Assembly: GCF_003482105.1 (NCBI RefSeq) | Contig: NZ_QULM01000003.1 | Coordinates: 186,432-250,431, forward strand | Direction: 5' to 3' | Length of the DNA stretch: 64,000 nt | Source of the DNA: Coprococcus sp. OM04-5BH | Lineage (GTDB): Bacteria; Bacillota; Clostridia; Lachnospirales; Lachnospiraceae | In this document: piece after piece, positions 1-64,000 of the stretch | Layout of the letters: each line of letters starts with the position of its first letter | Numbering within the stretch: position 1 is the stretch's first letter | Made by a program: the position numbers and the translations under genes | Notes under the pieces: generated by a model | Databases searched by the model: none | What the model was told of the DNA's origin: nothing | What the model saw: the letters and a program-made list of their open reading frames with translations, nothing else

Positions 1-30
1 TCTCAGAAGCAAATTTGGGGGTGCGCAGTA

Positions 31-480
31 GTGAAGCAGAGACGTCAGGCTAAGATAATAGAGATAGTTGAGAACAATGATATAGAAACCCAGGATGAGC
101 TTCTGACGAAGCTTACGGAGGCGGGCTTTAACACTACTCAGGCCACCATATCAAGGGATATAAGGGATATAAATCTCACAAAGGTGTCAGTGGCAGGAGG
201 CAGACAGAAGTATGCCCTTGGCAAAAGTGCCGGCAGGGAATCCATCAATTCCTATAAGCAGGTGCTTTCCACCTGTATATTGTCCATGGAGGCAGCGGAA
301 AATCTCATAGTCATAAAGACTGTTTCGGGAATGGCGATGGCTGTGGGGGCAGCTCTTGACAATCTTTCCATTAATGGACTTATGGGCTGTATCGCCGGTG
401 ATGATACCCTTTTTCTTGCAGTGCGTTCAAGGGAGCTTGTGAAATCTGTTATTACTACCATCGAAAGATACCAGAAATAA
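31..480 (+). CDS. argR: Arginine repressor ArgR
   Basis: Transcriptional regulator of arginine metabolism; in this family an N-terminal winged helix binds ARG boxes and a C-terminal core hexamerises and binds L-arginine. The 149-residue length is normal. The N-terminal third carries the ArgR helix-turn-helix with the TQATISRDI signature (about residues 36-44), and the C-terminal core has GDDTLFLAVRS near residues 123-133, which includes the conserved acidic arginine-binding pair. The start is GTG. It sits 9 bp before recN, the usual Firmicute argR-recN-spoIVB arrangement, so co-transcription is likely. Only 30 bases of upstream sequence are in the window, so its promoter cannot be judged. Confidence 0.95.
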   Translation: MKQRRQAKIIEIVENNDIETQDELLTKLTEAGFNTTQATISRDIRDINLTKVSVAGGRQKYALGKSAGRESINSYKQVLSTCILSMEAAENLIVIKTVSGMAMAVGAALDNLSINGLMGCIAGDDTLFLAVRSRELVKSVITTIERYQK

Positions 481-489
481 GGAGAATAA

Positions 490-2172
490 ATGCTATTAAA
501 TGTACATATAAAGAATCTCGCCCTCATTGAGGACGCAGATATAACCTTCACCGACGGTCTGAATATACTGACCGGTGAAACCGGTGCCGGTAAATCCATA
601 ATTATCGGTGCCCTTAAGATAGGAATGGGAGGAAGGCTTCCCAAGGATATGCTCAGAGATCCCTCGAAGGAAGGTCTGTGCCAACTCCTTTTCATTGTGA
701 ATGATGAGCGGATTAAGGGGGCTCTTAAGGAGCTTGAGGTATATCCGTCTGAGGACGGAGAACTGATCATTTCCCGTAAGATCATGGGAAACAGAACCGT
801 TAATACCATAAATGATGTGGCTGTTACGGCGGCGAAGCTCCGGGATGTGACCGCACTTTTAGTTGATATGCATGCCCAGCATGAGCAGCAGACCCTGCTT
901 AAGAAGACTGAGCACTTAAACATACTGGATGCCTATGGCAAGAAGGTTCTTGATCCTTTAAAGGAGAATGTGAAGAAGGCGTATCACGCATATAAGGATA
1001 TAGAGGAGAAGCTTGCTTCGGCTACCATGGATGACAGCGACAGAAACAGGCGTCTTGAGTTCCTTAAGTACGAGGTGAATGAGATAGAGGCAGCAGCCTT
1101 AAGACCTGAAGAGGACGAAGAGGTTGAGCGACAGTATAACAGGATGACCAATGCCAGGGACATTGTAAGTGCCGCCGGCTCTGTATATGCCGAAACAGGA
1201 TATGAGGCTACGGATTCCGTTGGAAATAAGATAAGCAGGGCACTTAATTCCCTGAGGGCTGTGAAGGAGCTTGATCCGGAGCTTGAGAACATATATGGAC
1301 AGCTTGTTACGGTCGACTCACTTTTGAACGATTTCAATGTGGATATAAGTGACTATATCCAGGGCATGGAATTTGACAATGAAACCTTTGAGGAGGTTGT
1401 GAAGCGTCTTGATGTTATAAACAACATGAAGGGCAAATACGGAGACACCATATCTGTTATTCTTGAAGAGGCAGAAAAGAAGAAGCGGGAGATAGAGCAG
1501 CTTGAGCAGTATGACCGGTACATAGCAGAGCTTGAGAGCAGTCGTTCATCTGCCGAGGAGACCTTGAAGGCTTCAGCAGAGGAACTCAGTAAGGCGAGAA
1601 AGGCTGAGGCTGTGAAGTTATGTGACAGCATAAGGGGAGCACTGGCAGACTTAAGCTTCATGGAGGTTAAGTTTGACATGGTATTTGACAGGCTTTCATT
1701 CCCTTCTGCAAATGGTATTGATGATTGCTATTTCGTCATATCCACGAATGTAGGTGAGAAGCTCAGGCCTCTTTATGAGGTGGCATCAGGCGGTGAGCTT
1801 TCAAGGATAATGCTTGCTGTTAAGTCCTGTATGGCGTCCGAGGACAATATAGACACTCTTATATTTGACGAGATAGATGTGGGAATAAGCGGCATGGCAG
1901 CCCAGAAGGTGGCAGAGAAGATGAATGTCATAGCGGCAGCCCATCAGGTCATAAGCATAACCCACCTTCCACAGATAGCAGCCATGGCAGACAGCCATTA
2001 TTGCATTAAAAAAATGGCAGAAAATGGTAAGACCGTGACCAAGATAGAGAGACTTTCAGCTGAAGAGTCTGTAAATGAGATCGCGAGACTTCTTGGCGGA
2101 GCTTCAATAACTGACGCGGTAATATCAAATGCCAGAGAGATGAAATCTATGGCTTCAAACATAAAGAAGTAA
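490..2172 (+). CDS. recN: DNA repair ATPase RecN
   Basis: SMC-like ATPase acting early in double-strand-break repair. The 560-residue length fits the family. A Walker A motif GETGAGKS lies at residues 29-36, a long central coiled-coil region follows (roughly 150-370), and the C-terminal half has the ABC-type signature ASGGELSR and a Walker B/D-loop stretch LIFDEIDVGISG. It follows argR by 9 bp and ends with a strong terminator before spoIVB. Nothing about the gene is unusual. Confidence 0.96.
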   Translation: MLLNVHIKNLALIEDADITFTDGLNILTGETGAGKSIIIGALKIGMGGRLPKDMLRDPSKEGLCQLLFIVNDERIKGALKELEVYPSEDGELIISRKIMGNRTVNTINDVAVTAAKLRDVTALLVDMHAQHEQQTLLKKTEHLNILDAYGKKVLDPLKENVKKAYHAYKDIEEKLASATMDDSDRNRRLEFLKYEVNEIEAAALRPEEDEEVERQYNRMTNARDIVSAAGSVYAETGYEATDSVGNKISRALNSLRAVKELDPELENIYGQLVTVDSLLNDFNVDISDYIQGMEFDNETFEEVVKRLDVINNMKGKYGDTISVILEEAEKKKREIEQLEQYDRYIAELESSRSSAEETLKASAEELSKARKAEAVKLCDSIRGALADLSFMEVKFDMVFDRLSFPSANGIDDCYFVISTNVGEKLRPLYEVASGGELSRIMLAVKSCMASEDNIDTLIFDEIDVGISGMAAQKVAEKMNVIAAAHQVISITHLPQIAAMADSHYCIKKMAENGKTVTKIERLSAEESVNEIARLLGGASITDAVISNAREMKSMASNIKK

Positions 2173-2218
2173 GCCATAAATAAGTTCGTAAATAAAAATC
2201 ATAAATGTGCAGATAATA

Positions 2219-2262
2219 AAGTCAGTATCATCATTTTATTTTGATGGCACTGGCTTTTTTAT
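2219..2262 (+). terminator. Rho-independent terminator after recN
   Basis: Imperfect stem of about 14 bp (2219-2233 pairing with 2242-2256) around a short T-rich loop, followed by a run of T. It would end the argR-recN transcript, so spoIVB probably has its own promoter. Confidence 0.8.
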
Positions 2263-2296
2263 TGTAATGATGTATGCGACATCTTTACGTCGTAGC
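2258..2296 (+). repeat. 39-bp hairpin repeat, copy 1 (before spoIVB)
   Basis: Near-palindromic sequence built on GTAATGATGT and ACATCTTTAC, followed by ACGTCGTAGC. It matches 11235-11273 upstream of purL at about 34 of 39 positions. Both copies lie directly after a terminator and shortly before the next gene's ribosome site. Confidence 0.7.
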
Positions 2297-2318
2297 TGGA
2301 TTTTTAAGGAGAAGTACT

Positions 2319-3407
2319 ATGCACAGATATGACAATGAGGACAGAGCAAGGACCTATAAGAGGATACTTTACGGAATGCTGATATTTGGCTGTATGTGTG
2401 CAGCCTGTATCATATTTATATTTGTAAGGATGGAATATGCTGCCGATGATGAGGCCTCTGTCTATAGCGAATGTATAGAGGAGAACAGTAAGGAGAAGTA
2501 TGTGATCCCGTCGGGGGAGCCTATAGGTATATATATCAAGACTGATGGAGTGTTCGTGGTGAACACGGAGATAGTTGATGATGTAGAGGGCGGACATACG
2601 TCACCCTGCGAGGGCAAGCTTAAACAGGGGGATTATATTGTGAGCATAGACGGAACCGAAGTAAATACCAGAAAGCAGGTCACAGATCTGGTAAATAAGT
2701 GCCATGGGGACTGCATCACCATTGGATACAGAAGAGACGGTGTAGTAAATAAAGTTGACATAACTCCGACACGGGTATCGGAATCCAGCTACAAGCTGGG
2801 ATTATGGATCAAGGATGATATATCGGGAATAGGTACAATGACCTATATAGACGAAGATTCGTTTGCAGCATTGGGACACAGTGTTTCAGACTACGACACG
2901 GGTCTTGAGATGAACAGTGTAAGCGGTGGAGTATACGAGGCCACAATACTTGGTATAGATAAGTCATCCCAGGATAATCCCGGCAAGATAAGGGGAAGCA
3001 TAATGTACAGCACCAAGCTTATAGGCATTGTGAATAAAAATATCTATAGCGGTGTCACAGGAAAATTAAATAAAAACTATGTGAAGAAGCATTATGATGA
3101 GGAGGAGAAAGTCCTTCTCGGAAGCTCCGAGGATGTGTCCTTAGGAAAGGCGTACATTTACTCCAGGATAACCGGTGAGCTTGAGAAATATGAGATAAAT
3201 ATAGTTAGGATAGATTATGACGGGGATGTGAGAAACCTCCAGCTTAAGGTTACTGATGACAGGCTCATAGAGCTTACCGGCGGCATAGTCCAGGGCATGA
3301 GTGGTTCGCCTATAATTCAGGATGACAAGCTTATTGGAGCCGTAACCCACGTTATAGTGGATGACCCAACCATGGGCTACGGTATATTCATCGAAAATAT
3401 GGAATAA
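2319..3407 (+). CDS. spoIVB: SpoIVB-type S55 serine peptidase
   Basis: Signalling protease that in spore formers is secreted into the intermembrane space and triggers pro-sigma-K processing through SpoIVFA. The ATG at 2319 is chosen because AAGGAG lies just upstream; the first in-frame ATG at 2274 sits inside the hairpin repeat. The 362-residue product has one N-terminal membrane segment (about 16-36), a PDZ domain (about 75-145) and a C-terminal S55 domain. His187 in GHSVSD and the serine in GMSGSP (326-331) are the expected catalytic residues, so the enzyme looks intact. In Bacillus and clostridia spo0A follows immediately; here two minus-strand genes separate them. Confidence 0.93.
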   Translation: MHRYDNEDRARTYKRILYGMLIFGCMCAACIIFIFVRMEYAADDEASVYSECIEENSKEKYVIPSGEPIGIYIKTDGVFVVNTEIVDDVEGGHTSPCEGKLKQGDYIVSIDGTEVNTRKQVTDLVNKCHGDCITIGYRRDGVVNKVDITPTRVSESSYKLGLWIKDDISGIGTMTYIDEDSFAALGHSVSDYDTGLEMNSVSGGVYEATILGIDKSSQDNPGKIRGSIMYSTKLIGIVNKNIYSGVTGKLNKNYVKKHYDEEEKVLLGSSEDVSLGKAYIYSRITGELEKYEINIVRIDYDGDVRNLQLKVTDDRLIELTGGIVQGMSGSPIIQDDKLIGAVTHVIVDDPTMGYGIFIENME

Positions 3408-3485
3408 TATATCAGGGTTCGAAATTTTATATTTTAAAAATATTTAATATAAAAGATATTTAAAATAAATGATCAATTAAAAAAA

Positions 3486-3528
3486 TATAAAAAATGAGCC
3501 ATAGATCCTTTAGGATATATGACTCATC
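3486..3528 (-). terminator. Terminator for the FAD oxidoreductase gene
   Basis: Stem of about 15 bp (3494-3508 with 3513-3527) just past the end of the minus-strand gene, followed on the minus strand by a long T-rich tract. The A/T-rich flanks on both sides could make it work for spoIVB as well. Confidence 0.7.
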
Positions 3529-3539
3529 TGAAAATATAT

Positions 3540-4916
3540 TTACTGTAACAATTCGCTGATATGTCTTGCCACATAAACTCCGCTGGCTGAGGCATGGGAA
3601 AGAGAGTGAGTTACACCGCTGCCATCACCTATGATGTACATTCCCTTATATTTACATTCGAGGTATTGATTAAGCTCTACTTCCATATTATAGAACTTGA
3701 CCTCTACACCATAGAGGAGAGTGTCGTCATTTGCAGTTCCCGGAGCAATCTTGTCAAGGGCGTAGATCATCTCCATGATACCGTCCAGTATTCTCTTAGG
3801 AAGTACAAGACTTAAGTCTCCCGGGGTTGCGGAAAGGGTAGGAGTTACAAGACCTTCCCTGATCCTGCTTTCAGTACTTCTACGACCTCTTACCAGGTCG
3901 CCGAAACGCTGGACTATTACGCCGCCGCCTAACATATTTGACAGTCTGGCTATACTTTCTCCATAGCCGTTGCTGTCCTTAAATGGCTCTGAGAAATGCT
4001 TTGAAACCAGAAGAGCAAAGTTGGTGTTCTCTGTCTGCATTTCCTCATCCTCGTAGCTATGACCGTTTACTGTAACGATCCCGTTGGTATTTTCATTTAC
4101 CACTATACCATGTGGGTTCATACAGAAGGTGCGGACATTGTCTTCGAATTGTTGTGTGCGGTATACGATCTTGCTTTCATATAATTCGTCGGTGAGATGT
4201 GAGAATATAACTGCCGGAAGTTCAACCCGGACACCTATATCCACACGGTTGGACCTGGTTGGTATATCAAGGGTATGACATACCTGCTCCATCCATTTGC
4301 TGCCGCTTCTTCCAACGGAGACTATGCAGTTCTTGCAACTGTAGTCACCAGCATCTGTGTGTATTACATAGCCATCATCAGGATGTCCGATGGATGTGAC
4401 CGGAGTGTTGAAATAGAAGTCTGCCTTATCCTCAAGATATTCATACAGGTTCTTAAGTACGATGTAATTAACATCTGTTCCAAGATGTCTCACGGAAGCG
4501 TCAAGAAGCTTCAGCTTGTTCTGCATACATATCTTTTTGAATTTCGTTCCTGCAGTAGAGTAGAGCTTTGTTCCTTCACCGCCATATTCCATGTTGATGT
4601 CATCAACATACTTCATAAGGTTTATGGCCTGTTTTTTTCCGATATATTCGTAGAGGGTACCTCCGAAGTCATTAGTGATGTTGTATTTTCCATCTGAAAA
4701 TGCACCTGCACCACCAAATCCACTCATGATGGAACAGCTCTTACAATGGATACAGCTCTTTATCCTGTCACCGTCAATAGGACATTTTCTTCCGGATAAA
4801 CGGTTTCCTGACTCGAATACACCAATGGTAAGCTCAGGCTGTTTCTTGACCAGCTCATAGGTTGCAAATATTCCTCCCGGGCCTGCGCCAATTACTATAA
4901 CGTCGTAATGCTTCAT
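3540..4916 (-). CDS. NAD(P)/FAD-dependent oxidoreductase (COG2509-like)
   Basis: Predicted flavoprotein dehydrogenase of unknown substrate. Residues about 6-14 hold the dinucleotide-binding signature GAGPGG. A cysteine cluster near residues 44-62 (CPIDG..CIHCKSC) precedes GFGGAGAFSDGK, an arrangement typical of the COG2509 group, and the C-terminus carries the second FAD contact GDGSGVTHS. The ATG at 4916 follows a perfect AGGAGG at 6-9 bp; upstream in-frame codons are ignored. The product is 458 residues. It is downstream of and co-oriented with the leuA fusion, but a terminator between them suggests separate transcription. The physiological role is unknown. Confidence 0.85.
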   Translation of the reverse strand: MKHYDVIVIGAGPGGIFATYELVKKQPELTIGVFESGNRLSGRKCPIDGDRIKSCIHCKSCSIMSGFGGAGAFSDGKYNITNDFGGTLYEYIGKKQAINLMKYVDDINMEYGGEGTKLYSTAGTKFKKICMQNKLKLLDASVRHLGTDVNYIVLKNLYEYLEDKADFYFNTPVTSIGHPDDGYVIHTDAGDYSCKNCIVSVGRSGSKWMEQVCHTLDIPTRSNRVDIGVRVELPAVIFSHLTDELYESKIVYRTQQFEDNVRTFCMNPHGIVVNENTNGIVTVNGHSYEDEEMQTENTNFALLVSKHFSEPFKDSNGYGESIARLSNMLGGGVIVQRFGDLVRGRRSTESRIREGLVTPTLSATPGDLSLVLPKRILDGIMEMIYALDKIAPGTANDDTLLYGVEVKFYNMEVELNQYLECKYKGMYIIGDGSGVTHSLSHASASGVYVARHISELLQ

Positions 4917-4943
4917 CTGTGTTCCTCCTTGATAAAAAATCAT

Positions 4944-5007
4944 AAAAAAACTACCGCAAGATACAATATACCTATAATTGAATTATAGATAACTATTTGC
5001 GGTAGTT
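4944..5007 (-). terminator. Terminator after the leuA fusion (minus strand)
   Basis: Ten-base arms ACTACCGCAA (4950-4959) and TTGCGGTAGT (4997-5006) form a hairpin followed on the minus strand by a run of T. It separates the leuA fusion from the FAD gene. Confidence 0.8.
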
Positions 5008-5084
5008 AGTAGAAACATTCATCCGTATTATGAACTTATATAATCCTTATTCATGATAGCAGAATAAAGGCTATAAATCAATAT

Positions 5085-7076
5085 TTATTTGCCGGTGGCA
5101 CGGTATTGTACCGGTGCCATGCCGTATACTTTCTTGAAGGAGCGGGAGAAGTGCTCCACGTTGGCGTAGCCTATGCTTTCTGCTATGCTTTCAATGGTCA
5201 TACTGGTGGTCTTAAGCAGTGTCTTTGCTTTCTTCATCCTTACCTGTCTTACATAATCACCAAATGTTACCTGTGCCTTTTCTTTGAAGTACTTGGACAC
5301 ATAAGGCACTGAGAGATTAACCTTCGTGGCCATATCCTCAAGAGTAACTGTCTGATAGTTGGTCTGTATGTAGTTCTTCATGGTTATGAGCCTTTCGTCG
5401 GCCTTGGCAGTGATTTCTGAAAGCACCGGAAGCTTGTTTACAGCACATACAAGGGCATTAATGGAGGATTTTATTATATCGTCATCGATACCTACACCCC
5501 AGTAAAGCTTTTCGTTGTAGGTGATACCTACAAATGACATTGCCTTTGAAGAAGAACCGGTGGTTAAGGCGTGCTCCTCGTATACACTTAACTCGTAGCT
5601 TATCTCAAAGAACTGCTTTATGGTGTTGGATACCGCGTCAAGACGGCCGTTTCCGTTTGCCTCTATCTTATTTATATGGTTGTCGTAGGCTATGGAGGCT
5701 TCTGCCATGATACCGTTTATCTGCTTGAAGTGGCATTCCGGTATCTGGAAGCGGGTATGGGTTGACACATAATTATCTATAAGTATGTCATATATCAGGT
5801 CAGGTGAAAGCTCCTTGTGAGCCTCGTCAGATACATGCTTTACCAGGTATCCGAATTCCTCACGCATCTTATCCGGAAGGGTTATTCCGTAGTTCTGCTT
5901 AAGTATGTAGTTGACGCCGCCCTTTCCTGACTGGCTGTTGATTCTTATTACATCAGATTCGTAGGCACGTCCCACATCCTTTGGATCTATAGGAAGATAT
6001 GGCACTGACCATTTGTGCAGGTGCTTCTCCTTGCGCCATGTCATTCCCTTTGATATAGCGTCCTGGTGGGAGCCGGAGAATGCGGTAAATACCAGATCGC
6101 CTGAGTAAGGAGTTCTTTCATGCACATGCATTCTGGTGAGACGCTCATAGCAAGTACGGATCTCGGACATATTGGAGAAGTCAAGCTGTGGATCGACGCC
6201 CTGGGAGAACATGTTCATGGCGAGGGCTACTATATCAACATTGCCGGTACGCTCACCGTTGCCGAAAAGAGTACCCTCTATTCTGTCTGCACCGGCCAGA
6301 AGTCCCATCTCTGCGTCGCTTATGCCGCAGCCTCTGTCGTTATGAGGATGAAGGCTTAAGGTTACGGCGTCCCTGTTGTGGAGGTTCTTGCTTAAGTATT
6401 CCACTTGTGTTGCAAATACATGCGGCATTGCTATCTGTACGGTGGTAGGGATATTGATTATAACCTTATTTGAAGGTTTAGGCTCCCATACATCTATAAC
6501 TGCGTTACATACCTCAAGGGCATAGTCAACCTCGGTTCCCGGGAAGCTCTCAGGGCTGTACTCAAAGGAGAAGTTGCCGTCTGTTTCATCAGCAAGACGC
6601 TTTAAAAGCTTTGCTCCGTCTACGGCAATCTTCTTGATCTCTTCCTTGTCTTTCTTGAATACCTGCTCCCTCTGGGCAACAGAGGTGGAGTTGTAGAGAT
6701 GAATCACAGCATGGCCTGCGCCTTTAACGGCCTCGAAGGTTTTCTTTATTATGTGTTCTCTTGCCTGGGTAAGTACCTGTATGGTCACATCCTCGGGGAT
6801 CATATTATTGTCTATAAGTGCTCTTATGAAGTTGTACTCTGTTTCGGATGCGGCAGGGAAGCCTACCTCGATCTCCTTGAAGCCTATGTCCACCAACATC
6901 TTGAAGAATTCCAGCTTCTCCTCAAGGCTCATAGGCTCAATAAGTGCCTGGTTGCCATCCCTTAAATCTACGCTGCACCATATAGGTGCCTTGTCTACAT
7001 GATCCTTCTTCACCCAGTCGTATGTACATACAGGTGGCATAAAATATGCTCTTTCGTATTTATCGTAGCCTTTCAT
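5085..7076 (-). CDS. leuA: 2-isopropylmalate synthase fused to AraC-type DNA-binding domain
   Basis: First enzyme of leucine synthesis: condenses 2-oxoisovalerate with acetyl-CoA. Start ATG 7076 follows AGGAGG by 6 bp; the product is 663 residues. Residues about 31-330 form the catalytic TIM barrel of the yeast-type LeuA group (SVDLRDGNQAL; HPHNDRGCGI with metal-binding histidines; GNGERTGN). Residues about 430-560 match the leucine-sensing LeuA regulatory domain. The last 98 residues (566-663, bases about 5088-5381) are not LeuA: they form a two-helix-turn-helix AraC/XylS domain, with LEDMATKVNLSVPYVSKYFK and then SIAESIGYANVEHFSRSFKK and the GMAPVQYR ending. The frame is open throughout with no stop or internal start signal. 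The fused domain suggests leucine-dependent DNA binding (inference). Ordinary members of this group end near the regulatory domain. Confidence 0.93.
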   Translation of the reverse strand: MKGYDKYERAYFMPPVCTYDWVKKDHVDKAPIWCSVDLRDGNQALIEPMSLEEKLEFFKMLVDIGFKEIEVGFPAASETEYNFIRALIDNNMIPEDVTIQVLTQAREHIIKKTFEAVKGAGHAVIHLYNSTSVAQREQVFKKDKEEIKKIAVDGAKLLKRLADETDGNFSFEYSPESFPGTEVDYALEVCNAVIDVWEPKPSNKVIINIPTTVQIAMPHVFATQVEYLSKNLHNRDAVTLSLHPHNDRGCGISDAEMGLLAGADRIEGTLFGNGERTGNVDIVALAMNMFSQGVDPQLDFSNMSEIRTCYERLTRMHVHERTPYSGDLVFTAFSGSHQDAISKGMTWRKEKHLHKWSVPYLPIDPKDVGRAYESDVIRINSQSGKGGVNYILKQNYGITLPDKMREEFGYLVKHVSDEAHKELSPDLIYDILIDNYVSTHTRFQIPECHFKQINGIMAEASIAYDNHINKIEANGNGRLDAVSNTIKQFFEISYELSVYEEHALTTGSSSKAMSFVGITYNEKLYWGVGIDDDIIKSSINALVCAVNKLPVLSEITAKADERLITMKNYIQTNYQTVTLEDMATKVNLSVPYVSKYFKEKAQVTFGDYVRQVRMKKAKTLLKTTSMTIESIAESIGYANVEHFSRSFKKVYGMAPVQYRATGK

Positions 7077-7447
7077 AACGTACCTCCTATAACAGAACAT
7101 CGGTCCATTAAGATTTTGCATGTGGTAGCACTATTCTAAATGTGTCTTCGACACTTAGTACTTCTTTTGACAAAAAATATCAACCGTTTTGATGTTTGTT
7201 ATGATAACACACAAAAAATGACATTTGAATGATTAAATTTAATCAATCTACATGATTAATATTAATATCTGCGGCGTAGAATGTAATATGGGGGTAGCTT
7301 TTGGTCATATGCTGTGAGTGTGTGTCGCAACTTGCGTCTTAAAGCATATTCCCAATTAATATGGGCAAATATATAATAATTTATGCGAGACATGTAAGGT
7401 TACTCCAGGTGCCTTTACAGTATATAAAAGTTGATTTGGAGGTAGAT
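7077..7447. promoter_or_regulatory. Divergent leuA / spo0A intergenic region
   Basis: About 370 bp without a gene. It holds two perfect AT-rich palindromes, GATTAAATTTAATC (7231-7244) and ATTAATATTAAT (7255-7266), and a small inverted repeat with GTGTC/GACAC arms near 7145-7160, between them and the leuA ribosome site. A TATAAT at 7372-7377 with TTCCCA 17 bp upstream could drive the spo0A pair. The palindromes are plausible regulator sites for the divergent genes, possibly for the AraC domain of the adjacent LeuA, but no site consensus was available to test this. Confidence 0.45.
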
Positions 7448-8239
7448 ATGAGCAGGGTTAAGGTGCTTATAGCAAAGCGGGACAAAAGAGAAGCGGAACA
7501 GCTAAGCACTGCGTTAAAGGATACAGGTAATTGTGAGATAACAGGAATGTGTCATGAGGGCGATGAGGTGGCAGGCAGGGTAAGTGCCAGAACACCGGAC
7601 GTTATAGTGACAGATGAAATGCTGGGAGATAAGAGCCTCATAGATATAGTTGAGGATATAAAGAACAGAACAGGAGTGGACAACCTTAAGTTTATGGTAA
7701 TGGCAGATGTGGGTCATGAGAAATATCTGGAGTTTCTCTGCAGGGCACTGGAAAACTGCGCGGTGCTTAAGGTGTTCAACAAGGACGGAGATCCGGAGCT
7801 GTTAAAGAAAGAGATAGTTTCATTTGCAAGGAGCAGCAAGAATGTTCCCTATGGAAGTGGGACTACCATACCGGATGAAGGAGAATTGATGGGTATAATA
7901 ACCGGCATAATACACGAACTTGGAGTTCCGGCTCATATTAAAGGATATCAATATCTGAGAAGTGCCATACTTATGGCAGTGGAGGACATGGACATTCTTA
8001 ATTCCATAACAAAACAGTTATACCCCGGTATAGCCAAGGTTTACAACACTACGCCTTCAAGGGTGGAGCGTGCTATAAGACATGCCATAGAGGTTGCATT
8101 CGGAAGAGGAAAATTAGATACGATAAATGAAATGTTCGGTTATACCATAAGTGCAGGAAAGGGAAAACCGACAAATAGTGAATTTATTGCACTGATCGCA
8201 GACAAAATTAGACTTGACAACAGACGTAAGACGGCATAA
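7448..8239 (+). CDS. Spo0A-like response regulator with degenerate receiver (paralogue 1)
   Basis: Response regulator of the Spo0A family, 263 residues from the ATG at 7448 (TGGAGG 5 bp upstream; the earlier in-frame ATG at 7361 has no ribosome site). The C-terminal half is a well-conserved Spo0A DNA-binding domain ([40 protein letters not shown]). The receiver is eroded: the acidic pair that binds magnesium is replaced (IAKRDKR where IADDN is usual), the LKP loop reads LKV, and the switch threonine is missing, although the phosphoacceptor-position Asp in VTDEM remains. Phosphorylation is therefore doubtful. It is followed 106 bp later by a second Spo0A gene. It may bind the same 0A boxes independently of the phosphorelay (inference). 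Confidence 0.88.
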
Positions 8240-8345
8240 TATATTACTATGATATCAAAAACAATATCATATGCAAACACACAACAGCATACTATATAAT
8301 ATGAGCGTTATAGTGTGCACCAGGGTAGAAAAGGGGAATAAGAAC

Positions 8346-9161
8346 ATGAATGAAAAGGGAAACGTGATGAAAGTAGTAATTGCAGACAGTAACTGTCTGT
8401 CCATAGCAGAGGATCTTGCACGTTCGGGGGACGAAAGAATTGAGATTGTGGAATGTGTAAAAGACGGAAACCGTGCGTTGGCTGCTATCAAAAGACATCA
8501 GCCTGAGGTAGTTATAATTGATATCTGTCTTGCGGGTATTGATGGCCTTGGAGTTATTGAACAGCTTAAGGCAGAAAATCAGATGGAGAATACAGTGTTT
8601 ATTGTATTATCATCCTTGTATTCACAGAAGCTGATCAATTGTGCATTCGAGCTTGGTGCTACATATTACATGAGAAAGCCATATAAGCCGGAGATACTGG
8701 CAAGGCGTATTACGCAGATGTATAATCTTAAGCTGAGAAAAGATACTGACTCTCATGGAGAGCTTATCTGTATGGGCAATGATCTGAAGATACCGGATGG
8801 TATTCCTGATCTCATGGCAGAGGTTACAGAGATCATCAGAGATATAGGTATCCCTGCCAATATAAAAGGATACCAGTATATAAGAGAGGGCATTATAATG
8901 TGTGTAAATGACAGTAATAATCTCAATTACATCACAAAGCTTCTGTATCCTTCCATTGCAAAGAAATACAATACTACATCATCTTCTGTTGAGAGAGCTA
9001 TAAGACATGCCATAGAGGTGGCATTTGCAAGGGGACAGATAGATACAATAAATGACATGTTCGGATATACGGTCAATGCCTTTAAGGGCAAGCCGACTAA
9101 CTCGGAGTTTATAGCCATGATAGCGGACAAGCTCAGGATCAAGTATAAGAAGAGAGCATAA
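8346..9161 (+). CDS. spo0A: Sporulation master regulator Spo0A (paralogue 2)
   Basis: Second Spo0A-family regulator, 271 residues from ATG 8346 or 264 from ATG 8367; both have purine-rich upstream sequence and the choice is uncertain. The receiver is closer to canonical than that of its neighbour: IADSN keeps one of the two acidic pocket residues, [11 protein letters not shown] carries the phosphoacceptor Asp, and MRKPY keeps the Lys-Pro switch. The C-terminal domain ([44 protein letters not shown]) is intact. This copy is the better candidate for the functional Spo0A, controlling sporulation or stationary-phase genes through 0A boxes. The two genes are probably a local duplication followed by divergence. 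Confidence 0.92.
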
Positions 9162-9211
9162 AATGGGATAATGAAGCCGTGACAGATATCTGCGGAAGCC
9201 TCATATAGTAT

Positions 9212-9239
9212 TTGAAAAAAGACCGGAAAAGTGTATAAT
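9212..9239 (+). promoter_or_regulatory. Sigma-A type promoter before the AstE-like gene
   Basis: TTGAAA (9212-9217), 16 bp spacer, TATAAT (9234-9239), 50 bp before the next start codon. A good match for the housekeeping sigma factor. Confidence 0.7.
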
Positions 9240-9288
9240 ATAATCAGCACATTGCGTGCGGTATAAAGTACATTGAGGTGGAATTCTA

Positions 9289-10227
9289 ATGATAGAAACT
9301 GTTGCGTCTGCGGATATGCTGATCGAAGAGGTTATAAGGGTAAAAAAGAATCACCTTGAGCCTGATATGACTACCGGCAGGGAGAAGAGACTTAGTATAG
9401 TGTCCGGTATACATGGCGACGAGGTGGCGGGACAGTATATCTGCTATGAAATTATCAGGCGGATAAAAAGTGAGTTCACAAAGCTTAAGGGAATAGTGGA
9501 TGTATATCCATTTTTAAATCCAATGGGACTCGAATCAAGATACAGGGATATACCGGTTATAGATATTGACATGAATACGGTGTTCCCGGGCTCGGCTGAT
9601 GGTACGGTTGGGGAGTACATTGCAGCCAAGGTAGTTGAGGATATAGATGGGTCGGATATATGTCTTGATGTACATTCAAGCAGTGTATATCTCAAGGAGA
9701 TCCCCCAGGTCAGAGTGAACTCTGATATAGCTGATGACATAATAGAGTATGCGTCAAGGCTTAATACGGACGTAGTGTGGGTACACCCATCATCTACGGT
9801 TATGCCGGGAAGTATAGCGTATGCCCTTAATGATATCGGAGTAAAAACTATGGTGGTGGAGTCAGGAGTGGCTCTGACCATTGATTATGAATATTGCAGC
9901 CAGATAGTGGAGGGTATATTCTCACTTATGGAGTACATGGGCATATGGGATGGCTGCGCGAATAATACCCACATGCCGAAGATAGCCGCTGATGCGGATG
10001 TTGCCTTTGTTAATGCAGAGAGCAGCGGAATATTTATCCCTTCAGTAAAACATTCGGGGCTTATAAAGCGCGGAGGCGAGATAGGCAAGATCGTCAATGT
10101 GCTCACCGGCTCTATAGAAGAAGTAATTAAATCTCCCAGAACAGGAGTGGTATTTTCACTCAGGTCTTATCCTATAATAGAGGAAGGCTCTCTTGTGGCA
10201 AGAGTGTTTGGAGGTCCTGATGAATAA
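9289..10227 (+). CDS. Succinylglutamate desuccinylase/aspartoacylase-family zinc hydrolase
   Basis: Member of the M14-like AstE/AspA group that removes acyl groups from amino acids or peptides using one zinc ion. Zinc-ligand motifs are present: SGIHGDEVAG (His and Glu, about residues 44-53) and LDVHSS (His, about 125-130), followed by VVESGVA with the catalytic-type glutamate. The length of 312 residues is normal. The ATG has GAGGTGG 8 bp upstream and a good promoter precedes it. The next gene overlaps by 8 bp and encodes a second family member without the zinc ligands, so the two likely form one operon and perhaps one complex. Substrate unknown; arginine or acetyl-aspartate metabolism cannot be inferred from neighbours. 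Confidence 0.85.
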   Translation: MIETVASADMLIEEVIRVKKNHLEPDMTTGREKRLSIVSGIHGDEVAGQYICYEIIRRIKSEFTKLKGIVDVYPFLNPMGLESRYRDIPVIDIDMNTVFPGSADGTVGEYIAAKVVEDIDGSDICLDVHSSSVYLKEIPQVRVNSDIADDIIEYASRLNTDVVWVHPSSTVMPGSIAYALNDIGVKTMVVESGVALTIDYEYCSQIVEGIFSLMEYMGIWDGCANNTHMPKIAADADVAFVNAESSGIFIPSVKHSGLIKRGGEIGKIVNVLTGSIEEVIKSPRTGVVFSLRSYPIIEEGSLVARVFGGPDE

Positions 10228-11158
10228 AGAAATAGTTTACTCAATGAATACAGCTTACAGGGGTGAATACACAATATACGGCTATTCTTTTGGAAGCGGA
10301 GAAAAGGCAGCATGCATAATCGGAGCCTTAAGGGGAAATGAATACCAGCAGCTCTATATAAGCTCGCTGATGTCAAAAAAGCTTTATGATCTTGAGACAA
10401 GAGGCTCTATAGTTGCAGGAAAGAGGATATTGCTGATACCGTCACTTAATTACAGCTCCATGAATATGGGACAGAAGTACTGGATATCGGACAATGCGGA
10501 TCTTAACAGGGCTTTTCCGGGTAATCCGGAAGGACAGGCGGTAAGCAGAATCGCTGATGCGGTGCTTTCTTATACAGATGGCTATGCCTATGGAATACAA
10601 TTCGCAAGCTTTTATATGGAGGGACAGTTTATCCCTCATGTAAGGATGATGGAGACAGGAAGACAGAGTAATTCATTGGCGAACCTTTTTGGTATGCAGT
10701 ATGTGCTTACGGCAGAACCGAGAGCATATGACAGGGCAACTCTTAATTATAACTGGCAGATGAACGGAACCGAGGCTTTCTCGATATATTCCGGAGCTAC
10801 GGAGAGGATTGATGAAGTAAGTGCCAACAATGCCGTATCGGCAGTGCTCAGGTTCCTTACCAGAATGGGTATCATAAGATATAACTGCCACGCAGGATAT
10901 ATCTCCACGGTTTTGGATGAGGAGGAATTACTCAGCATAAGATCGGATAAGGCAGGCGGTTTCTTCAGAAGACTGGCAGGTCCGGGAGACGAGGTCACCA
11001 GAGGAGATATAATCGCCAATATCGTAAATCCTATGACCGGTGATGTGAAATCCCAGATATATGCCCCTACTGACGGAATAATATTCTTCGCTGAGGAGGC
11101 ACCTATGGTGTACCAGAATTCGGTTATTTTCAAAATGATACGACGATTACACAATTAA
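10220..11158 (+). CDS. Degenerate AstE/AspA-family protein
   Basis: Paralogue of the preceding hydrolase, 312 residues. The ATG at 10220 overlaps the upstream gene by 8 bp and has TGGAGG 5 bp before it, indicating translational coupling. At the positions of the zinc ligands the sequence reads GALRGNE instead of GIHGDE, and the DVHSS histidine is replaced (GIQFASF), so zinc catalysis is unlikely. The rest of the fold remains recognisable: LNRAFPGNPEG, and a C-terminal beta-rich segment (GPGDEVTRGDIIANIVNPMTG) like that of its neighbour. It may be a regulatory or structural partner of the active subunit; this is inference. Confidence 0.75.
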   Translation: MNKEIVYSMNTAYRGEYTIYGYSFGSGEKAACIIGALRGNEYQQLYISSLMSKKLYDLETRGSIVAGKRILLIPSLNYSSMNMGQKYWISDNADLNRAFPGNPEGQAVSRIADAVLSYTDGYAYGIQFASFYMEGQFIPHVRMMETGRQSNSLANLFGMQYVLTAEPRAYDRATLNYNWQMNGTEAFSIYSGATERIDEVSANNAVSAVLRFLTRMGIIRYNCHAGYISTVLDEEELLSIRSDKAGGFFRRLAGPGDEVTRGDIIANIVNPMTGDVKSQIYAPTDGIIFFAEEAPMVYQNSVIFKMIRRLHN

Positions 11159-11187
11159 TATGAAATTACAGCTATTCAAGATTTAAT

Positions 11188-11236
11188 AAAAGTGCTATTA
11201 TTATGTATGTATGTGCATGATAACAGCACTTTTATT
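11188..11236 (+). terminator. Terminator after the AstE-like pair
   Basis: AAAGTGCT...AGCACTTT arms with further imperfect pairing inside (11188-11233) followed by T-rich sequence. Confidence 0.8.
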
Positions 11237-11273
11237 TATTGTAATGATGTCTGTGACATCGTTACGCCGCAGC
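11235..11273 (+). repeat. 39-bp hairpin repeat, copy 2 (before purL)
   Basis: Second copy of the repeat at 2258-2296, with GTAATGATGTC and GACATCGTTAC forming the palindrome. Directly downstream a GCAGCA/TGCTGC hairpin occupies 11268-11297 in the purL leader. Confidence 0.7.
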
Positions 11274-11338
11274 ACCCACAATTTTAAATGGTTGCTGCTC
11301 CAACTGTTGAAAATTAATTTACATTACGGAGGTCTACC

Positions 11339-14300
11339 ATGAGTAAGGTAAGAAGAGTTTACGTTGAAAAAAAGCCGGACTACGCAGTTAAGGCTAAGGA
11401 ACTCCATGACGAGATCAAGAACTATCTTAACATTGATGCTGAATATGTAAGAGTACTTGTCCGTTATGATGTTGAGAATCTTTCAGATGAGACATACAGA
11501 AAAGCAATCAATACCGTATTTTCTGAGCCACCTGTAGATATGGTCTATGAGGGCGATGAGCTTCCAATGCAGGACACAGATAAGGTGTTCTCTGTAGAAG
11601 CGCTTCCGGGACAGTTCGATCAGAGAGCAGATTCTGCGGAGCAGTGTGTAAAACTTCTTAATGAGGATGAGGATCCTATCATAAAGACTGCAACTACATA
11701 TATTCTTTCAGGAAATGTTACAGATGAGCAGTTTAAGAGCGTTATGGAATATTGTATCAATCCTGTCGACTCAAGAGCCTGTGGTCTTGAGATCCCAGAG
11801 ACTCTTGTTACTGAGTATGATGAGCCTGCGGATGTTATCATATTTGACGGATTTAAAGATATGCCTGAGGACAAGCTTAAGGAGCTTTATGAGTCACTTG
11901 GTCTTGCCATGACATTCAAGGATTTCCTTCACATCCAGAATTATTTTAAGAATGACGAGAAGAGAGATCCTTCCATGACTGAGATCAGAGTCCTTGACAC
12001 ATACTGGTCAGATCACTGCCGTCATACCACCTTCTCCACAGAGCTTACAGATGTAACCTTTGACGATGGAGATTACAAGGAGCTTCTTGAGAAGACATTT
12101 GACGCATATCGTGCTGAGATGAAGGAGATGTACAAGGACAGAGACGACAAGTTCGTATGTCTTATGGATATAGCCCTTATGGGTATGAAGCAGCTTAAGG
12201 CAGCAGGAAAGCTTGATGACATGGAAGTATCAGATGAGATAAATGCATGTTCGATAGTAGTTCCTGTGGAGGTTGACGGTGTTACTGAGGAGTGGCTGGT
12301 ATTCTTCAAGAACGAGACCCACAACCATCCTACAGAGATAGAGCCGTTCGGTGGTGCTGCCACATGCTTAGGCGGTGCTATCCGTGATCCGCTTTCAGGA
12401 AGAGGCTATGTATACCAGGCCATGAGAGTTACAGGTGCTGCAGATCCTACAAAGTCCCTTAAGGAGACACTTCCTAACAAGCTTCCACAGAGAAAGATTG
12501 TTACCACAGCTGCCCATGGTTACAGCTCATACGGTAACCAGATCGGACTTGCAACAGGACTTGTAAATGAAATATATCATCCGAATTATGTTGCCAAGAG
12601 AATGGAGATCGGTGCTGTCATGGGTGCTGCTCCAAGACGTGCGGTTAAGAGACTTACATCAGATCCCGGGGACATGATAATCCTTTTAGGCGGACGTACA
12701 GGACGTGATGGCTGTGGCGGAGCTACAGGTTCATCAAAGGCTCATGATTCACACTCCCTTGAGAGCTGTGGTGCAGAGGTTCAGAAGGGTAATCCTCCTA
12801 CAGAGAGAAAGATACAGAGACTCTTCAGAAGAGAAGAGGTTTCTTCACTTATAAAGAAATGTAACGACTTCGGTGCCGGCGGTGTATCTGTTGCCATCGG
12901 AGAGCTGGCAGACGGTCTTACAGTAGACCTTGACAAGGTTCCTAAGAAATATGCAGGTCTTGACGGAACAGAGCTTGCTATCTCAGAGTCCCAGGAGCGT
13001 ATGGCTATAGTAGTAGATCCTGCCGATGTGGACAAAATGCTTGGGTATGCAGAAGAGGAGAACCTTGAGGCTGTAGTTGTTGCGGTAGTAACAGAGGATC
13101 CTAGACTTGTCCTTAAGTGGAGAGGCAAGGAGATCGTTAATATAAAGAGAGCATTCCTTGACACCAACGGTGCTCATCAGGAGACAACAGTTAAGGTTAA
13201 TGTTCCAAGCAAGGCAGATAACTACTTTGATGAGGTTAAGGAGCCTGCTGATGTTAAGAAGGCATGGCTTGATACACTGTCAGACCTTAATGTATGTTCA
13301 CAGAAGGGACTTGTGGAGATGTTCGACAGCTCCATCGGTGCTTCAACAGTAACAATGCCATACGGTGGTAAGTATCAGCTTACACCAACCCAGACAATGA
13401 TAGCTAAGCTTCCTGTACTTAAGGGTAAGACAGATACTATCACTATGATGAGCTACGGCCTTGATCCATATCTTTCAAGCTGGAGCCCATACCATGGTTC
13501 AGTATACGCAGTGCTTACATCAGTTGCCAAGATCGCGGCAGCAGGCGGAGATGTTTCAAAGATAAGACTTACCTTCCAGGAGTACTTTAAGAGACTTGGA
13601 ACAGATCCATACAGATGGGGTCAGCCACTGGCAGCACTTCTTGGTGCATATGATGTCCAGATCGGTCTCGGACTTCCGTCAATAGGTGGTAAGGACAGTA
13701 TGTCAGGTACATTTAATGACATAGATGTTCCTCCTACACTTTGTTCATTTGCAGTTGACGTATCAAGCTACAAGCATGTTGTTACACCTGAGCTTAAGGC
13801 AGCAGGCGATGTCCTTGTAAGACTTGATGTTGATAAGGATGAGAATGACATTCCTGTATATGCTGATGTCCTTGATAAGTATGACAAGCTCCATAAGGCA
13901 ATTACAGAGGATAAGATCGAGGCTGCTTATGTAATAGGCTTTGGTGGTCTCATTGAGGCTGTATCAAAGATGGCATTCGGTAATAAATTCGGTGTTGCAA
14001 TAGATGACGGTGTAACAAAGAGGAAGCTTGTTTCCAAGGATTACGGTTCTATCATCCTTGAGGTTAAGCCTGAGAATGTTGACAAGCTTGGAGTTACAGT
14101 TAAGAAGATCGGTACTGTAAATGACAGTGCGGCCTTCACATACGGTGATGTGACAGTAACTGTTGAGGAAGCCATCAAGGCATGGACAACAAAGCTTGAG
14201 AAGGTATTCCCAACAAAGAGCAAGGTTCCTCAGACAGAGATCAACACAGGTCTCTTTGACGCAAAGACCGTATATACATCAAAGAACAAGGTTGCTAAGC

Positions 14301-15094
14301 CAAAGGTATTCATCCCTGTATTCCCTGGTACCAACTGTGAGTATGATTCAGCTAAGGCATTTGAGAGAGCAGGAGCTGAGGTTCAGACAGTAGTATTCAG
14401 GAATATGACAGCTCAGGGAATAAGAGATTCAGTAGACGCATTTGCCAAGGCAATAAGCGATTCACAGATCATAATGTTCCCGGGTGGTTTCTCAGCAGGT
14501 GATGAGCCTGACGGATCAGGTAAGTTCATTGCCACAGCTTTCAGAAATGCCAAGATCTCAGAGGAGGTTATGAAGCTCCTTAATGAGAGAGACGGACTTG
14601 CCCTTGGTATCTGTAATGGCTTCCAGGCACTTATCAAGCTTGGTCTTGTACCATACGGTGAGATCAGACCACAGAGTGAGACATCACCAACACTTACAAT
14701 GAACAGCATTGGACGTCACCAGTCCAAGATCGCATACACAAAGGTTGTTACAAACAAGAGCCCATGGCTTGCCCAGGCTGAGCTTGGCGGAGTTTATTCT
14801 ATTCCTATCTCACATGGTGAGGGTAGATTCGTTGCCAGCAAGGAATGGTGCGAGAAGTTATTTGCAAATGGCCAGGTGGCTACCCAGTATGTAGACTTAA
14901 ACGGAAATCCAACAATGGATGAGTACTACAATGTAAATGGTTCTTACTATGCTATCGAAGGTATCACAAGTCCTGACGGACGTGTCCTTGGTAAGATGGG
15001 TCACTCAGAGCGTATCGGTGAGGCTGTTGCTGTGAATATCTACGGCAACCAGGATCAGAAGATATTTGAGAGTGGTGTGGCTTACTTCAAGTAA
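11339..15094 (+). CDS. purL: Phosphoribosylformylglycinamidine synthase (single-chain PurL)
   Basis: Fourth step of de novo purine synthesis: converts FGAR to FGAM using ATP and glutamine. The 1251-residue product is the large fused form in which the ammonia-accepting synthetase and the glutaminase are one chain, unlike the three-protein PurS/PurL/PurQ set of Bacillus. The synthetase part has SDHCRHTTF, FKNETHNHPTEIEPFGGAAT and IGGKDSMSG. The C-terminal amidotransferase domain (from about residue 990) shows FPGTNCEYD, FPGGFSAGDEPDGSGKF, the nucleophile Cys in GICNGFQAL, and HGEGRF. AGGTC lies just upstream of the ATG. It stands alone with terminators on both sides. No purine riboswitch was seen in the 180 bp leader. 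Confidence 0.97.
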   Translation: MSKVRRVYVEKKPDYAVKAKELHDEIKNYLNIDAEYVRVLVRYDVENLSDETYRKAINTVFSEPPVDMVYEGDELPMQDTDKVFSVEALPGQFDQRADSAEQCVKLLNEDEDPIIKTATTYILSGNVTDEQFKSVMEYCINPVDSRACGLEIPETLVTEYDEPADVIIFDGFKDMPEDKLKELYESLGLAMTFKDFLHIQNYFKNDEKRDPSMTEIRVLDTYWSDHCRHTTFSTELTDVTFDDGDYKELLEKTFDAYRAEMKEMYKDRDDKFVCLMDIALMGMKQLKAAGKLDDMEVSDEINACSIVVPVEVDGVTEEWLVFFKNETHNHPTEIEPFGGAATCLGGAIRDPLSGRGYVYQAMRVTGAADPTKSLKETLPNKLPQRKIVTTAAHGYSSYGNQIGLATGLVNEIYHPNYVAKRMEIGAVMGAAPRRAVKRLTSDPGDMIILLGGRTGRDGCGGATGSSKAHDSHSLESCGAEVQKGNPPTERKIQRLFRREEVSSLIKKCNDFGAGGVSVAIGELADGLTVDLDKVPKKYAGLDGTELAISESQERMAIVVDPADVDKMLGYAEEENLEAVVVAVVTEDPRLVLKWRGKEIVNIKRAFLDTNGAHQETTVKVNVPSKADNYFDEVKEPADVKKAWLDTLSDLNVCSQKGLVEMFDSSIGASTVTMPYGGKYQLTPTQTMIAKLPVLKGKTDTITMMSYGLDPYLSSWSPYHGSVYAVLTSVAKIAAAGGDVSKIRLTFQEYFKRLGTDPYRWGQPLAALLGAYDVQIGLGLPSIGGKDSMSGTFNDIDVPPTLCSFAVDVSSYKHVVTPELKAAGDVLVRLDVDKDENDIPVYADVLDKYDKLHKAITEDKIEAAYVIGFGGLIEAVSKMAFGNKFGVAIDDGVTKRKLVSKDYGSIILEVKPENVDKLGVTVKKIGTVNDSAAFTYGDVTVTVEEAIKAWTTKLEKVFPTKSKVPQTEINTGLFDAKTVYTSKNKVAKPKVFIPVFPGTNCEYDSAKAFERAGAEVQTVVFRNMTAQGIRDSVDAFAKAISDSQIIMFPGGFSAGDEPDGSGKFIATAFRNAKISEEVMKLLNERDGLALGICNGFQALIKLGLVPYGEIRPQSETSPTLTMNSIGRHQSKIAYTKVVTNKSPWLAQAELGGVYSIPISHGEGRFVASKEWCEKLFANGQVATQYVDLNGNPTMDEYYNVNGSYYAIEGITSPDGRVLGKMGHSERIGEAVAVNIYGNQDQKIFESGVAYFK

Positions 15095-15121
15095 GAGTAA
15101 TATAAATATTAAAACTATACA

Positions 15122-15156
15122 GAGCGCATGATGCTTGACCGGTGTCATGCGCTTTG
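15122..15156 (+). terminator. Terminator-like hairpin after purL
   Basis: Nine-base perfect arms AGCGCATGA and TCATGCGCT (15123-15131, 15145-15153) with a short T tract. Terminator function is likely but the T run is weak. Confidence 0.6.
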
Positions 15157-15177
15157 AAGATATGTAGGGAGATTTGT

Positions 15178-17847
15178 ATGACAGAGAATAAAAAGAAAAG
15201 ATGTATATGGTTGTATTTCGTGGCATTTGCAATTCCGGTGCTTACCATGCTTGCCCATATGTTTCTTACTAATTGCTATCCTTTCGGGGGGAATACTATT
15301 TTAATAGGCGATGCGGACAGCCAGTATGTACCTTTCTTAAGTTATATGGTGGAGAGATTTAAGAATGGAAGTTCTCTGCAGTTTGACTGGCACGGAGGAT
15401 TGGGCTATGACTATTATGCTACATTTTTTTATTATCTTGCCAGTCCGTTTAATCTGCTGATGTTCCTGTTTGGTACATCCCATGTGGAGCTTGGGGCACT
15501 GGTGATATTCCTTGTGCAGATAGGCGGATGTGGTGTTACGGCTTTGTATTTCTTCAGACATACAAGATATAACAAGCTTACAACAGGAAGAGACATGATG
15601 AGTCTGCTGTTTGCTTCAGCCTATGCAATGTGCGGCTATATACTGGCATATCAGTATAATTTCATATGGCTTATAAGCCTTATGCTCACTCCGCTGGTAT
15701 TGCTTGGCATAGAATATATGGTTGACAGGAGAGATTACAGGTTATATTTTGTCTCCCTGCTTCTTACATTGATCACTAATTTTTATTTTGCCTGGTATGT
15801 GTGTATATTCGCAGTGATCTATTTCATAGACCAGCACTATGATGGGGCGAAGGATTTCTTTAAGAAATTTTTGAAGTTCGTATGTGCTTCGGTTGTGGCT
15901 GCACTTTGTGCCGCAGTGGTGCTTGTGCCATGTTATCTCAGCATATTAAACAGGGATGTGGATACGAGCTGGTATACGCTTAACAGCTTCGGATATGGAT
16001 ATTTCGGCAATATAGGAGAGTTCTTCCAGGGATTTTTCTTTGCTGCATGGATGAACCCTAACGGAGATACATTCTTTGTAAATAACAATTACTGCGGTAT
16101 CTTTACTGTGGTGCTTGCGGTTATGTTCGCCTTTAATCCAAAGCCTGAGAGACATCATAAGATAAAGAGGATAGTGGAGCTTATGATTATATCTGTTGCC
16201 TTTAACTGGATGACAACAGCCTATGTGCTCCAGGGCTTTACTGTTCCTCACAGCTATCTCAGCCGTTTCATGTTTATCCTTATAATGTTCCTGCTTATAA
16301 CAGCCCTTGAGGGAATAGACGGACTTGAGGATATGAGATACAGGTGGATCGGTGCAGCATTTGCAGTGTTTGCGGTAATGTATGCACTGGCACTTATATG
16401 CGGTGACCAGTTAAACAGTGCAGGCTGCCTTATGGCAACTGCGTTGATAGGTGTGTACTATGTTATATGCATAGTGCTGTTTAAGAAAAAGAGTATCAAG
16501 AAGATAAGCCTTACGGTGAATCTACTGGTGCTTGGCATTGCGGAGTTATTTGTCAATGCCATAATTTCAGGAGAGGAGAATTATTCCTACTCAAATCTCA
16601 AGAAGATAAATTATGAGGGCTGGAAGCCCTTGTATGACAGTATAGAGACAATGCCGGGTGAGAGGAAGACTTCATGGATGGGCAATACAAATACAGCTTG
16701 TTGCTCAGACGGAAGTATATTCTCATCAGTAATAAATTCCGATGTGTTAAAGCTCTATAAAGGACTTGGAATGACATACCAGAAGAATGGTGGTGTTTAT
16801 GCTTACTTTGGCACAACACCGATTTCTGCGCCACTGTTTAACATGAGATATGTGCTTACGGATAATCTGCTGGGTTTTGGAGGTTACGGTGTGGCAGGAA
16901 CTGCAGGTGACAGCTACATTATGGTAAATGAGGGGGATATCGCTCCCGGAATGGTCATGCCTGAGTCTGTACTGGACTGGGATGTAAGCAATGTTTATGA
17001 TGAAGGGGGAAGGATAGGTGTAACACCTATAGATATCCAGAATGAGCTTACAGATAAGGTCATGGGTATTGGTAAGGCGTTTGACGAGTATGAGCCTGGC
17101 AATCTCCAGACCTCGACCTACCTGTGCGTGGCTCTCGGAAAGAAAAAGAGAATCAATGATCTGGGTCTTCCGAGGTATCTTAAGAAGAGAGACTCCATAT
17201 GGTATCAGAACCTGGGACTTGATCCTGATTCAAAGTCCATGATAAATGTGGAGTTTGTAGTAAGAGAAGCTACCGATCTGTATGCATACATAAGTGATGA
17301 GATCAATTCCGTAACTTACAGCGTTGAGATAGATGGTGAGCAGGCAGGGATAAATCTTTATCCAAGCCCGGCAGGAATAGCCCACATAGGAAATCTTCAG
17401 GTGGGCCAGAGAGTCCGTATAACTGTTGCCAATAACTCTACGGCTCTTGGATATGGTGTGGCAACTATAAAACTTTATTCTCTTAATGAGGATGTGGTCG
17501 GCAGATATTATGAGAGGATAGGGGAGTCAGTATTAAAGATCGACTCATTTGAAGATAGGGATATAAAAGGCTCTGTAAATGCCGCAGAGGATGGTATCCT
17601 CTATATGTCTGTACCGTATTTCAAAGGCTTTAAGGTATATGTGGACGGAAAGCAGGCTGAGATAGTTAAGGTTGGCGGTGCAATGCTTGGCGTAAGGATA
17701 AGTGCCGGAGAACATGATATACATATTACGTACAGAACCTATGGCCTTGTTCTTGGTGGAATATTAAGCTGTATTGGTGTACTCATGGTATTGGCATATG
17801 TCATTGTGTCGAGAAAGCGGAATCAATCTATGATAAAAAAGGATTGA
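15178..17847 (+). CDS. YfhO-family integral membrane protein
   Basis: Large polytopic membrane protein, 889 residues from ATG 15178 (AGGGAG 6 bp upstream; the ATG at 15142 lies in the purL terminator). About twelve hydrophobic segments fill the first 450 residues, with the YfhO-type features GDADSQYVPFLSYM and HGGLGYDYYATFFYYLASP; the C-terminal third is a periplasm-facing beta-rich region followed by one last membrane segment. Family members, including Bacillus YfhO and listerial GtcA-pathway relatives, are linked to glycosylation of wall polymers or lipids. The next two genes are LTA synthase-like, so a shared role in cell-surface polymer assembly is a fair inference. The 3' end runs into a tandem repeat array. 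Confidence 0.85.
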   Translation: MTENKKKRCIWLYFVAFAIPVLTMLAHMFLTNCYPFGGNTILIGDADSQYVPFLSYMVERFKNGSSLQFDWHGGLGYDYYATFFYYLASPFNLLMFLFGTSHVELGALVIFLVQIGGCGVTALYFFRHTRYNKLTTGRDMMSLLFASAYAMCGYILAYQYNFIWLISLMLTPLVLLGIEYMVDRRDYRLYFVSLLLTLITNFYFAWYVCIFAVIYFIDQHYDGAKDFFKKFLKFVCASVVAALCAAVVLVPCYLSILNRDVDTSWYTLNSFGYGYFGNIGEFFQGFFFAAWMNPNGDTFFVNNNYCGIFTVVLAVMFAFNPKPERHHKIKRIVELMIISVAFNWMTTAYVLQGFTVPHSYLSRFMFILIMFLLITALEGIDGLEDMRYRWIGAAFAVFAVMYALALICGDQLNSAGCLMATALIGVYYVICIVLFKKKSIKKISLTVNLLVLGIAELFVNAIISGEENYSYSNLKKINYEGWKPLYDSIETMPGERKTSWMGNTNTACCSDGSIFSSVINSDVLKLYKGLGMTYQKNGGVYAYFGTTPISAPLFNMRYVLTDNLLGFGGYGVAGTAGDSYIMVNEGDIAPGMVMPESVLDWDVSNVYDEGGRIGVTPIDIQNELTDKVMGIGKAFDEYEPGNLQTSTYLCVALGKKKRINDLGLPRYLKKRDSIWYQNLGLDPDSKSMINVEFVVREATDLYAYISDEINSVTYSVEIDGEQAGINLYPSPAGIAHIGNLQVGQRVRITVANNSTALGYGVATIKLYSLNEDVVGRYYERIGESVLKIDSFEDRDIKGSVNAAEDGILYMSVPYFKGFKVYVDGKQAEIVKVGGAMLGVRISAGEHDIHITYRTYGLVLGGILSCIGVLMVLAYVIVSRKRNQSMIKKD

Positions 17848-17928
17848 TCTATGATAAAAAAGGATTGATCTATGATGAGAAAGTAGATTGATTTATGGCA
17901 AGAAAGCGGGACTGATTTATGGCAAGAA
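17813..17928 (+). repeat. Degenerate 21-24 bp tandem repeat at a gene junction
   Basis: Five to six units with the core AGAAAGYGGAYTGATYTATGRYA span the last codons of the YfhO gene, the short gap and the first codons of the LTA synthase-like gene. ATGs recur at 17830, 17851, 17872, 17895 and 17919. The second unit repeats the final YfhO codons exactly, and the units at 17851 and 17895 open tiny reading frames that close within six codons. Confidence 0.75.
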
Positions 17929-19376
17929 AGATCGGAAGGATAATACTTAATGTACTTGTTTGTATAATATTAATGGCAGGGGTATGTCTGATGGTCACCA
18001 CCAGGTGGGAGATAAACAACATAGGGCAGAGCAGGTTTGACAATATATTATTCTCCATATCAAACAGGCTTGACGGAGCTAATCTTCAACCATTTTATAA
18101 TTTGATAATCTTCAATATCATTGCTGTGGTGGTGATAGTGGTGGTGTCGGTGATAATATTCCGGGTTAGCAGAAAATCTGCACATGGCAGGTTGTACAGG
18201 AATATTTATATTGCTGTTGCCGGTGCGATCCTTTGCTGTGGAATATGCTATTCGGGTGTTAAGCTTGGAATATTCGACTATGTGAAGGGGCATTACGTAA
18301 AGACACAGCTTTATGAGAAAAATTATGTGGCGTATGAGGCAGATAAAGTAGAATTTCCTGAGGATGGGGATAAGAAAAATCTTGTATACATATACCTTGA
18401 GTCCATGGAGCGGACATATGCTGACAGAGCTGATGGTGGTGCAATGGATGAAAACCTTATTCCTAAGCTTACTGAGCTTGCCATGGAAAATGAAGAATTT
18501 TCCGTTGACGATGTTCTTAACGGAGCTTATGTGACCACGGGAACGGATTGGACTGCCGCAAGTCAGGTGGCTCAGACTTGTGGTGTACCGTTAAAGGATT
18601 ATACTAAGGCAGATAGCTTTCTTCCGGGGGTTACAAGCATTGGGGATATACTTAAGGACAATGGCTATTCTCTTGAATACATAGGTGGTTGTTCTGCGTC
18701 ATATGGTGAGCTTGAACAGTATTTTGCCGAGCATGGCAGCTATTCCATAAGAGACTATAAGTATATGAAGGGAAACAGTCTCATACCTGAGGGGTATTAC
18801 GTTAATTGGGGAGTTGAGGATGAAAAGGTATTTGATCTTGCAAAGGATGAAATAACGAGATTACAGGAGAAAGGTGAACCATTTGCAGTATCTATTGCCA
18901 CAATGGACACACATTTTCCTGACGGCTATAAGTGCAGACTGTGTGGTGACACTTCAGATATACAATATGAGAACTCTATAATGTGTTCGGATTCCCAGGT
19001 GTATGTTTTTGTGGAGTGGCTTCGCAAGCAGGATTGCTATGATGATACGGTTATAGTATTATGTGGTGATCATCTTACGATGGATCAGAAGTATATTAAC
19101 CAGAAGGGTGTTCCGGATAAATATGAAAGAAAGGTATATACTACTATAATTAATTCGACTTGCAGGTATGACATAGACCATACCAGAAAATACTCATTGT
19201 TTGACATGTATCCCACAACCCTTGCTGCTATGGGAGTAAAGATAGAGGGAGACAGATTGGGCTTAGGTGTGAATTTATATTCGGACGTTCCTACATTGGT
19301 GGAGGAGATGGGACTTGATAAGCTTAACAGTGAGCTTGAGAAGAAGTCGGTATATTATGATGAGAAATTAAAGTGA
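17919..19376 (+). CDS. LTA synthase-family sulfatase-fold protein 1
   Basis: Membrane-anchored alkaline-phosphatase-superfamily transferase related to lipoteichoic acid synthase (COG1368), 485 residues. Three N-terminal hydrophobic segments (about 8-28, 60-85, 95-115) are followed by the extracellular catalytic domain: VYIYLESME with a metal-ligand glutamate, NGAYVTTGTDWTAASQ with the candidate nucleophilic threonine, ATMDTHFPDG, and CGDHLTMD with the second metal site. A conserved cysteine pair CRLCGD precedes SDIQYEN. The start lies inside the tandem repeat and has only a weak ribosome site, so translation may depend on the upstream gene. It is followed 1 bp later by a close paralogue. Confidence 0.85.
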   Translation: MARKIGRIILNVLVCIILMAGVCLMVTTRWEINNIGQSRFDNILFSISNRLDGANLQPFYNLIIFNIIAVVVIVVVSVIIFRVSRKSAHGRLYRNIYIAVAGAILCCGICYSGVKLGIFDYVKGHYVKTQLYEKNYVAYEADKVEFPEDGDKKNLVYIYLESMERTYADRADGGAMDENLIPKLTELAMENEEFSVDDVLNGAYVTTGTDWTAASQVAQTCGVPLKDYTKADSFLPGVTSIGDILKDNGYSLEYIGGCSASYGELEQYFAEHGSYSIRDYKYMKGNSLIPEGYYVNWGVEDEKVFDLAKDEITRLQEKGEPFAVSIATMDTHFPDGYKCRLCGDTSDIQYENSIMCSDSQVYVFVEWLRKQDCYDDTVIVLCGDHLTMDQKYINQKGVPDKYERKVYTTIINSTCRYDIDHTRKYSLFDMYPTTLAAMGVKIEGDRLGLGVNLYSDVPTLVEEMGLDKLNSELEKKSVYYDEKLK

Positions 19377-19377
19377 T

Positions 19378-20841
19378 ATGAATAGAGTTTTTAAGATTTT
19401 AGGTAAGATATTTTTAGTGGTTTTTCTGACAGTATCGCTGCTGTGTGCACTTGTATCGGGATGGCTTGTGAGTCATCTGGGAACAAGAGATTTATACGGA
19501 ACCATATTCTCCATAACCCAGGGAGGCGACGGGGCGAATATGGAGCCGTTTTATTCTATAATTGCCAAGAGCATAATCCTGATAGTTGTAACTGTTGTGG
19601 GTTCGGTGGTTCTGTTCAGGGTGTTCAGGAACCGGGGCAGAAGATGGTTCTATTCTGTATACATTATGGCGGTGATATCGGCGTTTATAGTATGTATGCA
19701 ATATTCCGAGGATGAGGTTGGACTGCTTACACTTATCAAGGGTCAGATAACTGAGACGACATTATTTGAGGATGAGTATGTGGATCCTGATGACGTGAAG
19801 ATAACATTTCCGGAGGGAAAGAGAAATCTCATATATATATCCATAGAGTCCATGGAGGATACATTTTCCTTGGGGCAGTACGGAGGTGCCCTTGACAGGG
19901 ATGTGATACCTGAGCTTACTGCGTTGCAGCTTGATAAGGACAATGTGAACTTTACTGCTGAGCATAATATGTTAAATGGAGCATATACCCCGGCAAATAC
20001 AGCCTGGACAGCCGCAAGCCAGGTGGCTCAGACCTCAGGTGTTCCCCTTAAGGACTATGGAAGCACGGACAGATATATGCCGGGAATCGTAAGTATTGGT
20101 GACATACTTAACAGCTACGGATACAAACAGGTGTATATTGCAGGCTCTTACATGTATTATGCGGATATGAGCGAATACTATAGGCAGCATGGCAGCTATG
20201 AAATGCAGGACATGCATTATGCAGTGAAGAACGGATTGGTTCCTTCGGATTATTTTGAGAACTGGGGATATGAGGATGAGAAGCTGTTTCAATTTGCCAG
20301 GGATGAGCTTAGTAAGATAGGGGATAGCAGACAGCCCTTTAATCTGTTTATAGCCACAATGGATACACATTTTCCTGATGGTTACAAATGCAGGCTGTGC
20401 CCGGATGATTCTGATATACAGTATGAGAATGTACTTTCCTGTGAGTCAAGCCAGCTTGAGAGTTTTATAGAATGGGTGAAGGAACAGGATTTCTATGAGA
20501 ATACCACCATAATCCTCTCCGGGGATCATCCTACCATGGAGAAGCGGTATATAAGGGAAAAGAATGTATCTGACCGGTATGACAGAAAGACTTATGTGGT
20601 CGTTATAAATTCAGGTGAGACTTACACCCTTGATTATGACAGACAGTTTACAGTCTTCGACATGTACCCGACCACTCTTGCGGCAATAGGAGCAGAGATA
20701 GAGGGGGACAGACTGGGACTTGGGGTTAATCTGTTTTCCGAGACACCGACTCTGCTTGAAAGATATGGTTATGACAAGCTTAACAGTGAGCTTGAGAAGA
20801 AGTCGGTGTATTACAATACGAAGTTAAAGGCGGGGAAGTAA
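19378..20841 (+). CDS. LTA synthase-family sulfatase-fold protein 2
   Basis: Close paralogue of the preceding gene, 487 residues, starting 1 bp after its stop. The same layout is present: N-terminal membrane segments, ISIESMED, NGAYTPANTAWTAASQVAQT with the nucleophile-type threonines, ATMDTHFPDG, the CRLCPDDSDIQYEN cysteine pair, and SGDHPTMEK. Both proteins end with the shared tail KLNSELEKKSVYY, so this is a tandem duplication. Together with the YfhO-like protein they probably build or decorate a glycerophosphate- or sugar-phosphate polymer at the cell surface; the substrate is not readable from sequence. Confidence 0.85.
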   Translation: MNRVFKILGKIFLVVFLTVSLLCALVSGWLVSHLGTRDLYGTIFSITQGGDGANMEPFYSIIAKSIILIVVTVVGSVVLFRVFRNRGRRWFYSVYIMAVISAFIVCMQYSEDEVGLLTLIKGQITETTLFEDEYVDPDDVKITFPEGKRNLIYISIESMEDTFSLGQYGGALDRDVIPELTALQLDKDNVNFTAEHNMLNGAYTPANTAWTAASQVAQTSGVPLKDYGSTDRYMPGIVSIGDILNSYGYKQVYIAGSYMYYADMSEYYRQHGSYEMQDMHYAVKNGLVPSDYFENWGYEDEKLFQFARDELSKIGDSRQPFNLFIATMDTHFPDGYKCRLCPDDSDIQYENVLSCESSQLESFIEWVKEQDFYENTTIILSGDHPTMEKRYIREKNVSDRYDRKTYVVVINSGETYTLDYDRQFTVFDMYPTTLAAIGAEIEGDRLGLGVNLFSETPTLLERYGYDKLNSELEKKSVYYNTKLKAGK

Positions 20842-20869
20842 AGCCGGATTTTAAAGATTGGGGGATTTT

Positions 20870-21874
20870 ATGGGATTTGAGAAATATTGGGTTATAGGAG
20901 GAATGATTGTAGCTGTTGCTTTTGGAATTGCAATGTTTATATGTTATTCCATAAGGACGGGAAAGTATAAGGGATTTTCGAAAAATAGCCTTAGAAAATA
21001 CAGGTGGATTTCAAGAGAAGATTTTGAAAAGGAAAAAAGAAAAATGCAAACGCAATTTTCAGAATTGGAATTTGATAATTTCTTTTATTTTCTAAAAAAT
21101 TATGGTGGCGGATATGTACGAAGAAGCTATGGAAAGATAGTGTATCAGGATTATCTGCCAAGAGAAAAGGGAGATTTAAAGGGGATATTCTATCGTCTGG
21201 TGGTGTCTAATCACAATATTAACAGTGCTAAAAAGGAAGAATTTAGAAAATATCTTATATCCATCGGGGTGACAGGTGTGGAAAACAGACCGGAGTATGA
21301 GACCAGGGCTGCCAAGCTTGTAAACAGGGAGACAGAAGAGCAGAACTACATACGAAAGGAGGTTGGAAATTTAGGCGAGAAATTGGCAAGGGCTGAACTC
21401 AGTAAACTAATACCTTTGGGTTACAAGGTGATAAACGGACCTAGACTTAAGTGGAATAAGAAGGTGCATGAATATGACCATATTGTAATTGGCGATAATG
21501 GTGTATTTTGTGTTGAAACAAAGGCGTTTGGGATGACGGACGGCAAGGAGACTGTGGCGAAGCTGCTTATAAGCAGTTCGGATCAATGGACTATAAAGAA
21601 GGGCGAAAAGATCAGGCAGGTGAAATCACCTACAAGCCAGATACTGGCGGAAAAGCTGCATCTGGAGGAGATACTGTTAAAAAAATTCATACCGGTCAAT
21701 GCGGTGTTGCTATTATGTAACAGGAAACTTACCGTAGAACATAGGGAGGAGCTTTTATACCCGGTGATAAAAATAGACGGTATCGTTGAGTACATACATA
21801 ACTTTAAAGGTCATATCATCGAAACGGATAAGGAGTATATTTTAAGAGCTATAGATGGCAGCAGGGAGAATTAG
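20870..21874 (+). CDS. NERD-domain protein with N-terminal membrane anchor
   Basis: 334 residues from ATG 20870, preceded by GGGGGA at 4-5 bp. One membrane segment lies at about residues 8-28. The C-terminal half is a nuclease-related domain: GNLGEKLARAELSKL, then EYDHIVIGDNGVFCVETKAFG with the PD-(D/E)xK-like D...ExK spacing, and QVKSPTSQILAEKLHLEEIL. NERD proteins are linked to DNA processing but few have tested functions. Base composition is more A-rich than in neighbouring genes. It converges on the LysR gene with an 11 bp gap and no obvious terminator. Confidence 0.8.
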   Translation: MGFEKYWVIGGMIVAVAFGIAMFICYSIRTGKYKGFSKNSLRKYRWISREDFEKEKRKMQTQFSELEFDNFFYFLKNYGGGYVRRSYGKIVYQDYLPREKGDLKGIFYRLVVSNHNINSAKKEEFRKYLISIGVTGVENRPEYETRAAKLVNRETEEQNYIRKEVGNLGEKLARAELSKLIPLGYKVINGPRLKWNKKVHEYDHIVIGDNGVFCVETKAFGMTDGKETVAKLLISSSDQWTIKKGEKIRQVKSPTSQILAEKLHLEEILLKKFIPVNAVLLLCNRKLTVEHREELLYPVIKIDGIVEYIHNFKGHIIETDKEYILRAIDGSREN

Positions 21875-21885
21875 GAAAGTGAATT

Positions 21886-22959
21886 TTATTCCTGTGCTTT
21901 ACAATACTCAAGAAACTTAACAAGAGCAGTAGACATTTTCTTCCCGCTGTGGAAGGAGAAGCCTACTGTTCTTTTTTCTATTTCGGCGGGCAGGGGAAGT
22001 TCTATTATCTTGCCTTCATTAAGGGCGTCCAGTGCGAACTCCCTTACTACGCTGGCAACGCCCATGCCGATGGAAGCGAAGTCTACAAGGAGGTCCATGT
22101 TGTTTATCTCAAGGAGCTGGCTCGCCTTTATTTTGTGTTCCATCATGTATCTGTCCACATGCTGTCTGGTGACGTTGCCATCTTCAAGCACAAGGAGATT
22201 GGACTCCTCAAGAAGACTTAAGGTATCGGCACCATCCATGTTAAAAGGAGTCTTTAGTACAGGGATATTCGCTGCATCATCAATGGTGCGGATTTTGGAC
22301 ATGGAGTCTTGTGCCGGAGCCTGCATGGTGGATTGGCCTGGAACACCTAAAAATGCACCGATGCTTCCCATCAGCATATTCTCCACCGGAGTATTGGCGC
22401 TCTCATCATTATGGGATGAAAGGAAGCTGTCTATATAGTCATAATTTGCCACGAAGATATCATGAATTTCCTTGACCGGATGGTAGTTAAGTCCCTTTGG
22501 CAGATCGGTGTTGCAGATAAGTCCGATGTCAATGGAGTCATTTTTTAACAGACTTATAGTATTTATGGTGGAGTGGCAGTCTATACTTATCCTTATGTTG
22601 GGATTTTCCTTGATGAAATCCTTAAGGTAGTCGATAAGCACATATCTGCACAGAGAGGTGCTCACTCCGATCCTTATGTGTCCCATGCCTGTTTCGGAGT
22701 ATTTCCTTACATTCTCCTCCCCCTGATCCAGGTTGTCCAGGGCGCGTTCAACGTATTCGTATAAAAGGTGTCCTTGCTCTGTGAGTGATACTCCTCTTGA
22801 ATTTCGATGGAAGAGCGTGGTGCCAAGCTCAGCTTCAAGCTTAAGAATTGATTTACTTATGGCGGGCTGGCTGATGAACAGCTCCTTGGCTGCACGGCTG
22901 ATATTGCCACACTTGGCTACCGTATGGAATATAATATAATTGTTGAGATTATCTATCAT
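21886..22959 (-). CDS. LysR-family regulator divergent from leuC
   Basis: LysR-type transcriptional regulator, 357 residues; ATG 22959 follows AGGAGG by about 8 bp. The N-terminal winged helix is typical (ISRAAKELFISQPAISKSILKLEAELGTTLF), and the rest is the periplasmic-binding-protein-like effector domain (IRIGVSTSLCRYVL, LLKNDSIDIGLI). About 50 extra residues, rich in Ser, Ala, Met and Gln, are inserted near 190-240, which explains the length above the usual 300. It is transcribed away from leuC with 126 bp between starts, the standard layout for a LysR protein controlling the divergent gene, so it probably regulates leuCD and perhaps leuB. Confidence 0.9.
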   Translation of the reverse strand: MIDNLNNYIIFHTVAKCGNISRAAKELFISQPAISKSILKLEAELGTTLFHRNSRGVSLTEQGHLLYEYVERALDNLDQGEENVRKYSETGMGHIRIGVSTSLCRYVLIDYLKDFIKENPNIRISIDCHSTINTISLLKNDSIDIGLICNTDLPKGLNYHPVKEIHDIFVANYDYIDSFLSSHNDESANTPVENMLMGSIGAFLGVPGQSTMQAPAQDSMSKIRTIDDAANIPVLKTPFNMDGADTLSLLEESNLLVLEDGNVTRQHVDRYMMEHKIKASQLLEINNMDLLVDFASIGMGVASVVREFALDALNEGKIIELPLPAEIEKRTVGFSFHSGKKMSTALVKFLEYCKAQE

Positions 22960-23085
22960 GGAAAATACCTCCTGGGTATAACTATAAATCATAATAATTA
23001 TTACTATTATGTATTACAATTATATCATGCCATATGATAAAATCAACACAGTTGATAATTTAAACACAATAAGGAGGAAAATCTA

Positions 23086-24351
23086 ATGGGTATGACAATG
23101 ACTCAGAAGATATTGGCTGCGCATGCAGGACTTGATTCAGTCCAGGCAGGACAGTTGATTGAGGCTGATTTGGATCTGGTGCTTGGTAATGATGTTACAA
23201 CACCTGTTGCCATTCATGAGATGGAGAAGTTTAATAAGAAGGAAGTATTTGACAAGACTAAGATAGCTCTTGTAATGGATCATTTCACGCCTAATAAAGA
23301 TATTAAGAGTGCTGAGCACTGTAAGTGTGTAAGACAGTTCTCTGCAGCGAATGAGATCAAGAATTTCTTTGACGTTGGTTCGATGGGAATAGAGCATGCA
23401 TTGCTTCCGGAAAAAGGACTTATAGTTGCAGGTGAGACCTGTATAGGTGCTGATTCACATACATGTACATATGGTGCTCTCGGAGCATTTTCAACAGGCG
23501 TTGGAAGTACAGATATGGCAGCCGGTATGGTTACAGGAAAGGCATGGTTCAAGGTACCATCAGCAATTAAGTTTAACATTGTTGGCGAGAAGGCACCTTA
23601 CATAAGCGGCAAGGACGTTATCCTTCACATCATCGGCATGATCGGTGTGGACGGAGCACTTTATAAGTCAATGGAGTTTGTTGGTGACGGTATCAAGAAC
23701 CTTACCATGGATGACAGATTTACCATTGCCAATATGGCTATCGAAGCAGGTGCTAAGAACGGCATCTTCCCTGTAGACGAGCTTACTGAGGAGTATATTA
23801 AGGAACATTCAGATAAGCCATATACAAAGTATGAGGCTGACGCCGATGCAGAATATGATGAGGAGTACACTATTGATTTAAGTACACTTAAGCCAACAGT
23901 TGCTTTCCCACACCTTCCTGAGAATACAAAGACTATTGATGAGGTTGGGGACATCAAGATAGACCAGGTTGTCATCGGTTCATGTACAAATGGACGTATC
24001 TCAGATATGCGTATCGCTGCTGAGATAATCAAGGGCAGAAAGGTCGCAGACGGAGTGAGAGTTATCGTTATTCCTGGTACTCAGGCAGTTTATCTCCAGT
24101 GTATCAAGGAAGGCCTTATGACAATATTTGTTGAGGCAGGTGCAGTGGTTTCAACTCCTACATGTGGTCCGTGTCTTGGAGGGCATATGGGTGTTATGGC
24201 TGCCGGAGAGAGAGCAGTATCCACCACAAACCGTAACTTTGTTGGACGTATGGGACATGTTGATTCAGAGGTATACCTTGCCAGCCCTGCTGTTGCAGCA
24301 GCTTCAGCTATCACAGGTAAGATCAGCAGCCCGGCAGAGCTTGGATTATAG
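23086..24351 (+). CDS. leuC: 3-isopropylmalate dehydratase large subunit
   Basis: Isomerises 2-isopropylmalate to 3-isopropylmalate with LeuD in leucine synthesis. The 421-residue product is of the shorter, archaeal/clostridial type. The three 4Fe-4S ligands are visible: Cys300 in IGSCTNGR and Cys360/Cys363 in [28 protein letters not shown] is the conserved active-site segment. AAGGAGG lies 8 bp upstream of the ATG. leuD follows 14 bp later. Confidence 0.96.
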
Positions 24352-24365
24352 AAAGGAGAATTGAT

Positions 24366-24854
24366 ATGAAGGCACATGGAACAGTACATAAGTATGGAGA
24401 CAATGTAGATACAGACGTTATCATTCCTGCAAGATATCTGAATTCTTCTGATCCTGCAGAGCTTGCGAAGAGCTGCATGGAGGATATCGACAAGGATTTC
24501 GTAAAGCGTGTTAAGCCGGGAGATATCATGGTGGCAAGAAAGAACTTCGGTTGCGGCTCATCAAGAGAGCATGCACCTATAGCCATCAAGGCTTCAGGGA
24601 TAAGCTGTGTTATAGCAGAGACATTTGCAAGAATATTCTATAGAAATTCTATCAATATAGGACTTCCTATCATTGAGTGTCCTGAGGCGGCAGAAGCCAT
24701 TGAGGCAGGAGACGAGGTAGAGATAGACTTTGACAGCGGTATAATCTACGACGTAACAAAGGGAACCCAGTACAAGGGTCAGGCGTTCCCGCCGTTCATG
24801 CAGGAGATTATTAAGAGCGAGGGTCTTATAAATTACATCAACAGTAAGAATTAA
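24366..24854 (+). CDS. leuD: 3-isopropylmalate dehydratase small subunit
   Basis: Swivel-domain partner of LeuC, 162 residues, the normal length for this form. It shows [13 protein letters not shown] at the start, the substrate-loop signature [11 protein letters not shown], and [10 protein letters not shown] near the end. AAAGGAG precedes the ATG, and the 14 bp gap to leuC points to one transcript. Confidence 0.96.
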
Positions 24855-24952
24855 GGAGATTTTTACACATTACCGGCACGTTAGAGGTGATGTGGGAAAA
24901 TAGATTAAAGATGTTTCCTGGCTGATATCAGGAAGTTTAGAAGGAGGAAAGT

Positions 24953-25732
24953 ATGAATCTTAAAAACGACAACAATTATAACGGATATGATCCAAGTCAG
25001 AATGCCACAACCCAGGGCTACGATAACCAGACATTTGGTGGACAGAACTACGGCAACCAGTATGGACAGCCGAATAATGACGGACAGAACTACGGCGACC
25101 AGTATGGACAGCCGAATTATGACGGACAGAACTATGGCAACCAGTATGGACAGCCGAATTATGACGGACAGAACTATGGCAACCAGTATGGACAGCCAAA
25201 TTACGGCGGACAGAATTACAACCAGCCATATAATCAGCCTATATATACCAATCCGAGCACAGTTTCATCAAACGGACTTGGGATGAAGTGGTATAAATTC
25301 ATAATCTATGTGCAGTTATTTTTGTCTGCATTGACAGGGCTTGTTAATGGTATAAAATATATAACAGGGTCAGTATATGGAAATGCGTCTGAGAGAGAAA
25401 CAATATATGCATGGTTTCCAAGCATGAAGACGGTGTCAACCATCACCGGTATCCTCATGCTCGCTGCGGCGGTCGTTGCTATAATTGCAAGACAGAAGCT
25501 GGCAGGCTTTAAGCATGATGGCCCTATGTTCTATTACATTACATGTGGAATTTCAATAGGTGCATCTCTTATATACTGCATTGCAGCATATTCAGAGCTT
25601 AGCAAATACAGCTGGCTTGTTGATACATCAAGTTATCTCGCAGGAAGTATTATCGGTATACTTATCTCAGTTGGTCTTCTGATTGCAAATATCATATATT
25701 TTGGACACAGAAAAGATATGTTTACCAATTAA
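24953..25732 (+). CDS. Membrane protein with Q/N/G/Y-rich 14-residue repeats
   Basis: Protein of 259 residues with no recognised function. Residues 1-95 are hydrophilic and rich in Asn, Gln, Gly and Tyr, including four tandem 14-residue units with the core GQNYGNQYGQPNYD (residues 30-85). Three to four membrane segments follow (about 108-128, 152-172, 188-208, 222-245). Similar low-complexity N-termini precede DUF-type small membrane domains in many Firmicutes. It lies between leuD and leuB with AGGAGG before the ATG, so it may be carried along in the leu operon, though nothing in it suggests leucine synthesis. Confidence 0.75.
   Translation: MNLKNDNNYNGYDPSQNATTQGYDNQTFGGQNYGNQYGQPNNDGQNYGDQYGQPNYDGQNYGNQYGQPNYDGQNYGNQYGQPNYGGQNYNQPYNQPIYTNPSTVSSNGLGMKWYKFIIYVQLFLSALTGLVNGIKYITGSVYGNASERETIYAWFPSMKTVSTITGILMLAAAVVAIIARQKLAGFKHDGPMFYYITCGISIGASLIYCIAAYSELSKYSWLVDTSSYLAGSIIGILISVGLLIANIIYFGHRKDMFTN
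25040..25207 (+). repeat. Four tandem 42-bp coding repeats
   Basis: Units encode GQNYGNQYGQPNYD with few substitutions. DNA identity between units is high, so copy number probably varies between strains by slippage or recombination. Confidence 0.85.
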
Positions 25733-25760
25733 TATCTGCAATATAAGTAAAGATCAAGGC

Positions 25761-25796
25761 GTGACAGGTTCTCGTAAAGGGAGCCTGTCATTACTT
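25761..25796 (+). terminator. Hairpin before leuB
   Basis: TGACAGGTTC and GAGCCTGTCA arms (25762-25771, 25781-25790) around a 9-base loop, followed by a short T-poor stretch. Could be a weak terminator or a processing site between the membrane protein and leuB. Confidence 0.5.
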
Positions 25797-25850
25797 AATG
25801 ATAGCGGATGGATAAAACTCTACGGAGATTGAAAATGGAGGAATACAGTA

Positions 25851-26936
25851 ATGAAATGCAATCTTGCGGTTATTAAAGGTGACGGAATAGGACCTGAGGT
25901 AGTCACAGAGGCTATGAAGGTTCTCGATACGGTAGGAAAGATATACGGGCATGAATTCGACTATGAGGAGATCCTCATGGGTGGATGCTCAATAGACGCA
26001 ACAGGAGTGCCTCTTACAGATGAGGCAGTTGCCATAGCAAAGTCAAAGGACGCAGTTCTTCTTGGCTCAATAGGCGGCAACACATCAACATCCCCATGGT
26101 ATAAGCTTCCACCTAACTTAAGACCGGAAGCAGGACTTCTTAAGATAAGAAAAGAACTTGGATTATTTGCCAATCTTCGTCCTGCAAATCTCTATGATGA
26201 GTTAAAGGATGCCTGCCCACTGAGAGCTGAGATAGCAGAGCGTGGCTTCGACATGATGATGATGAGAGAGCTTACAGGCGGACTTTATTTCGGCGAGAGA
26301 AAGACAGAAGAGGTTGATGGCGTAATGACAGCCGTTGATACCCTTACATACAATGAGAACGAGATCAGAAGAATTGCCATCAAGGCATTCGACATTGCCA
26401 TGAAGAGAAGAAAGAAAGTTACTTCTGTAGACAAGGCAAATGTCCTTGATTCATCAAGACTCTGGAGAAAGGTTGTAAATGAAGTGGCAGCCGATTATCC
26501 TGAGGTAACACTCGAGCACATGCTGGTTGACAACTGTGCAATGCAGCTTGTAAAGGATCCTGCACAGTTTGATGTAGTACTTACAGAGAATATGTTCGGA
26601 GATATCCTTTCAGACGAGGCTTCTATGATCTCAGGATCTATCGGAATGTTGTCGTCAGCGTCTCTTAATGAGACAAAATTCGGAATGTATGAACCATCAG
26701 GCGGATCAGCCCCTGACATAGCAGGCATGGACAAGGCAAATCCTATCGCCACCATCCTTTCGGCAGCTATGATGCTCAGATATACATTTGACCTTGATAA
26801 AGAGGCTGACGCCATTGAGGCAGCAGTAAAGCAGGTACTTAAAGACGGCTATAGAACTATAGATATTCATTCAGAAGGAACAACTCTTGTAAGCTGCTCC
26901 GAGATGGGTGATCTTATTTCAGAGAGAATTAAATAG
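25851..26936 (+). CDS. leuB: 3-isopropylmalate dehydrogenase
   Basis: NAD-dependent oxidative decarboxylation of 3-isopropylmalate, third step of leucine synthesis. The length of 361 residues is standard. Visible motifs are GDGIGPEV at the N-terminus, RKELGLFANLRP, the substrate-binding RELTGGLYFGE, KANVLDSSRLW, and the metal-binding ENMFGDILSDEASM. TGGAGG lies 10 bp before the ATG. The stop is followed at once by a long palindromic element. Confidence 0.97.
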   Translation: MKCNLAVIKGDGIGPEVVTEAMKVLDTVGKIYGHEFDYEEILMGGCSIDATGVPLTDEAVAIAKSKDAVLLGSIGGNTSTSPWYKLPPNLRPEAGLLKIRKELGLFANLRPANLYDELKDACPLRAEIAERGFDMMMMRELTGGLYFGERKTEEVDGVMTAVDTLTYNENEIRRIAIKAFDIAMKRRKKVTSVDKANVLDSSRLWRKVVNEVAADYPEVTLEHMLVDNCAMQLVKDPAQFDVVLTENMFGDILSDEASMISGSIGMLSSASLNETKFGMYEPSGGSAPDIAGMDKANPIATILSAAMMLRYTFDLDKEADAIEAAVKQVLKDGYRTIDIHSEGTTLVSCSEMGDLISERIK

Positions 26937-26945
26937 GTACTTGGA

Positions 26946-27222
26946 AATTTTGAAACAAAATGTATATTTCCACATTCACATATAAATGTATAGCCATACA
27001 CGTGAATTTTACTACTCGGTTCGACCAGCTTATTAACCAGCAGTCGCCCAAACTCGGAAAAATCATCACTCGCTTTACTCATAATGATTTTTCCTCAAAC
27101 ATGGGCTTTATGCTGGTAGCAAGGTCAAACCTCATAACGAAAAATTCACTATCGTCTGGACTTATACATTATATGTGAATGTGGAACTGATCATATACAC
27201 TATTATATAATTTCAAAATATG
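26946..27222. repeat. Long palindromic element, copy 1 (after leuB)
   Basis: About 277 bp that can fold on itself almost end to end. Outer arms are 26968-26992 and 27163-27186 (24 of 25 positions), extended by ATTTTGAAA/TTTCAAAAT further out. Inner arms include GTGAATTTT/AAAATTCAC and GGAAAAATCAT/ATGATTTTTCC with a 17-base loop. Sub-sequences CTACTCGGTTCG and AAACCTCAT.ACGAAA recur, inverted, in the element at 34737-34920. No open reading frame of merit. It resembles a miniature inverted-repeat element or a long structured 3' UTR. Confidence 0.7.
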
Positions 27223-27362
27223 AGCGAACGGTATCATATGCCACAAGTGGACATATGAGCCCACCGGTACTTGGCGAGATATTTCGAGCCTTAGTACCGC
27301 TGTAGGGCGAATAGAGCGGGAGCGTTCCACGGCTGGCATATTGATATAGTGAGCGTATTTTG
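27215..27362. other. Structured intergenic segment before ilvD
   Basis: Non-coding. Contains the hairpin GGTACTTGGC...GCCTTAGTACC (about 27269-27300) with a GAGATATTTC loop, enclosed by an outer imperfect inverted repeat (CATATGCCA near 27236 with TGGCATAT near 27333). No promoter-like signal stood out. Confidence 0.45.
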
Positions 27363-27426
27363 TAAAATATTTTATAAAAAATCAGAAAGTATATGAGCCC
27401 CATATAACAGCAATTGCGAAGGAATT

Positions 27427-27522
27427 GTGTCAAGTTTTCTATGAAAACTTGACATGTAGTGTTAGCACTCGCCGCAGGCGATTTATTATGGGCTGATGTT
27501 CAATAGGAAAGGAAGTATAGAA
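27427..27522 (+). repeat. Leader repeat, copy before ilvD
   Basis: Starts with an 11-bp perfect hairpin GTCAAGTTTTC/GAAAACTTGAC, then TCGCC/GGCGA, then GGGCTGATGTTCAATAGGA leading into the ribosome-binding region. Nearly identical to 39028-39121 before mscS (about five mismatches in 78 bp) and related to 33398-33478 before asd. Confidence 0.8.
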
Positions 27523-29193
27523 ATGAAAAGTGATAATGTAAAAACAGGAATGCAGCAGGCACCACATCGTTCCCTTTTCAATGCCCTCGGCATGACAAAG
27601 GAAGAGCTTGAAAAACCATTAGTTGGTATTGTCTGTTCATATAATGAGATAGTACCCGGACATATGAATCTTGATAAGATCGCCCAGGCAGTAAAGCTGG
27701 GAGTTGCAATGGCAGGCGGTACACCAGTTATGTTCCCTGCTATCGCAGTGTGTGACGGTATTGCCATGGGTCATATCGGAATGAAGTATTCACTGGTAAC
27801 AAGAGATCTGATCGCAGACTCAACAGAGGCCATGGCTATCGCACATCAGTTTGATGCATTGGTTATGATCCCTAACTGTGATAAGAATGTTCCCGGACTT
27901 CTTATGGCAGCAGCAAGAGTAAATGTTCCTACAGTATTTGTATCAGGCGGTCCAATGCTTGCAGGTCACGTTAAGGGACATAAGACAAGTCTTTCAAGCA
28001 TGTTCGAGGCTGTGGGTTCATATGCAGCCGGAACAATGAATGAGGATGACGTATACGAGTACGAGTGCAAGACCTGTCCTACATGTGGATCATGTTCAGG
28101 TATGTACACAGCGAATTCAATGAACTGCCTTACAGAGGCACTTGGTATGGGTCTTCCTGGAAATGGCACGATCCCTGCCGTATACTCTGAGAGAATAAAG
28201 CTTGCAAAGCATGCAGGTATGGCAGTTATGGAGATGTACAGAAAGAACATCCGTCCAAGAGATATCATCACAAAGGACGCAATATTAAATGCCCTTACAG
28301 TAGATATGGCCCTTGGATGTTCAACAAACTCAATGCTCCATATCCCTGCTATTGCCCATGAAATCGGATTCGACTTTGATATAGCATTTGCAAATGAGAT
28401 CAGTGCCAAGACGCCTAACATCTGCCACCTTGCACCTGCAGGCCCTACATATATGGAAGACCTCTATGAGGCAGGCGGTGTATACGCAGTTATAAATGAG
28501 CTTAAAGAGGCAGGACTTATACATGAGGATTGCATGACAGTTACAGGAAAGACCATCGGCGAGGCTGTAGAAGGTCATGTAAACAGAAATCCTGAGGTTA
28601 TCAGACCGCTTGATAATCCATACAGTAAGACTGGCGGACTTGCAGTACTTAAGGGAAATCTTGCACCGGATGGTTCAGTTGTCAAGCGTTCGGCAGTTGT
28701 TCCTGAAATGCTTGTTCATGAAGGACCTGCAAGAGTATTTGAATGTGAAGAAGATGCTATCGCAGCCATCAAGGGCGGCAAGATCGTTCCTGGTGACGTG
28801 GTAGTTATAAGATATGAGGGACCTAAGGGTGGCCCTGGTATGAGAGAAATGCTTAACCCAACATCTGCTATTGCAGGTATGGGACTCGGCTCATCAGTTG
28901 CCCTTATTACGGACGGACGTTTCTCAGGTGCCAGCCGTGGTGCTTCCATTGGACATGTAAGCCCTGAGGCTGCCGTAGGCGGACCTATAGCTCTTGTAGA
29001 AGAGGGAGATATCATTAAGATAGATATAAACAATACTACACTTACTCTTGATGTTCCTGATGAGGTTCTTGAGGCAAGACGTGCAGCATGGAAACCAAGA
29101 CAGCCTAAGGTTACAACAGGTTACCTTGCAAGATACGCAAGCATGGTTACATCAGGTAACAGAGGTGCCGTTCTTGAGGTTCCTACAAAGTAG
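27523..29193 (+). CDS. ilvD: Dihydroxy-acid dehydratase
   Basis: Dehydrates dihydroxy-isovalerate and dihydroxy-methylvalerate in valine, leucine and isoleucine synthesis. ATG 27523 has AAAGGAAG 8 bp upstream; the in-frame ATG at 27496 lies in the leader repeat. The product is 556 residues. Iron-sulfur and active-site motifs are intact: [28 protein letters not shown] and the C-terminal [11 protein letters not shown]. ilvB follows 37 bp later with its own ribosome site, indicating an operon. Confidence 0.97.
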
Positions 29194-29230
29194 TATTTAT
29201 TAGGATAAAAGTAGTAGAAAGGAAATTAAC

Positions 29231-30907
29231 ATGTCAAAATTAACAGGTTCTGAGATTGTAATAGAGTGTTTAAAAGAGCAGGGTGTTGATACGGTATTTG
29301 GTTATCCGGGAGGAACCATCCTTAACGTGTATGACGCACTGTACAAACATCAGGATGAGATAAATCATGTCCTTACATCCCACGAGCAGGGTGCAGCCCA
29401 TGCCGCAGACGGATATGCAAGAGCAACAGGTAAGGTTGGCGTATGTATGGCCACATCGGGTCCCGGTGCCACAAACCTTGTAACAGGTATTGCTACAGCT
29501 TATATGGATTCAATTCCTATCGTAGCCATCACTGCAAATGTTGGTGTGAACATGTTAGGTAAGGACAGCTTCCAGGAGATAGACATCGCCGGTGTTGTAA
29601 TGCCTATCACAAAGCACAGCTTCATTGTTAAGTCAGTTGAAGAGCTTGCTCCAACCATAAGAAGAGCATTTAAGATTGCCAAGTCAGGCAGACCGGGTCC
29701 TGTGCTTGTGGATATCACAAAGGATGTTACGGCTGCAGAGACGGATTATGAGCCGGTTGTTCCTGAGGAGATATCTCCTGTTACAGATACCATTAAGTCC
29801 GAGAGCGTTGAGAAGGTTCTTGAGATGATCAAGGTTTCAAGAAGACCATACATCCTTGTGGGTGGTGGTGTTACTCTTTCAGGTGCTTCAGAGGAGCTTG
29901 CTGAATTTGTAGAGAAGGTTGACGCTCCTGTATGTGATACACTTATGGGCAAGGGAGCATTTAACGGCAATTCAGAGAGATATACGGGTATGCTTGGTAT
30001 GCACGGTACAAAGGCTTCAAACCTTGGTGTCAACAGAGCAGATCTTCTTATTGTTATCGGTGCGAGATTTTCTGACAGAGTTGTGGGAAATGCAGCTAAG
30101 TTTGTTCCAAATGCCAAGATCATCCACATTGATATCGATGCAGCGGAGATAGACAAGAATATACCTACAAATGCCAGTATCATAGGCGATGCCAGAGAGA
30201 TCCTGAAAATCCTTAATGCAAGACTTGCAGCCCAGTCAAATAAGAACTGGATGGCAGAGATAGAGGCACTTAAGGAGAAATATCCTGATCCATACAACAT
30301 GGATGTTCTAACAGGACCTGTTGCCATAAGAAAGATATATGAGCTTACAGAGGGCAAGGCTATAATCACTACTGACGTAGGACAGCACCAGATGTGGGCA
30401 GCTCAGAACTATGTATTCAGTGAGCCAAGAACATTACTTACCTCCGGTGGTCTGGGAACCATGGGATACGGTGTCGGTGCATGTATCGGTGCCAAGTACG
30501 GAAGACCTGACAAGGTGGTTATAAATATTGCCGGAGACGGATGCTTCAGAATGAACATGAACGAGATTGCCACAGCGGCAAGATACAATGTTCCGATCAT
30601 CCAGGTGGTACTTAACAACCATGTGCTCGGTATGGTAAGACAGTGGCAGACGCTTTTCTATGACCACAGATACTCGAATACAGTGCTTAATGATGGCGTG
30701 GATTTCGTTAAGGTTGCGGAAGGTCTTGGTGCAATTGGCATAAAGGCAACAACCGTAGAGGAGTTTGAAGCTGCCATGAAGACTGCACTTTCAGCAGGAA
30801 GACCGGTGGTTATCGACGCCCAGATCCATGAGGATGACAAGGTATGGCCTATGGTTGCTCCGGGAGCTGCTATAGATACATGCTTTGATTCATCAGATAT
30901 TGAGTAA
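29231..30907 (+). CDS. ilvB: Acetolactate synthase, catalytic subunit
   Basis: Thiamine-diphosphate enzyme forming acetolactate or acetohydroxybutyrate, the first committed step of branched-chain synthesis. The length of 558 residues is typical. Motifs seen are GYPGGTILNVYDAL, the catalytic glutamate in TSHEQGAAHAADGYARATG, and the ThDP-binding GDGCFRMNMNEIATAARYNVP. No small regulatory subunit (ilvN) or ilvC is in the window. AAAGGAAA precedes the ATG. Confidence 0.96.
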   Translation: MSKLTGSEIVIECLKEQGVDTVFGYPGGTILNVYDALYKHQDEINHVLTSHEQGAAHAADGYARATGKVGVCMATSGPGATNLVTGIATAYMDSIPIVAITANVGVNMLGKDSFQEIDIAGVVMPITKHSFIVKSVEELAPTIRRAFKIAKSGRPGPVLVDITKDVTAAETDYEPVVPEEISPVTDTIKSESVEKVLEMIKVSRRPYILVGGGVTLSGASEELAEFVEKVDAPVCDTLMGKGAFNGNSERYTGMLGMHGTKASNLGVNRADLLIVIGARFSDRVVGNAAKFVPNAKIIHIDIDAAEIDKNIPTNASIIGDAREILKILNARLAAQSNKNWMAEIEALKEKYPDPYNMDVLTGPVAIRKIYELTEGKAIITTDVGQHQMWAAQNYVFSEPRTLLTSGGLGTMGYGVGACIGAKYGRPDKVVINIAGDGCFRMNMNEIATAARYNVPIIQVVLNNHVLGMVRQWQTLFYDHRYSNTVLNDGVDFVKVAEGLGAIGIKATTVEEFEAAMKTALSAGRPVVIDAQIHEDDKVWPMVAPGAAIDTCFDSSDIE

Positions 30908-30993
30908 TGAATAATCGGAATTATATTTACATACAATTAATCAGATTTTTCTATACTATTTGTTGAAAAAAGTCAGATAAATTCATTTATAAG

Positions 30994-31022
30994 TTGAAAA
31001 AAATGTAAATTTATAGTAAAAC
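30994..31022 (+). promoter_or_regulatory. Candidate promoter for serC
   Basis: TTGAAA (30994-30999), 17 bp, TAAAAC (31017-31022), about 85 bp before the serC start. A G/C-rich hairpin (CCGGGG/CCCCGG, about 31053-31074) lies in the leader. Confidence 0.5.
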
Positions 31023-31106
31023 AGTAACTAAGTTTCAAAAACTGATCAGATTTCCGGGGGCGGGGTTCCCCGGGGATCGTTATTCTAGGAAAAGAGGAGA
31101 GAAAAA

Positions 31107-32189
31107 ATGGCAAGAGTTTATAATTTTTCAGCAGGTCCATCAATGTTACCTGAGGCAGTGCTTAAGGAAGCAGCAGCAGAAATGCTTGACTATCAGGGAA
31201 CTGGTATGAGTGTTATGGAAATGAGCCACAGATCAAAGGCATTTGATAATATCATCAAAGAAGCTGAGGCTGATCTTCGTGACCTTATGAACATTCCGGA
31301 CAACTATAAGGTGTTGTTCTTACAGGGCGGTGCTTCACAGCAGTTCGCAGCAGTACCAATGAACCTTATGAAGAACGGTGTGGCTGACTACATTATCACA
31401 GGTCAGTGGGCTAAGAAGGCATATGAGGAAGCTAAGAAGTACGGAAAGGCAAATGCAGTTGCTTCATCTGCAGACAAGACCTTCTCATACATTCCTGATT
31501 GCTCAGATCTTCCTATTGATGAGGACGCTGATTATGTATACATTTGTCATAATAATACAATATACGGTACAACATATCACAAGCTGCCTAATACAAAGGG
31601 TAAGATCCTTGTGGCAGACATGAGCTCAGATATTCTTTCACAGCCTGTAAATGTTGAGGATTACGGTATGATCTACTTCGGTGTACAGAAGAACGTAGGT
31701 CCTGCAGGTGTGGTTGTTGCCATCATCCGCGAAGACCTTATCAGAGATGACGTAATGCCATTTACACCAACTATGTTAAAGTATAAGACTCAGGCAGACA
31801 ATGATTCACTTTACAACACACCTCCATGCTACGGTATCTATATCTGTGGCAAGGTATTCAAGTGGGTTAAGTCATTAGGCGGACTTGAGGCAATGAAGGA
31901 ACGTAACGAGAAGAAGGCTGCTATACTTTATGATTTCCTTGACAGCTCAGAACTCTTTAAGGGAACTGTAGTTAAGGAAGACCGTTCACTTATGAATGTA
32001 CCTTTCGTAACAGGAGACGCAGATCTTGACGCCAAGTTCGTTAAGGAAGCAACTGCTGCAGGTTTTGTAAATCTTAAGGGACACAGAACTGTAGGTGGTA
32101 TGAGAGCTTCTATCTACAATGCAATGCCTATGGAGGGTGTAGAGAAGCTGGTTGAGTTTATGAAGAAGTTTGAAGAGGAGAATAAGTAA
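31107..32189 (+). CDS. serC: Phosphoserine aminotransferase
   Basis: PLP enzyme converting 3-phosphohydroxypyruvate to phosphoserine. The 360-residue product begins with RVYNFSAGPSMLP, has EMSHRSKAF, the PLP-lysine region FGVQKNVGPAG, and GGMRASIYNAMP at the end, all diagnostic for SerC. AGAGGAGAG lies 7 bp before the ATG. serA follows immediately, forming the serine operon. Confidence 0.97.
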   Translation: MARVYNFSAGPSMLPEAVLKEAAAEMLDYQGTGMSVMEMSHRSKAFDNIIKEAEADLRDLMNIPDNYKVLFLQGGASQQFAAVPMNLMKNGVADYIITGQWAKKAYEEAKKYGKANAVASSADKTFSYIPDCSDLPIDEDADYVYICHNNTIYGTTYHKLPNTKGKILVADMSSDILSQPVNVEDYGMIYFGVQKNVGPAGVVVAIIREDLIRDDVMPFTPTMLKYKTQADNDSLYNTPPCYGIYICGKVFKWVKSLGGLEAMKERNEKKAAILYDFLDSSELFKGTVVKEDRSLMNVPFVTGDADLDAKFVKEATAAGFVNLKGHRTVGGMRASIYNAMPMEGVEKLVEFMKKFEEENK

Positions 32190-32190
32190 T

Positions 32191-33357
32191 ATGGCAGTTA
32201 AAGTAAATTGTTTAAACCCTATCGCAGCCTGCGGTATGGAATTATTACCGGATACATATGAAATTACGGATAACTATGCTGACGCAGAAGCAGTTCTTGT
32301 AAGATCTGCTTCAATGCATGACCTTGAGCTTTCAGATAAGCTCCTTGCGGTAGCAAGAGCAGGTGCAGGTGTCAACAATATCCCACTTGATAAGTGTGCC
32401 GAGAAGGGTATCGTTGTATTCAATACTCCGGGTGCAAATGCAAATGGTGTTAAGGAGCTTGTTGTTGCGGCACTCCTTATGGCTTCAAGAGATCTTGTAG
32501 GCGGTTACAACTGGGTTATGGAGAACGCTGCAGATCCTGACATTGCCAAGAAGGTAGAGAAGCAGAAGAAGAACTATGCAGGAAATGAGATTTCAGGCAA
32601 GAAGCTTGGTGTTATCGGTCTCGGAGCTATCGGTGCCAAGGTTGCGAATATCGCAGTAAGGCTTGGTATGGAAGTATACGGATACGATCCATATGTTTCG
32701 GTAGACGCAGCATGGGGACTTTCAAAGTACGTTAAGCATATTACAAATGTTGAAGATATATACAAAGAGTGTGATTATATCACAGTTCATGTACCTGCCC
32801 TTGACAGCACAAAGGGAATGATCAATGCAGGCGCATTTGCCCTTATGAAGGACGGAGTTAAGATCCTTAACTTCGCAAGAGATGTCCTTGTAAATGAGGA
32901 TGACATTAAGGCTGCCATTGAGTCGGGCAAGGTAGCAAAGTACATGACAGACTTCCCAAATCCAAAGATCGCAGGCTTCAAGAATGTAGTAGCATTACCA
33001 CATCTTGGTGCTTCAACAGAAGAGTCAGAAGACAACTGTGCGATCATGGCATGCAAGGAGATCAAGGATTTCATAGACAATGGTAATATCAAGAACTCAG
33101 TAAATTATCCGAATGTAAATATGGGTGTATGTACAGATGTTGCCCGTATCACCATATGCCATAAGAACATTCCTAACATGCTCACCCAGTTCACAAGTGT
33201 GTTCTCAAAGAAGGGTGGAAATGTATCAGGAATGATCAGCCAGGCAAGAGGCGATTATGCATATTCAATCCTTGATTCCGACGCAGCACCGACAGCAGAG
33301 GATGTTGCAGCACTCGAGGCTATTGACGGTGTTGTTAAGGTTCGTGTAATAAAGTAA
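32191..33357 (+). CDS. serA: D-3-phosphoglycerate dehydrogenase with ACT domain
   Basis: NAD-dependent first step of serine synthesis. ATG 32191 is one base after the serC stop, with GAGGAG inside the serC end; an in-frame ATG at 32170 lies inside serC and is less likely. The 388-residue product has the NAD-binding GLGAIGAKVANIAVRLGMEV, substrate and catalytic parts RAGAGVNNI and PHLGASTEESEDNCA, and a C-terminal ACT domain (about 318-388, ITICHKNIPNMLTQFTSVF) that could bind serine for feedback control. Confidence 0.96.
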   Translation: MAVKVNCLNPIAACGMELLPDTYEITDNYADAEAVLVRSASMHDLELSDKLLAVARAGAGVNNIPLDKCAEKGIVVFNTPGANANGVKELVVAALLMASRDLVGGYNWVMENAADPDIAKKVEKQKKNYAGNEISGKKLGVIGLGAIGAKVANIAVRLGMEVYGYDPYVSVDAAWGLSKYVKHITNVEDIYKECDYITVHVPALDSTKGMINAGAFALMKDGVKILNFARDVLVNEDDIKAAIESGKVAKYMTDFPNPKIAGFKNVVALPHLGASTEESEDNCAIMACKEIKDFIDNGNIKNSVNYPNVNMGVCTDVARITICHKNIPNMLTQFTSVFSKKGGNVSGMISQARGDYAYSILDSDAAPTAEDVAALEAIDGVVKVRVIK

Positions 33358-33397
33358 AAAACAATAAAATATTCTGCACGGAATGATTTTTGCGCGG

Positions 33398-33478
33398 GAT
33401 TTTTATGAAAACATGGTATGTAACGTCAGCCATTTGTCATAAGTATATTTTAGAGGGGTTGATGTTAAATAAAAGGAG
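33398..33478 (+). repeat. Leader repeat, diverged copy before asd
   Basis: TTTTTATGAAAAC, ATGTAACGTCAGCC and GGGTTGATGTTAAAT align with the copies before ilvD and mscS, with the middle hairpin decayed. It ends at the AAAAGGAGAT ribosome site of asd. Confidence 0.65.
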
Positions 33479-33486
33479 ATAAAATA

Positions 33487-34578
33487 ATGAGCAATAAGTT
33501 AAGAGTAGGTATTCTTGGTGCTACAGGTATGGTAGGACAGAGATTCATTTCATTACTTGAGAACCACCCTTGGTTTGAGGTTGTAACAGTTGCTGCCAGC
33601 CCAAGAAGTGCAGGCAAGACATATGCAGAGGCTGTTGGCGACAGATGGAAGATGGATACTCCGATGCCTGAGGCAGTTAAGAACCTTGTAGTATATAATG
33701 TAAACGAAGTTGAGAAGGTTGCTTCAACTGTAGATTTCGTATTTTCAGCAGTTGATATGACAAAGGATGAGATAAAGGCTATTGAGGAGGCATATGCCAA
33801 GACAGAGACACCTGTAGTTTCAAACAACTCAGCTCACAGATGGACACCTGATGTACCTATGATGGTACCTGAGATCAATGCAGATCATGCAGAGGTTATT
33901 GAGTTCCAGAAGAAGAGACTTGGAACCAAGAGAGGTTTCGTTGCAGTAAAGCCTAACTGTTCTATCCAGAGCTATGCTCCTGTTCTTACAGCATGGATGG
34001 AGTTTGAACCATACGAGGTTATCGTAAGCACATATCAGGCAATTTCTGGTGCAGGTAAGACCTTTAAGGACTGGCCGGAGATGCTTGGAAATATAATCCC
34101 ATACATTGGTGGTGAGGAAGAAAAGTCCGAGAAGGAGCCACTTCGTATCTGGGGTAAGGTTGACAAGGAAAACGGAGTTATCGTACCTGCAGAAGGAATA
34201 ACAATCACAAGCCAGTGTATCAGAGTTCCTGTATTAAATGGTCACACAGCTACAGTATTTGTCAAGTTTAAGAAGAACCCAACAAAGGAACAGCTTATCG
34301 AGGCTATGACAAGCTTTAAGGGAGCACCTCAGGAGCTTAACCTTCCAAGTGCACCAAAGCAGTTCATCCAGTACCTTGAGGAGGACAATCGTCCGCAGGT
34401 AAGCCTTGATGTAAATTACGAGAACGGAATGGGAATAAGCGTAGGACGTCTCAGAGAGGACTCCGTATACGACTGGAAGTTCGTAGGACTTTCCCACAAC
34501 ACCGTAAGAGGTGCTGCCGGCGGAGCAGTTCTCTGTGCAGAGCTTCTTAAGGCAAAGGGCTATATCTCAGCAAAGTAA
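33487..34578 (+). CDS. asd: Aspartate-semialdehyde dehydrogenase
   Basis: Reduces aspartyl phosphate to aspartate semialdehyde, the branch point for lysine, threonine and methionine. At 363 residues it belongs to the longer fungal/archaeal-type group. It has the NADP-binding [15 protein letters not shown], the catalytic Cys158 in [18 protein letters not shown] and the C-terminal [19 protein letters not shown] precedes the ATG. A strong terminator follows. lysC, the enzyme before it in the pathway, is 11 kb away. Confidence 0.96.
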
Positions 34579-34645
34579 GCTGGAGATAATAGAGGCTTGA
34601 ACAGCATATATATTTTTGTTCATCAGTAGTATCTGGTGGATAACG

Positions 34646-34697
34646 AAAAAACACCATGAGAGAATTGTAGATATACTTTTCGATCATGGTGTTTTTG
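34646..34697 (+). terminator. Terminator after asd
   Basis: Thirteen-base perfect arms AAAAACACCATGA and TCATGGTGTTTTT with a T-rich end. Confidence 0.88.
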
Positions 34698-34736
34698 TGT
34701 GTCGCAAATATAATGATAATACATAACCCGTATCCG

Positions 34737-34920
34737 CCGTATCGATATATGATATAAATGACAGGAACATTGTGAAAGATTTCGTGATGAGGTTTGCACT
34801 AGCTGTCAACTCAAAGCACATGGTTGAGCCGAAGGCGAGTTTGTGCGACAGTTGACATATAAGCGTGCGAACCGAGTAGAAATCTGAACAGTTCCTGCAT
34901 TATATCATATTAAGATACGG
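34737..34920. repeat. Long palindromic element, copy 2 (after asd)
   Basis: Arms 34737-34768 and 34891-34920 pair over about 28 positions; inner arms GTCAACTCAAAGCAC and GTGCGACAGTTGAC continue the fold to a loop near 34820. It shares CTACTCGGTTCG-like and AACCTCAT.ACGAAA segments with the element after leuB, in the opposite orientation. No gene inside. Confidence 0.7.
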
Positions 34921-34921
34921 T

Positions 34922-34969
34922 GTATGAATGGAGTATGAATGGAGTATGAATGGAGTATGAATGGAGTAT
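34922..34969 (+). repeat. 11-bp direct tandem repeat, 4.4 copies
   Basis: GTATGAATGGA is repeated four times without error, plus GTAT, about 120 bp before the next start codon and directly after the long palindrome. Confidence 0.9.
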
Positions 34970-35088
34970 ATTTGTCGTACATATGGTGCACAGAAATATG
35001 CACAAAAAAATCATCAAGTCCCTTGTAACCATATTGCAGTTGTGATAAAATTAGACCAAATGTGAAAGAAAAAGCGGAGGAAACATAC

Positions 35089-35655
35089 ATGAAGAAATTA
35101 ATATTAGTTACATCACCACCTGCATGTGGCAAGACTTTTATATCAAAACAGGTTGCAAAGGCACTGCATAACTGCGTATATCTCGATAAGGATACACTTA
35201 TCGTGCTTTCAAAGCAGATATTCGTTGTAGGAGGTGCAGAGTACAACCGTTCATCAGATTTCTTCCAGAAGAATATAAGAGACTACGAGTATTACTGTAT
35301 TCTCGACCTTGCATTTGAAGCACTGGATTACAACGATACAGTACTTATCAATGCACCATTTACAGAAGAGATAAGAGATGATGAGTACCTTGCGAATCTC
35401 CGCGCAAAGCTTGCTGAGAAGGACGCAGAATTGTTTGTTATCTGGGTTAATACAAGAAAAGATGTATGTCATGAGCGTATGATCAAGAGAGCATCAGACA
35501 GAGATACATGGAAGCTGGAGCACTGGGATGAGTACATCAACAGCCAGAACTTTAACCCACCAACTAATATCAAGGATCTCTTTATATTTGAGAATTCATC
35601 AGAAGAGGAATACAAGGAATCTATCGAGAGAGTAGTAAAGGCTGTAAGAGGCTAA
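35089..35655 (+). CDS. P-loop kinase-like ATPase (AAA_33/zeta-like)
   Basis: Small nucleotide-binding protein, 188 residues from ATG 35089 (GGAGGAAA 6 bp upstream). A Walker A motif TSPPACGKT lies at about residues 7-15; the LDKD at about 34-37 is in the usual position of the second acidic motif of small-molecule kinases, and WVNTRKDVCHERMIKRASDRD resembles the lid region with conserved arginines. Such proteins phosphorylate small substrates or sugars; zeta-type toxins share the fold, but there is no antitoxin partner next to it. Function unknown. Confidence 0.75.
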   Translation: MKKLILVTSPPACGKTFISKQVAKALHNCVYLDKDTLIVLSKQIFVVGGAEYNRSSDFFQKNIRDYEYYCILDLAFEALDYNDTVLINAPFTEEIRDDEYLANLRAKLAEKDAELFVIWVNTRKDVCHERMIKRASDRDTWKLEHWDEYINSQNFNPPTNIKDLFIFENSSEEEYKESIERVVKAVRG

Positions 35656-35757
35656 TAACGATATATGAAATGTAACAAAAATGAGTGGTTGGACGTAATA
35701 AGCTGATCACTCGTTTCTGTTTTTATGGATGATAATATTTGCAGAAAGGAACCGGAT

Positions 35758-36993
35758 ATGGCGATAATCAGAAGCTTTGGTGCATACAGACCAAGAACAG
35801 ATATTGTAGACAGGGTGGCAGCACTTCCTTATGACGTGTATAACAGAGAGGAAGCATACGAAGAGGTTAAGCGTGAACCTATGTCATTCCTTAAGGTTGA
35901 CAGGGCAGAGACCTCATTTGGCCCTGAGGTGGACACATATGCAGACTGCGTATATGATAAGGCAAGAGAGCTCCTTGATGGAATGATAGACGAGGGCGTA
36001 TATGTGCATGACGACAAGGATGTATATTATGTTTATGAGCTTATAATGGATGGAAGACATCAGACAGGTCTTGTTGCCTGTGCGTCAATAGATGATTATG
36101 TAAGCGGAGTTATCAAGAAGCATGAGAATACCCGTGAGGACAAAGAGATAGACAGGATAAAGCATGTTATGACCTGCTCTGCCCACACCGGTCCTATATT
36201 TCTTGCATACCGTTCTATAGATAAGGTTAATAAGATAATAAACAGAGTCAAGACCGGAGAGAAGCTCTATGGTTTTACAACACCTGACAGTATAACCCAC
36301 AATGTGTGGATCATAGATCAGGATAAGGACATAGAAGATATTAGGGAAGCATTTGCAGGGGTAAATGAGATATACATAGCAGACGGACATCATCGTTCAG
36401 CTTCTGCAGTGAAGGCTGGACTTAAGCTCCGTGAGGAAAATCCGGGGTATACAGGTGATGAGGAATTCAACTATTTTCTGTCAGTTCTGTTTCCTCATGA
36501 CGAGCTGATGATACTTCCCTATAACAGAGTTGTAAGGGATTTGAACGGCTATTCAGAGGATGAATTTATGAACGCCGTTAAAGAGAAGTTCACAATAGAT
36601 AAGGTGGAGGAGCCGTTTGCACCGGAGAACAAATGTGAGTTTGGAATGTACATGGATCATAAGTGGTACAGGCTTGGCTTTAAGAAGGAATTCATGGTGG
36701 ATGACGTGGTTGAGAGACTTGACGTGTCCGTGTTGCAGAATAATCTTCTGGCACCGATCCTTGGAATAGGTGATCCGAGAACTGACAAGAGGATCACATT
36801 TGTAGGTGGCATAAGAGGTCTTTCCGAGCTTTCAAAGATGGTTGACAGTGATATGTACAAGGTGGCATTTTCGATGTATCCAACATCCATCACAGAGCTG
36901 TTTGACATAGCTGACGCAGGCAGGCTCATGCCTCCAAAGTCCACATGGTTCGAGCCGAAGCTTCGAAGCGGAATTTTTATCCACAGGTTTTAG
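35758..36993 (+). CDS. DUF1015 family protein
   Basis: Protein of 411 residues from ATG 35758 (AAAGGA upstream). Family features are visible: FGAYRPRTDIVDRVAALPYDVYNREEA at the N-terminus, YEL..DGRHQTGLVACASIDDY, the central ADGHHRSASAVKAG, and HDELMILPYNRVVRDLNGY. DUF1015 genes frequently sit near serC and serA in clostridia, as here. The ADGHHR box resembles the ParB/sulfiredoxin nucleotide-binding motif found in free serine kinases; a role in serine or phosphoserine metabolism is therefore possible but unproven. Confidence 0.85.
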   Translation: MAIIRSFGAYRPRTDIVDRVAALPYDVYNREEAYEEVKREPMSFLKVDRAETSFGPEVDTYADCVYDKARELLDGMIDEGVYVHDDKDVYYVYELIMDGRHQTGLVACASIDDYVSGVIKKHENTREDKEIDRIKHVMTCSAHTGPIFLAYRSIDKVNKIINRVKTGEKLYGFTTPDSITHNVWIIDQDKDIEDIREAFAGVNEIYIADGHHRSASAVKAGLKLREENPGYTGDEEFNYFLSVLFPHDELMILPYNRVVRDLNGYSEDEFMNAVKEKFTIDKVEEPFAPENKCEFGMYMDHKWYRLGFKKEFMVDDVVERLDVSVLQNNLLAPILGIGDPRTDKRITFVGGIRGLSELSKMVDSDMYKVAFSMYPTSITELFDIADAGRLMPPKSTWFEPKLRSGIFIHRF

Positions 36994-37081
36994 TACAGGA
37001 TACTTGGGGAGAAGGCTTTCATCGGCTCCTTCGGGGATCGGTATATTGGAAGTTTAAATAAACGAAAGGGATTAAAGATAA

Positions 37082-38971
37082 ATGAGTAACAACAATCAGA
37101 TTTTTGCGATAAACAGGGATGAGGTTATGGCTATCGTAGAGGCCAGACATGATAATCCACATCATATCCTGGGCATGCACCAGTGCCTTAAGGATCTGTA
37201 TGTGAATGTATTTGCCCCTGATGTTGCACAGGTTTTCGTAGTAGATATTGCAAATGGGGATGAGTATGAAACAGAGGAGATCGTCTCCGGTTTCTATACT
37301 GTTAAGATATCAGGCAGGAAGCCGTTTGATTATGAGATAAAGACAGTGTGCACAACCTTTGATGAAGCCGGTGATCTGGTGGAGCGTGCAAGGGTATTTA
37401 AGGATCCGTATGCATTTCCGTATTCTGTTGATCCTGCAAAGGTTGTGGACATAATATCCGGAAGAACATCATTTGCAGATGGGTTCAAGGTAAAGGATAT
37501 ATTTGGTGTGAGATATATCACCTTAAATGGTGTAAGCGGAACCTCATTCTGTATGGAGGTAAAGGGAGCAAGACGTGTAAGCGTTGTGGGTGACTTCAAT
37601 AACTGGGACGCTTCCGTTCATCAGTTAAGAAAGATTGATTATACCGACATATTTGAGCTGTTCATACCTGAGGTTATAAAGGACAGTAAATATAAGTTCA
37701 GCGTGCTCTTCTATGACGGCAGAGAAGAGCTGTGGGCAGATCCTTATGCCATTTGCTATGAGAAGGCACCGGGAAATGCTTCAATGCTTACAGAATTCTC
37801 ATATGAGTATCATGATGATGAGTTTGTAAAGGCAAGGAAGAAGAATAAGGAGAGCCTTAATATATATGAGATACACATGTCCACATTTATGAGAAATGAG
37901 GACGGCAGTGTGCCGGGATATGCGGAATTTGCTGGGCTGGCATGTGATCATGTGGCAGATATGGGCTATAACTATGTTGAGCTTATGCCTGTTATGGAAT
38001 ACAGAGAGGGAGACACCTGGGGTTATGATACCACAGGCATGTTTGCTCCAAGCTCAAGATTTGGAACCCCTGTTGATTTCATGAGGATGATAGATGTATT
38101 CCATAAAAAGAATATCGGTGTGATCCTTGATATGGTGCCGGTTTCAGATATAGACTGCATATGCTACTGGCTTGAGACATACCATCTTGATGGAGTGAGA
38201 CTTAACGACAAAAATCTGGCTGCAAAGCTTAAGGAAAGCCTTAAGAACAGCGACAGCTATGTGATAATTGACAGCCTTGAGAGTGAGCTTGTGGACAGGG
38301 TTGTATCCTACATGGCAGTGCCTCCGGTTCACAGAGGAAGCTTCACAGAATGTATAGGTGACTGTACTTGCAACATGAAGGAAGATACGGGAATAATCGC
38401 TCTTTCCCATGATGATGTGGCATTTGACAAGGGAAGCTTCATAGATAAGCTGCCGGGAGGCTACGAGGACAAGTACGCAGATCTTCGTGTACTCTACGGA
38501 CTTGCCATGACTCTTAAGGGACATAAGCTGTTCTTTATGGGGCAGGAGCTTGGAGCCTTCGGCGGATTTGACGGAGTCAATCCTGTTGACTGGTCTGTTC
38601 TTGAATTCGATGCGAATACTTACATACAGAAGTATGTTAGGGAGTTAAATAAGCTCTATGCTTCAGAGTCTGCACTTAAGGCGGACAGCGATATAGTATT
38701 TGCAGATAAAGATGAAGGCAGGACCGCTGTATTTGCAAGAACATGCGGAGCAGATAGGCTTTATGTTGCATGTAATTTCGACACAAAGGATGTGAAGAAC
38801 TTTGGCTTGAGGGTTGATAAAGCAGGAAGCTATAAGGAGATTTTCTCATCAGATAATGTTAAATTCGGTGGAGAAGGAAATAATAATAAGGGTACTAAAA
38901 AGGCTGCAGACGGTGTGGTTACGGTGACACTGCCGGCATTGTCGATCAGTGTGTTCAAGGCTGTTAAGTAA
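37082..38971 (+). CDS. Glycogen branching enzyme-like protein, probably inactive
   Basis: 629 residues with GlgB architecture: an N-terminal CBM48-like domain (HHILGMHQC), a second CBM48 (VSVVGDFNNWD, about 168-178), then a GH13 barrel (NIYEIHMSTFM, GYNYVELMPVMEY, WGYDTTGMFAPSSRFGTP) and a C-terminal beta domain. The catalytic machinery is eroded: the nucleophile position reads Asn375 in GVRLND instead of Asp, the general acid is replaced (IIDS, about 397), and only the transition-state Asp444 in LSHDD remains. About 40 residues between conserved regions I and II are missing. It is probably a glycogen-binding or regulatory pseudoenzyme. Confidence 0.8.
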   Translation: MSNNNQIFAINRDEVMAIVEARHDNPHHILGMHQCLKDLYVNVFAPDVAQVFVVDIANGDEYETEEIVSGFYTVKISGRKPFDYEIKTVCTTFDEAGDLVERARVFKDPYAFPYSVDPAKVVDIISGRTSFADGFKVKDIFGVRYITLNGVSGTSFCMEVKGARRVSVVGDFNNWDASVHQLRKIDYTDIFELFIPEVIKDSKYKFSVLFYDGREELWADPYAICYEKAPGNASMLTEFSYEYHDDEFVKARKKNKESLNIYEIHMSTFMRNEDGSVPGYAEFAGLACDHVADMGYNYVELMPVMEYREGDTWGYDTTGMFAPSSRFGTPVDFMRMIDVFHKKNIGVILDMVPVSDIDCICYWLETYHLDGVRLNDKNLAAKLKESLKNSDSYVIIDSLESELVDRVVSYMAVPPVHRGSFTECIGDCTCNMKEDTGIIALSHDDVAFDKGSFIDKLPGGYEDKYADLRVLYGLAMTLKGHKLFFMGQELGAFGGFDGVNPVDWSVLEFDANTYIQKYVRELNKLYASESALKADSDIVFADKDEGRTAVFARTCGADRLYVACNFDTKDVKNFGLRVDKAGSYKEIFSSDNVKFGGEGNNNKGTKKAADGVVTVTLPALSISVFKAVK

Positions 38972-39027
38972 TCGGCTCCCTGTGACACGGTGTTAAATAA
39001 ATGGAATGGCATTACATATTGCAGATT

Positions 39028-39121
39028 GTGTCAAGTTTTCTATGAAAACCTGACATGTAGCGTCAGCCCTCGCCGTAGGCGATTTATTATGGGCTGATGT
39101 TCAATGATAGGAGAAATGATC
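39028..39121 (+). repeat. Leader repeat, copy before mscS
   Basis: Near-identical to the ilvD leader copy at 27427-27522, including the TTTTC-TAT-GAAAA hairpin, the TCGCC/GGCGA hairpin and GGGCTGATGTTCAAT, followed by AGGAGA. Confidence 0.85.
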
Positions 39122-39964
39122 ATGACTATGGATATGATAAATAATTATGGCAGAAAATTTCTTGACTGGTTTATGTCAAAGCTTGGCAGTATAGCCATTG
39201 CACTCATATTTTTGGCGGTGTGCTTTAAGGTCATTAAGATAATAGTAAAGCTACTGAGAAAGGCATTTGACAAGTCGAGGCTTGACAAGAGCGTGGCGGG
39301 ATTTTTCATCTCTGCCATAAGGGTGCTGCTCCAGTTTCTTGTGATTCTTACTGCGGCGTCAATGGTGGGATTTCAGATTACATCCTTTATCACGCTGCTT
39401 GGCACGGCGGGAGTTACCATAGGTCTTGCCCTCCAGGGAAGTCTTTCAAATCTTGCAGGCGGTGTGCTGATCCTTATACTTAAGCCCTTTAAGGTTGGGG
39501 ATTATATAGTTGAGAATTCCACCCACTGTGAGGGTGTTGTAGTATCCATAGATATATTCTATACAAGACTCCGTACCTACGACAATCGTACCATAGTGAT
39601 ACCTAACGGAACTATTTCCAACACTTCACTGGTGAATATCTCCGGCAGGGGAACCAACAGGGTTGATGTGAAGTTCTCCGTTGCATATGAGTCTGACCTG
39701 AGCAAGGTAAAACAGGTGGTGCTTGATGTGGTGGATACCATTGACGGGCATATGACCGATAAGCCTGTAGAGTTCTTTATTGAGGAATTTGGCGAGAGCG
39801 GTATCGAGATGTATGTGAGATTTTTCACACCATTTGAGAAGAGCTATGACGCAAAAAGGGAGGCTCTGTGGAAGATAAAGGAAGCCTTCGATGCGAATGG
39901 CATTGAGATCCCGTACAACAAGCTGGATGTGAACATAAAGAGTGACGGGCAGGAAAAAGCATAG
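39122..39964 (+). CDS. mscS: Small-conductance mechanosensitive channel
   Basis: MscS-family channel that opens on hypo-osmotic stress. ATG 39122 is 8 bp after AGGAGA; earlier ATGs at 39104 and 39116 overlap that site. The 280-residue product has three membrane segments (about 20-42, 60-82, 90-115) with the pore helix GTAGVTIGLALQGSLSNLAGG and the beta-domain signature KPFKVGDYI, then the Cys-free cytosolic vestibule region. Length matches E. coli MscS. Confidence 0.94.
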   Translation: MTMDMINNYGRKFLDWFMSKLGSIAIALIFLAVCFKVIKIIVKLLRKAFDKSRLDKSVAGFFISAIRVLLQFLVILTAASMVGFQITSFITLLGTAGVTIGLALQGSLSNLAGGVLILILKPFKVGDYIVENSTHCEGVVVSIDIFYTRLRTYDNRTIVIPNGTISNTSLVNISGRGTNRVDVKFSVAYESDLSKVKQVVLDVVDTIDGHMTDKPVEFFIEEFGESGIEMYVRFFTPFEKSYDAKREALWKIKEAFDANGIEIPYNKLDVNIKSDGQEKA

Positions 39965-40059
39965 CTTTGGATATTTGATCGGGGCATATGCAAATGAGAA
40001 AATATATGTAAGAGACACAAAGTTTATAAAGATATAATAAATCGTCGTGATGGGTATTC

Positions 40060-40088
40060 TTGCAAAAATGTGATTATGCGAGTATAAT
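40060..40088 (+). promoter_or_regulatory. Promoter for the His-rich COG0523 gene
   Basis: TTGCAA (40060-40065), 17 bp, TATAAT (40083-40088). A leader of about 115 bases follows. Confidence 0.7.
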
Positions 40089-40112
40089 TACGGGGATGTG
40101 GAAGCATATAAA

Positions 40113-40170
40113 GACATTTGCAGAGGCGTTATCTGTTATGTGGCAGGTGTGGATTTTTTCTGCAGATGTC
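40113..40170 (+). promoter_or_regulatory. Leader hairpin before the His-rich COG0523 gene
   Basis: GACATTTGCAGA and TCTGCAGATGTC arms (12 bp, one G-T pair) enclose 34 bases of T/G-rich sequence. No known riboswitch consensus was recognised. Confidence 0.5.
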
Positions 40171-40207
40171 ATAATATATAATTTTTAGGATTAGGAGTGA
40201 AGAAAAA

Positions 40208-41314
40208 ATGACAAAGATTGACATTATTTCAGGTTTCCTTGGTGCTGGTAAGACAACCCTTATCAAGAAGCTTATTGATGAGGCTTTTAAGGGTGAGAAG
40301 CTGGTGCTCATTGAGAATGAGTTCGGTGAGATCGGTATAGATGGCGGCTTCCTTAAGGATGCCGGTGTTCAGATTACAGAGATGAATTCAGGATGCATCT
40401 GCTGTTCACTGGTAGGTGATTTCGGTACAGCCTTAAAACAGGTTATAACAGATTATGCTCCTGACAGGATAATCATTGAGCCTTCAGGTGTGGGTAAGCT
40501 TTCAGATGTTATCAAGGCGGTTAAGGATGTTTCGGCAGATCTTGATGTGGATCTTGACAGCTACACAACAGTTGCAGACGTATCCAAGTGCAAGATATAC
40601 ATGAAGAACTTCGGCGAGTTCTTTAATAACCAGATTGAAAGCGCAAATACTATAATCTTAAGCAGAACCCAGAATGTATCACAGGATAAGATTGAAAAGG
40701 CTGTTTCTATGATAAGAGAACACAATCAGGAGGCTACAATAGTAACAACTCCTTGGAATGATATAAGCGGGGCAATGATCAGAGAGGCAATGCAGAACCA
40801 TAAGACTCTTGAAGAATCCATGATGGAGGAAGAGCATGACCATGATCATCATGACCACGACGAGTGTGGCTGCCATGAACACGATCATCACGACCACGAT
40901 CATCATCATGATCATGACGACGAGTGTGGCTGTCATGAACACGATCATCACGACCATGATCACCATCATGACCACGATCATGGTGACGGATGTACTTGCG
41001 GCTGTCACGATCATGACCATCATCATCACCATGCTGATGAAGTGTTCACAAGCTGGGGCAAGGAGACACCTCATAAGTATAATGAGACCAAGCTTAATGA
41101 GATCCTTGATACCCTTGCAGATACAGAGAAGTATGGTATCATCCTTCGTGCTAAGGGAATACTTCCAAGTGACGCAGGTGACTGGCTGTACTTCGACCTT
41201 GTACCGGGCGAGTATGAGATCAGAAAGGGCAACCCTGATATAACAGGTAAGCTTTGTGTAATAGGAAGCAAGCTTGACGAAGCAGCTCTTGCAGAGTTGT
41301 TTGAACTCGTATAA
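40208..41314 (+). CDS. COG0523 GTPase with Cys/His-rich metal-binding insert
   Basis: CobW/ZNG1-group G3E GTPase, probably a metal chaperone or metal-insertion protein. The P-loop GFLGAGKTT is at 9-17, ENEFGEIGID at about 36-45, and the family metal motif GCICC at 62-66 (Cys63, Cys65, Cys66). Residues about 210-275 form a long insert rich in His, Asp and Cys, including two exact copies of a 20-residue DECGCHEH-type unit, likely to bind zinc, cobalt or nickel. The C-terminal CobW domain follows (YGIILRAKGILPSD). Length 368. A promoter and leader hairpin precede it. Confidence 0.93.
   Translation: MTKIDIISGFLGAGKTTLIKKLIDEAFKGEKLVLIENEFGEIGIDGGFLKDAGVQITEMNSGCICCSLVGDFGTALKQVITDYAPDRIIIEPSGVGKLSDVIKAVKDVSADLDVDLDSYTTVADVSKCKIYMKNFGEFFNNQIESANTIILSRTQNVSQDKIEKAVSMIREHNQEATIVTTPWNDISGAMIREAMQNHKTLEESMMEEEHDHDHHDHDECGCHEHDHHDHDHHHDHDDECGCHEHDHHDHDHHHDHDHGDGCTCGCHDHDHHHHHADEVFTSWGKETPHKYNETKLNEILDTLADTEKYGIILRAKGILPSDAGDWLYFDLVPGEYEIRKGNPDITGKLCVIGSKLDEAALAELFELV
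40859..40978 (+). repeat. Two tandem 60-bp units in the metal-binding insert
   Basis: Each unit encodes DECGCHEHDHHDHDHHHDHD; a few third-position differences separate them. Indicates recent expansion of the metal-binding loop. Confidence 0.85.
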
Positions 41315-41348
41315 GCCAGGGCTTTATATACAGAACAACGATAATTTT

Positions 41349-41391
41349 CATCAGCCCTTAAAAGGGGCTGATGTTTGGTACAATAGGAAGG
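41349..41391 (+). repeat. Leader repeat, partial copy before the COG0523-DUF1980 gene
   Basis: Perfect hairpin CATCAGCCC/GGGCTGATG followed by TGTT...CAATAGGAAGGAA, the same GGCTGATGTT-CAATAGGA layout as the ilvD leader. It could also act as a weak terminator for the gene before it. Confidence 0.65.
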
Positions 41392-41398
41392 AAATAAT

Positions 41399-42361
41399 AT
41401 GATGGGACGTCAGGTAAAGGAAATTCCGGTTTATGTATTTATGGGATTTCTTGAAAGCGGTAAGACCACATTTGTAAAGGAAACACTTCTTGACAGATCA
41501 TTTACCGGCGGAGAGAAGACTCTTCTTCTTGTATGCGAGGACGGTGAAGAGGAGTATGATGAGAAGGAGTTAAAGAAGAACAATATATATGTTGAATATA
41601 TAGAAGAGGATCAGCTTACAACAGAGCACTTGCTTGATCTTCAGGACAAATATAAGCCTGAATCGGTAATGATCGAGTACAATGGTATGTGGAAGCTTGA
41701 CAAGATATTTGAGATCAGGGTTCCAAAGGGTTGGACAGTTGTTCAGGTTCTGTCATTTATAAATGCAGAGACCTATGATCTGTACTCAAACAATATGAAG
41801 GCAACAATGGTTGAACAGTTCAGCAGTGCTGACATGGTAGTGTTCAACAGATGTAAGCCTGAGGACAAGCGTGCAGAGTGGAGACGTTCGATTAAGGCAG
41901 TAAACAGAAGAGCCCAGATTATATTCGAGATGGCAGACGGAAGCATTGCCCAGGACGAGAACACAGAAGAGGATCTTCCTTTTGATGTTAAGGCGGATGT
42001 TATAGACGTGAAGGATGAAGATTACGGAATCTGGTATGTTGACGCTTCAGACGCTCCTGACAGATATAAGGGAAAGAAGATACATTTTAAGGCAATGGTG
42101 TTCCATCCTAAGAACTATCCGGATAATATATTTGTTCCGGGAAGATTTGCCATGACCTGCTGCGCAGAGGACATCCAGTTCGTAGGTTACAAATGTTACT
42201 ACAACGGAGCTAAAAATCTTGTGGACAGACAGTGGGTGGATGTAACCGCTACTATTGATTATGAGTTCTATCCTGATTTCGGAGGAGATGGTCCGGTACT
42301 TAAGGCTGAGAAGGTTGTGCTTACCGGTGCTCCGGAAGAAGAAGTGGTATACTTCAGTTAA
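41399..42361 (+). CDS. COG0523-like GTPase fused to a DUF1980/TIGR03943 domain
   Basis: 320 residues. The N-terminal half is a CobW-like P-loop domain with GFLESGKTT at 16-24, but the GCICC metal motif is absent and the switch region is changed. The C-terminal part, about 215-315, matches the DUF1980 domain of YcgQ/TIGR03943 proteins (KAMVFHPKNYPDNIFVPGRF, then AMTCCAEDIQFVGYKC), which normally pair with a YcgR-type permease. No permease is in the window. The gene follows the His-rich COG0523 gene by 84 bp in the same direction, which suggests a shared metal-related role. The fusion is inferred from motif content. Confidence 0.75.
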   Translation: MMGRQVKEIPVYVFMGFLESGKTTFVKETLLDRSFTGGEKTLLLVCEDGEEEYDEKELKKNNIYVEYIEEDQLTTEHLLDLQDKYKPESVMIEYNGMWKLDKIFEIRVPKGWTVVQVLSFINAETYDLYSNNMKATMVEQFSSADMVVFNRCKPEDKRAEWRRSIKAVNRRAQIIFEMADGSIAQDENTEEDLPFDVKADVIDVKDEDYGIWYVDASDAPDRYKGKKIHFKAMVFHPKNYPDNIFVPGRFAMTCCAEDIQFVGYKCYYNGAKNLVDRQWVDVTATIDYEFYPDFGGDGPVLKAEKVVLTGAPEEEVVYFS

Positions 42362-42391
42362 TATATGACCAGAGAAATATGACAGGAAAAG

Positions 42392-42447
42392 CCCTGAGAC
42401 AGATCAGTTGTATTTTAAATACAGCCAATCTGTCTCAGGTTTTTTTA
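42392..42447 (+). terminator. Terminator after the COG0523-DUF1980 gene
   Basis: CCTGAGACAGAT/ATCTGTCTCAGG arms with an inner imperfect stem, then seven T. Confidence 0.9.
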
Positions 42448-42601
42448 TGGCAATGTGTCAGGTGTAACATGCTTGTATTTGACGACTGCTAAATGGAATC
42501 TTATAATTTATAAAAACTTAATTTGACCGTAAACAATATCTGCGATAACCTAAGGACATAGATTTTCCCGGAGAAGCCTGCTATTTGCAGGAAGGAGAAT
42601 A

Positions 42602-44125
42602 ATGTTCAGCAGAGTAATAAGCGGTACTGTACAGGGCATTGACGCAGTAATGATACAGGTAGAGGCAGACATGTCGGATGGACTGCCCGCATTTGTCATG
42701 GTGGGGTATCTTTCATCCTGTGTCAGGGAGGCAGCAGAGAGAGTCCGCACCGCACTTCGTAATTCCGGTGTGTCCGTTCCGCCCAGACGGATAACCGTAA
42801 ATCTTTCACCGGCTGATATCAGAAAGGATGGTACAGCCTTCGATCTTCCCATTGCAGTATGTATACTGATATCCATGGGGATTATTTCAGAAGAAGCAAT
42901 AAAGAATACTATGATAATAGGAGAGCTGGGACTAAACGGCGACATAAATGGCGTGCCGGGAGTTCTGTCCATGGTCCATTATGCCTCAGAACATGGGATT
43001 AACAGGTTTATTGTTCCCAGGGCCAATATGGAGGAGGCAGGTCTTATTAAAGGCATTGAAGTGATTGCAGTCTCGGGACTTCAGGAGCTTATAGACTATG
43101 AATGTAACGGCAGGAAGGTCATACATGATATGAATAAAAGCACGGGATATTACCCGGATGATTGCTATGACCTTGGTGACTTCGCCGATATTAAAGGACA
43201 GGTAATGTTAAAGCGAGGTGTGGAGATTGCTGTGGCAGGTTTACATAACATAATGATGACCGGGGCGGCAGGCTCAGGAAAGACAATGATCGCAAGACGG
43301 ATACCTACCATAATGCCTAAGCTTACATTTGATGAAAGCATTGAAGTTACTAAGATATACAGTGTGGCAGGTATGCTTAAGAACGGACGTGGACTTATCA
43401 CCAAAAGGCCGTTCAGGGCTCCCCACCACACCATATCCACAACCGCACTGGTGGGAGGTGGCGTAATTCCGGGACCGGGAGAGATAAGTCTGGCAGATCA
43501 TGGTGTGCTTTTTCTTGATGAATTTCCGGAGTTTGGAAGAAATGTTCTTGAGACCCTAAGGCAGCCTCTTGAGGACAGGGAGGTGAATATATCAAGACTC
43601 AGCGGCAGATACAGATTTCCTGCAGATTTCATGCTGGTCACAGCCAGAAACAACTGTCCCTGCGGCGGCTGGCCCAATGCAAATAAATGTACATGCACCT
43701 ACAAGCAGATAAGAAATTACAATGCAAGGATAAGCGGTCCCCTCCTTGACCGTATAGATATAAATGTGGATGTTGTGAGGGTTGACGTGGAGGAGTTATT
43801 TGACCACCGGGAAAATGAATCTTCCGAAACCATAAGAAAGAGAGTGATGGCTGCCCAAGAGATACAGCAGGAACGGTACAGACATGAGAAGATAAAATTC
43901 AATTCGGGACTTGATGGAGGTCTCATAAATAAATACATAAAGATAAATGGTGACGTCCGGGATATCCTAAGGGAAATGTACGAGAAAAGTCAGTTGTCCG
44001 CCAGAGGAAATAACAGGATATTGAAGATTGCCAGAACTATTGCGGATCTTGCAGGGGATACGGATATACAGGAAAAGCATGTAAGAGAGGCGATATTTTA
44101 CAGGATGAAGGAGAATGGCGTATGA
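42602..44125 (+). CDS. comM: YifB/ComM-family Mg-chelatase-like AAA+ ATPase
   Basis: 507 residues. In competent bacteria ComM drives branch migration during transformation. An N-terminal LonC-like domain (about 1-170) precedes the AAA+ module with Walker A GAAGSGKTM, FRAPHHTIS and Walker B LFLDEFPEF, then a cysteine-bearing segment CPCGGW..CTCTYKQ, and a C-terminal Mg-chelatase domain (SARGNNRILKIARTIADL). AAGGAG precedes the ATG. It overlaps dprA by 4 bp, a common pairing. Confidence 0.94.
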   Translation: MFSRVISGTVQGIDAVMIQVEADMSDGLPAFVMVGYLSSCVREAAERVRTALRNSGVSVPPRRITVNLSPADIRKDGTAFDLPIAVCILISMGIISEEAIKNTMIIGELGLNGDINGVPGVLSMVHYASEHGINRFIVPRANMEEAGLIKGIEVIAVSGLQELIDYECNGRKVIHDMNKSTGYYPDDCYDLGDFADIKGQVMLKRGVEIAVAGLHNIMMTGAAGSGKTMIARRIPTIMPKLTFDESIEVTKIYSVAGMLKNGRGLITKRPFRAPHHTISTTALVGGGVIPGPGEISLADHGVLFLDEFPEFGRNVLETLRQPLEDREVNISRLSGRYRFPADFMLVTARNNCPCGGWPNANKCTCTYKQIRNYNARISGPLLDRIDINVDVVRVDVEELFDHRENESSETIRKRVMAAQEIQQERYRHEKIKFNSGLDGGLINKYIKINGDVRDILREMYEKSQLSARGNNRILKIARTIADLAGDTDIQEKHVREAIFYRMKENGV

Positions 44126-45378
44126 CAGATGAACTTTATCATCTCTGGACCGGTACATTTCCGGAGATATCAGGCAAGTCCTTTAGCATGATATGTGATT
44201 ACTTTGGCGGTGCGGAGGCGGTGTTTAATGAGAGTGATGAGAAGCTGCAGGATGTACTTAAGCCGGCACATTTCAGGCAGCTCAATATATATAGAAGAGA
44301 AAATTTGATAAGGGGATTTGCAGAGGAATTAAAAAGAAAAGAAATCGCATTCACTTATCCGGGACATGAACTGTATCCGGAGCGGCTGCTTAATATTCCT
44401 GACAGGCCAAGGCTGTTGTTCATAATGGGACAACATACTGTGCTTGAAGAATTAAATGCCCATCCTTCCCTGGCGGTAGTTGGTTCAAGGATGGCGACAA
44501 ATTATGGTATATCCATGTGCAGGCGTATTGTAAGTCATGTGGCAAAGGAAGGGGTAGCCATTATAAGCGGTATGGCAGCAGGTATAGATGGTGTTGCTCA
44601 CAGTACGGTGCTTGATCACCATGATAAAGTGATAAATGCTCTAAGTGAAGTGTCGGATAGTGTAGCTTTAACTGTAGGAGTTCTTGGCTGCGGGATAGAT
44701 AAGATATATCCCGCAGAAAACAGGAAGCTTTTTAATAGAATGTATGAACAGGGAGTTGTCATATCGGAATACCCGCCGGGTACGGAGCCTGTGAGACATC
44801 ATTTTCCTCTAAGAAACAGGATAATAAGCGGGCTGTCGGATGGAGTGCTGGTGGTGGAAGCAAAGGCGAAAAGCGGTTCACTTATTACTGCTGATCAGGC
44901 ACTGGAGCAGGGAAAGGATGTGTATGCCGTTCCCGGAAGAGCCACAGACACCGGGAGTCTCGGGTGTATCAATCTTATAAAGCAGGGGGCGGCATGTGTC
45001 ACTGGGGCGGAAGATATCATAGAGAATATGGCAGGGGAGAATAAATTGTTTATAGGCTTCTTTGACAAAGAGAAAACCGAGATAAAAAAAGAAATTGCTA
45101 TAACGGCAAAAAACAATAAGGTGCAGAATTTAAATGGAATTATCAAAAAAGTGGGTGTGACAGGGAAAAAAACAGACAATGAGATAAAGGCTTTCAGAGA
45201 AGATCTCACGGAGGATGAAAAGCTGCTGTTGTCATTCATAAAGCAAGAACCTGTTCACATGGAGGAATTGTGTGCAAAAACAGGATTTGCCACGGGAAAG
45301 CTGCTTGATATTGTATACGGACTTGAGGGGCGGGGAATTATTATGAATGTATCAGGAGGGTATTATACATTGGTATAA
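44122..45378 (+). CDS. dprA: DNA-processing protein DprA
   Basis: Loads RecA on incoming single-stranded DNA in transformation. 418 residues, starting in an ATGA overlap with comM. A helix-hairpin-helix-like N-terminus precedes the Rossmann-like domain with VVGSRMATNYG, ISGMAAGIDGVAH, LGCGIDKIYPAEN and SEYPPGTEP, and a C-terminal winged helix (about 350-418). There is a Lys-rich linker near 310-345 (KEKTEIKKEIAITAKNNK). No other competence gene is in the window. Confidence 0.95.
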   Translation: MTDELYHLWTGTFPEISGKSFSMICDYFGGAEAVFNESDEKLQDVLKPAHFRQLNIYRRENLIRGFAEELKRKEIAFTYPGHELYPERLLNIPDRPRLLFIMGQHTVLEELNAHPSLAVVGSRMATNYGISMCRRIVSHVAKEGVAIISGMAAGIDGVAHSTVLDHHDKVINALSEVSDSVALTVGVLGCGIDKIYPAENRKLFNRMYEQGVVISEYPPGTEPVRHHFPLRNRIISGLSDGVLVVEAKAKSGSLITADQALEQGKDVYAVPGRATDTGSLGCINLIKQGAACVTGAEDIIENMAGENKLFIGFFDKEKTEIKKEIAITAKNNKVQNLNGIIKKVGVTGKKTDNEIKAFREDLTEDEKLLLSFIKQEPVHMEELCAKTGFATGKLLDIVYGLEGRGIIMNVSGGYYTLV

Positions 45379-45441
45379 AAAATGTAGAATATTGGCGGTA
45401 TTACTGTAAAAAACAGATAAAAGTTAAAAAAAAGTTGTAAT

Positions 45442-45470
45442 TTGCAGGGTTTTTGTCTATTATGTAATAG
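45442..45470 (+). promoter_or_regulatory. Promoter for lysC
   Basis: TTGCAG (45442-45447), 17 bp, TAATAG (45465-45470). Its position rules out the in-frame ATG at 45478 and supports the start at 45508. No lysine riboswitch is present. Confidence 0.55.
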
Positions 45471-45507
45471 GTAAAAAATGAGAGACTTTTCAATGAAAGG
45501 GAACGAT

Positions 45508-46818
45508 ATGAAGAAAGTAGTTAAATTTGGCGGTAGTTCACTTGCCAGTGCTGAACAGTTTAAAAAGGTTGGTAATATAATCCGTGCCGATGAGAGCCGT
45601 GTCTATGTGGTTCCATCTGCTCCGGGTAAGAGAAATTCAGCAGATACAAAGGTTACTGATATGCTGCTCCACGCTTATGAGACAGCAAGCAAGGGTGAGG
45701 ATATCACCGGTGAGATGGCTGCCATTAAGGCAAGATATGACGAGATAATCACAGGACTTGGACTTGACTTTAGTCTTGATAGGGACTTCGAGGAGATCAC
45801 AGAGAAGCTTACTGCAGAGCCTCTTATGGATTATGCAGCATCAAGAGGTGAGTTCTTAAACGGTAAGATCATGGCGGCTTATCTTGGCATAACATTCATT
45901 GATGCCGCTGAGGTTATTTTCTTCAATGCAGAAGGCAACCTTAATGATTATAAAACATACAAGACGCTTGGACAGAGACTTAAGGAAAATGAGCGTGCGG
46001 TAATTCCGGGATTTTATGGAATGGGCAAGGATGGAAATGTAAAGACATTTTCCCGTGGCGGTTCAGACGTTACAGGCTCTATTGTGGCTAAGGCATGTCG
46101 TGCTGATGTTTACGAGAACTGGACAGATGTATCAGGCTTCCTTGTGGCAGATCCACGTATAGTACCTAATCCAAAGGCTATCAAGTATATCACATACAGA
46201 GAGCTCCGTGAGCTTTCATACATGGGTGCGTCAGTTCTCCACGAGGACGCTATATTCCCTGTACGTCATTGTGGTATTCCTATCAACATCAGAAATACAA
46301 ATGCTCCTGAGGACAATGGAACCTGGATAGTGGAGAGTACATGTCAGAAGCAGGATTATGTTGTTACGGGTATTGCAGGTAAGAAAGACTTCTGTACTAT
46401 ATTTATCTCAAAGGCAATGATGAATTCAGAGATCGGTTTTGGGAGAAAGGTTCTTCAGGCGTTTGAGGAAAATAATATTTCGTTTGAACATATGCCATCA
46501 GGAATTGATACAATGACCATTGTTGTACATGCAGATGAATTTATCCATAAGGAGCAGAGCGTTGTGTCAGCTATACATCGTCTTGCAGAGCCTGACTCTG
46601 TTGAGATCGAATCAGGTCTTGCTCTTGTGGCGGTTGTTGGACGTGGCATGAAGTCAGCAAGCGGTACAGCAGGAAAGCTGTTCACTGCCCTTGCGAAGGA
46701 AGGTATAAATATCAGAATGATAGATCAGGGTTCATCAGAGCTTAATATCATAATCGGTGTTGACAACAAGGATTTCGAGACAGCTATCAAGGCTATATAC
46801 AATACATTTATTGGTTAA
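45508..46818 (+). CDS. lysC: Aspartate kinase
   Basis: First enzyme of the aspartate pathway. ATG 45508 follows AAGGGA by 6 bp and fits the promoter; the product is 436 residues. It begins with VVKFGGSSLASA, the canonical aspartokinase nucleotide site, has GRGGSDVTGS and NWTDVSGFLVADPR in the catalytic domain, and two C-terminal ACT domains (about 295-436) with SGIDTMTIVV and RMIDQGSSELNIIIGV for amino-acid feedback. Which amino acid inhibits it cannot be read from sequence. Confidence 0.95.
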   Translation: MKKVVKFGGSSLASAEQFKKVGNIIRADESRVYVVPSAPGKRNSADTKVTDMLLHAYETASKGEDITGEMAAIKARYDEIITGLGLDFSLDRDFEEITEKLTAEPLMDYAASRGEFLNGKIMAAYLGITFIDAAEVIFFNAEGNLNDYKTYKTLGQRLKENERAVIPGFYGMGKDGNVKTFSRGGSDVTGSIVAKACRADVYENWTDVSGFLVADPRIVPNPKAIKYITYRELRELSYMGASVLHEDAIFPVRHCGIPINIRNTNAPEDNGTWIVESTCQKQDYVVTGIAGKKDFCTIFISKAMMNSEIGFGRKVLQAFEENNISFEHMPSGIDTMTIVVHADEFIHKEQSVVSAIHRLAEPDSVEIESGLALVAVVGRGMKSASGTAGKLFTALAKEGINIRMIDQGSSELNIIIGVDNKDFETAIKAIYNTFIG

Positions 46819-46833
46819 TACATTTGAGAAACA

Positions 46834-46859
46834 GGGGGCATGAAATTCATGCCCCTTTA
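46834..46859 (+). terminator. Terminator-like hairpin after lysC
   Basis: GGGGGCATGAA/TTCATGCCCC arms with almost no loop, followed by only three T. Confidence 0.55.
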
Positions 46860-46976
46860 GAAGTTGACGTTAGATATTATTTGGTTTGATCTTGAATAAA
46901 AGAGCTAAATGATATATGAAAAAGGCAGATAAGATAAAGAAGATATATATAATATAGATAAGGCGGTGGTACACAG

Positions 46977-47570
46977 TTGGCAGAAAACAAAAAGACAGGA
47001 CTTATGGATATATTTCTTATTTTCCTTAAAATTGGTGCTTTTACCTTTGGCGGCGGTTATGCAATGATCGCCCTTCTGGAAGATGAATTCGTGGACAAAC
47101 GTAGCTGGCTTAATGAGTCGGAGTTTCTTGATATGACTGCCATTGCAGAGTCCACCCCGGGACCTGTTGCCATTAATGCAGCAACATATCTTGGATATAA
47201 GCTTGCAGGCTTTAAGGGGGCTTTGGCTGCCAGTCTTGCAGTATGTATACCATCATTTGCAATAATATATGTGATCTCTTTTTTCTATGAGAGATTCCAG
47301 CAGATAACCTGGGTGGCATCGGCATTTAAGGGAATACAGGCGTGCGTGGTTTACCTGATACTGTCGGCGGGCTTAAGAATGTTTATTAAAATGAAGAAAA
47401 ATGTGTTTAATGTAAGCATATTTGCAGTGGTATCAGTATCCTTTATATTTGTATCACTATTTGGAATATCCTTCTCAAGTATATATTATATATTAATATG
47501 CGGAGTCGTTGGAGTCGTAGTGGGAACATTGCATAATATGAGAAACCGGGAAGATGGAGGAGCGGCATGA
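46977..47570 (+). CDS. chrA: Chromate transporter (half-size), subunit 1
   Basis: ChrA-family membrane protein of 197 residues with about five to six membrane segments. It carries FGGGYAMI near residue 23 and STPGPVAINAATYLGY, both family signatures. The start codon is TTG at 46977, 8 bp after AGGCGGTG. In this half-size form two adjacent genes encode the two halves of the transporter. The real substrate in anaerobes may be another oxyanion. Confidence 0.9.
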   Translation: MAENKKTGLMDIFLIFLKIGAFTFGGGYAMIALLEDEFVDKRSWLNESEFLDMTAIAESTPGPVAINAATYLGYKLAGFKGALAASLAVCIPSFAIIYVISFFYERFQQITWVASAFKGIQACVVYLILSAGLRMFIKMKKNVFNVSIFAVVSVSFIFVSLFGISFSSIYYILICGVVGVVVGTLHNMRNREDGGAA

Positions 47571-48133
47571 TATACTTGAAGCTTTTTCTTTATTTTCTTG
47601 AGGTGGGCACCGTATCCTTCGGTGGCGGTTACGGAATGATATCTCTTATAAGGGATATCGTGTTGTCACAGAACTGGCTTACTGAGGGAGAGCTTATGGA
47701 TCTGGTTGCCATATCAGAGACCACACCGGGACCTCTTGCAGTGAATATGGCAACATTCGTAGGAGCAACAAAGGGAGGATTTTTTGGAGCCTTAATGGCA
47801 ACCTTCGGTGTGGTGCTTCCGGCGTTTGTGGTCATAGTACTTATTTCTTCTGTTATGAAGAAGGCTATGGAGTATGCAGGGGTAAAACATATGCTTGACG
47901 GCATAAGACCATGTATAATCGCACTTATTATTTCAACGGCACTTATATTTGGATTGAAGAATTTAATGGGGATATCGTCAGTGGGAGACAGCCTCAGAAT
48001 AGATAAGATGGGTGTTTGGATATTTGCAGTTTTAGTGGCTGTGGATCAGATTCCGAAGCGGCTTGCAGGCAGAAAGATATCGCCGATAATTCTTATTATA
48101 GTGTCGGCAATTCTGGGTGTTATCCTGTTTTAG
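47567..48133 (+). CDS. chrA: Chromate transporter (half-size), subunit 2
   Basis: Second half, 188 residues, ATGA overlap with subunit 1. FGGGYGMISLIRD and ETTPGPLAVNMATFVG are the matching signatures, and the two genes are homologous. The overlap implies coupled translation and equal amounts of the two subunits. Confidence 0.9.
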   Translation: MIYLKLFLYFLEVGTVSFGGGYGMISLIRDIVLSQNWLTEGELMDLVAISETTPGPLAVNMATFVGATKGGFFGALMATFGVVLPAFVVIVLISSVMKKAMEYAGVKHMLDGIRPCIIALIISTALIFGLKNLMGISSVGDSLRIDKMGVWIFAVLVAVDQIPKRLAGRKISPIILIIVSAILGVILF

Positions 48134-48158
48134 AGGCGGAGGGTTAATAAATCTACAC

Positions 48159-48187
48159 TTGCACTAAAAAAAAATATAGTGTATAGT
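48159..48187 (+). promoter_or_regulatory. Promoter for topA
   Basis: TTGCAC (48159-48164), 17 bp A-rich spacer, TATAGT (48182-48187), about 60 bp before the ATG. Confidence 0.6.
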
Positions 48188-48247
48188 TGTCTCGTTTGAA
48201 ATCTGCGAAAGCAGACAGAGTATTATCGATAAAGGGGATAGTTTAGC

Positions 48248-50335
48248 ATGGCTAAAAATCTTGTAATAGTAGAGTCGCCTACCAAAGCGGAGACAATAGG
48301 TAAGATACTTGGATCAAATTATGAAGTTATTGCATCTAACGGACATGTAAGGGATCTTCCAAAGAGCCAGATGGGTATAGATGTAGAAAATGATTTTGAA
48401 CCGAAATACATTACCATAAGAGGAAAGGGAGATATACTCACAGCACTTAGAAAGGCTGTGAAGAAGGCGGATAAAGTTTATCTTGCAACTGACCCCGATC
48501 GTGAAGGAGAAGCAATATCTTATCATTTATCCGTGGCACTTAAGCTGCAGGATAAGAAATATAAGAGAATAACATTTAATGAGGTAACAAAGACGGCTGT
48601 TAAAAATTCTCTCAAAAATGCAAGGGATATAGACATGAATCTTGTTGACGCCCAGCAGGCAAGAAGAGTTCTGGACAGACTTGTTGGATATAAGATAAGC
48701 CCTGTGCTCTGGGCGAAGATCAAGAGAGGTCTTTCTGCCGGAAGAGTACAGTCTGTGGCATTAAAGATCATCTGCGACAGGGAGAAGGAGATAAATGACT
48801 TCATACCTAAGGAGTATTTTTCGCTTGTGGTCAATGCGGAGACTGAAAAGGGAAAGAAGGAGATACCATTCAGATTTGTATCAGGAAATGGTGAGAAGGA
48901 GGACATATCCTCAGCGGAAGCCCTTAATAAGATCGTTGCTGACATCAGTGAAAATGATCTGCTGGTTAAGTCCATAAAGCAGGGAGAGAAAACAAGAAAG
49001 TCACCATTGCCATTTACCACAAGTACATTGCAGCAGGAGGCTTCCAGCAAGCTTAATTTTGCAACCACAAAGACCATGAGGATTGCCCAGCAGCTATATG
49101 AAGGAATAAATATAAAGGGTAAGGGCACCATTGGTCTGATCACATATCTCCGTACAGATTCCACAAGAATTTCTGAGGAGGCAGACGCATCAGCAAGAAA
49201 GTACATTGGTGACAATTACGGCGAGAAATATATTGAGACACAGGATGGAAACGGCAGGCAGGATAAGGGCGGCAAAAAGATACAGGATGCTCATGAGGCG
49301 ATAAGACCTACAGACATCACATTGTCACCTGTGAAGATAAAGGATGAGCTTTCAAGAGATCAGTACAGACTCTATCAGCTTATATATAACAGATTCCTTG
49401 CCAGTAGAATGGCAAATGCAGTTTATGAGACCAGAACGGTTAAGGCTGTTGCCGGAGAACAAAATCTCCAGGCTTCAAGCTCCAAGCTGGCATTTGACGG
49501 ATTTATGGCAGTATATAATCCGGATCAGGAAAAGTCAGAGAATATCAGAGGTCTTAATGAGCTGAAGGAGGGAGATGTCCTTAAGATCACAGCTATTGAG
49601 GATAAGCAGCATTTTACACAGCCGCCTGCCAGATATACAGAGGCGTCTCTTGTAAAGACTCTTGAGGAGAAGGGAATAGGAAGACCAAGTACCTATGCAC
49701 CGACTATCTCAACGATCCTTGCAAGACGATATATCACCAAGGAGAATAAGAAGCTTTATGTAACAGAGATCGGCGAAGCGGTAAATAATATTATGGAGCA
49801 GGCATTTCCTGTTATAGTTGATGTTAACTTCACTGCAAATCTTGAGTCACTGCTTGATACCATCGGTGAGGGAGCTATCAACTGGAAGGTTGTTGTGAGA
49901 AATTTCTATCCGGATCTCGATGATGCGGTTAAGAAGGCAGAGGCGGATCTTGAGAAGATTGATATCCAGGATGAAGTCAGTGACGAGATCTGTGACGAGT
50001 GCGGCAGGAACATGGTTGTCAAGTATGGTCCTCACGGAAAGTTCTTAGCATGCCCGGGCTTTCCGGATTGTAAATGTACAAAGCCTTTTTATGAGAAGAT
50101 AGGTGTTACATGTCCTAAGTGCAAGACCGGAGATGTTGTCATAAAGATGAGCAAGAAGGGTAGACGTTACTACGGATGTACAAATGCTCCGGAGTGTGAT
50201 TTTATGTCGTGGACCAGACCGGCGAAGCAGAAGTGTCCACAGTGCGGAAGCTATATGCTCATAAAGGGAAAGAAGCTTTTATGTGCCAATAATGAGTGCG
50301 GATACACCTGTGACGCGCCTAAGGAAGAGGCTTAA
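48248..50335 (+). CDS. topA: DNA topoisomerase I
   Basis: Relaxes negative supercoils through a 5'-phosphotyrosine intermediate. 695 residues. The TOPRIM domain is at the N-terminus (VESPTKAETIGKIL, DPDREGEAI), the catalytic Tyr300 is in TYLRTDSTR, and three C-terminal four-cysteine zinc ribbons are visible (CDECG...CPGFPDCKC, CPKCKTG...CTNAPEC, CPQCGS...CANNECGYTC). The order topA-codY is common in Lachnospiraceae and clostridia, usually with trmFO or dprA nearby, consistent with dprA here. Confidence 0.97.
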   Translation: MAKNLVIVESPTKAETIGKILGSNYEVIASNGHVRDLPKSQMGIDVENDFEPKYITIRGKGDILTALRKAVKKADKVYLATDPDREGEAISYHLSVALKLQDKKYKRITFNEVTKTAVKNSLKNARDIDMNLVDAQQARRVLDRLVGYKISPVLWAKIKRGLSAGRVQSVALKIICDREKEINDFIPKEYFSLVVNAETEKGKKEIPFRFVSGNGEKEDISSAEALNKIVADISENDLLVKSIKQGEKTRKSPLPFTTSTLQQEASSKLNFATTKTMRIAQQLYEGINIKGKGTIGLITYLRTDSTRISEEADASARKYIGDNYGEKYIETQDGNGRQDKGGKKIQDAHEAIRPTDITLSPVKIKDELSRDQYRLYQLIYNRFLASRMANAVYETRTVKAVAGEQNLQASSSKLAFDGFMAVYNPDQEKSENIRGLNELKEGDVLKITAIEDKQHFTQPPARYTEASLVKTLEEKGIGRPSTYAPTISTILARRYITKENKKLYVTEIGEAVNNIMEQAFPVIVDVNFTANLESLLDTIGEGAINWKVVVRNFYPDLDDAVKKAEADLEKIDIQDEVSDEICDECGRNMVVKYGPHGKFLACPGFPDCKCTKPFYEKIGVTCPKCKTGDVVIKMSKKGRRYYGCTNAPECDFMSWTRPAKQKCPQCGSYMLIKGKKLLCANNECGYTCDAPKEEA

Positions 50336-50422
50336 AAATTACTTAAAATACAAATTAAGTTAACAATAATTACAGAATAATTACAGAACTTATAAGAAGT
50401 TGTTTTTTTCTTATGAAATCCG

Positions 50423-50471
50423 ATTTTTGTCAAAATTGGTTATTGTAGTTCACATAACTTTGTGCTACAAT
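50423..50471 (+). promoter_or_regulatory. codY promoter with a candidate CodY box
   Basis: TTGTAG (50443-50448), 17 bp, TACAAT (50466-50471). Just upstream, ATTTTTGTCAAAATT (50423-50437) matches the CodY consensus AATTTTCWGAAAATT at 12 of 15 positions, which suggests autoregulation. Confidence 0.6.
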
Positions 50472-50536
50472 GCCAAATAGTCGAGATTTTTAGAGGCAAA
50501 AACAGCTTCTTTTTGCGTTGGTCCGGAGGGAAATAG

Positions 50537-51301
50537 ATGAGTGTTCAGTTGTTAGATAAAACGAGGAAAATCAATAAATTATTGCACAATAATAACTCGC
50601 ATAAGGTTGTTTTCAACGATATTTGCGATGTTTTAAGTGATATATTGACATCAAATGTGTTGGTAATAAGCAAGAAAGGTAAGGTCCTGGGCATAAAAAA
50701 CAGGGCAGATATACCTGAGATTACAGAGCTTATAGAGGGAAAGGTTGGTTTACATATTGATTCCATGTTGAATGAGCGGCTATTGCTCGTTCTATCCACA
50801 AAGGAGAATGTAAACCTGACAACACTTGGATTTGATGGACATAACATTGACCAGTACAGAGGTCTTCTTCTTCCTATAGATATTGCGGGAGAGAGACTCG
50901 GTACATTGTTCTTGTACAGGATCGCCAGTGATTATGACATAGATGATATAATTCTCGGTGAGTATGGAACCACAGTTGTGGGACTTGAGATGATGAGAGC
51001 GTTAAACGAGGAAAATGCCGAGGAGGACAGAAAGGTGGCTATCGTCAAGTCAGCCATCAACACATTGTCATTTTCAGAGCTTCAGGCAATAAAGCATATT
51101 TTCTCAGAGTTAAAGGGGGATGAGGGAATACTTGTTGCCAGTAAGGTGGCAGATCGCGTTGGCATAACAAGATCGGTAATTGTAAATGCTCTTAGAAAGT
51201 TTGAGAGTGCAGGAGTCATTGAGGCAAGGTCTTCTGGAATGAAGGGAACCTATATCAGAGTTTTGAATGATGTGGTTTTTGATGAGCTTAAGAAGGCATA
51301 A
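50537..51301 (+). CDS. codY: Global regulator CodY
   Basis: GTP- and branched-chain-amino-acid-responsive repressor of nutrient-limitation genes. 254 residues: an N-terminal GAF domain (about 1-155) for isoleucine/valine binding and a C-terminal winged helix (GILVASKVADRVGITRSVIV..LRKFESAGVIEARS). GGAGGG lies 8 bp before the ATG. It is likely to regulate ilv and leu genes in this window (known family role); clear CodY boxes were not found there by eye. Confidence 0.96.
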   Translation: MSVQLLDKTRKINKLLHNNNSHKVVFNDICDVLSDILTSNVLVISKKGKVLGIKNRADIPEITELIEGKVGLHIDSMLNERLLLVLSTKENVNLTTLGFDGHNIDQYRGLLLPIDIAGERLGTLFLYRIASDYDIDDIILGEYGTTVVGLEMMRALNEENAEEDRKVAIVKSAINTLSFSELQAIKHIFSELKGDEGILVASKVADRVGITRSVIVNALRKFESAGVIEARSSGMKGTYIRVLNDVVFDELKKA

Positions 51302-51457
51302 GGGTTTATAAGATAAAAATATGAAGGCTGAGAAAAATAAAAACTCATAAAAATATAAACTCACAAAACTATGTAGGGTATAGTGGTTGAAAAAATATAT
51401 TTGATATTTAGATAAAAATTTGGTTGTAAAATATTTATTTGCAAGGAGATAAAGAAT

Positions 51458-52846
51458 ATGGCAGCTGGTATTGTAACATTGATCGTAGGTGTAATTATCG
51501 TTATCGTGAGCTTCTTCATACTTGATTCTCACGATTACAAGAAGGAAGATCAGGAATTTAACGAGAGCTCAGAAGAGTTCAAACGAAGAATGCAGGAATT
51601 TAATGATGTGCTTATTGAGCAGCATAAGGAAGCTATCAGAAGCTACAGTGAAGATACGAAGAAGAAGCAGGAGCAGGAGATCAGGGACGAGATCGAGAAG
51701 TGTACTGATGAGCTTTCAGAGAAGGCTAAGGAAAATATGATCAGCTATATTAACAAGAGCCTTTCAGAGGCATATGACTCTTACAGCTCAGACGAAGAGA
51801 GACCTGCACCTGTTGAGTACAGCGAGGAAGCTGACCAGGAGACAGAGACTGAGACTTCCGCAGATAATGAGGCGTCTGCAACAGAAGATGTTGATACAGA
51901 AAGTGAGATCACTGCAACAGAGGCTGGCATGGCAAAGGATGAAAGCACAGCAGCACAGACCGGTGATGTTTCAAAGGATGAGGCTGAAGCAACAGAGGGT
52001 AACGGCAGTGAAAGTGTTGATGCAGAAGGTATTGCTAAGGAAGAAGAAAATAATTCAGAGAACGGATCTGCAGCTTCCGCAGATCATGAAGCAGGTGATG
52101 ACGGAATTGCAGATAAATCAGAAAATGCAGCGGACAACAATTCCGGTGATAAATCTGAAAATGCAGTAGAGAAGAATGTCGGAAGTGTAGATGGAACAGA
52201 GGTCACAAAGCCTGCAGTAAAGAAAAATTCACGCAGAAGAAAAAAGAAAAAGACTAATGTAAATGCAAATAAAAGTGAAGCAGCAGTTCAGGAAAATAAA
52301 ACAGCTGCTCAGGCTGATGAGCCGGCAGTCCAGAGTGACACAGTGGGACATGATAATGCAGATATGGGTAATGACGGAAAGTGGAGCGCATTTGCAGGGG
52401 ACACAGACAGGGAAAATGAAACTGATAAAACAGAGATCCTGGCTGAGAATGTGACAGAGGAGACTGCTGCACCTAAAAGGCAGGAAACCGGAAATACAGA
52501 AAAACCAGACAGCAAGTCAGATGCCGATAAAGAACAGGCTGATAAAAAGGACGCTGGTAAAGAAATTAGCACTGCAGGAAATGGTGCGGGGGCTGAGGAG
52601 CCTAAGAAAACTGCTCCAAGAAAAAGGGGCGGAAGAAAACCAAAGGCAGCAAAGACTAAGCCTGAGGTAGAAATTAAGGACAGGGCACCTAAGCAGGCAG
52701 AGCCTATCTGGGATGATATGAAGGACACAAACAAGGAGGTTGCAAGGTTATACGGTCAGGGAATGGACATTATTGAAATTGCAAATCAACTTGGCATAGG
52801 TGTCGGAGAAGCAAGAACAGTAATTAACAAGCTTAAGAAGAGATAA
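51458..52846 (+). CDS. Membrane-anchored acidic low-complexity protein with C-terminal HTH
   Basis: 462 residues. One membrane segment (about 4-22), a charged coiled-coil stretch (about 25-105), then 250 residues of acidic, Ala/Glu/Ser/Asp-rich low-complexity sequence with basic patches (SRRRKKKK and an AT-hook-like KRGGRKPK), and a conserved 45-residue C-terminus (DTNKEVARLYGQGMDIIEIANQLGIG) that looks like a small helix-turn-helix as in DUF6115 or SwrB-like proteins. Its position between codY and rpsB is consistent with that group. GGAGAT precedes the ATG. No function can be assigned. Confidence 0.7.
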   Translation: MAAGIVTLIVGVIIVIVSFFILDSHDYKKEDQEFNESSEEFKRRMQEFNDVLIEQHKEAIRSYSEDTKKKQEQEIRDEIEKCTDELSEKAKENMISYINKSLSEAYDSYSSDEERPAPVEYSEEADQETETETSADNEASATEDVDTESEITATEAGMAKDESTAAQTGDVSKDEAEATEGNGSESVDAEGIAKEEENNSENGSAASADHEAGDDGIADKSENAADNNSGDKSENAVEKNVGSVDGTEVTKPAVKKNSRRRKKKKTNVNANKSEAAVQENKTAAQADEPAVQSDTVGHDNADMGNDGKWSAFAGDTDRENETDKTEILAENVTEETAAPKRQETGNTEKPDSKSDADKEQADKKDAGKEISTAGNGAGAEEPKKTAPRKRGGRKPKAAKTKPEVEIKDRAPKQAEPIWDDMKDTNKEVARLYGQGMDIIEIANQLGIGVGEARTVINKLKKR

Positions 52847-52911
52847 TTGGTCTGAAATTCAAGACATGCAAATTTTTAATGGACTGAAGTTCAATACTCA
52901 AGGAGAATGAT

Positions 52912-53646
52912 ATGAGGAAGAGATATTTTTTTAGAGGACTTGGATGTGGACTTATAATCGGTGCGATGGTTATGATGGTTACTTTTCAGACACAGAAGCC
53001 CACAGGCGATAGTTCCACAGTAAACAAGAATAATACTATAACTGAAGCTGTTACGGAAAATTCTTCTCAGGCATCAAATGATGATGTTGATAACAGCCAG
53101 GCGGGAAGCACGGAAGGGGCTTCATCTGAGGATAACACAAACCAGGCGGGCTCATCAGAAGCCGGGGCCGAAGTTACACCGGGTGACAACAATGGAAATG
53201 GCAGCGGTTCGGGCGATGGACAGAGTGCTGACAATGGAAACGGCAACGGTTCAGGTTCCGGCAATGGACAGGGTACCGGTAGTGGAGACGGCTCAGGTAG
53301 TGGCAACGGACAGGGTACCGGTAGTGGCAACGGTTCAGGTTCCGGTAATGGTTCGGGAAATGAATCAGGAACTCCTACGACAGAAGATATGCAGGGAGAC
53401 AAGAATGATCCGGGTGATGACGCAACAAAGAAGGGTGGCACTATCACAGTAACTAAGGATATGACGGCAATGGATGTATGTAAGCTGTTGGCAGGTATCA
53501 ATATGGTAAAGAGTGCGCAGGATTTTTATTCATATTTAAGTAATAAGGGTCTTGTAGGTTCCATAATCCCAGGCAAATACACATTCGACGGCACAGAGGA
53601 TTATGATACCATTGTGGCGATGATCACCTCTTCAAGCTATAAATAA
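52912..53646 (+). CDS. Membrane-anchored protein with MltG/YceG-type N-domain
   Basis: 244 residues. One membrane segment at about 8-25, then 140 residues rich in Gly, Ser, Asn, Asp with GSGNGQGTGSG-type repeats (about 90-150), then a compact C-terminus. The last 68 residues (ITVTKDMTAMDVCKLLAG...GLVGSIIPGKYTFDGTEDYDTIVAMI) match the LysM-like subdomain that precedes the catalytic part of MltG transglycosylases; the catalytic domain is absent. Probably a peptidoglycan-binding or envelope protein exposed on a flexible Gly-rich stalk. AGGAG precedes the ATG. Confidence 0.7.
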   Translation: MRKRYFFRGLGCGLIIGAMVMMVTFQTQKPTGDSSTVNKNNTITEAVTENSSQASNDDVDNSQAGSTEGASSEDNTNQAGSSEAGAEVTPGDNNGNGSGSGDGQSADNGNGNGSGSGNGQGTGSGDGSGSGNGQGTGSGNGSGSGNGSGNESGTPTTEDMQGDKNDPGDDATKKGGTITVTKDMTAMDVCKLLAGINMVKSAQDFYSYLSNKGLVGSIIPGKYTFDGTEDYDTIVAMITSSSYK

Positions 53647-53788
53647 TCTAAAGTTGATTGCGAAAAATGTAAGCATTAAAAAAGTTACAGGCATTATAAA
53701 GTTATAGATGTTATAAAAGTATAGATATTATAATGGTATAGACAATTTAAATGGTATAAAACCCAAATACATAAGAATGTGGAAATTA

Positions 53789-53847
53789 TAAAATCCTTCC
53801 GGAACAGGTTTTGTTCATACAGAGATCTGTTTTGGAGGGATTTTTTG
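53789..53847 (+). terminator. Terminator before rpsB
   Basis: AATCC.TCC.GAACAG paired with CTGTT.GGAGGGATT and six T. An adjacent palindrome TTTTTTGCTGCTGCAGCAAAAAA extends to about 53865. Confidence 0.85.
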
Positions 53848-53867
53848 CTGCTGCAGCAAAAAAATGC

Positions 53868-53896
53868 TTGCTTCGCACTTTTACTTGTGTTACAAT
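53868..53896 (+). promoter_or_regulatory. Promoter for rpsB
   Basis: TTGCTT (53868-53873), 17 bp, TACAAT (53891-53896). The leader to the rpsB start is about 140 bases. The rest of the 53647-53790 gap is A/T-rich with many TATA-like runs and nothing else recognisable. Confidence 0.7.
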
Positions 53897-53952
53897 CGAC
53901 TTTGCGTGAGTGGAAATACAGGATATTTCTGCCCATAAACAAATAATATACA

Positions 53953-54013
53953 TGCTGGTTGATAGTTGGCGTGGTGCCTATAGCTCGGGTGGTCCAAAGA
54001 GATGATACCGGCA
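53953..54013 (+). promoter_or_regulatory. Structured rpsB leader, possible S2 control element
   Basis: TGCTGGT (53953-53959) can pair with ACCGGCA (54007-54013), enclosing a GGC-GTGGT-GCC hairpin and a GC-rich second part. The segment is clearly richer in G+C than its flanks and sits 28 bases before the rpsB start. Confidence 0.5.
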
Positions 54014-54041
54014 GAAGATTTTAACCATGGAGGTAAAGAAA

Positions 54042-54785
54042 ATGAGCGTTATTTCAATGAAACAGTTATTAGAAGCAGGTGTACATTTCGGACATCAGAC
54101 AAGAAGATGGAACCCTAAGATGAAGCCATATATCTACACAGAGCGTAATGGTATCTACATCATTGATCTTCAGAAGTCAGTTGGTATGGTTGACGATGCT
54201 TACAATGCAATCGGTGATTGCGTAGCTAACGGTGGCAAGATCCTTTTCGTTGGTACAAAGAAGCAGGCACAGGATTCAATCAAGAGCGAAGCAGAGCGTT
54301 GTGGTATGTACTATGTAAACGAGAGATGGTTAGGTGGTATGCTCACAAACTTCAAGACAATCCAGACAAGAATTGCTACACTTAAGAAGTATGAAACTAT
54401 GGAAGAGGATGGCACATTTGATGTTCTTCCTAAGAAGGAAGTTATCCAGATTAAGAAGGAGATGGAGAAGCTTCAGAAGAACCTTGGTGGTATCAAGGAC
54501 ATGAAGGAAATTCCTGACATGATCTTTGTTGTAGATCCTAAGAAGGAAAGAATTTGTATCCAGGAGGCTCATTCACTTGGTATTAAGCTTGTTGGTATTG
54601 CAGATACTAACTGTGATCCGGAAGAGCTTGACTATGTAATCCCAGGTAATGATGACGCTATCAGAGCCGTTAAGCTTATCGTATCAAAGATGGCAGACGC
54701 AGTTATCGAGGCTCAGCAGGGTGCAGACGCAACAGATGTAGAAGACGCTGAGACAGAAGCTGAAGAAGTTGCAACAGAAGAATAA
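54042..54785 (+). CDS. rpsB: Ribosomal protein S2
   Basis: Small-subunit protein, 247 residues. ATG 54042 is chosen because GGAGG lies 8 bp upstream; an ATG at 54027 would place that site inside the gene. Motifs are [34 protein letters not shown] and [14 protein letters not shown]. The last 30 residues are acidic, common in this family. It forms the rpsB-tsf operon with a 41 bp gap. Confidence 0.97.
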
Positions 54786-54826
54786 TATTTTAATATAAAT
54801 ACTAGATTTATTTGGAGGTTATTACG

Positions 54827-55897
54827 ATGGCTATTACAGCAAGCATGGTAAAAGAGTTAAGAGAGCTCACAGGTGCCGGTATGATGGATTGTAAGAAGGC
54901 ACTTACAGAGACTAATGGTGATATGGACGCAGCTGTAGAAGTACTCAAGAAGAGCGGCGCTGCTAAGGCTGAGAAGAAGGCAGCAAGAATTGCAGCAGAG
55001 GGTATTGCAAAGGTTGCAATCGATGGAAATACAGCAGTTGTTGTTGAGGTTAACTCAGAGACAGACTTCGTTGCTAAGAACGAAGTATTCCAGGAGTTCG
55101 TACAGGCAGTTGCAGATAAGGCACTTACAGTAGATGTTGATAAGGCCGGAGATGGTGAGGATGTTGTTTCAATCCTTGACATGAAGGCTGATCTTGATGA
55201 TAAGATCCTTAAGATCGGTGAGAAGATATCTATCAGAAGATTTGAGAAGGTTTCAGCAGATGTTGTTGCTTCATATATCCATGGCGGCGGAAGAATCGGT
55301 GTTCTTGTAGCAGGTAACGGTGCTTCAGGCGACGCAGCTAAGGAAGCTCTTACAAACATCGCAATGCAGATTGCAGCTATGAATCCACAGTACATCTCAA
55401 GAGATGAGATCTCAGCAGATGAACTTGCTAAGATCAGAGAGATCACAATCGACAGCGCATTAAACGATCCATTCTCACTTCCAAAGCCAGTTCTTTCAAA
55501 GCTGCTTGAGAAGGCTGTTGCAGGTGTATGGAGTGCAGAGGATGTAGCTTTATATGAAGAGCACAAGTCAAACATGAACTACTTACCAAACTTCCTTTCA
55601 AAGGAAGCTAAGGTTCAGTTAGCAGAGATCGCATGTGCTGACAAGGAAGAAATCTCAGGAAATAAGATCTTCTCAGGTCTTGTTGAGGGACGTATTTCTA
55701 AGCAGATGAAGGAAATCTGCCTTCTTGATCAGGTTTACGTTAAGGCTGAGGATGGCAAGCAGACAGTTGCTGCATACCTTAAGTCAGTAAGCGCAGACCT
55801 CAAGATCGCTAAGTTTGTTCGTTTTGAAGTTGGCGAAGGTATGGAAAAGAAGAATGAGGACTTCGCTGCAGAGGTAGCAAAGCAGATGAATGTTTAG
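54827..55897 (+). CDS. tsf: Elongation factor Ts
   Basis: Nucleotide exchange factor for EF-Tu. ATG 54827 follows TTGGAGG; 356 residues, slightly longer than the 295-residue Bacillus form because of extensions in the core domain. The N-terminal UBA-like domain (KELRELTGAGMMDCKKAL) and the TDFVAKNEVFQEFV signature are intact. Transcription ends at a hairpin 40 bp downstream. Confidence 0.96.
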   Translation: MAITASMVKELRELTGAGMMDCKKALTETNGDMDAAVEVLKKSGAAKAEKKAARIAAEGIAKVAIDGNTAVVVEVNSETDFVAKNEVFQEFVQAVADKALTVDVDKAGDGEDVVSILDMKADLDDKILKIGEKISIRRFEKVSADVVASYIHGGGRIGVLVAGNGASGDAAKEALTNIAMQIAAMNPQYISRDEISADELAKIREITIDSALNDPFSLPKPVLSKLLEKAVAGVWSAEDVALYEEHKSNMNYLPNFLSKEAKVQLAEIACADKEEISGNKIFSGLVEGRISKQMKEICLLDQVYVKAEDGKQTVAAYLKSVSADLKIAKFVRFEVGEGMEKKNEDFAAEVAKQMNV

Positions 55898-55934
55898 TGT
55901 AAAGCGAACTTCACATATATATTTCTGAAATTAT

Positions 55935-55982
55935 GATAACCCTTGCAAATGGTGGTGACACTGTTTGTGAGGGTTATTTTAT
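55935..55982 (+). terminator. Terminator after tsf
   Basis: ATAACCCT paired with AGGGTTAT, with inner pairing of CAAA/TTTG, followed by TTTTAT. Confidence 0.75.
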
Positions 55983-56010
55983 AGTAAATTATTATAAATA
56001 AAATTCAGTA

Positions 56011-56195
56011 AAGCAATGCTTGCCACTCGGACTTGAAAATTTAGTTGTATCTGATAAAACATAGGTAAAAGTAAGTGCAATATGTTTCAGATGTTGCATA
56101 AACTATATAAGGATGATACAATCATCCAGGAGAGTTACTGCCGTTTGAGTGGAAGGTTTAACAGAAAGAGGCATCTGTAGAGATGCCTCTTTTTT
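56011..56195 (+). ncRNA. Candidate structured RNA, possibly 6S-like
   Basis: A 10-bp closing stem CCACTCGGAC (56023-56032) / GTTTGAGTGG (56143-56152), with two G-U pairs, encloses a long internal hairpin (ATCTGA..AACATA with TATGTTTCAGAT, 56049-56092) and a perfect small hairpin GGATGAT-ACA-ATCATCC (56111-56127). A perfect terminator follows (AGAGGCATCT/AGATGCCTCT and eight T, 56167-56195). Length and layout (closing stem, open bubble with a small 3' hairpin, apical stem) recall Firmicute 6S RNA. The alternative is an attenuator for the following gene, whose start is 60 bp downstream. Confidence 0.5.
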
Positions 56196-56254
56196 AGAAA
56201 GCATAAATCATGATTATATTATGGCAAATGCAAATAAATAAGAAGGAATACAAC

Positions 56255-56893
56255 ATGCTGCACGATAAAGACATACGAGAGCCCTTATTTGAGTATCTTG
56301 AAGAAACTCATGGAAAGATAAGGATAATAGAAGAGAAGAATATGGGGGAGTCCAGGGCGGACGTGGTGATGATCTGCCCGGAGTCCATCACCGGAATTGA
56401 GATAAAAAGCGACGCGGATACATACACAAGGCTGGAGGGACAGATAAAGGATTATGACAAATTCTTTGACTATAATATTCTGGTTGTGGGAAGCACACAT
56501 GCAGCCGGTGCTGCAGAACATATTCCTGAATACTGGGGACTGATCTCAGTGGAGGTAATTGATGAAAAGATTGATATCTATAAGATAAGAGACCCACAGC
56601 TTAATCCAAAGTGTGATATAAAAAATAAGATAAGACTCTTGTGGAGACCTGAACTTGCCCATATACAGGAAATATGTAAGCTTCCGGTGTATAAGGCAAA
56701 GAGCAAGGACTTTGTCCGGGAAGCAATAGTACAGAAGATTCCACGACCTCTTTTGGATACCTTGATAAGTGATGAACTGTTTGAGAGGGATTATAACACT
56801 ATTGCCGAGAGCATTAAGCGATACAGACAGGAGCAGCACCCGGAAAAACGAGTCCGCAAGAAATCCTTCAGGCATAAACGCAAGAGAAAGTGA
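56255..56893 (+). CDS. sce7726-like protein, putative endonuclease fold
   Basis: 212 residues from ATG 56255 (AGAAGGAA upstream; the ATG at 56210 directly follows the terminator and has no ribosome site). The first half resembles the sce7726/MmcB group with a PD-(D/E)xK-like core: DIREPLFEYLEE, ESRADVVMI (acidic residue), GIEIKSDADTYTRLEGQIKDYDKFFD with the ExK pair. The tail is strongly basic (RVRKKSFRHKRKRK). Members occur in mobile and housekeeping contexts with no tested function in Firmicutes. It is flanked by terminators and so is monocistronic. Confidence 0.75.
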   Translation: MLHDKDIREPLFEYLEETHGKIRIIEEKNMGESRADVVMICPESITGIEIKSDADTYTRLEGQIKDYDKFFDYNILVVGSTHAAGAAEHIPEYWGLISVEVIDEKIDIYKIRDPQLNPKCDIKNKIRLLWRPELAHIQEICKLPVYKAKSKDFVREAIVQKIPRPLLDTLISDELFERDYNTIAESIKRYRQEQHPEKRVRKKSFRHKRKRK

Positions 56894-56942
56894 TGGATGT
56901 GCATATGTCAGCAAAGGTTTTATCTGCTGATTAGCAGTCGCC

Positions 56943-57043
56943 AAATGCGATCATACAAGTATGTCGCATTTTCCTCATTGCTTTAACAAAAAGGCCATCA
57001 TACGGGAGACTTTCAACAGAAGTCCTTGGATGATGGCCTTTTG
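56943..57043. terminator. Two hairpins between convergent genes
   Basis: AAATGCGA/TCGCATTT (56943-56972) then AAAAGGCCATCAT/ATGATGGCCTTTT (56988-57043). The second has T tracts on both strands and can serve both the sce7726-like gene and the small minus-strand gene. Confidence 0.85.
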
Positions 57044-57098
57044 TATACTTTAAGTTAGAGCTGCAATTTTTTCATATACTGTTATATAAACTTATATT

Positions 57099-57305
57099 TT
57101 ATTCTTCCTCTGCGTCTTCGATTTCAGGGGTACACTTGCACTTGCAGGACTTCTTAGCTGCCTTTTTAGGTGAAGCAACCATTCCAACGATAACACCGGC
57201 AAGGAAAGAACAGAGAACTGTGAGACAGAGCTCCTTGTCAGTAAGAACATTTGCCTTTAAGTACTTAACAACATTGTCATATTTTTCTTTAAAATTATCC
57301 TTCAT
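57099..57305 (-). CDS. Small membrane protein with Cys/Lys-rich tail
   Basis: 68 residues, ATG preceded by a perfect AGGAGG about 10 bp upstream, so likely real. One membrane segment (about 27-46, LTVLCSFLAGVIVGMVASP) is followed by KKAAKKSCKCKC and an acidic end. It is weakly like YtxH-type small proteins. The cysteine pair near the tail could bind a metal. No function is known. Confidence 0.7.
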   Translation of the reverse strand: MKDNFKEKYDNVVKYLKANVLTDKELCLTVLCSFLAGVIVGMVASPKKAAKKSCKCKCTPEIEDAEEE

Positions 57306-57568
57306 AATTCCATAACCTCCTTAAAATCTGCCGGCCCCATCTGCATGATGCCAACGCACATAAACGACCGGGCAATAAACTGTGCCTGTCAGATATTGTA
57401 TCATATTCTTTTCTATTATAAAAGACATGATATAAAAGACATGTTGTCAGTAGTAACTAAAATTTAATTGATCAAATGAAAATATCCTGCCACATATCAT
57501 AAAATAAAAAATCTTCAAGCACCCCCACATAAATATCATGTATCGGTAAATATTATCATTATGAAATA

Positions 57569-59025
<1,457 letters not shown>

Positions 59026-59109
59026 TAGACATAACTTTGAAAATGGTAGACATAACCAACTCAATATATGGTAGTTAATCATAAAAAATCAAAAAATAAA
59101 AACTATATA

Positions 59110-59138
59110 TTGACAGACGAAAGCTGCTGTATTATCAT
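59110..59138 (+). promoter_or_regulatory. Promoter driving the fluoride-type riboswitch
   Basis: Consensus TTGACA (59110-59115), 17 bp, TATCAT (59133-59138). A start near 59145 places the aptamer about 35 bases into the transcript. Confidence 0.75.
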
Positions 59139-59180
59139 AACAGACGTTGTGCAGACGGATTCTTAAATTAATATAGACCA

Positions 59181-59272
59181 GGGAATGAGGCACTCCCTTG
59201 ACAAGATTTGTCTAAACCGCCCGAAATGGCTGATGGCTTCTGCATTTTATGTAGAAGCTGTCGGCTATTTTT
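59181..59272 (+). promoter_or_regulatory. Fluoride riboswitch (crcB motif) with intrinsic terminator
   Basis: Aptamer parts in order: GGGA-ATGAGGC-AC-TCCC (P1 and loop), a small extra hairpin GACAA/TTGTC, TAAACCGCC, GGCTGATGGCTTCT. This follows the known fluoride aptamer order (GATGAGGC, AAAC.GCC, GGGCTGATGGCCTCT). GAGGC (59187-59191) can pair with GCTTC (59236-59240) as the pseudoknot. The 3' strand (59228-59244) also pairs with TGTAGAAGCTGTCGGCT (59250-59266) ahead of TTTTT, so ligand binding would block termination, the usual ON-switch. Confidence 0.8.
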
Positions 59273-60202
59273 GTGTCAAGTTTTCAATGGGTTGATGTTC
59301 AATTTTTGTTATTAATTATTTCCATACTTGAGGCGGCAATACTAGGAGCTGTTATAGCTGCCGTATCACCGGCAGTTGTAGTGCCTAAGATGATACAGTT
59401 AATGGAAGAAGGTTATGGTATGAATAAGCAGATTCCACAGATAATATTAGCAGGAGCATCGGTGGATGATGTTTTTGTAATTGTACTTTTTACTTCGTTT
59501 ACAGGGCTTGCCCAGGGAGATCAGATCTCCATAATGAAGTTTGTGAATATACCAATATCCATAATCGCAGGAATCCTCATAGGAGCAGTAATAGGAATTG
59601 CACTGGCCATATTCTTCACAAAAGTCCATATGAGAGATACCGTTAAGGTTATTATTATACTTTCACTTGCTTTTATTCTTGTTTCCCTTGAAGAGATGAT
59701 AACTATACCGGTGACATTTGCAGCGTTGATATCTGTAATGTTCATGGGGATATTTTTAAAAAGAAAAAAGCCAGATACTTCCGCAAGATTATCTGCGAAA
59801 TTTAATAAACTGTGGGTTATGGCAGAGATAATATTATTTGTTCTGGTGGGGGCGTCAGTTGACATAACTTTTATATCTAAGGCAGGACTTAAGACGGTGA
59901 TCCTTATATTTGCAGTGCTGGTATTCAGGATGGCAGGCGTGTTTATCTGTATGCTTGGAACAAAGCTTAATGGCAGGGAGAGACTTTTCTGTATGCTGGC
60001 ATACACTCCAAAGGCAACAGTCCAGGCGGCCATAGGCGGCGTACCCCTTGCCATGGGACTGGCATGCGGCAATATAGTCCTTACGGTTGCTGTCATAGCC
60101 ATAGTGATAACTGCACCCCTTGGGGCATTTATGATAGAACATACCTATAAAAAACTTTTATCTAAAACTGAAAATAATGAAATGCTTTCAAAGAATAATT
60201 AA
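59273..60202 (+). pseudogene. 5'-truncated cation/proton antiporter
   Basis: The open frame of about 309 codons encodes the middle and C-terminal parts of an NhaP/CPA1-type antiporter: ILEAAILGAVIAAVSPAVVVPKM, the transport-site region LAGASVDDVFVIVLFTSFTGLAQG, and about eight more membrane segments. Roughly the first 100 residues (two to three helices) of the usual 390-400 are missing. The frame opens with GTG directly after the riboswitch terminator, inside a 31-bp remnant of the leader repeat, with no ribosome site. A deletion between repeat sequence and the gene interior is the likely cause. A shortened product from a later start is possible but would lack part of the transport core. Confidence 0.7.
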
Positions 60203-60271
60203 CATGTTGCTCATATTGTGATAATATAGTAGATGTTTGTGTGAAGAAATGAACATTATCGGAGAAAGATT

Positions 60272-61228
60272 ATGGTAAAAGTAGATCTTATAACCGGCTT
60301 TCTTGGGTCGGGAAAAACAACATTTTTAAAGAAATACGCAACATATTTAATGAAAAAAGGCGAGCATATTGGTATCATTGAGAATGACTTCGGAGCGGTC
60401 AATGTTGACATGATGCTCTTAAAGGATCTTGAAGGTGACAAGTGCGAGCTTGAAATGGTGTCCGGTGGTTGTGATTATGACTGTCACAGAAGAAGGTTCA
60501 AGACAAAGCTTATTGCCCTTGGCATGAGTGGTCTTGACAGGGTTATAGTGGAACCATCCGGTATATACGATGTGGAAGAGTTCTTTGATGTACTTTACGA
60601 GGAGCCACTTGATAAATGGTATACCATCGGCAATGTGATAACCATTGTAGACGCGGGGCTTGAGGATGATCTGTCCTATCAGTCAGAGTATCTTTTGGCA
60701 TCACAGCTTGCGGACTGCGGAGCAGCTGTAGTAAGCAAGGTGGCTGCCCACAGTAAATATGATATTGATAAGACAATAGACCATATAAATAATTCTCTGT
60801 CCATGTTCTCCTGTAAGCGTAAGCTTGGCAGGGAGATTATTATTAAAGACTGGGAACAGTTCACAGACGAGGATTTTGAGCGGATATCCCACTCAGGATA
60901 TTCCATATGGGATATTGCAAAGCCTTTGATCGATAAGGAAAAGGATTTCGATTCTGTATTTTATATGAATGTGAAGTTCACTTCCGAAGGTCTTAAGAAA
61001 TCCATAGACAGGATATTTAATGACGAAGCCTGTGGTGATGTGAAGAGGATAAAGGGCTTCATCAAAAATGATGACGGAACCTATGTGGAGATAAATGCCA
61101 CAAGGGAGAAGTCGGTATTTGTCCCTATAGCCGATGGTCAGGAAATAATCATTGTAATAGGAGAACACCTAAATAAAGAGAGATTGGACTGTCTGTTGTT
61201 GGACAGGGACGTTCAGGTGCATGAGTAG
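60272..61228 (+). CDS. COG0523-family GTPase with variant metal motif
   Basis: 318 residues. P-loop GFLGSGKTT at 9-17, IIENDFGAVNVD at about 35-46, and EPSGIYDVEEFFDVL. Where the family usually has GCICC the sequence reads SGGCDYDCHRRR (Cys67, Cys71), so metal ligands differ. The C-terminal CobW domain is present (YMNVKFTSEGL). Third COG0523 member in the window. GGAGAAAG precedes the ATG. It overlaps the next gene by 8 bp. Confidence 0.85.
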   Translation: MVKVDLITGFLGSGKTTFLKKYATYLMKKGEHIGIIENDFGAVNVDMMLLKDLEGDKCELEMVSGGCDYDCHRRRFKTKLIALGMSGLDRVIVEPSGIYDVEEFFDVLYEEPLDKWYTIGNVITIVDAGLEDDLSYQSEYLLASQLADCGAAVVSKVAAHSKYDIDKTIDHINNSLSMFSCKRKLGREIIIKDWEQFTDEDFERISHSGYSIWDIAKPLIDKEKDFDSVFYMNVKFTSEGLKKSIDRIFNDEACGDVKRIKGFIKNDDGTYVEINATREKSVFVPIADGQEIIIVIGEHLNKERLDCLLLDRDVQVHE

Positions 61229-62816
61229 AAGAGAAAGAAGACCGGATTTCGAGGAAAAGGATAACAGAAAGAAAAGAAAAAAGAATAAAACCGAGAAGAT
61301 ACATGTTGAAGGTGATCGAAGAAGGATCGCGTCAAGGGTTATCTCCATTATAGCTTCTCTTGTGATGATCCTGGTCATAGTATGGAATACCTACCAGATA
61401 TTTAACAGTGTTGTGATGTTTGCCCGGTATGTAAAGGGCGAGCCCATTATGGCAGCAGTCATGGATGTGGCAAGAATCATTATAAGAGTGGGTTGTATAG
61501 TGTATGCCGTTGCTATCATAATAGAGTCATTTCAGGTGTGGCTGGTACGCCGGGCTGACTGGAAGCAGGCAAAGCACAGAAGACTCAGCAGGAATACGGT
61601 GCGCTTTACCTGTGTAGGTGTGGGAGTGATGCTGTTAAGTCTCGGGGATCTTGTTACCAACTATCTTATGTGCATATGCCTTCTGGCACAGATGGTGCTT
61701 GCTATCATGTTCTCTATGCGAAAGTCACAGAGATTGGCTGTGTGGATACTTACTGTGGTTTATATCGTGGGTATCATTGCTATATTATATATTACTCTCT
61801 TTGACAGAAGTACAAGAGAGCCGCTGTCAGATCAGACCGGTGTAAGCACCGAGTCGGCCAGCAATTCCGTTATGAGCCAGCTGTGGGAGATGTCTGCATA
61901 TCCGGAGTATTTTCATATGACTATGTATGCGAATAATCTCAGACATAATTACGGACTTATAACCGTGCCGGGACTTTTGTACGCTGACTCCATCAATGCA
62001 GCAACAAAGCAGGTGGATACATGCACCCAGGTTACACCTCAGGGACTTGCCATATCAGACAAATACATTTTCGTAAGCGCCTACTGTCATACAAAAAATC
62101 ACAAATCCATGATATTTGTAATAGACAGGGAGAGCGGAGAATATGTGAAGGAAATAGTGCTTGCCGACAGAACTCATGCCGGAGGACTTGCTTATGATCC
62201 TTCCCACAATGTGTTGTGGATAGCCACTAAGATAAATAAGACTGATGAAAACGGAAATAAAGAACGTGTGGCGGCAGTTGGATGTATAACCCTGGAGGAA
62301 ATCGAAGATTACGATTTTAAGGAAACCGGACAGCCTTTAAAATATCACAATGCCTGTGCCACAATGTTTGAGAATACATCATTTATCACCTATTATGACG
62401 GATATCTCTATTCAGGCTATTGGTTTGCCAGCAAGAAGAAGACCAGCCTTATGGCGAAGTTTAAGATCACAGATGACGGCATAAGCCTTGAGAAGCTTCC
62501 GGATATGATCGCATCTATTCCGGGACAGGTTCAGGGAATGATGGTGTATAAGGACAAGGTTATATTTGCAACGTCATACGGAATAGATGAATCGAAACTT
62601 AAGATATACAAAAATGGTGACGATATACTGAAATTCGACAATAAGATCCTTATAAGGAATATTGAGCTGCCCCAGAAACTGGAGCAGATATATTCGTACG
62701 GAGGACGATTGTATCTTTTGTTTGAATCAGGAAGCTATGCATACAGGCTTACAGCCCCGGTGTGTATGGATCATATTGTATCCATGAATGAGAATACAAT
62801 AACTGTTACCGAGTAA
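61221..62816 (+). CDS. Membrane protein with large extracytoplasmic beta-propeller-like domain
   Basis: 531 residues, starting inside the end of the COG0523 gene (ATGAGTAG overlap), so probably translationally coupled. A highly basic cytosolic N-terminus (1-38) is followed by about five membrane segments (40-62, 78-105, 130-150, 155-172, 175-197), then about 330 residues outside the membrane with repeated beta motifs (GLAISDKYIFVSAYC, GGLAYDPSHNVLWIATKI, YDGYLYSGYW, GQVQGMMVYKDKVIFATSYG) typical of a propeller. No catalytic motif was recognised and the function is unknown. Pairing with a metal GTPase is the only contextual clue. Confidence 0.7.
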   Translation: MSRRERRPDFEEKDNRKKRKKNKTEKIHVEGDRRRIASRVISIIASLVMILVIVWNTYQIFNSVVMFARYVKGEPIMAAVMDVARIIIRVGCIVYAVAIIIESFQVWLVRRADWKQAKHRRLSRNTVRFTCVGVGVMLLSLGDLVTNYLMCICLLAQMVLAIMFSMRKSQRLAVWILTVVYIVGIIAILYITLFDRSTREPLSDQTGVSTESASNSVMSQLWEMSAYPEYFHMTMYANNLRHNYGLITVPGLLYADSINAATKQVDTCTQVTPQGLAISDKYIFVSAYCHTKNHKSMIFVIDRESGEYVKEIVLADRTHAGGLAYDPSHNVLWIATKINKTDENGNKERVAAVGCITLEEIEDYDFKETGQPLKYHNACATMFENTSFITYYDGYLYSGYWFASKKKTSLMAKFKITDDGISLEKLPDMIASIPGQVQGMMVYKDKVIFATSYGIDESKLKIYKNGDDILKFDNKILIRNIELPQKLEQIYSYGGRLYLLFESGSYAYRLTAPVCMDHIVSMNENTITVTE

Positions 62817-62836
62817 GAAAAAGTAGGAGGTGCCTT

Positions 62837-64000
62837 ATGGCCGGAAAAAACTTAAGATTTTATGTAGCATTGTATATGAGTAAACTGGCGCGTACAGCGT
62901 TAAGGGTTTTAAAGAGGAATGCCAGTTACTTTCCCGGAAAGCTTGCCATCAAGATATGCCCCGATTTCCTGGGTAGGATTAACAAGCCTGAGACAATAAT
63001 AACCGTAACAGGAACAAATGGAAAGACCACGGTATGCAATATGATACTGGACGCACTGGAAGCCAACGGATATGATGTCTTAAACAACAAGGCGGGGTCA
63101 AATATAAATGCCGGCGTTGCCAGTTCACTGGTAGCAGAAAGCACAATGTCAGGCAAGTGCAGGAAGAAGATAGCAATATTTGAGATAGACGAGAGAAGCT
63201 CAAAGCTTATCTATCCCTATATCAAGCCGACCTATGCAGTCTGTACAAACCTTTTCAGGGATTCAATACACAGAAATGCAAATCCTGAATTTATATTTAA
63301 CATAATAAACAGCAGCCTGCCTGAAAGCTCCCATATGATACTTAATGCGGATGATCTTATAAGCTGTAATCTTGGGGCCGCAAATGACAAGACATATTTC
63401 GCCATCGACAGACTCGCCACAGACAAGGAAGAGTCGGTGAACCTTATAAATGATGTAAGGATATGTCCTAAGTGCCATAAGCCTCTACATTACAACTATG
63501 TGAGATATCACCATATAGGAAATGCAAAATGTGAGTTCTGCGGATATGAGTCACCGAAGGCAGACTATCTAGGAAAGCTTGATATGGACAATCAGATACT
63601 TAATGTGGTAACACCTTTCGGTACCGAGGAGTACCATATGGTGAGCAACAGTATCTTCAATACCTATAATCAGCTTACAGCTATTACAGTGTTAAGAAAG
63701 CTGGGACTTTCCTATGAGGCAGTTAAGAAGTCATTTGCGGATCTTAACATTGTAGAGTCCAGGTATTCCAAGGAAACTGTAAATGGCATTGATGTGGTAA
63801 CACATATGTCAAAGGGACAGAATCCTATTGCCTGCTCATGTGTATTTGACTATGTTAAGGATGAACCGGGAAATAAGGAGATAATACTTATACTTGACGA
63901 TGTATTTGACAGACAGGGATCTTCGGAGAATATGACCTGGATATTCGATTGTGATTTTGAATTCTTAAATCAGCCGGATATAACCAACATAATCATAAGC
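62837..64000 (+). CDS. murT: Lipid II isoglutaminyl synthase subunit MurT (partial)
   Basis: Amidates the alpha-carboxyl of D-glutamate in lipid II together with GatD. The gene runs off the window after about 388 codons. It starts after AGGAGG, with the MurT-like N-terminus (FYVALYMSKLARTALRVLKR, SYFPGKLAIKICPDFLGRI), the Mur-ligase P-loop TGTNGKTT at 58-65, NNKAGSNINAG, and a four-cysteine zinc ribbon from about residue 210 (CPKCHKPL...CEFCGY) that is specific to MurT. gatD probably follows outside the window. Only the 3' end is missing. Confidence 0.92.
   Translation, partial: MAGKNLRFYVALYMSKLARTALRVLKRNASYFPGKLAIKICPDFLGRINKPETIITVTGTNGKTTVCNMILDALEANGYDVLNNKAGSNINAGVASSLVAESTMSGKCRKKIAIFEIDERSSKLIYPYIKPTYAVCTNLFRDSIHRNANPEFIFNIINSSLPESSHMILNADDLISCNLGAANDKTYFAIDRLATDKEESVNLINDVRICPKCHKPLHYNYVRYHHIGNAKCEFCGYESPKADYLGKLDMDNQILNVVTPFGTEEYHMVSNSIFNTYNQLTAITVLRKLGLSYEAVKKSFADLNIVESRYSKETVNGIDVVTHMSKGQNPIACSCVFDYVKDEPGNKEIILILDDVFDRQGSSENMTWIFDCDFEFLNQPDITNIIIS

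Follow-up and report, generated by a model that had tools for sequence, protein, structure and literature searches.

PMC8249747 names PutA, BirA and NadR as trigger enzymes and describes PutA as acting on its own gene region, with a single target found there, and PMC6978683 describes PutA and BirA as moonlighting enzymes. The protein described here resembles these three in joining an enzyme and a DNA-binding regulator in one chain, and it resembles PutA in that its predicted site likewise lies upstream of its own gene, leuA. It differs from them in that the enzyme, LeuA, stands for a committed biosynthetic step and carries an end-product allosteric domain, and in that its DNA-binding domain is of the AraC/XylS type. 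AraC/XylS regulators usually have a cupin or receiver domain as their ligand-sensing part. The fused protein shares with such regulators (AraC, SoxS, YesN-type) a complete double helix-turn-helix (HTH) and a predicted operator beside the -35 position, whereas its sensor part would be an entire enzyme, allosteric domain included. The LeuA of Mycobacterium tuberculosis has the same catalytic, post-catalytic and LeuA_dimer domains but ends after the allosteric domain, where the fused protein adds about 100 residues of AraC HTH. In searches of open-access papers, we found no description of a LeuA-AraC fusion protein. On the best reading of the sequence data, the fused LeuA would be a new type of trigger enzyme, one that regulates its own gene, within a class that is itself known.

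The fused gene and its distribution

In the window, the 64,000-nucleotide stretch of Coprococcus sp. OM04-5BH that was analysed, the leuA-araC gene occupies 5085..7076 on the minus strand and encodes 663 amino acids plus a stop (5085-5087) in one uninterrupted frame. Its start at 7076 is conserved, and a ribosome-binding site, AGGAGG, is found at 7083..7088 on the same strand. Specifically, the protein contains an HMGL-like catalytic barrel (residues 31-307, 6156..6986, minus strand, Pfam 2.2e-74), an IPMS_D2 post-catalytic domain with the GSHQDA motif (residues 327-393, 5898..6098, minus strand, Pfam 2.7e-34), a LeuA_dimer allosteric domain (residues 423-549, 5430..5810, minus strand, Pfam 1.4e-22) and an AraC/XylS double HTH (residues 562-660, 5097..5393, minus strand). 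The last comprises HTH_18 at residues 582-660 (Pfam 3.8e-22; 78.8 bits against a cut-off of 33.6) and HTH_AraC at residues 621-659 (Pfam; 55.6 bits against a cut-off of 26.6). The three LeuA domains all exceed their curated cut-offs, and the whole protein scores 803.6 bits against the PRK03739 subfamily, whose cut-off is 455. The open frame and the Pfam domains agree with the earlier note, which had claimed a complete LeuA continuing in frame into a complete AraC/XylS double HTH. Its boundaries needed one correction, since the conserved AraC part begins near residue 562 and not at 566; the linker at about residues 550-562 is variable.

The LeuA part (residues 26-548) aligns to M. tuberculosis LeuA (1sr9 and the leucine-bound 3fig) with an E value of 1e-153. 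The RDGNQ, HPHND and GSHQDA motifs, which we take to be the catalytic motifs, are unbroken in the alignment to 1sr9 and invariant in 42 aligned proteins (the window protein and 41 of the 120 listed homologues). The GNG-L, YE-HA and GVGI stretches of the LeuA_dimer domain, which presumably include leucine-contact residues, are common to the fused protein and leucine-bound 3fig, a likeness that would fit a putative feedback inhibition of the fused LeuA by leucine. Because the allosteric domain adjoins the HTH directly, leucine is also the favoured signal for the putative regulator. Alternatively, the substrates (2-ketoisovalerate, acetyl-CoA) or the isopropylmalate product could be the signal, sensed by the catalytic domain. 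We regard this as unlikely: the catalytic domain is intact, and PutA represses when its substrate proline is absent according to PMC8249747, but it is the LeuA_dimer domain, with the stretches common to 3fig, that the HTH adjoins.

By sequence, the nearest solved relatives of the C-terminal part are the AraC-type domains of a two-component response regulator (6swi) and of YesN (3lsg), and SoxS and AraC are further solved relatives. A structure model of the fused protein reached a mean pLDDT of 75 and a pTM of 0.51, with the HTH modelled confidently (pLDDT 78-89 per ten-residue block, residues 561-660) and low confidence at residues 321-348 and 355-386 and in the domain arrangement, so that its inter-domain geometry supports no claim. 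A Foldseek search with the model returned M. tuberculosis LeuA as the top match (TM 0.45 by query length).

All of the 120 listed homologues, out of 7985 scored, carry the same five Pfam domains. In named genome contigs, a full-length open fusion was found in 73/80 loci, a sample that is biased to fused genes because it consists of the best 80 of 347 relatives. Five loci end after LeuA and have no HTH (L072, L074, L075, L076 and L080), and two have the HTH in another frame directly after LeuA (L073 and L079). Of 397 genomes from the Lachnospiraceae, the family to which Roseburia porci belongs, 363 contain a LeuA match with E <=1e-50. A full open fusion was counted, match by match, in 89 among the matches listed; the list extends down to about E 1e-248, past the weakest fusion seen. 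In a class-level set of 391 genomes, overlapping in part with the first, 66 had a match among those listed at E <1e-230, of which 13 are full fusions and 53 end by residue 569. Isolates with the fused locus include Roseburia porci, [Ruminococcus] torques ATCC 27756, Eubacterium uniforme ATCC 35992 and Mediterraneibacter massiliensis. The earlier note had proposed looking for HTH_18/HTH_AraC domains on LeuA homologues and mapping their taxonomic range, and had named confinement to one assembly, together with disappearance on resequencing, as one outcome that would speak against its claim. The fusion instead recurs in isolates and MAGs alike, and we therefore rejected an assembly artefact as its source.

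Two observations were made along the way. A frameshift in the short linker of L073, L079 (the same gene as L205) and L192 leaves LeuA whole and the HTH out of frame, with the operator retained; the regulator may have been lost naturally, the assembly may be in error, or frameshifting may occur. In addition, L011, from a record titled Muribaculaceae, has a Lachnospiraceae-like leuA-araC locus, and its title is probably wrong.

The predicted operator and the promoter layout

Reading the upstream regions, we saw that fused genes are preceded by a block like ATCAAtnnAAnTGATTAAATTTAATCATT and unfused ones by T-box leaders. Thirty such sites align over 36 bp without gaps. In the window, the predicted operator, hereafter O1, is AATATTAATCATGTAGATTGATTAAATTTAATCATT (36 bp, 7228..7263, minus strand), upstream of leuA. 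A conserved RNA structure was considered for this element and rejected, since the position of O1, ahead of the -10 box, speaks against it and an Rfam search of the window gave no family at O1.

The extended -10 box TGTTATCAT lies at 7201..7209 on the minus strand (TG at 7209-7208, TATCAT at 7206-7201), 18 bp after O1. Of the fused representatives that have both an open frame and an operator, 139 in all, 134 show a TGnTAnnnT box 12-24 bp after O1, and the spacing is exactly 17 or 18 bp in 129. No -35 consensus was found between O1 and the -10 box among these 139 relatives; O1 occupies the place of the -35 box, and with the first base of the -10 hexamer set at -12 it ends near -34. That is the usual location of AraC-family activators in contact with RNA polymerase, and a site at -35 with an extended -10 box and no -35 consensus is the usual layout of an activator-dependent promoter. 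This placement of O1, at -35 and ahead of an extended -10 box, makes self-activation the favoured mode of action, and this suggested activation is a further difference from PutA, BirA and NadR.

Downstream of the -10 box, a second copy of the operator exceeds the 99th percentile of shuffles in 79/130 relatives, and in 52 of these 79 it stands 73-74 bp from O1. Since it commonly falls ahead of the start codon, after the -10 box, the protein could instead bind O1 to repress leuA, and substrate or leucine would then either lift or reinforce the repression. PutA, a known trigger enzyme, is a repressor (PMC8249747). We nevertheless find a PutA-like repressor doubtful, as O1 ends beside the -35 position with no -35 consensus and with the extended -10 box at 17-18 bp in 129/139 representatives, and the leuA promoter of the window has no significant second copy (score -1.0). 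Under self-activation, which we prefer, the second copy in many relatives could serve repression or looping.

As a separate observation, the best operator match of L052 and L053 lies about 960 bp upstream of leuA. Because it precedes a gene that by eye is alpha/beta hydrolase-like and that in turn precedes leuA, the two genes may share one promoter.

Gains and losses of the HTH and the operator

With a weight matrix built from the 30 O1 sites, we scanned as much as 1.2 kb of sequence before each leuA gene; the threshold, 4.93 bits, was the 99.5th percentile of mononucleotide shuffles. L149 and L201, which contig ends truncate, were left out, the other 209 were thinned to 189 representatives, and the frameshifted L073, L079 and L192 were counted as HTH-bearing. 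The operator was found in 142/148 HTH-bearing and 3/41 HTH-less representatives. Six HTH-bearing representatives had no detectable operator (L069, L170, L184, L185, L189 and L196), and three HTH-less ones passed the threshold (L210, L225 and L240). Once the rows used to build the matrix were excluded, the operator was present in 113 of the 119 remaining HTH-bearing rows. At 10 bits, 136 HTH-bearing representatives had the operator and 12 did not, against 1 and 40 of the HTH-less ones; at 15 bits, the corresponding counts were 130 and 18 against 0 and 41. The Fisher test of this association (p 6e-30) ignores kinship and is not to be relied on.

Kinship was taken into account with a tree built on the LeuA domain alone, on which the HTH state needs 8 changes, 6 of them forced by well-supported branches. 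In six independent pairs, the operator changed in the same direction as the HTH in 5.8 on average and in the opposite direction in 0.0 (200 random pairings; 4.93 bits), and the sign test at this first threshold gave a median p of 0.031. The stricter thresholds gave same-direction averages of 5.4 and 5.2 and a median p of 0.0625, because with six pairs one tie abolishes significance; opposite-direction pairs were absent at all three thresholds. These comparisons suggest that the operator and the HTH have switched together about six times independently, with the test at its limit.

We also compared synonymous and nonsynonymous changes in 746 pairs of fused genes whose proteins are 86-97% identical, the pairs being mutually non-independent. 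The HTH had the lowest pN/pS of the four regions compared (0.043), followed by residues 1-400 (0.068), the allosteric domain (0.087) and the linker (0.24). A ratio of only 0.043 indicates that the HTH is maintained and not decaying, and a dead HTH was therefore rejected. The HTH might still be a structural or oligomerisation appendage while another AraC-family protein uses the operator, and the frameshifts that would detach it in three genomes (L073, L079 and L192) are in keeping with this idea. However, the operator comes and goes with the HTH in about six independent changes, none of the 15 unfused genomes searched had an O1 match at E <0.01 (best 0.0101; E <0.1 in 5/15), and the HTH pN/pS is the lowest among the compared regions, all of which make an appendage very improbable. 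Covariation between the recognition helix (residue 590, K versus E and others; residue 610) and the operator arm was tried as a further line of evidence. The association is strong in the 123 rows with a classifiable arm, but it was dropped because the arm type changes only 2 times on the tree and is confounded by clade, which explains the association.

T-boxes are RNA-level controls that sense uncharged tRNA. Like the putative autoregulation of the fused gene, they control many close leuA relatives, here the unfused ones; unlike it, they act at the RNA level, and most fused genes are without a T-box motif. The motif is present in 30/41 unfused representatives and absent in 130/148 fused ones. 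Of the 18 fused genes that do have it, 17 have the operator upstream of the T-box, which indicates that the two controls stack. Rfam confirms the T-box in the unfused L072, L074 and L080 and in the fused L005, L054, L056 and L064, where the operator lies upstream of it.

Other elements were seen in the window. A purine riboswitch (RF00167, 60.7 bits) lies at 4966-5063 on the minus strand, between leuA and the downstream gene for an FAD-dependent protein (3540-4943), and a fluoride riboswitch (RF01734, 39.4 bits) at 59172-59249 on the plus strand. Two tandem Spo0A-like genes (7361-8239 and 8271-9161, plus strand; Spo0A_C 148.7 and 143.1 bits) are divergent from leuA, and the receiver domain of the first falls under the Pfam cut-off.

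Reach of the predicted operator and possible meaning of the fusion

Whole genomes were searched for O1 with a sequence-only model that scored 150 first-look candidates per genome, so that weak sites may escape. The best genome-wide match lay upstream of leuA in 32/32 fused genomes, with E <0.01 in 31. In the first 12 fused genomes, the leuA promoter was the best match in all 12 (E 1e-7 to 9e-4), and the next match had an E value of 0.014 or worse; in all 20 further ones, the best match was likewise no more than about 1 kb upstream of leuA. The leuA site of G395 is weak (E 0.086). Outside leuA, the 20 further genomes gave two matches at E <1e-3: that in G352 precedes leuB, and that in G059 is unexplained. 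G021 has a non-leuA match at E 1e-3 to 0.01 near no recognised leucine gene. We inspected extra operator-model matches at two sets of 15 and 9 loci with one in common, and most were at or inside unrelated genes. A 19.0-bit operator-like site at 1490-1525 of L093 (G010) stands about 45 bp ahead of a gene that by eye encodes a CstA-like transporter, and a 30.4-bit one at 1497-1532 of L329 (G059) runs into a G/C-rich inverted repeat, with no obvious leucine gene downstream.

In 1.5 kb scans of 12 fused genomes, no operator was found upstream of leuC (13), ilvC (12) or ilvD (12), that is, in 0/37. Upstream of leuB, the operator reached at least 10 bits in 2/30 fused genomes (G352, 23.0; G029, 15.2) and in 0/15 unfused ones, and G294 scored 6.3 bits. 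In 2/6 genomes inspected, a divergent gene that by eye is LysR-type stands before leuC, which suggests that leuC is separately controlled. A leucine regulon spanning the leu/ilv genes was therefore rejected, given 0/37 at leuC, ilvC and ilvD and leuB in only a few lineages. The earlier note had supposed transcriptional control of leuA or other leu/ilv genes, and the leuA half of this has fared well while the other half mostly has not (0/37; leuB 2/30). The fused LeuA probably controls its own production at the leuA promoter; autoregulation there is very probable, given the strong purifying selection on the HTH and the co-occurrence of the HTH with a specific promoter element.

Sequence comparison establishes that the fusion exists and is conserved, and that the element has a constant spacing, accompanies the HTH and is almost confined to leuA. 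Taken jointly, the best explanation, and a rather likely one, is a bifunctional LeuA that would bind O1 and activate its own gene, with leucine weakening or reversing the activation. The C-terminal AraC-type domain would bind the predicted operator at its own promoter, and the bound protein would most likely activate transcription through contact with RNA polymerase. Leucine on the allosteric domain would most likely weaken or reverse this self-activation, so that a single leucine-binding event may set both the activity and the amount of the enzyme. A more specific proposal, to which we give somewhat less than an even chance, is that the allosteric domain serves as the AraC-type sensor, that one leucine event stops catalysis and ends self-activation (or brings repression through the second operator), and that this device has repeatedly replaced or joined the T-box in Lachnospiraceae. 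The predicted 36-bp operator makes autoregulation directly testable, and the fused protein could serve as a ready-made leucine sensor.

In textbook accounts of leucine synthesis, feedback inhibition and transcriptional control use separate devices. Of the sampled genomes of Lachnospiraceae, a family of major gut commensals, about one in five (89/397, among the matches listed) would seem to unite both leucine controls in one polypeptide. The repeated paired gain or loss of the HTH and the operator would offer a natural experiment in how an allosteric enzyme becomes a transcription factor.
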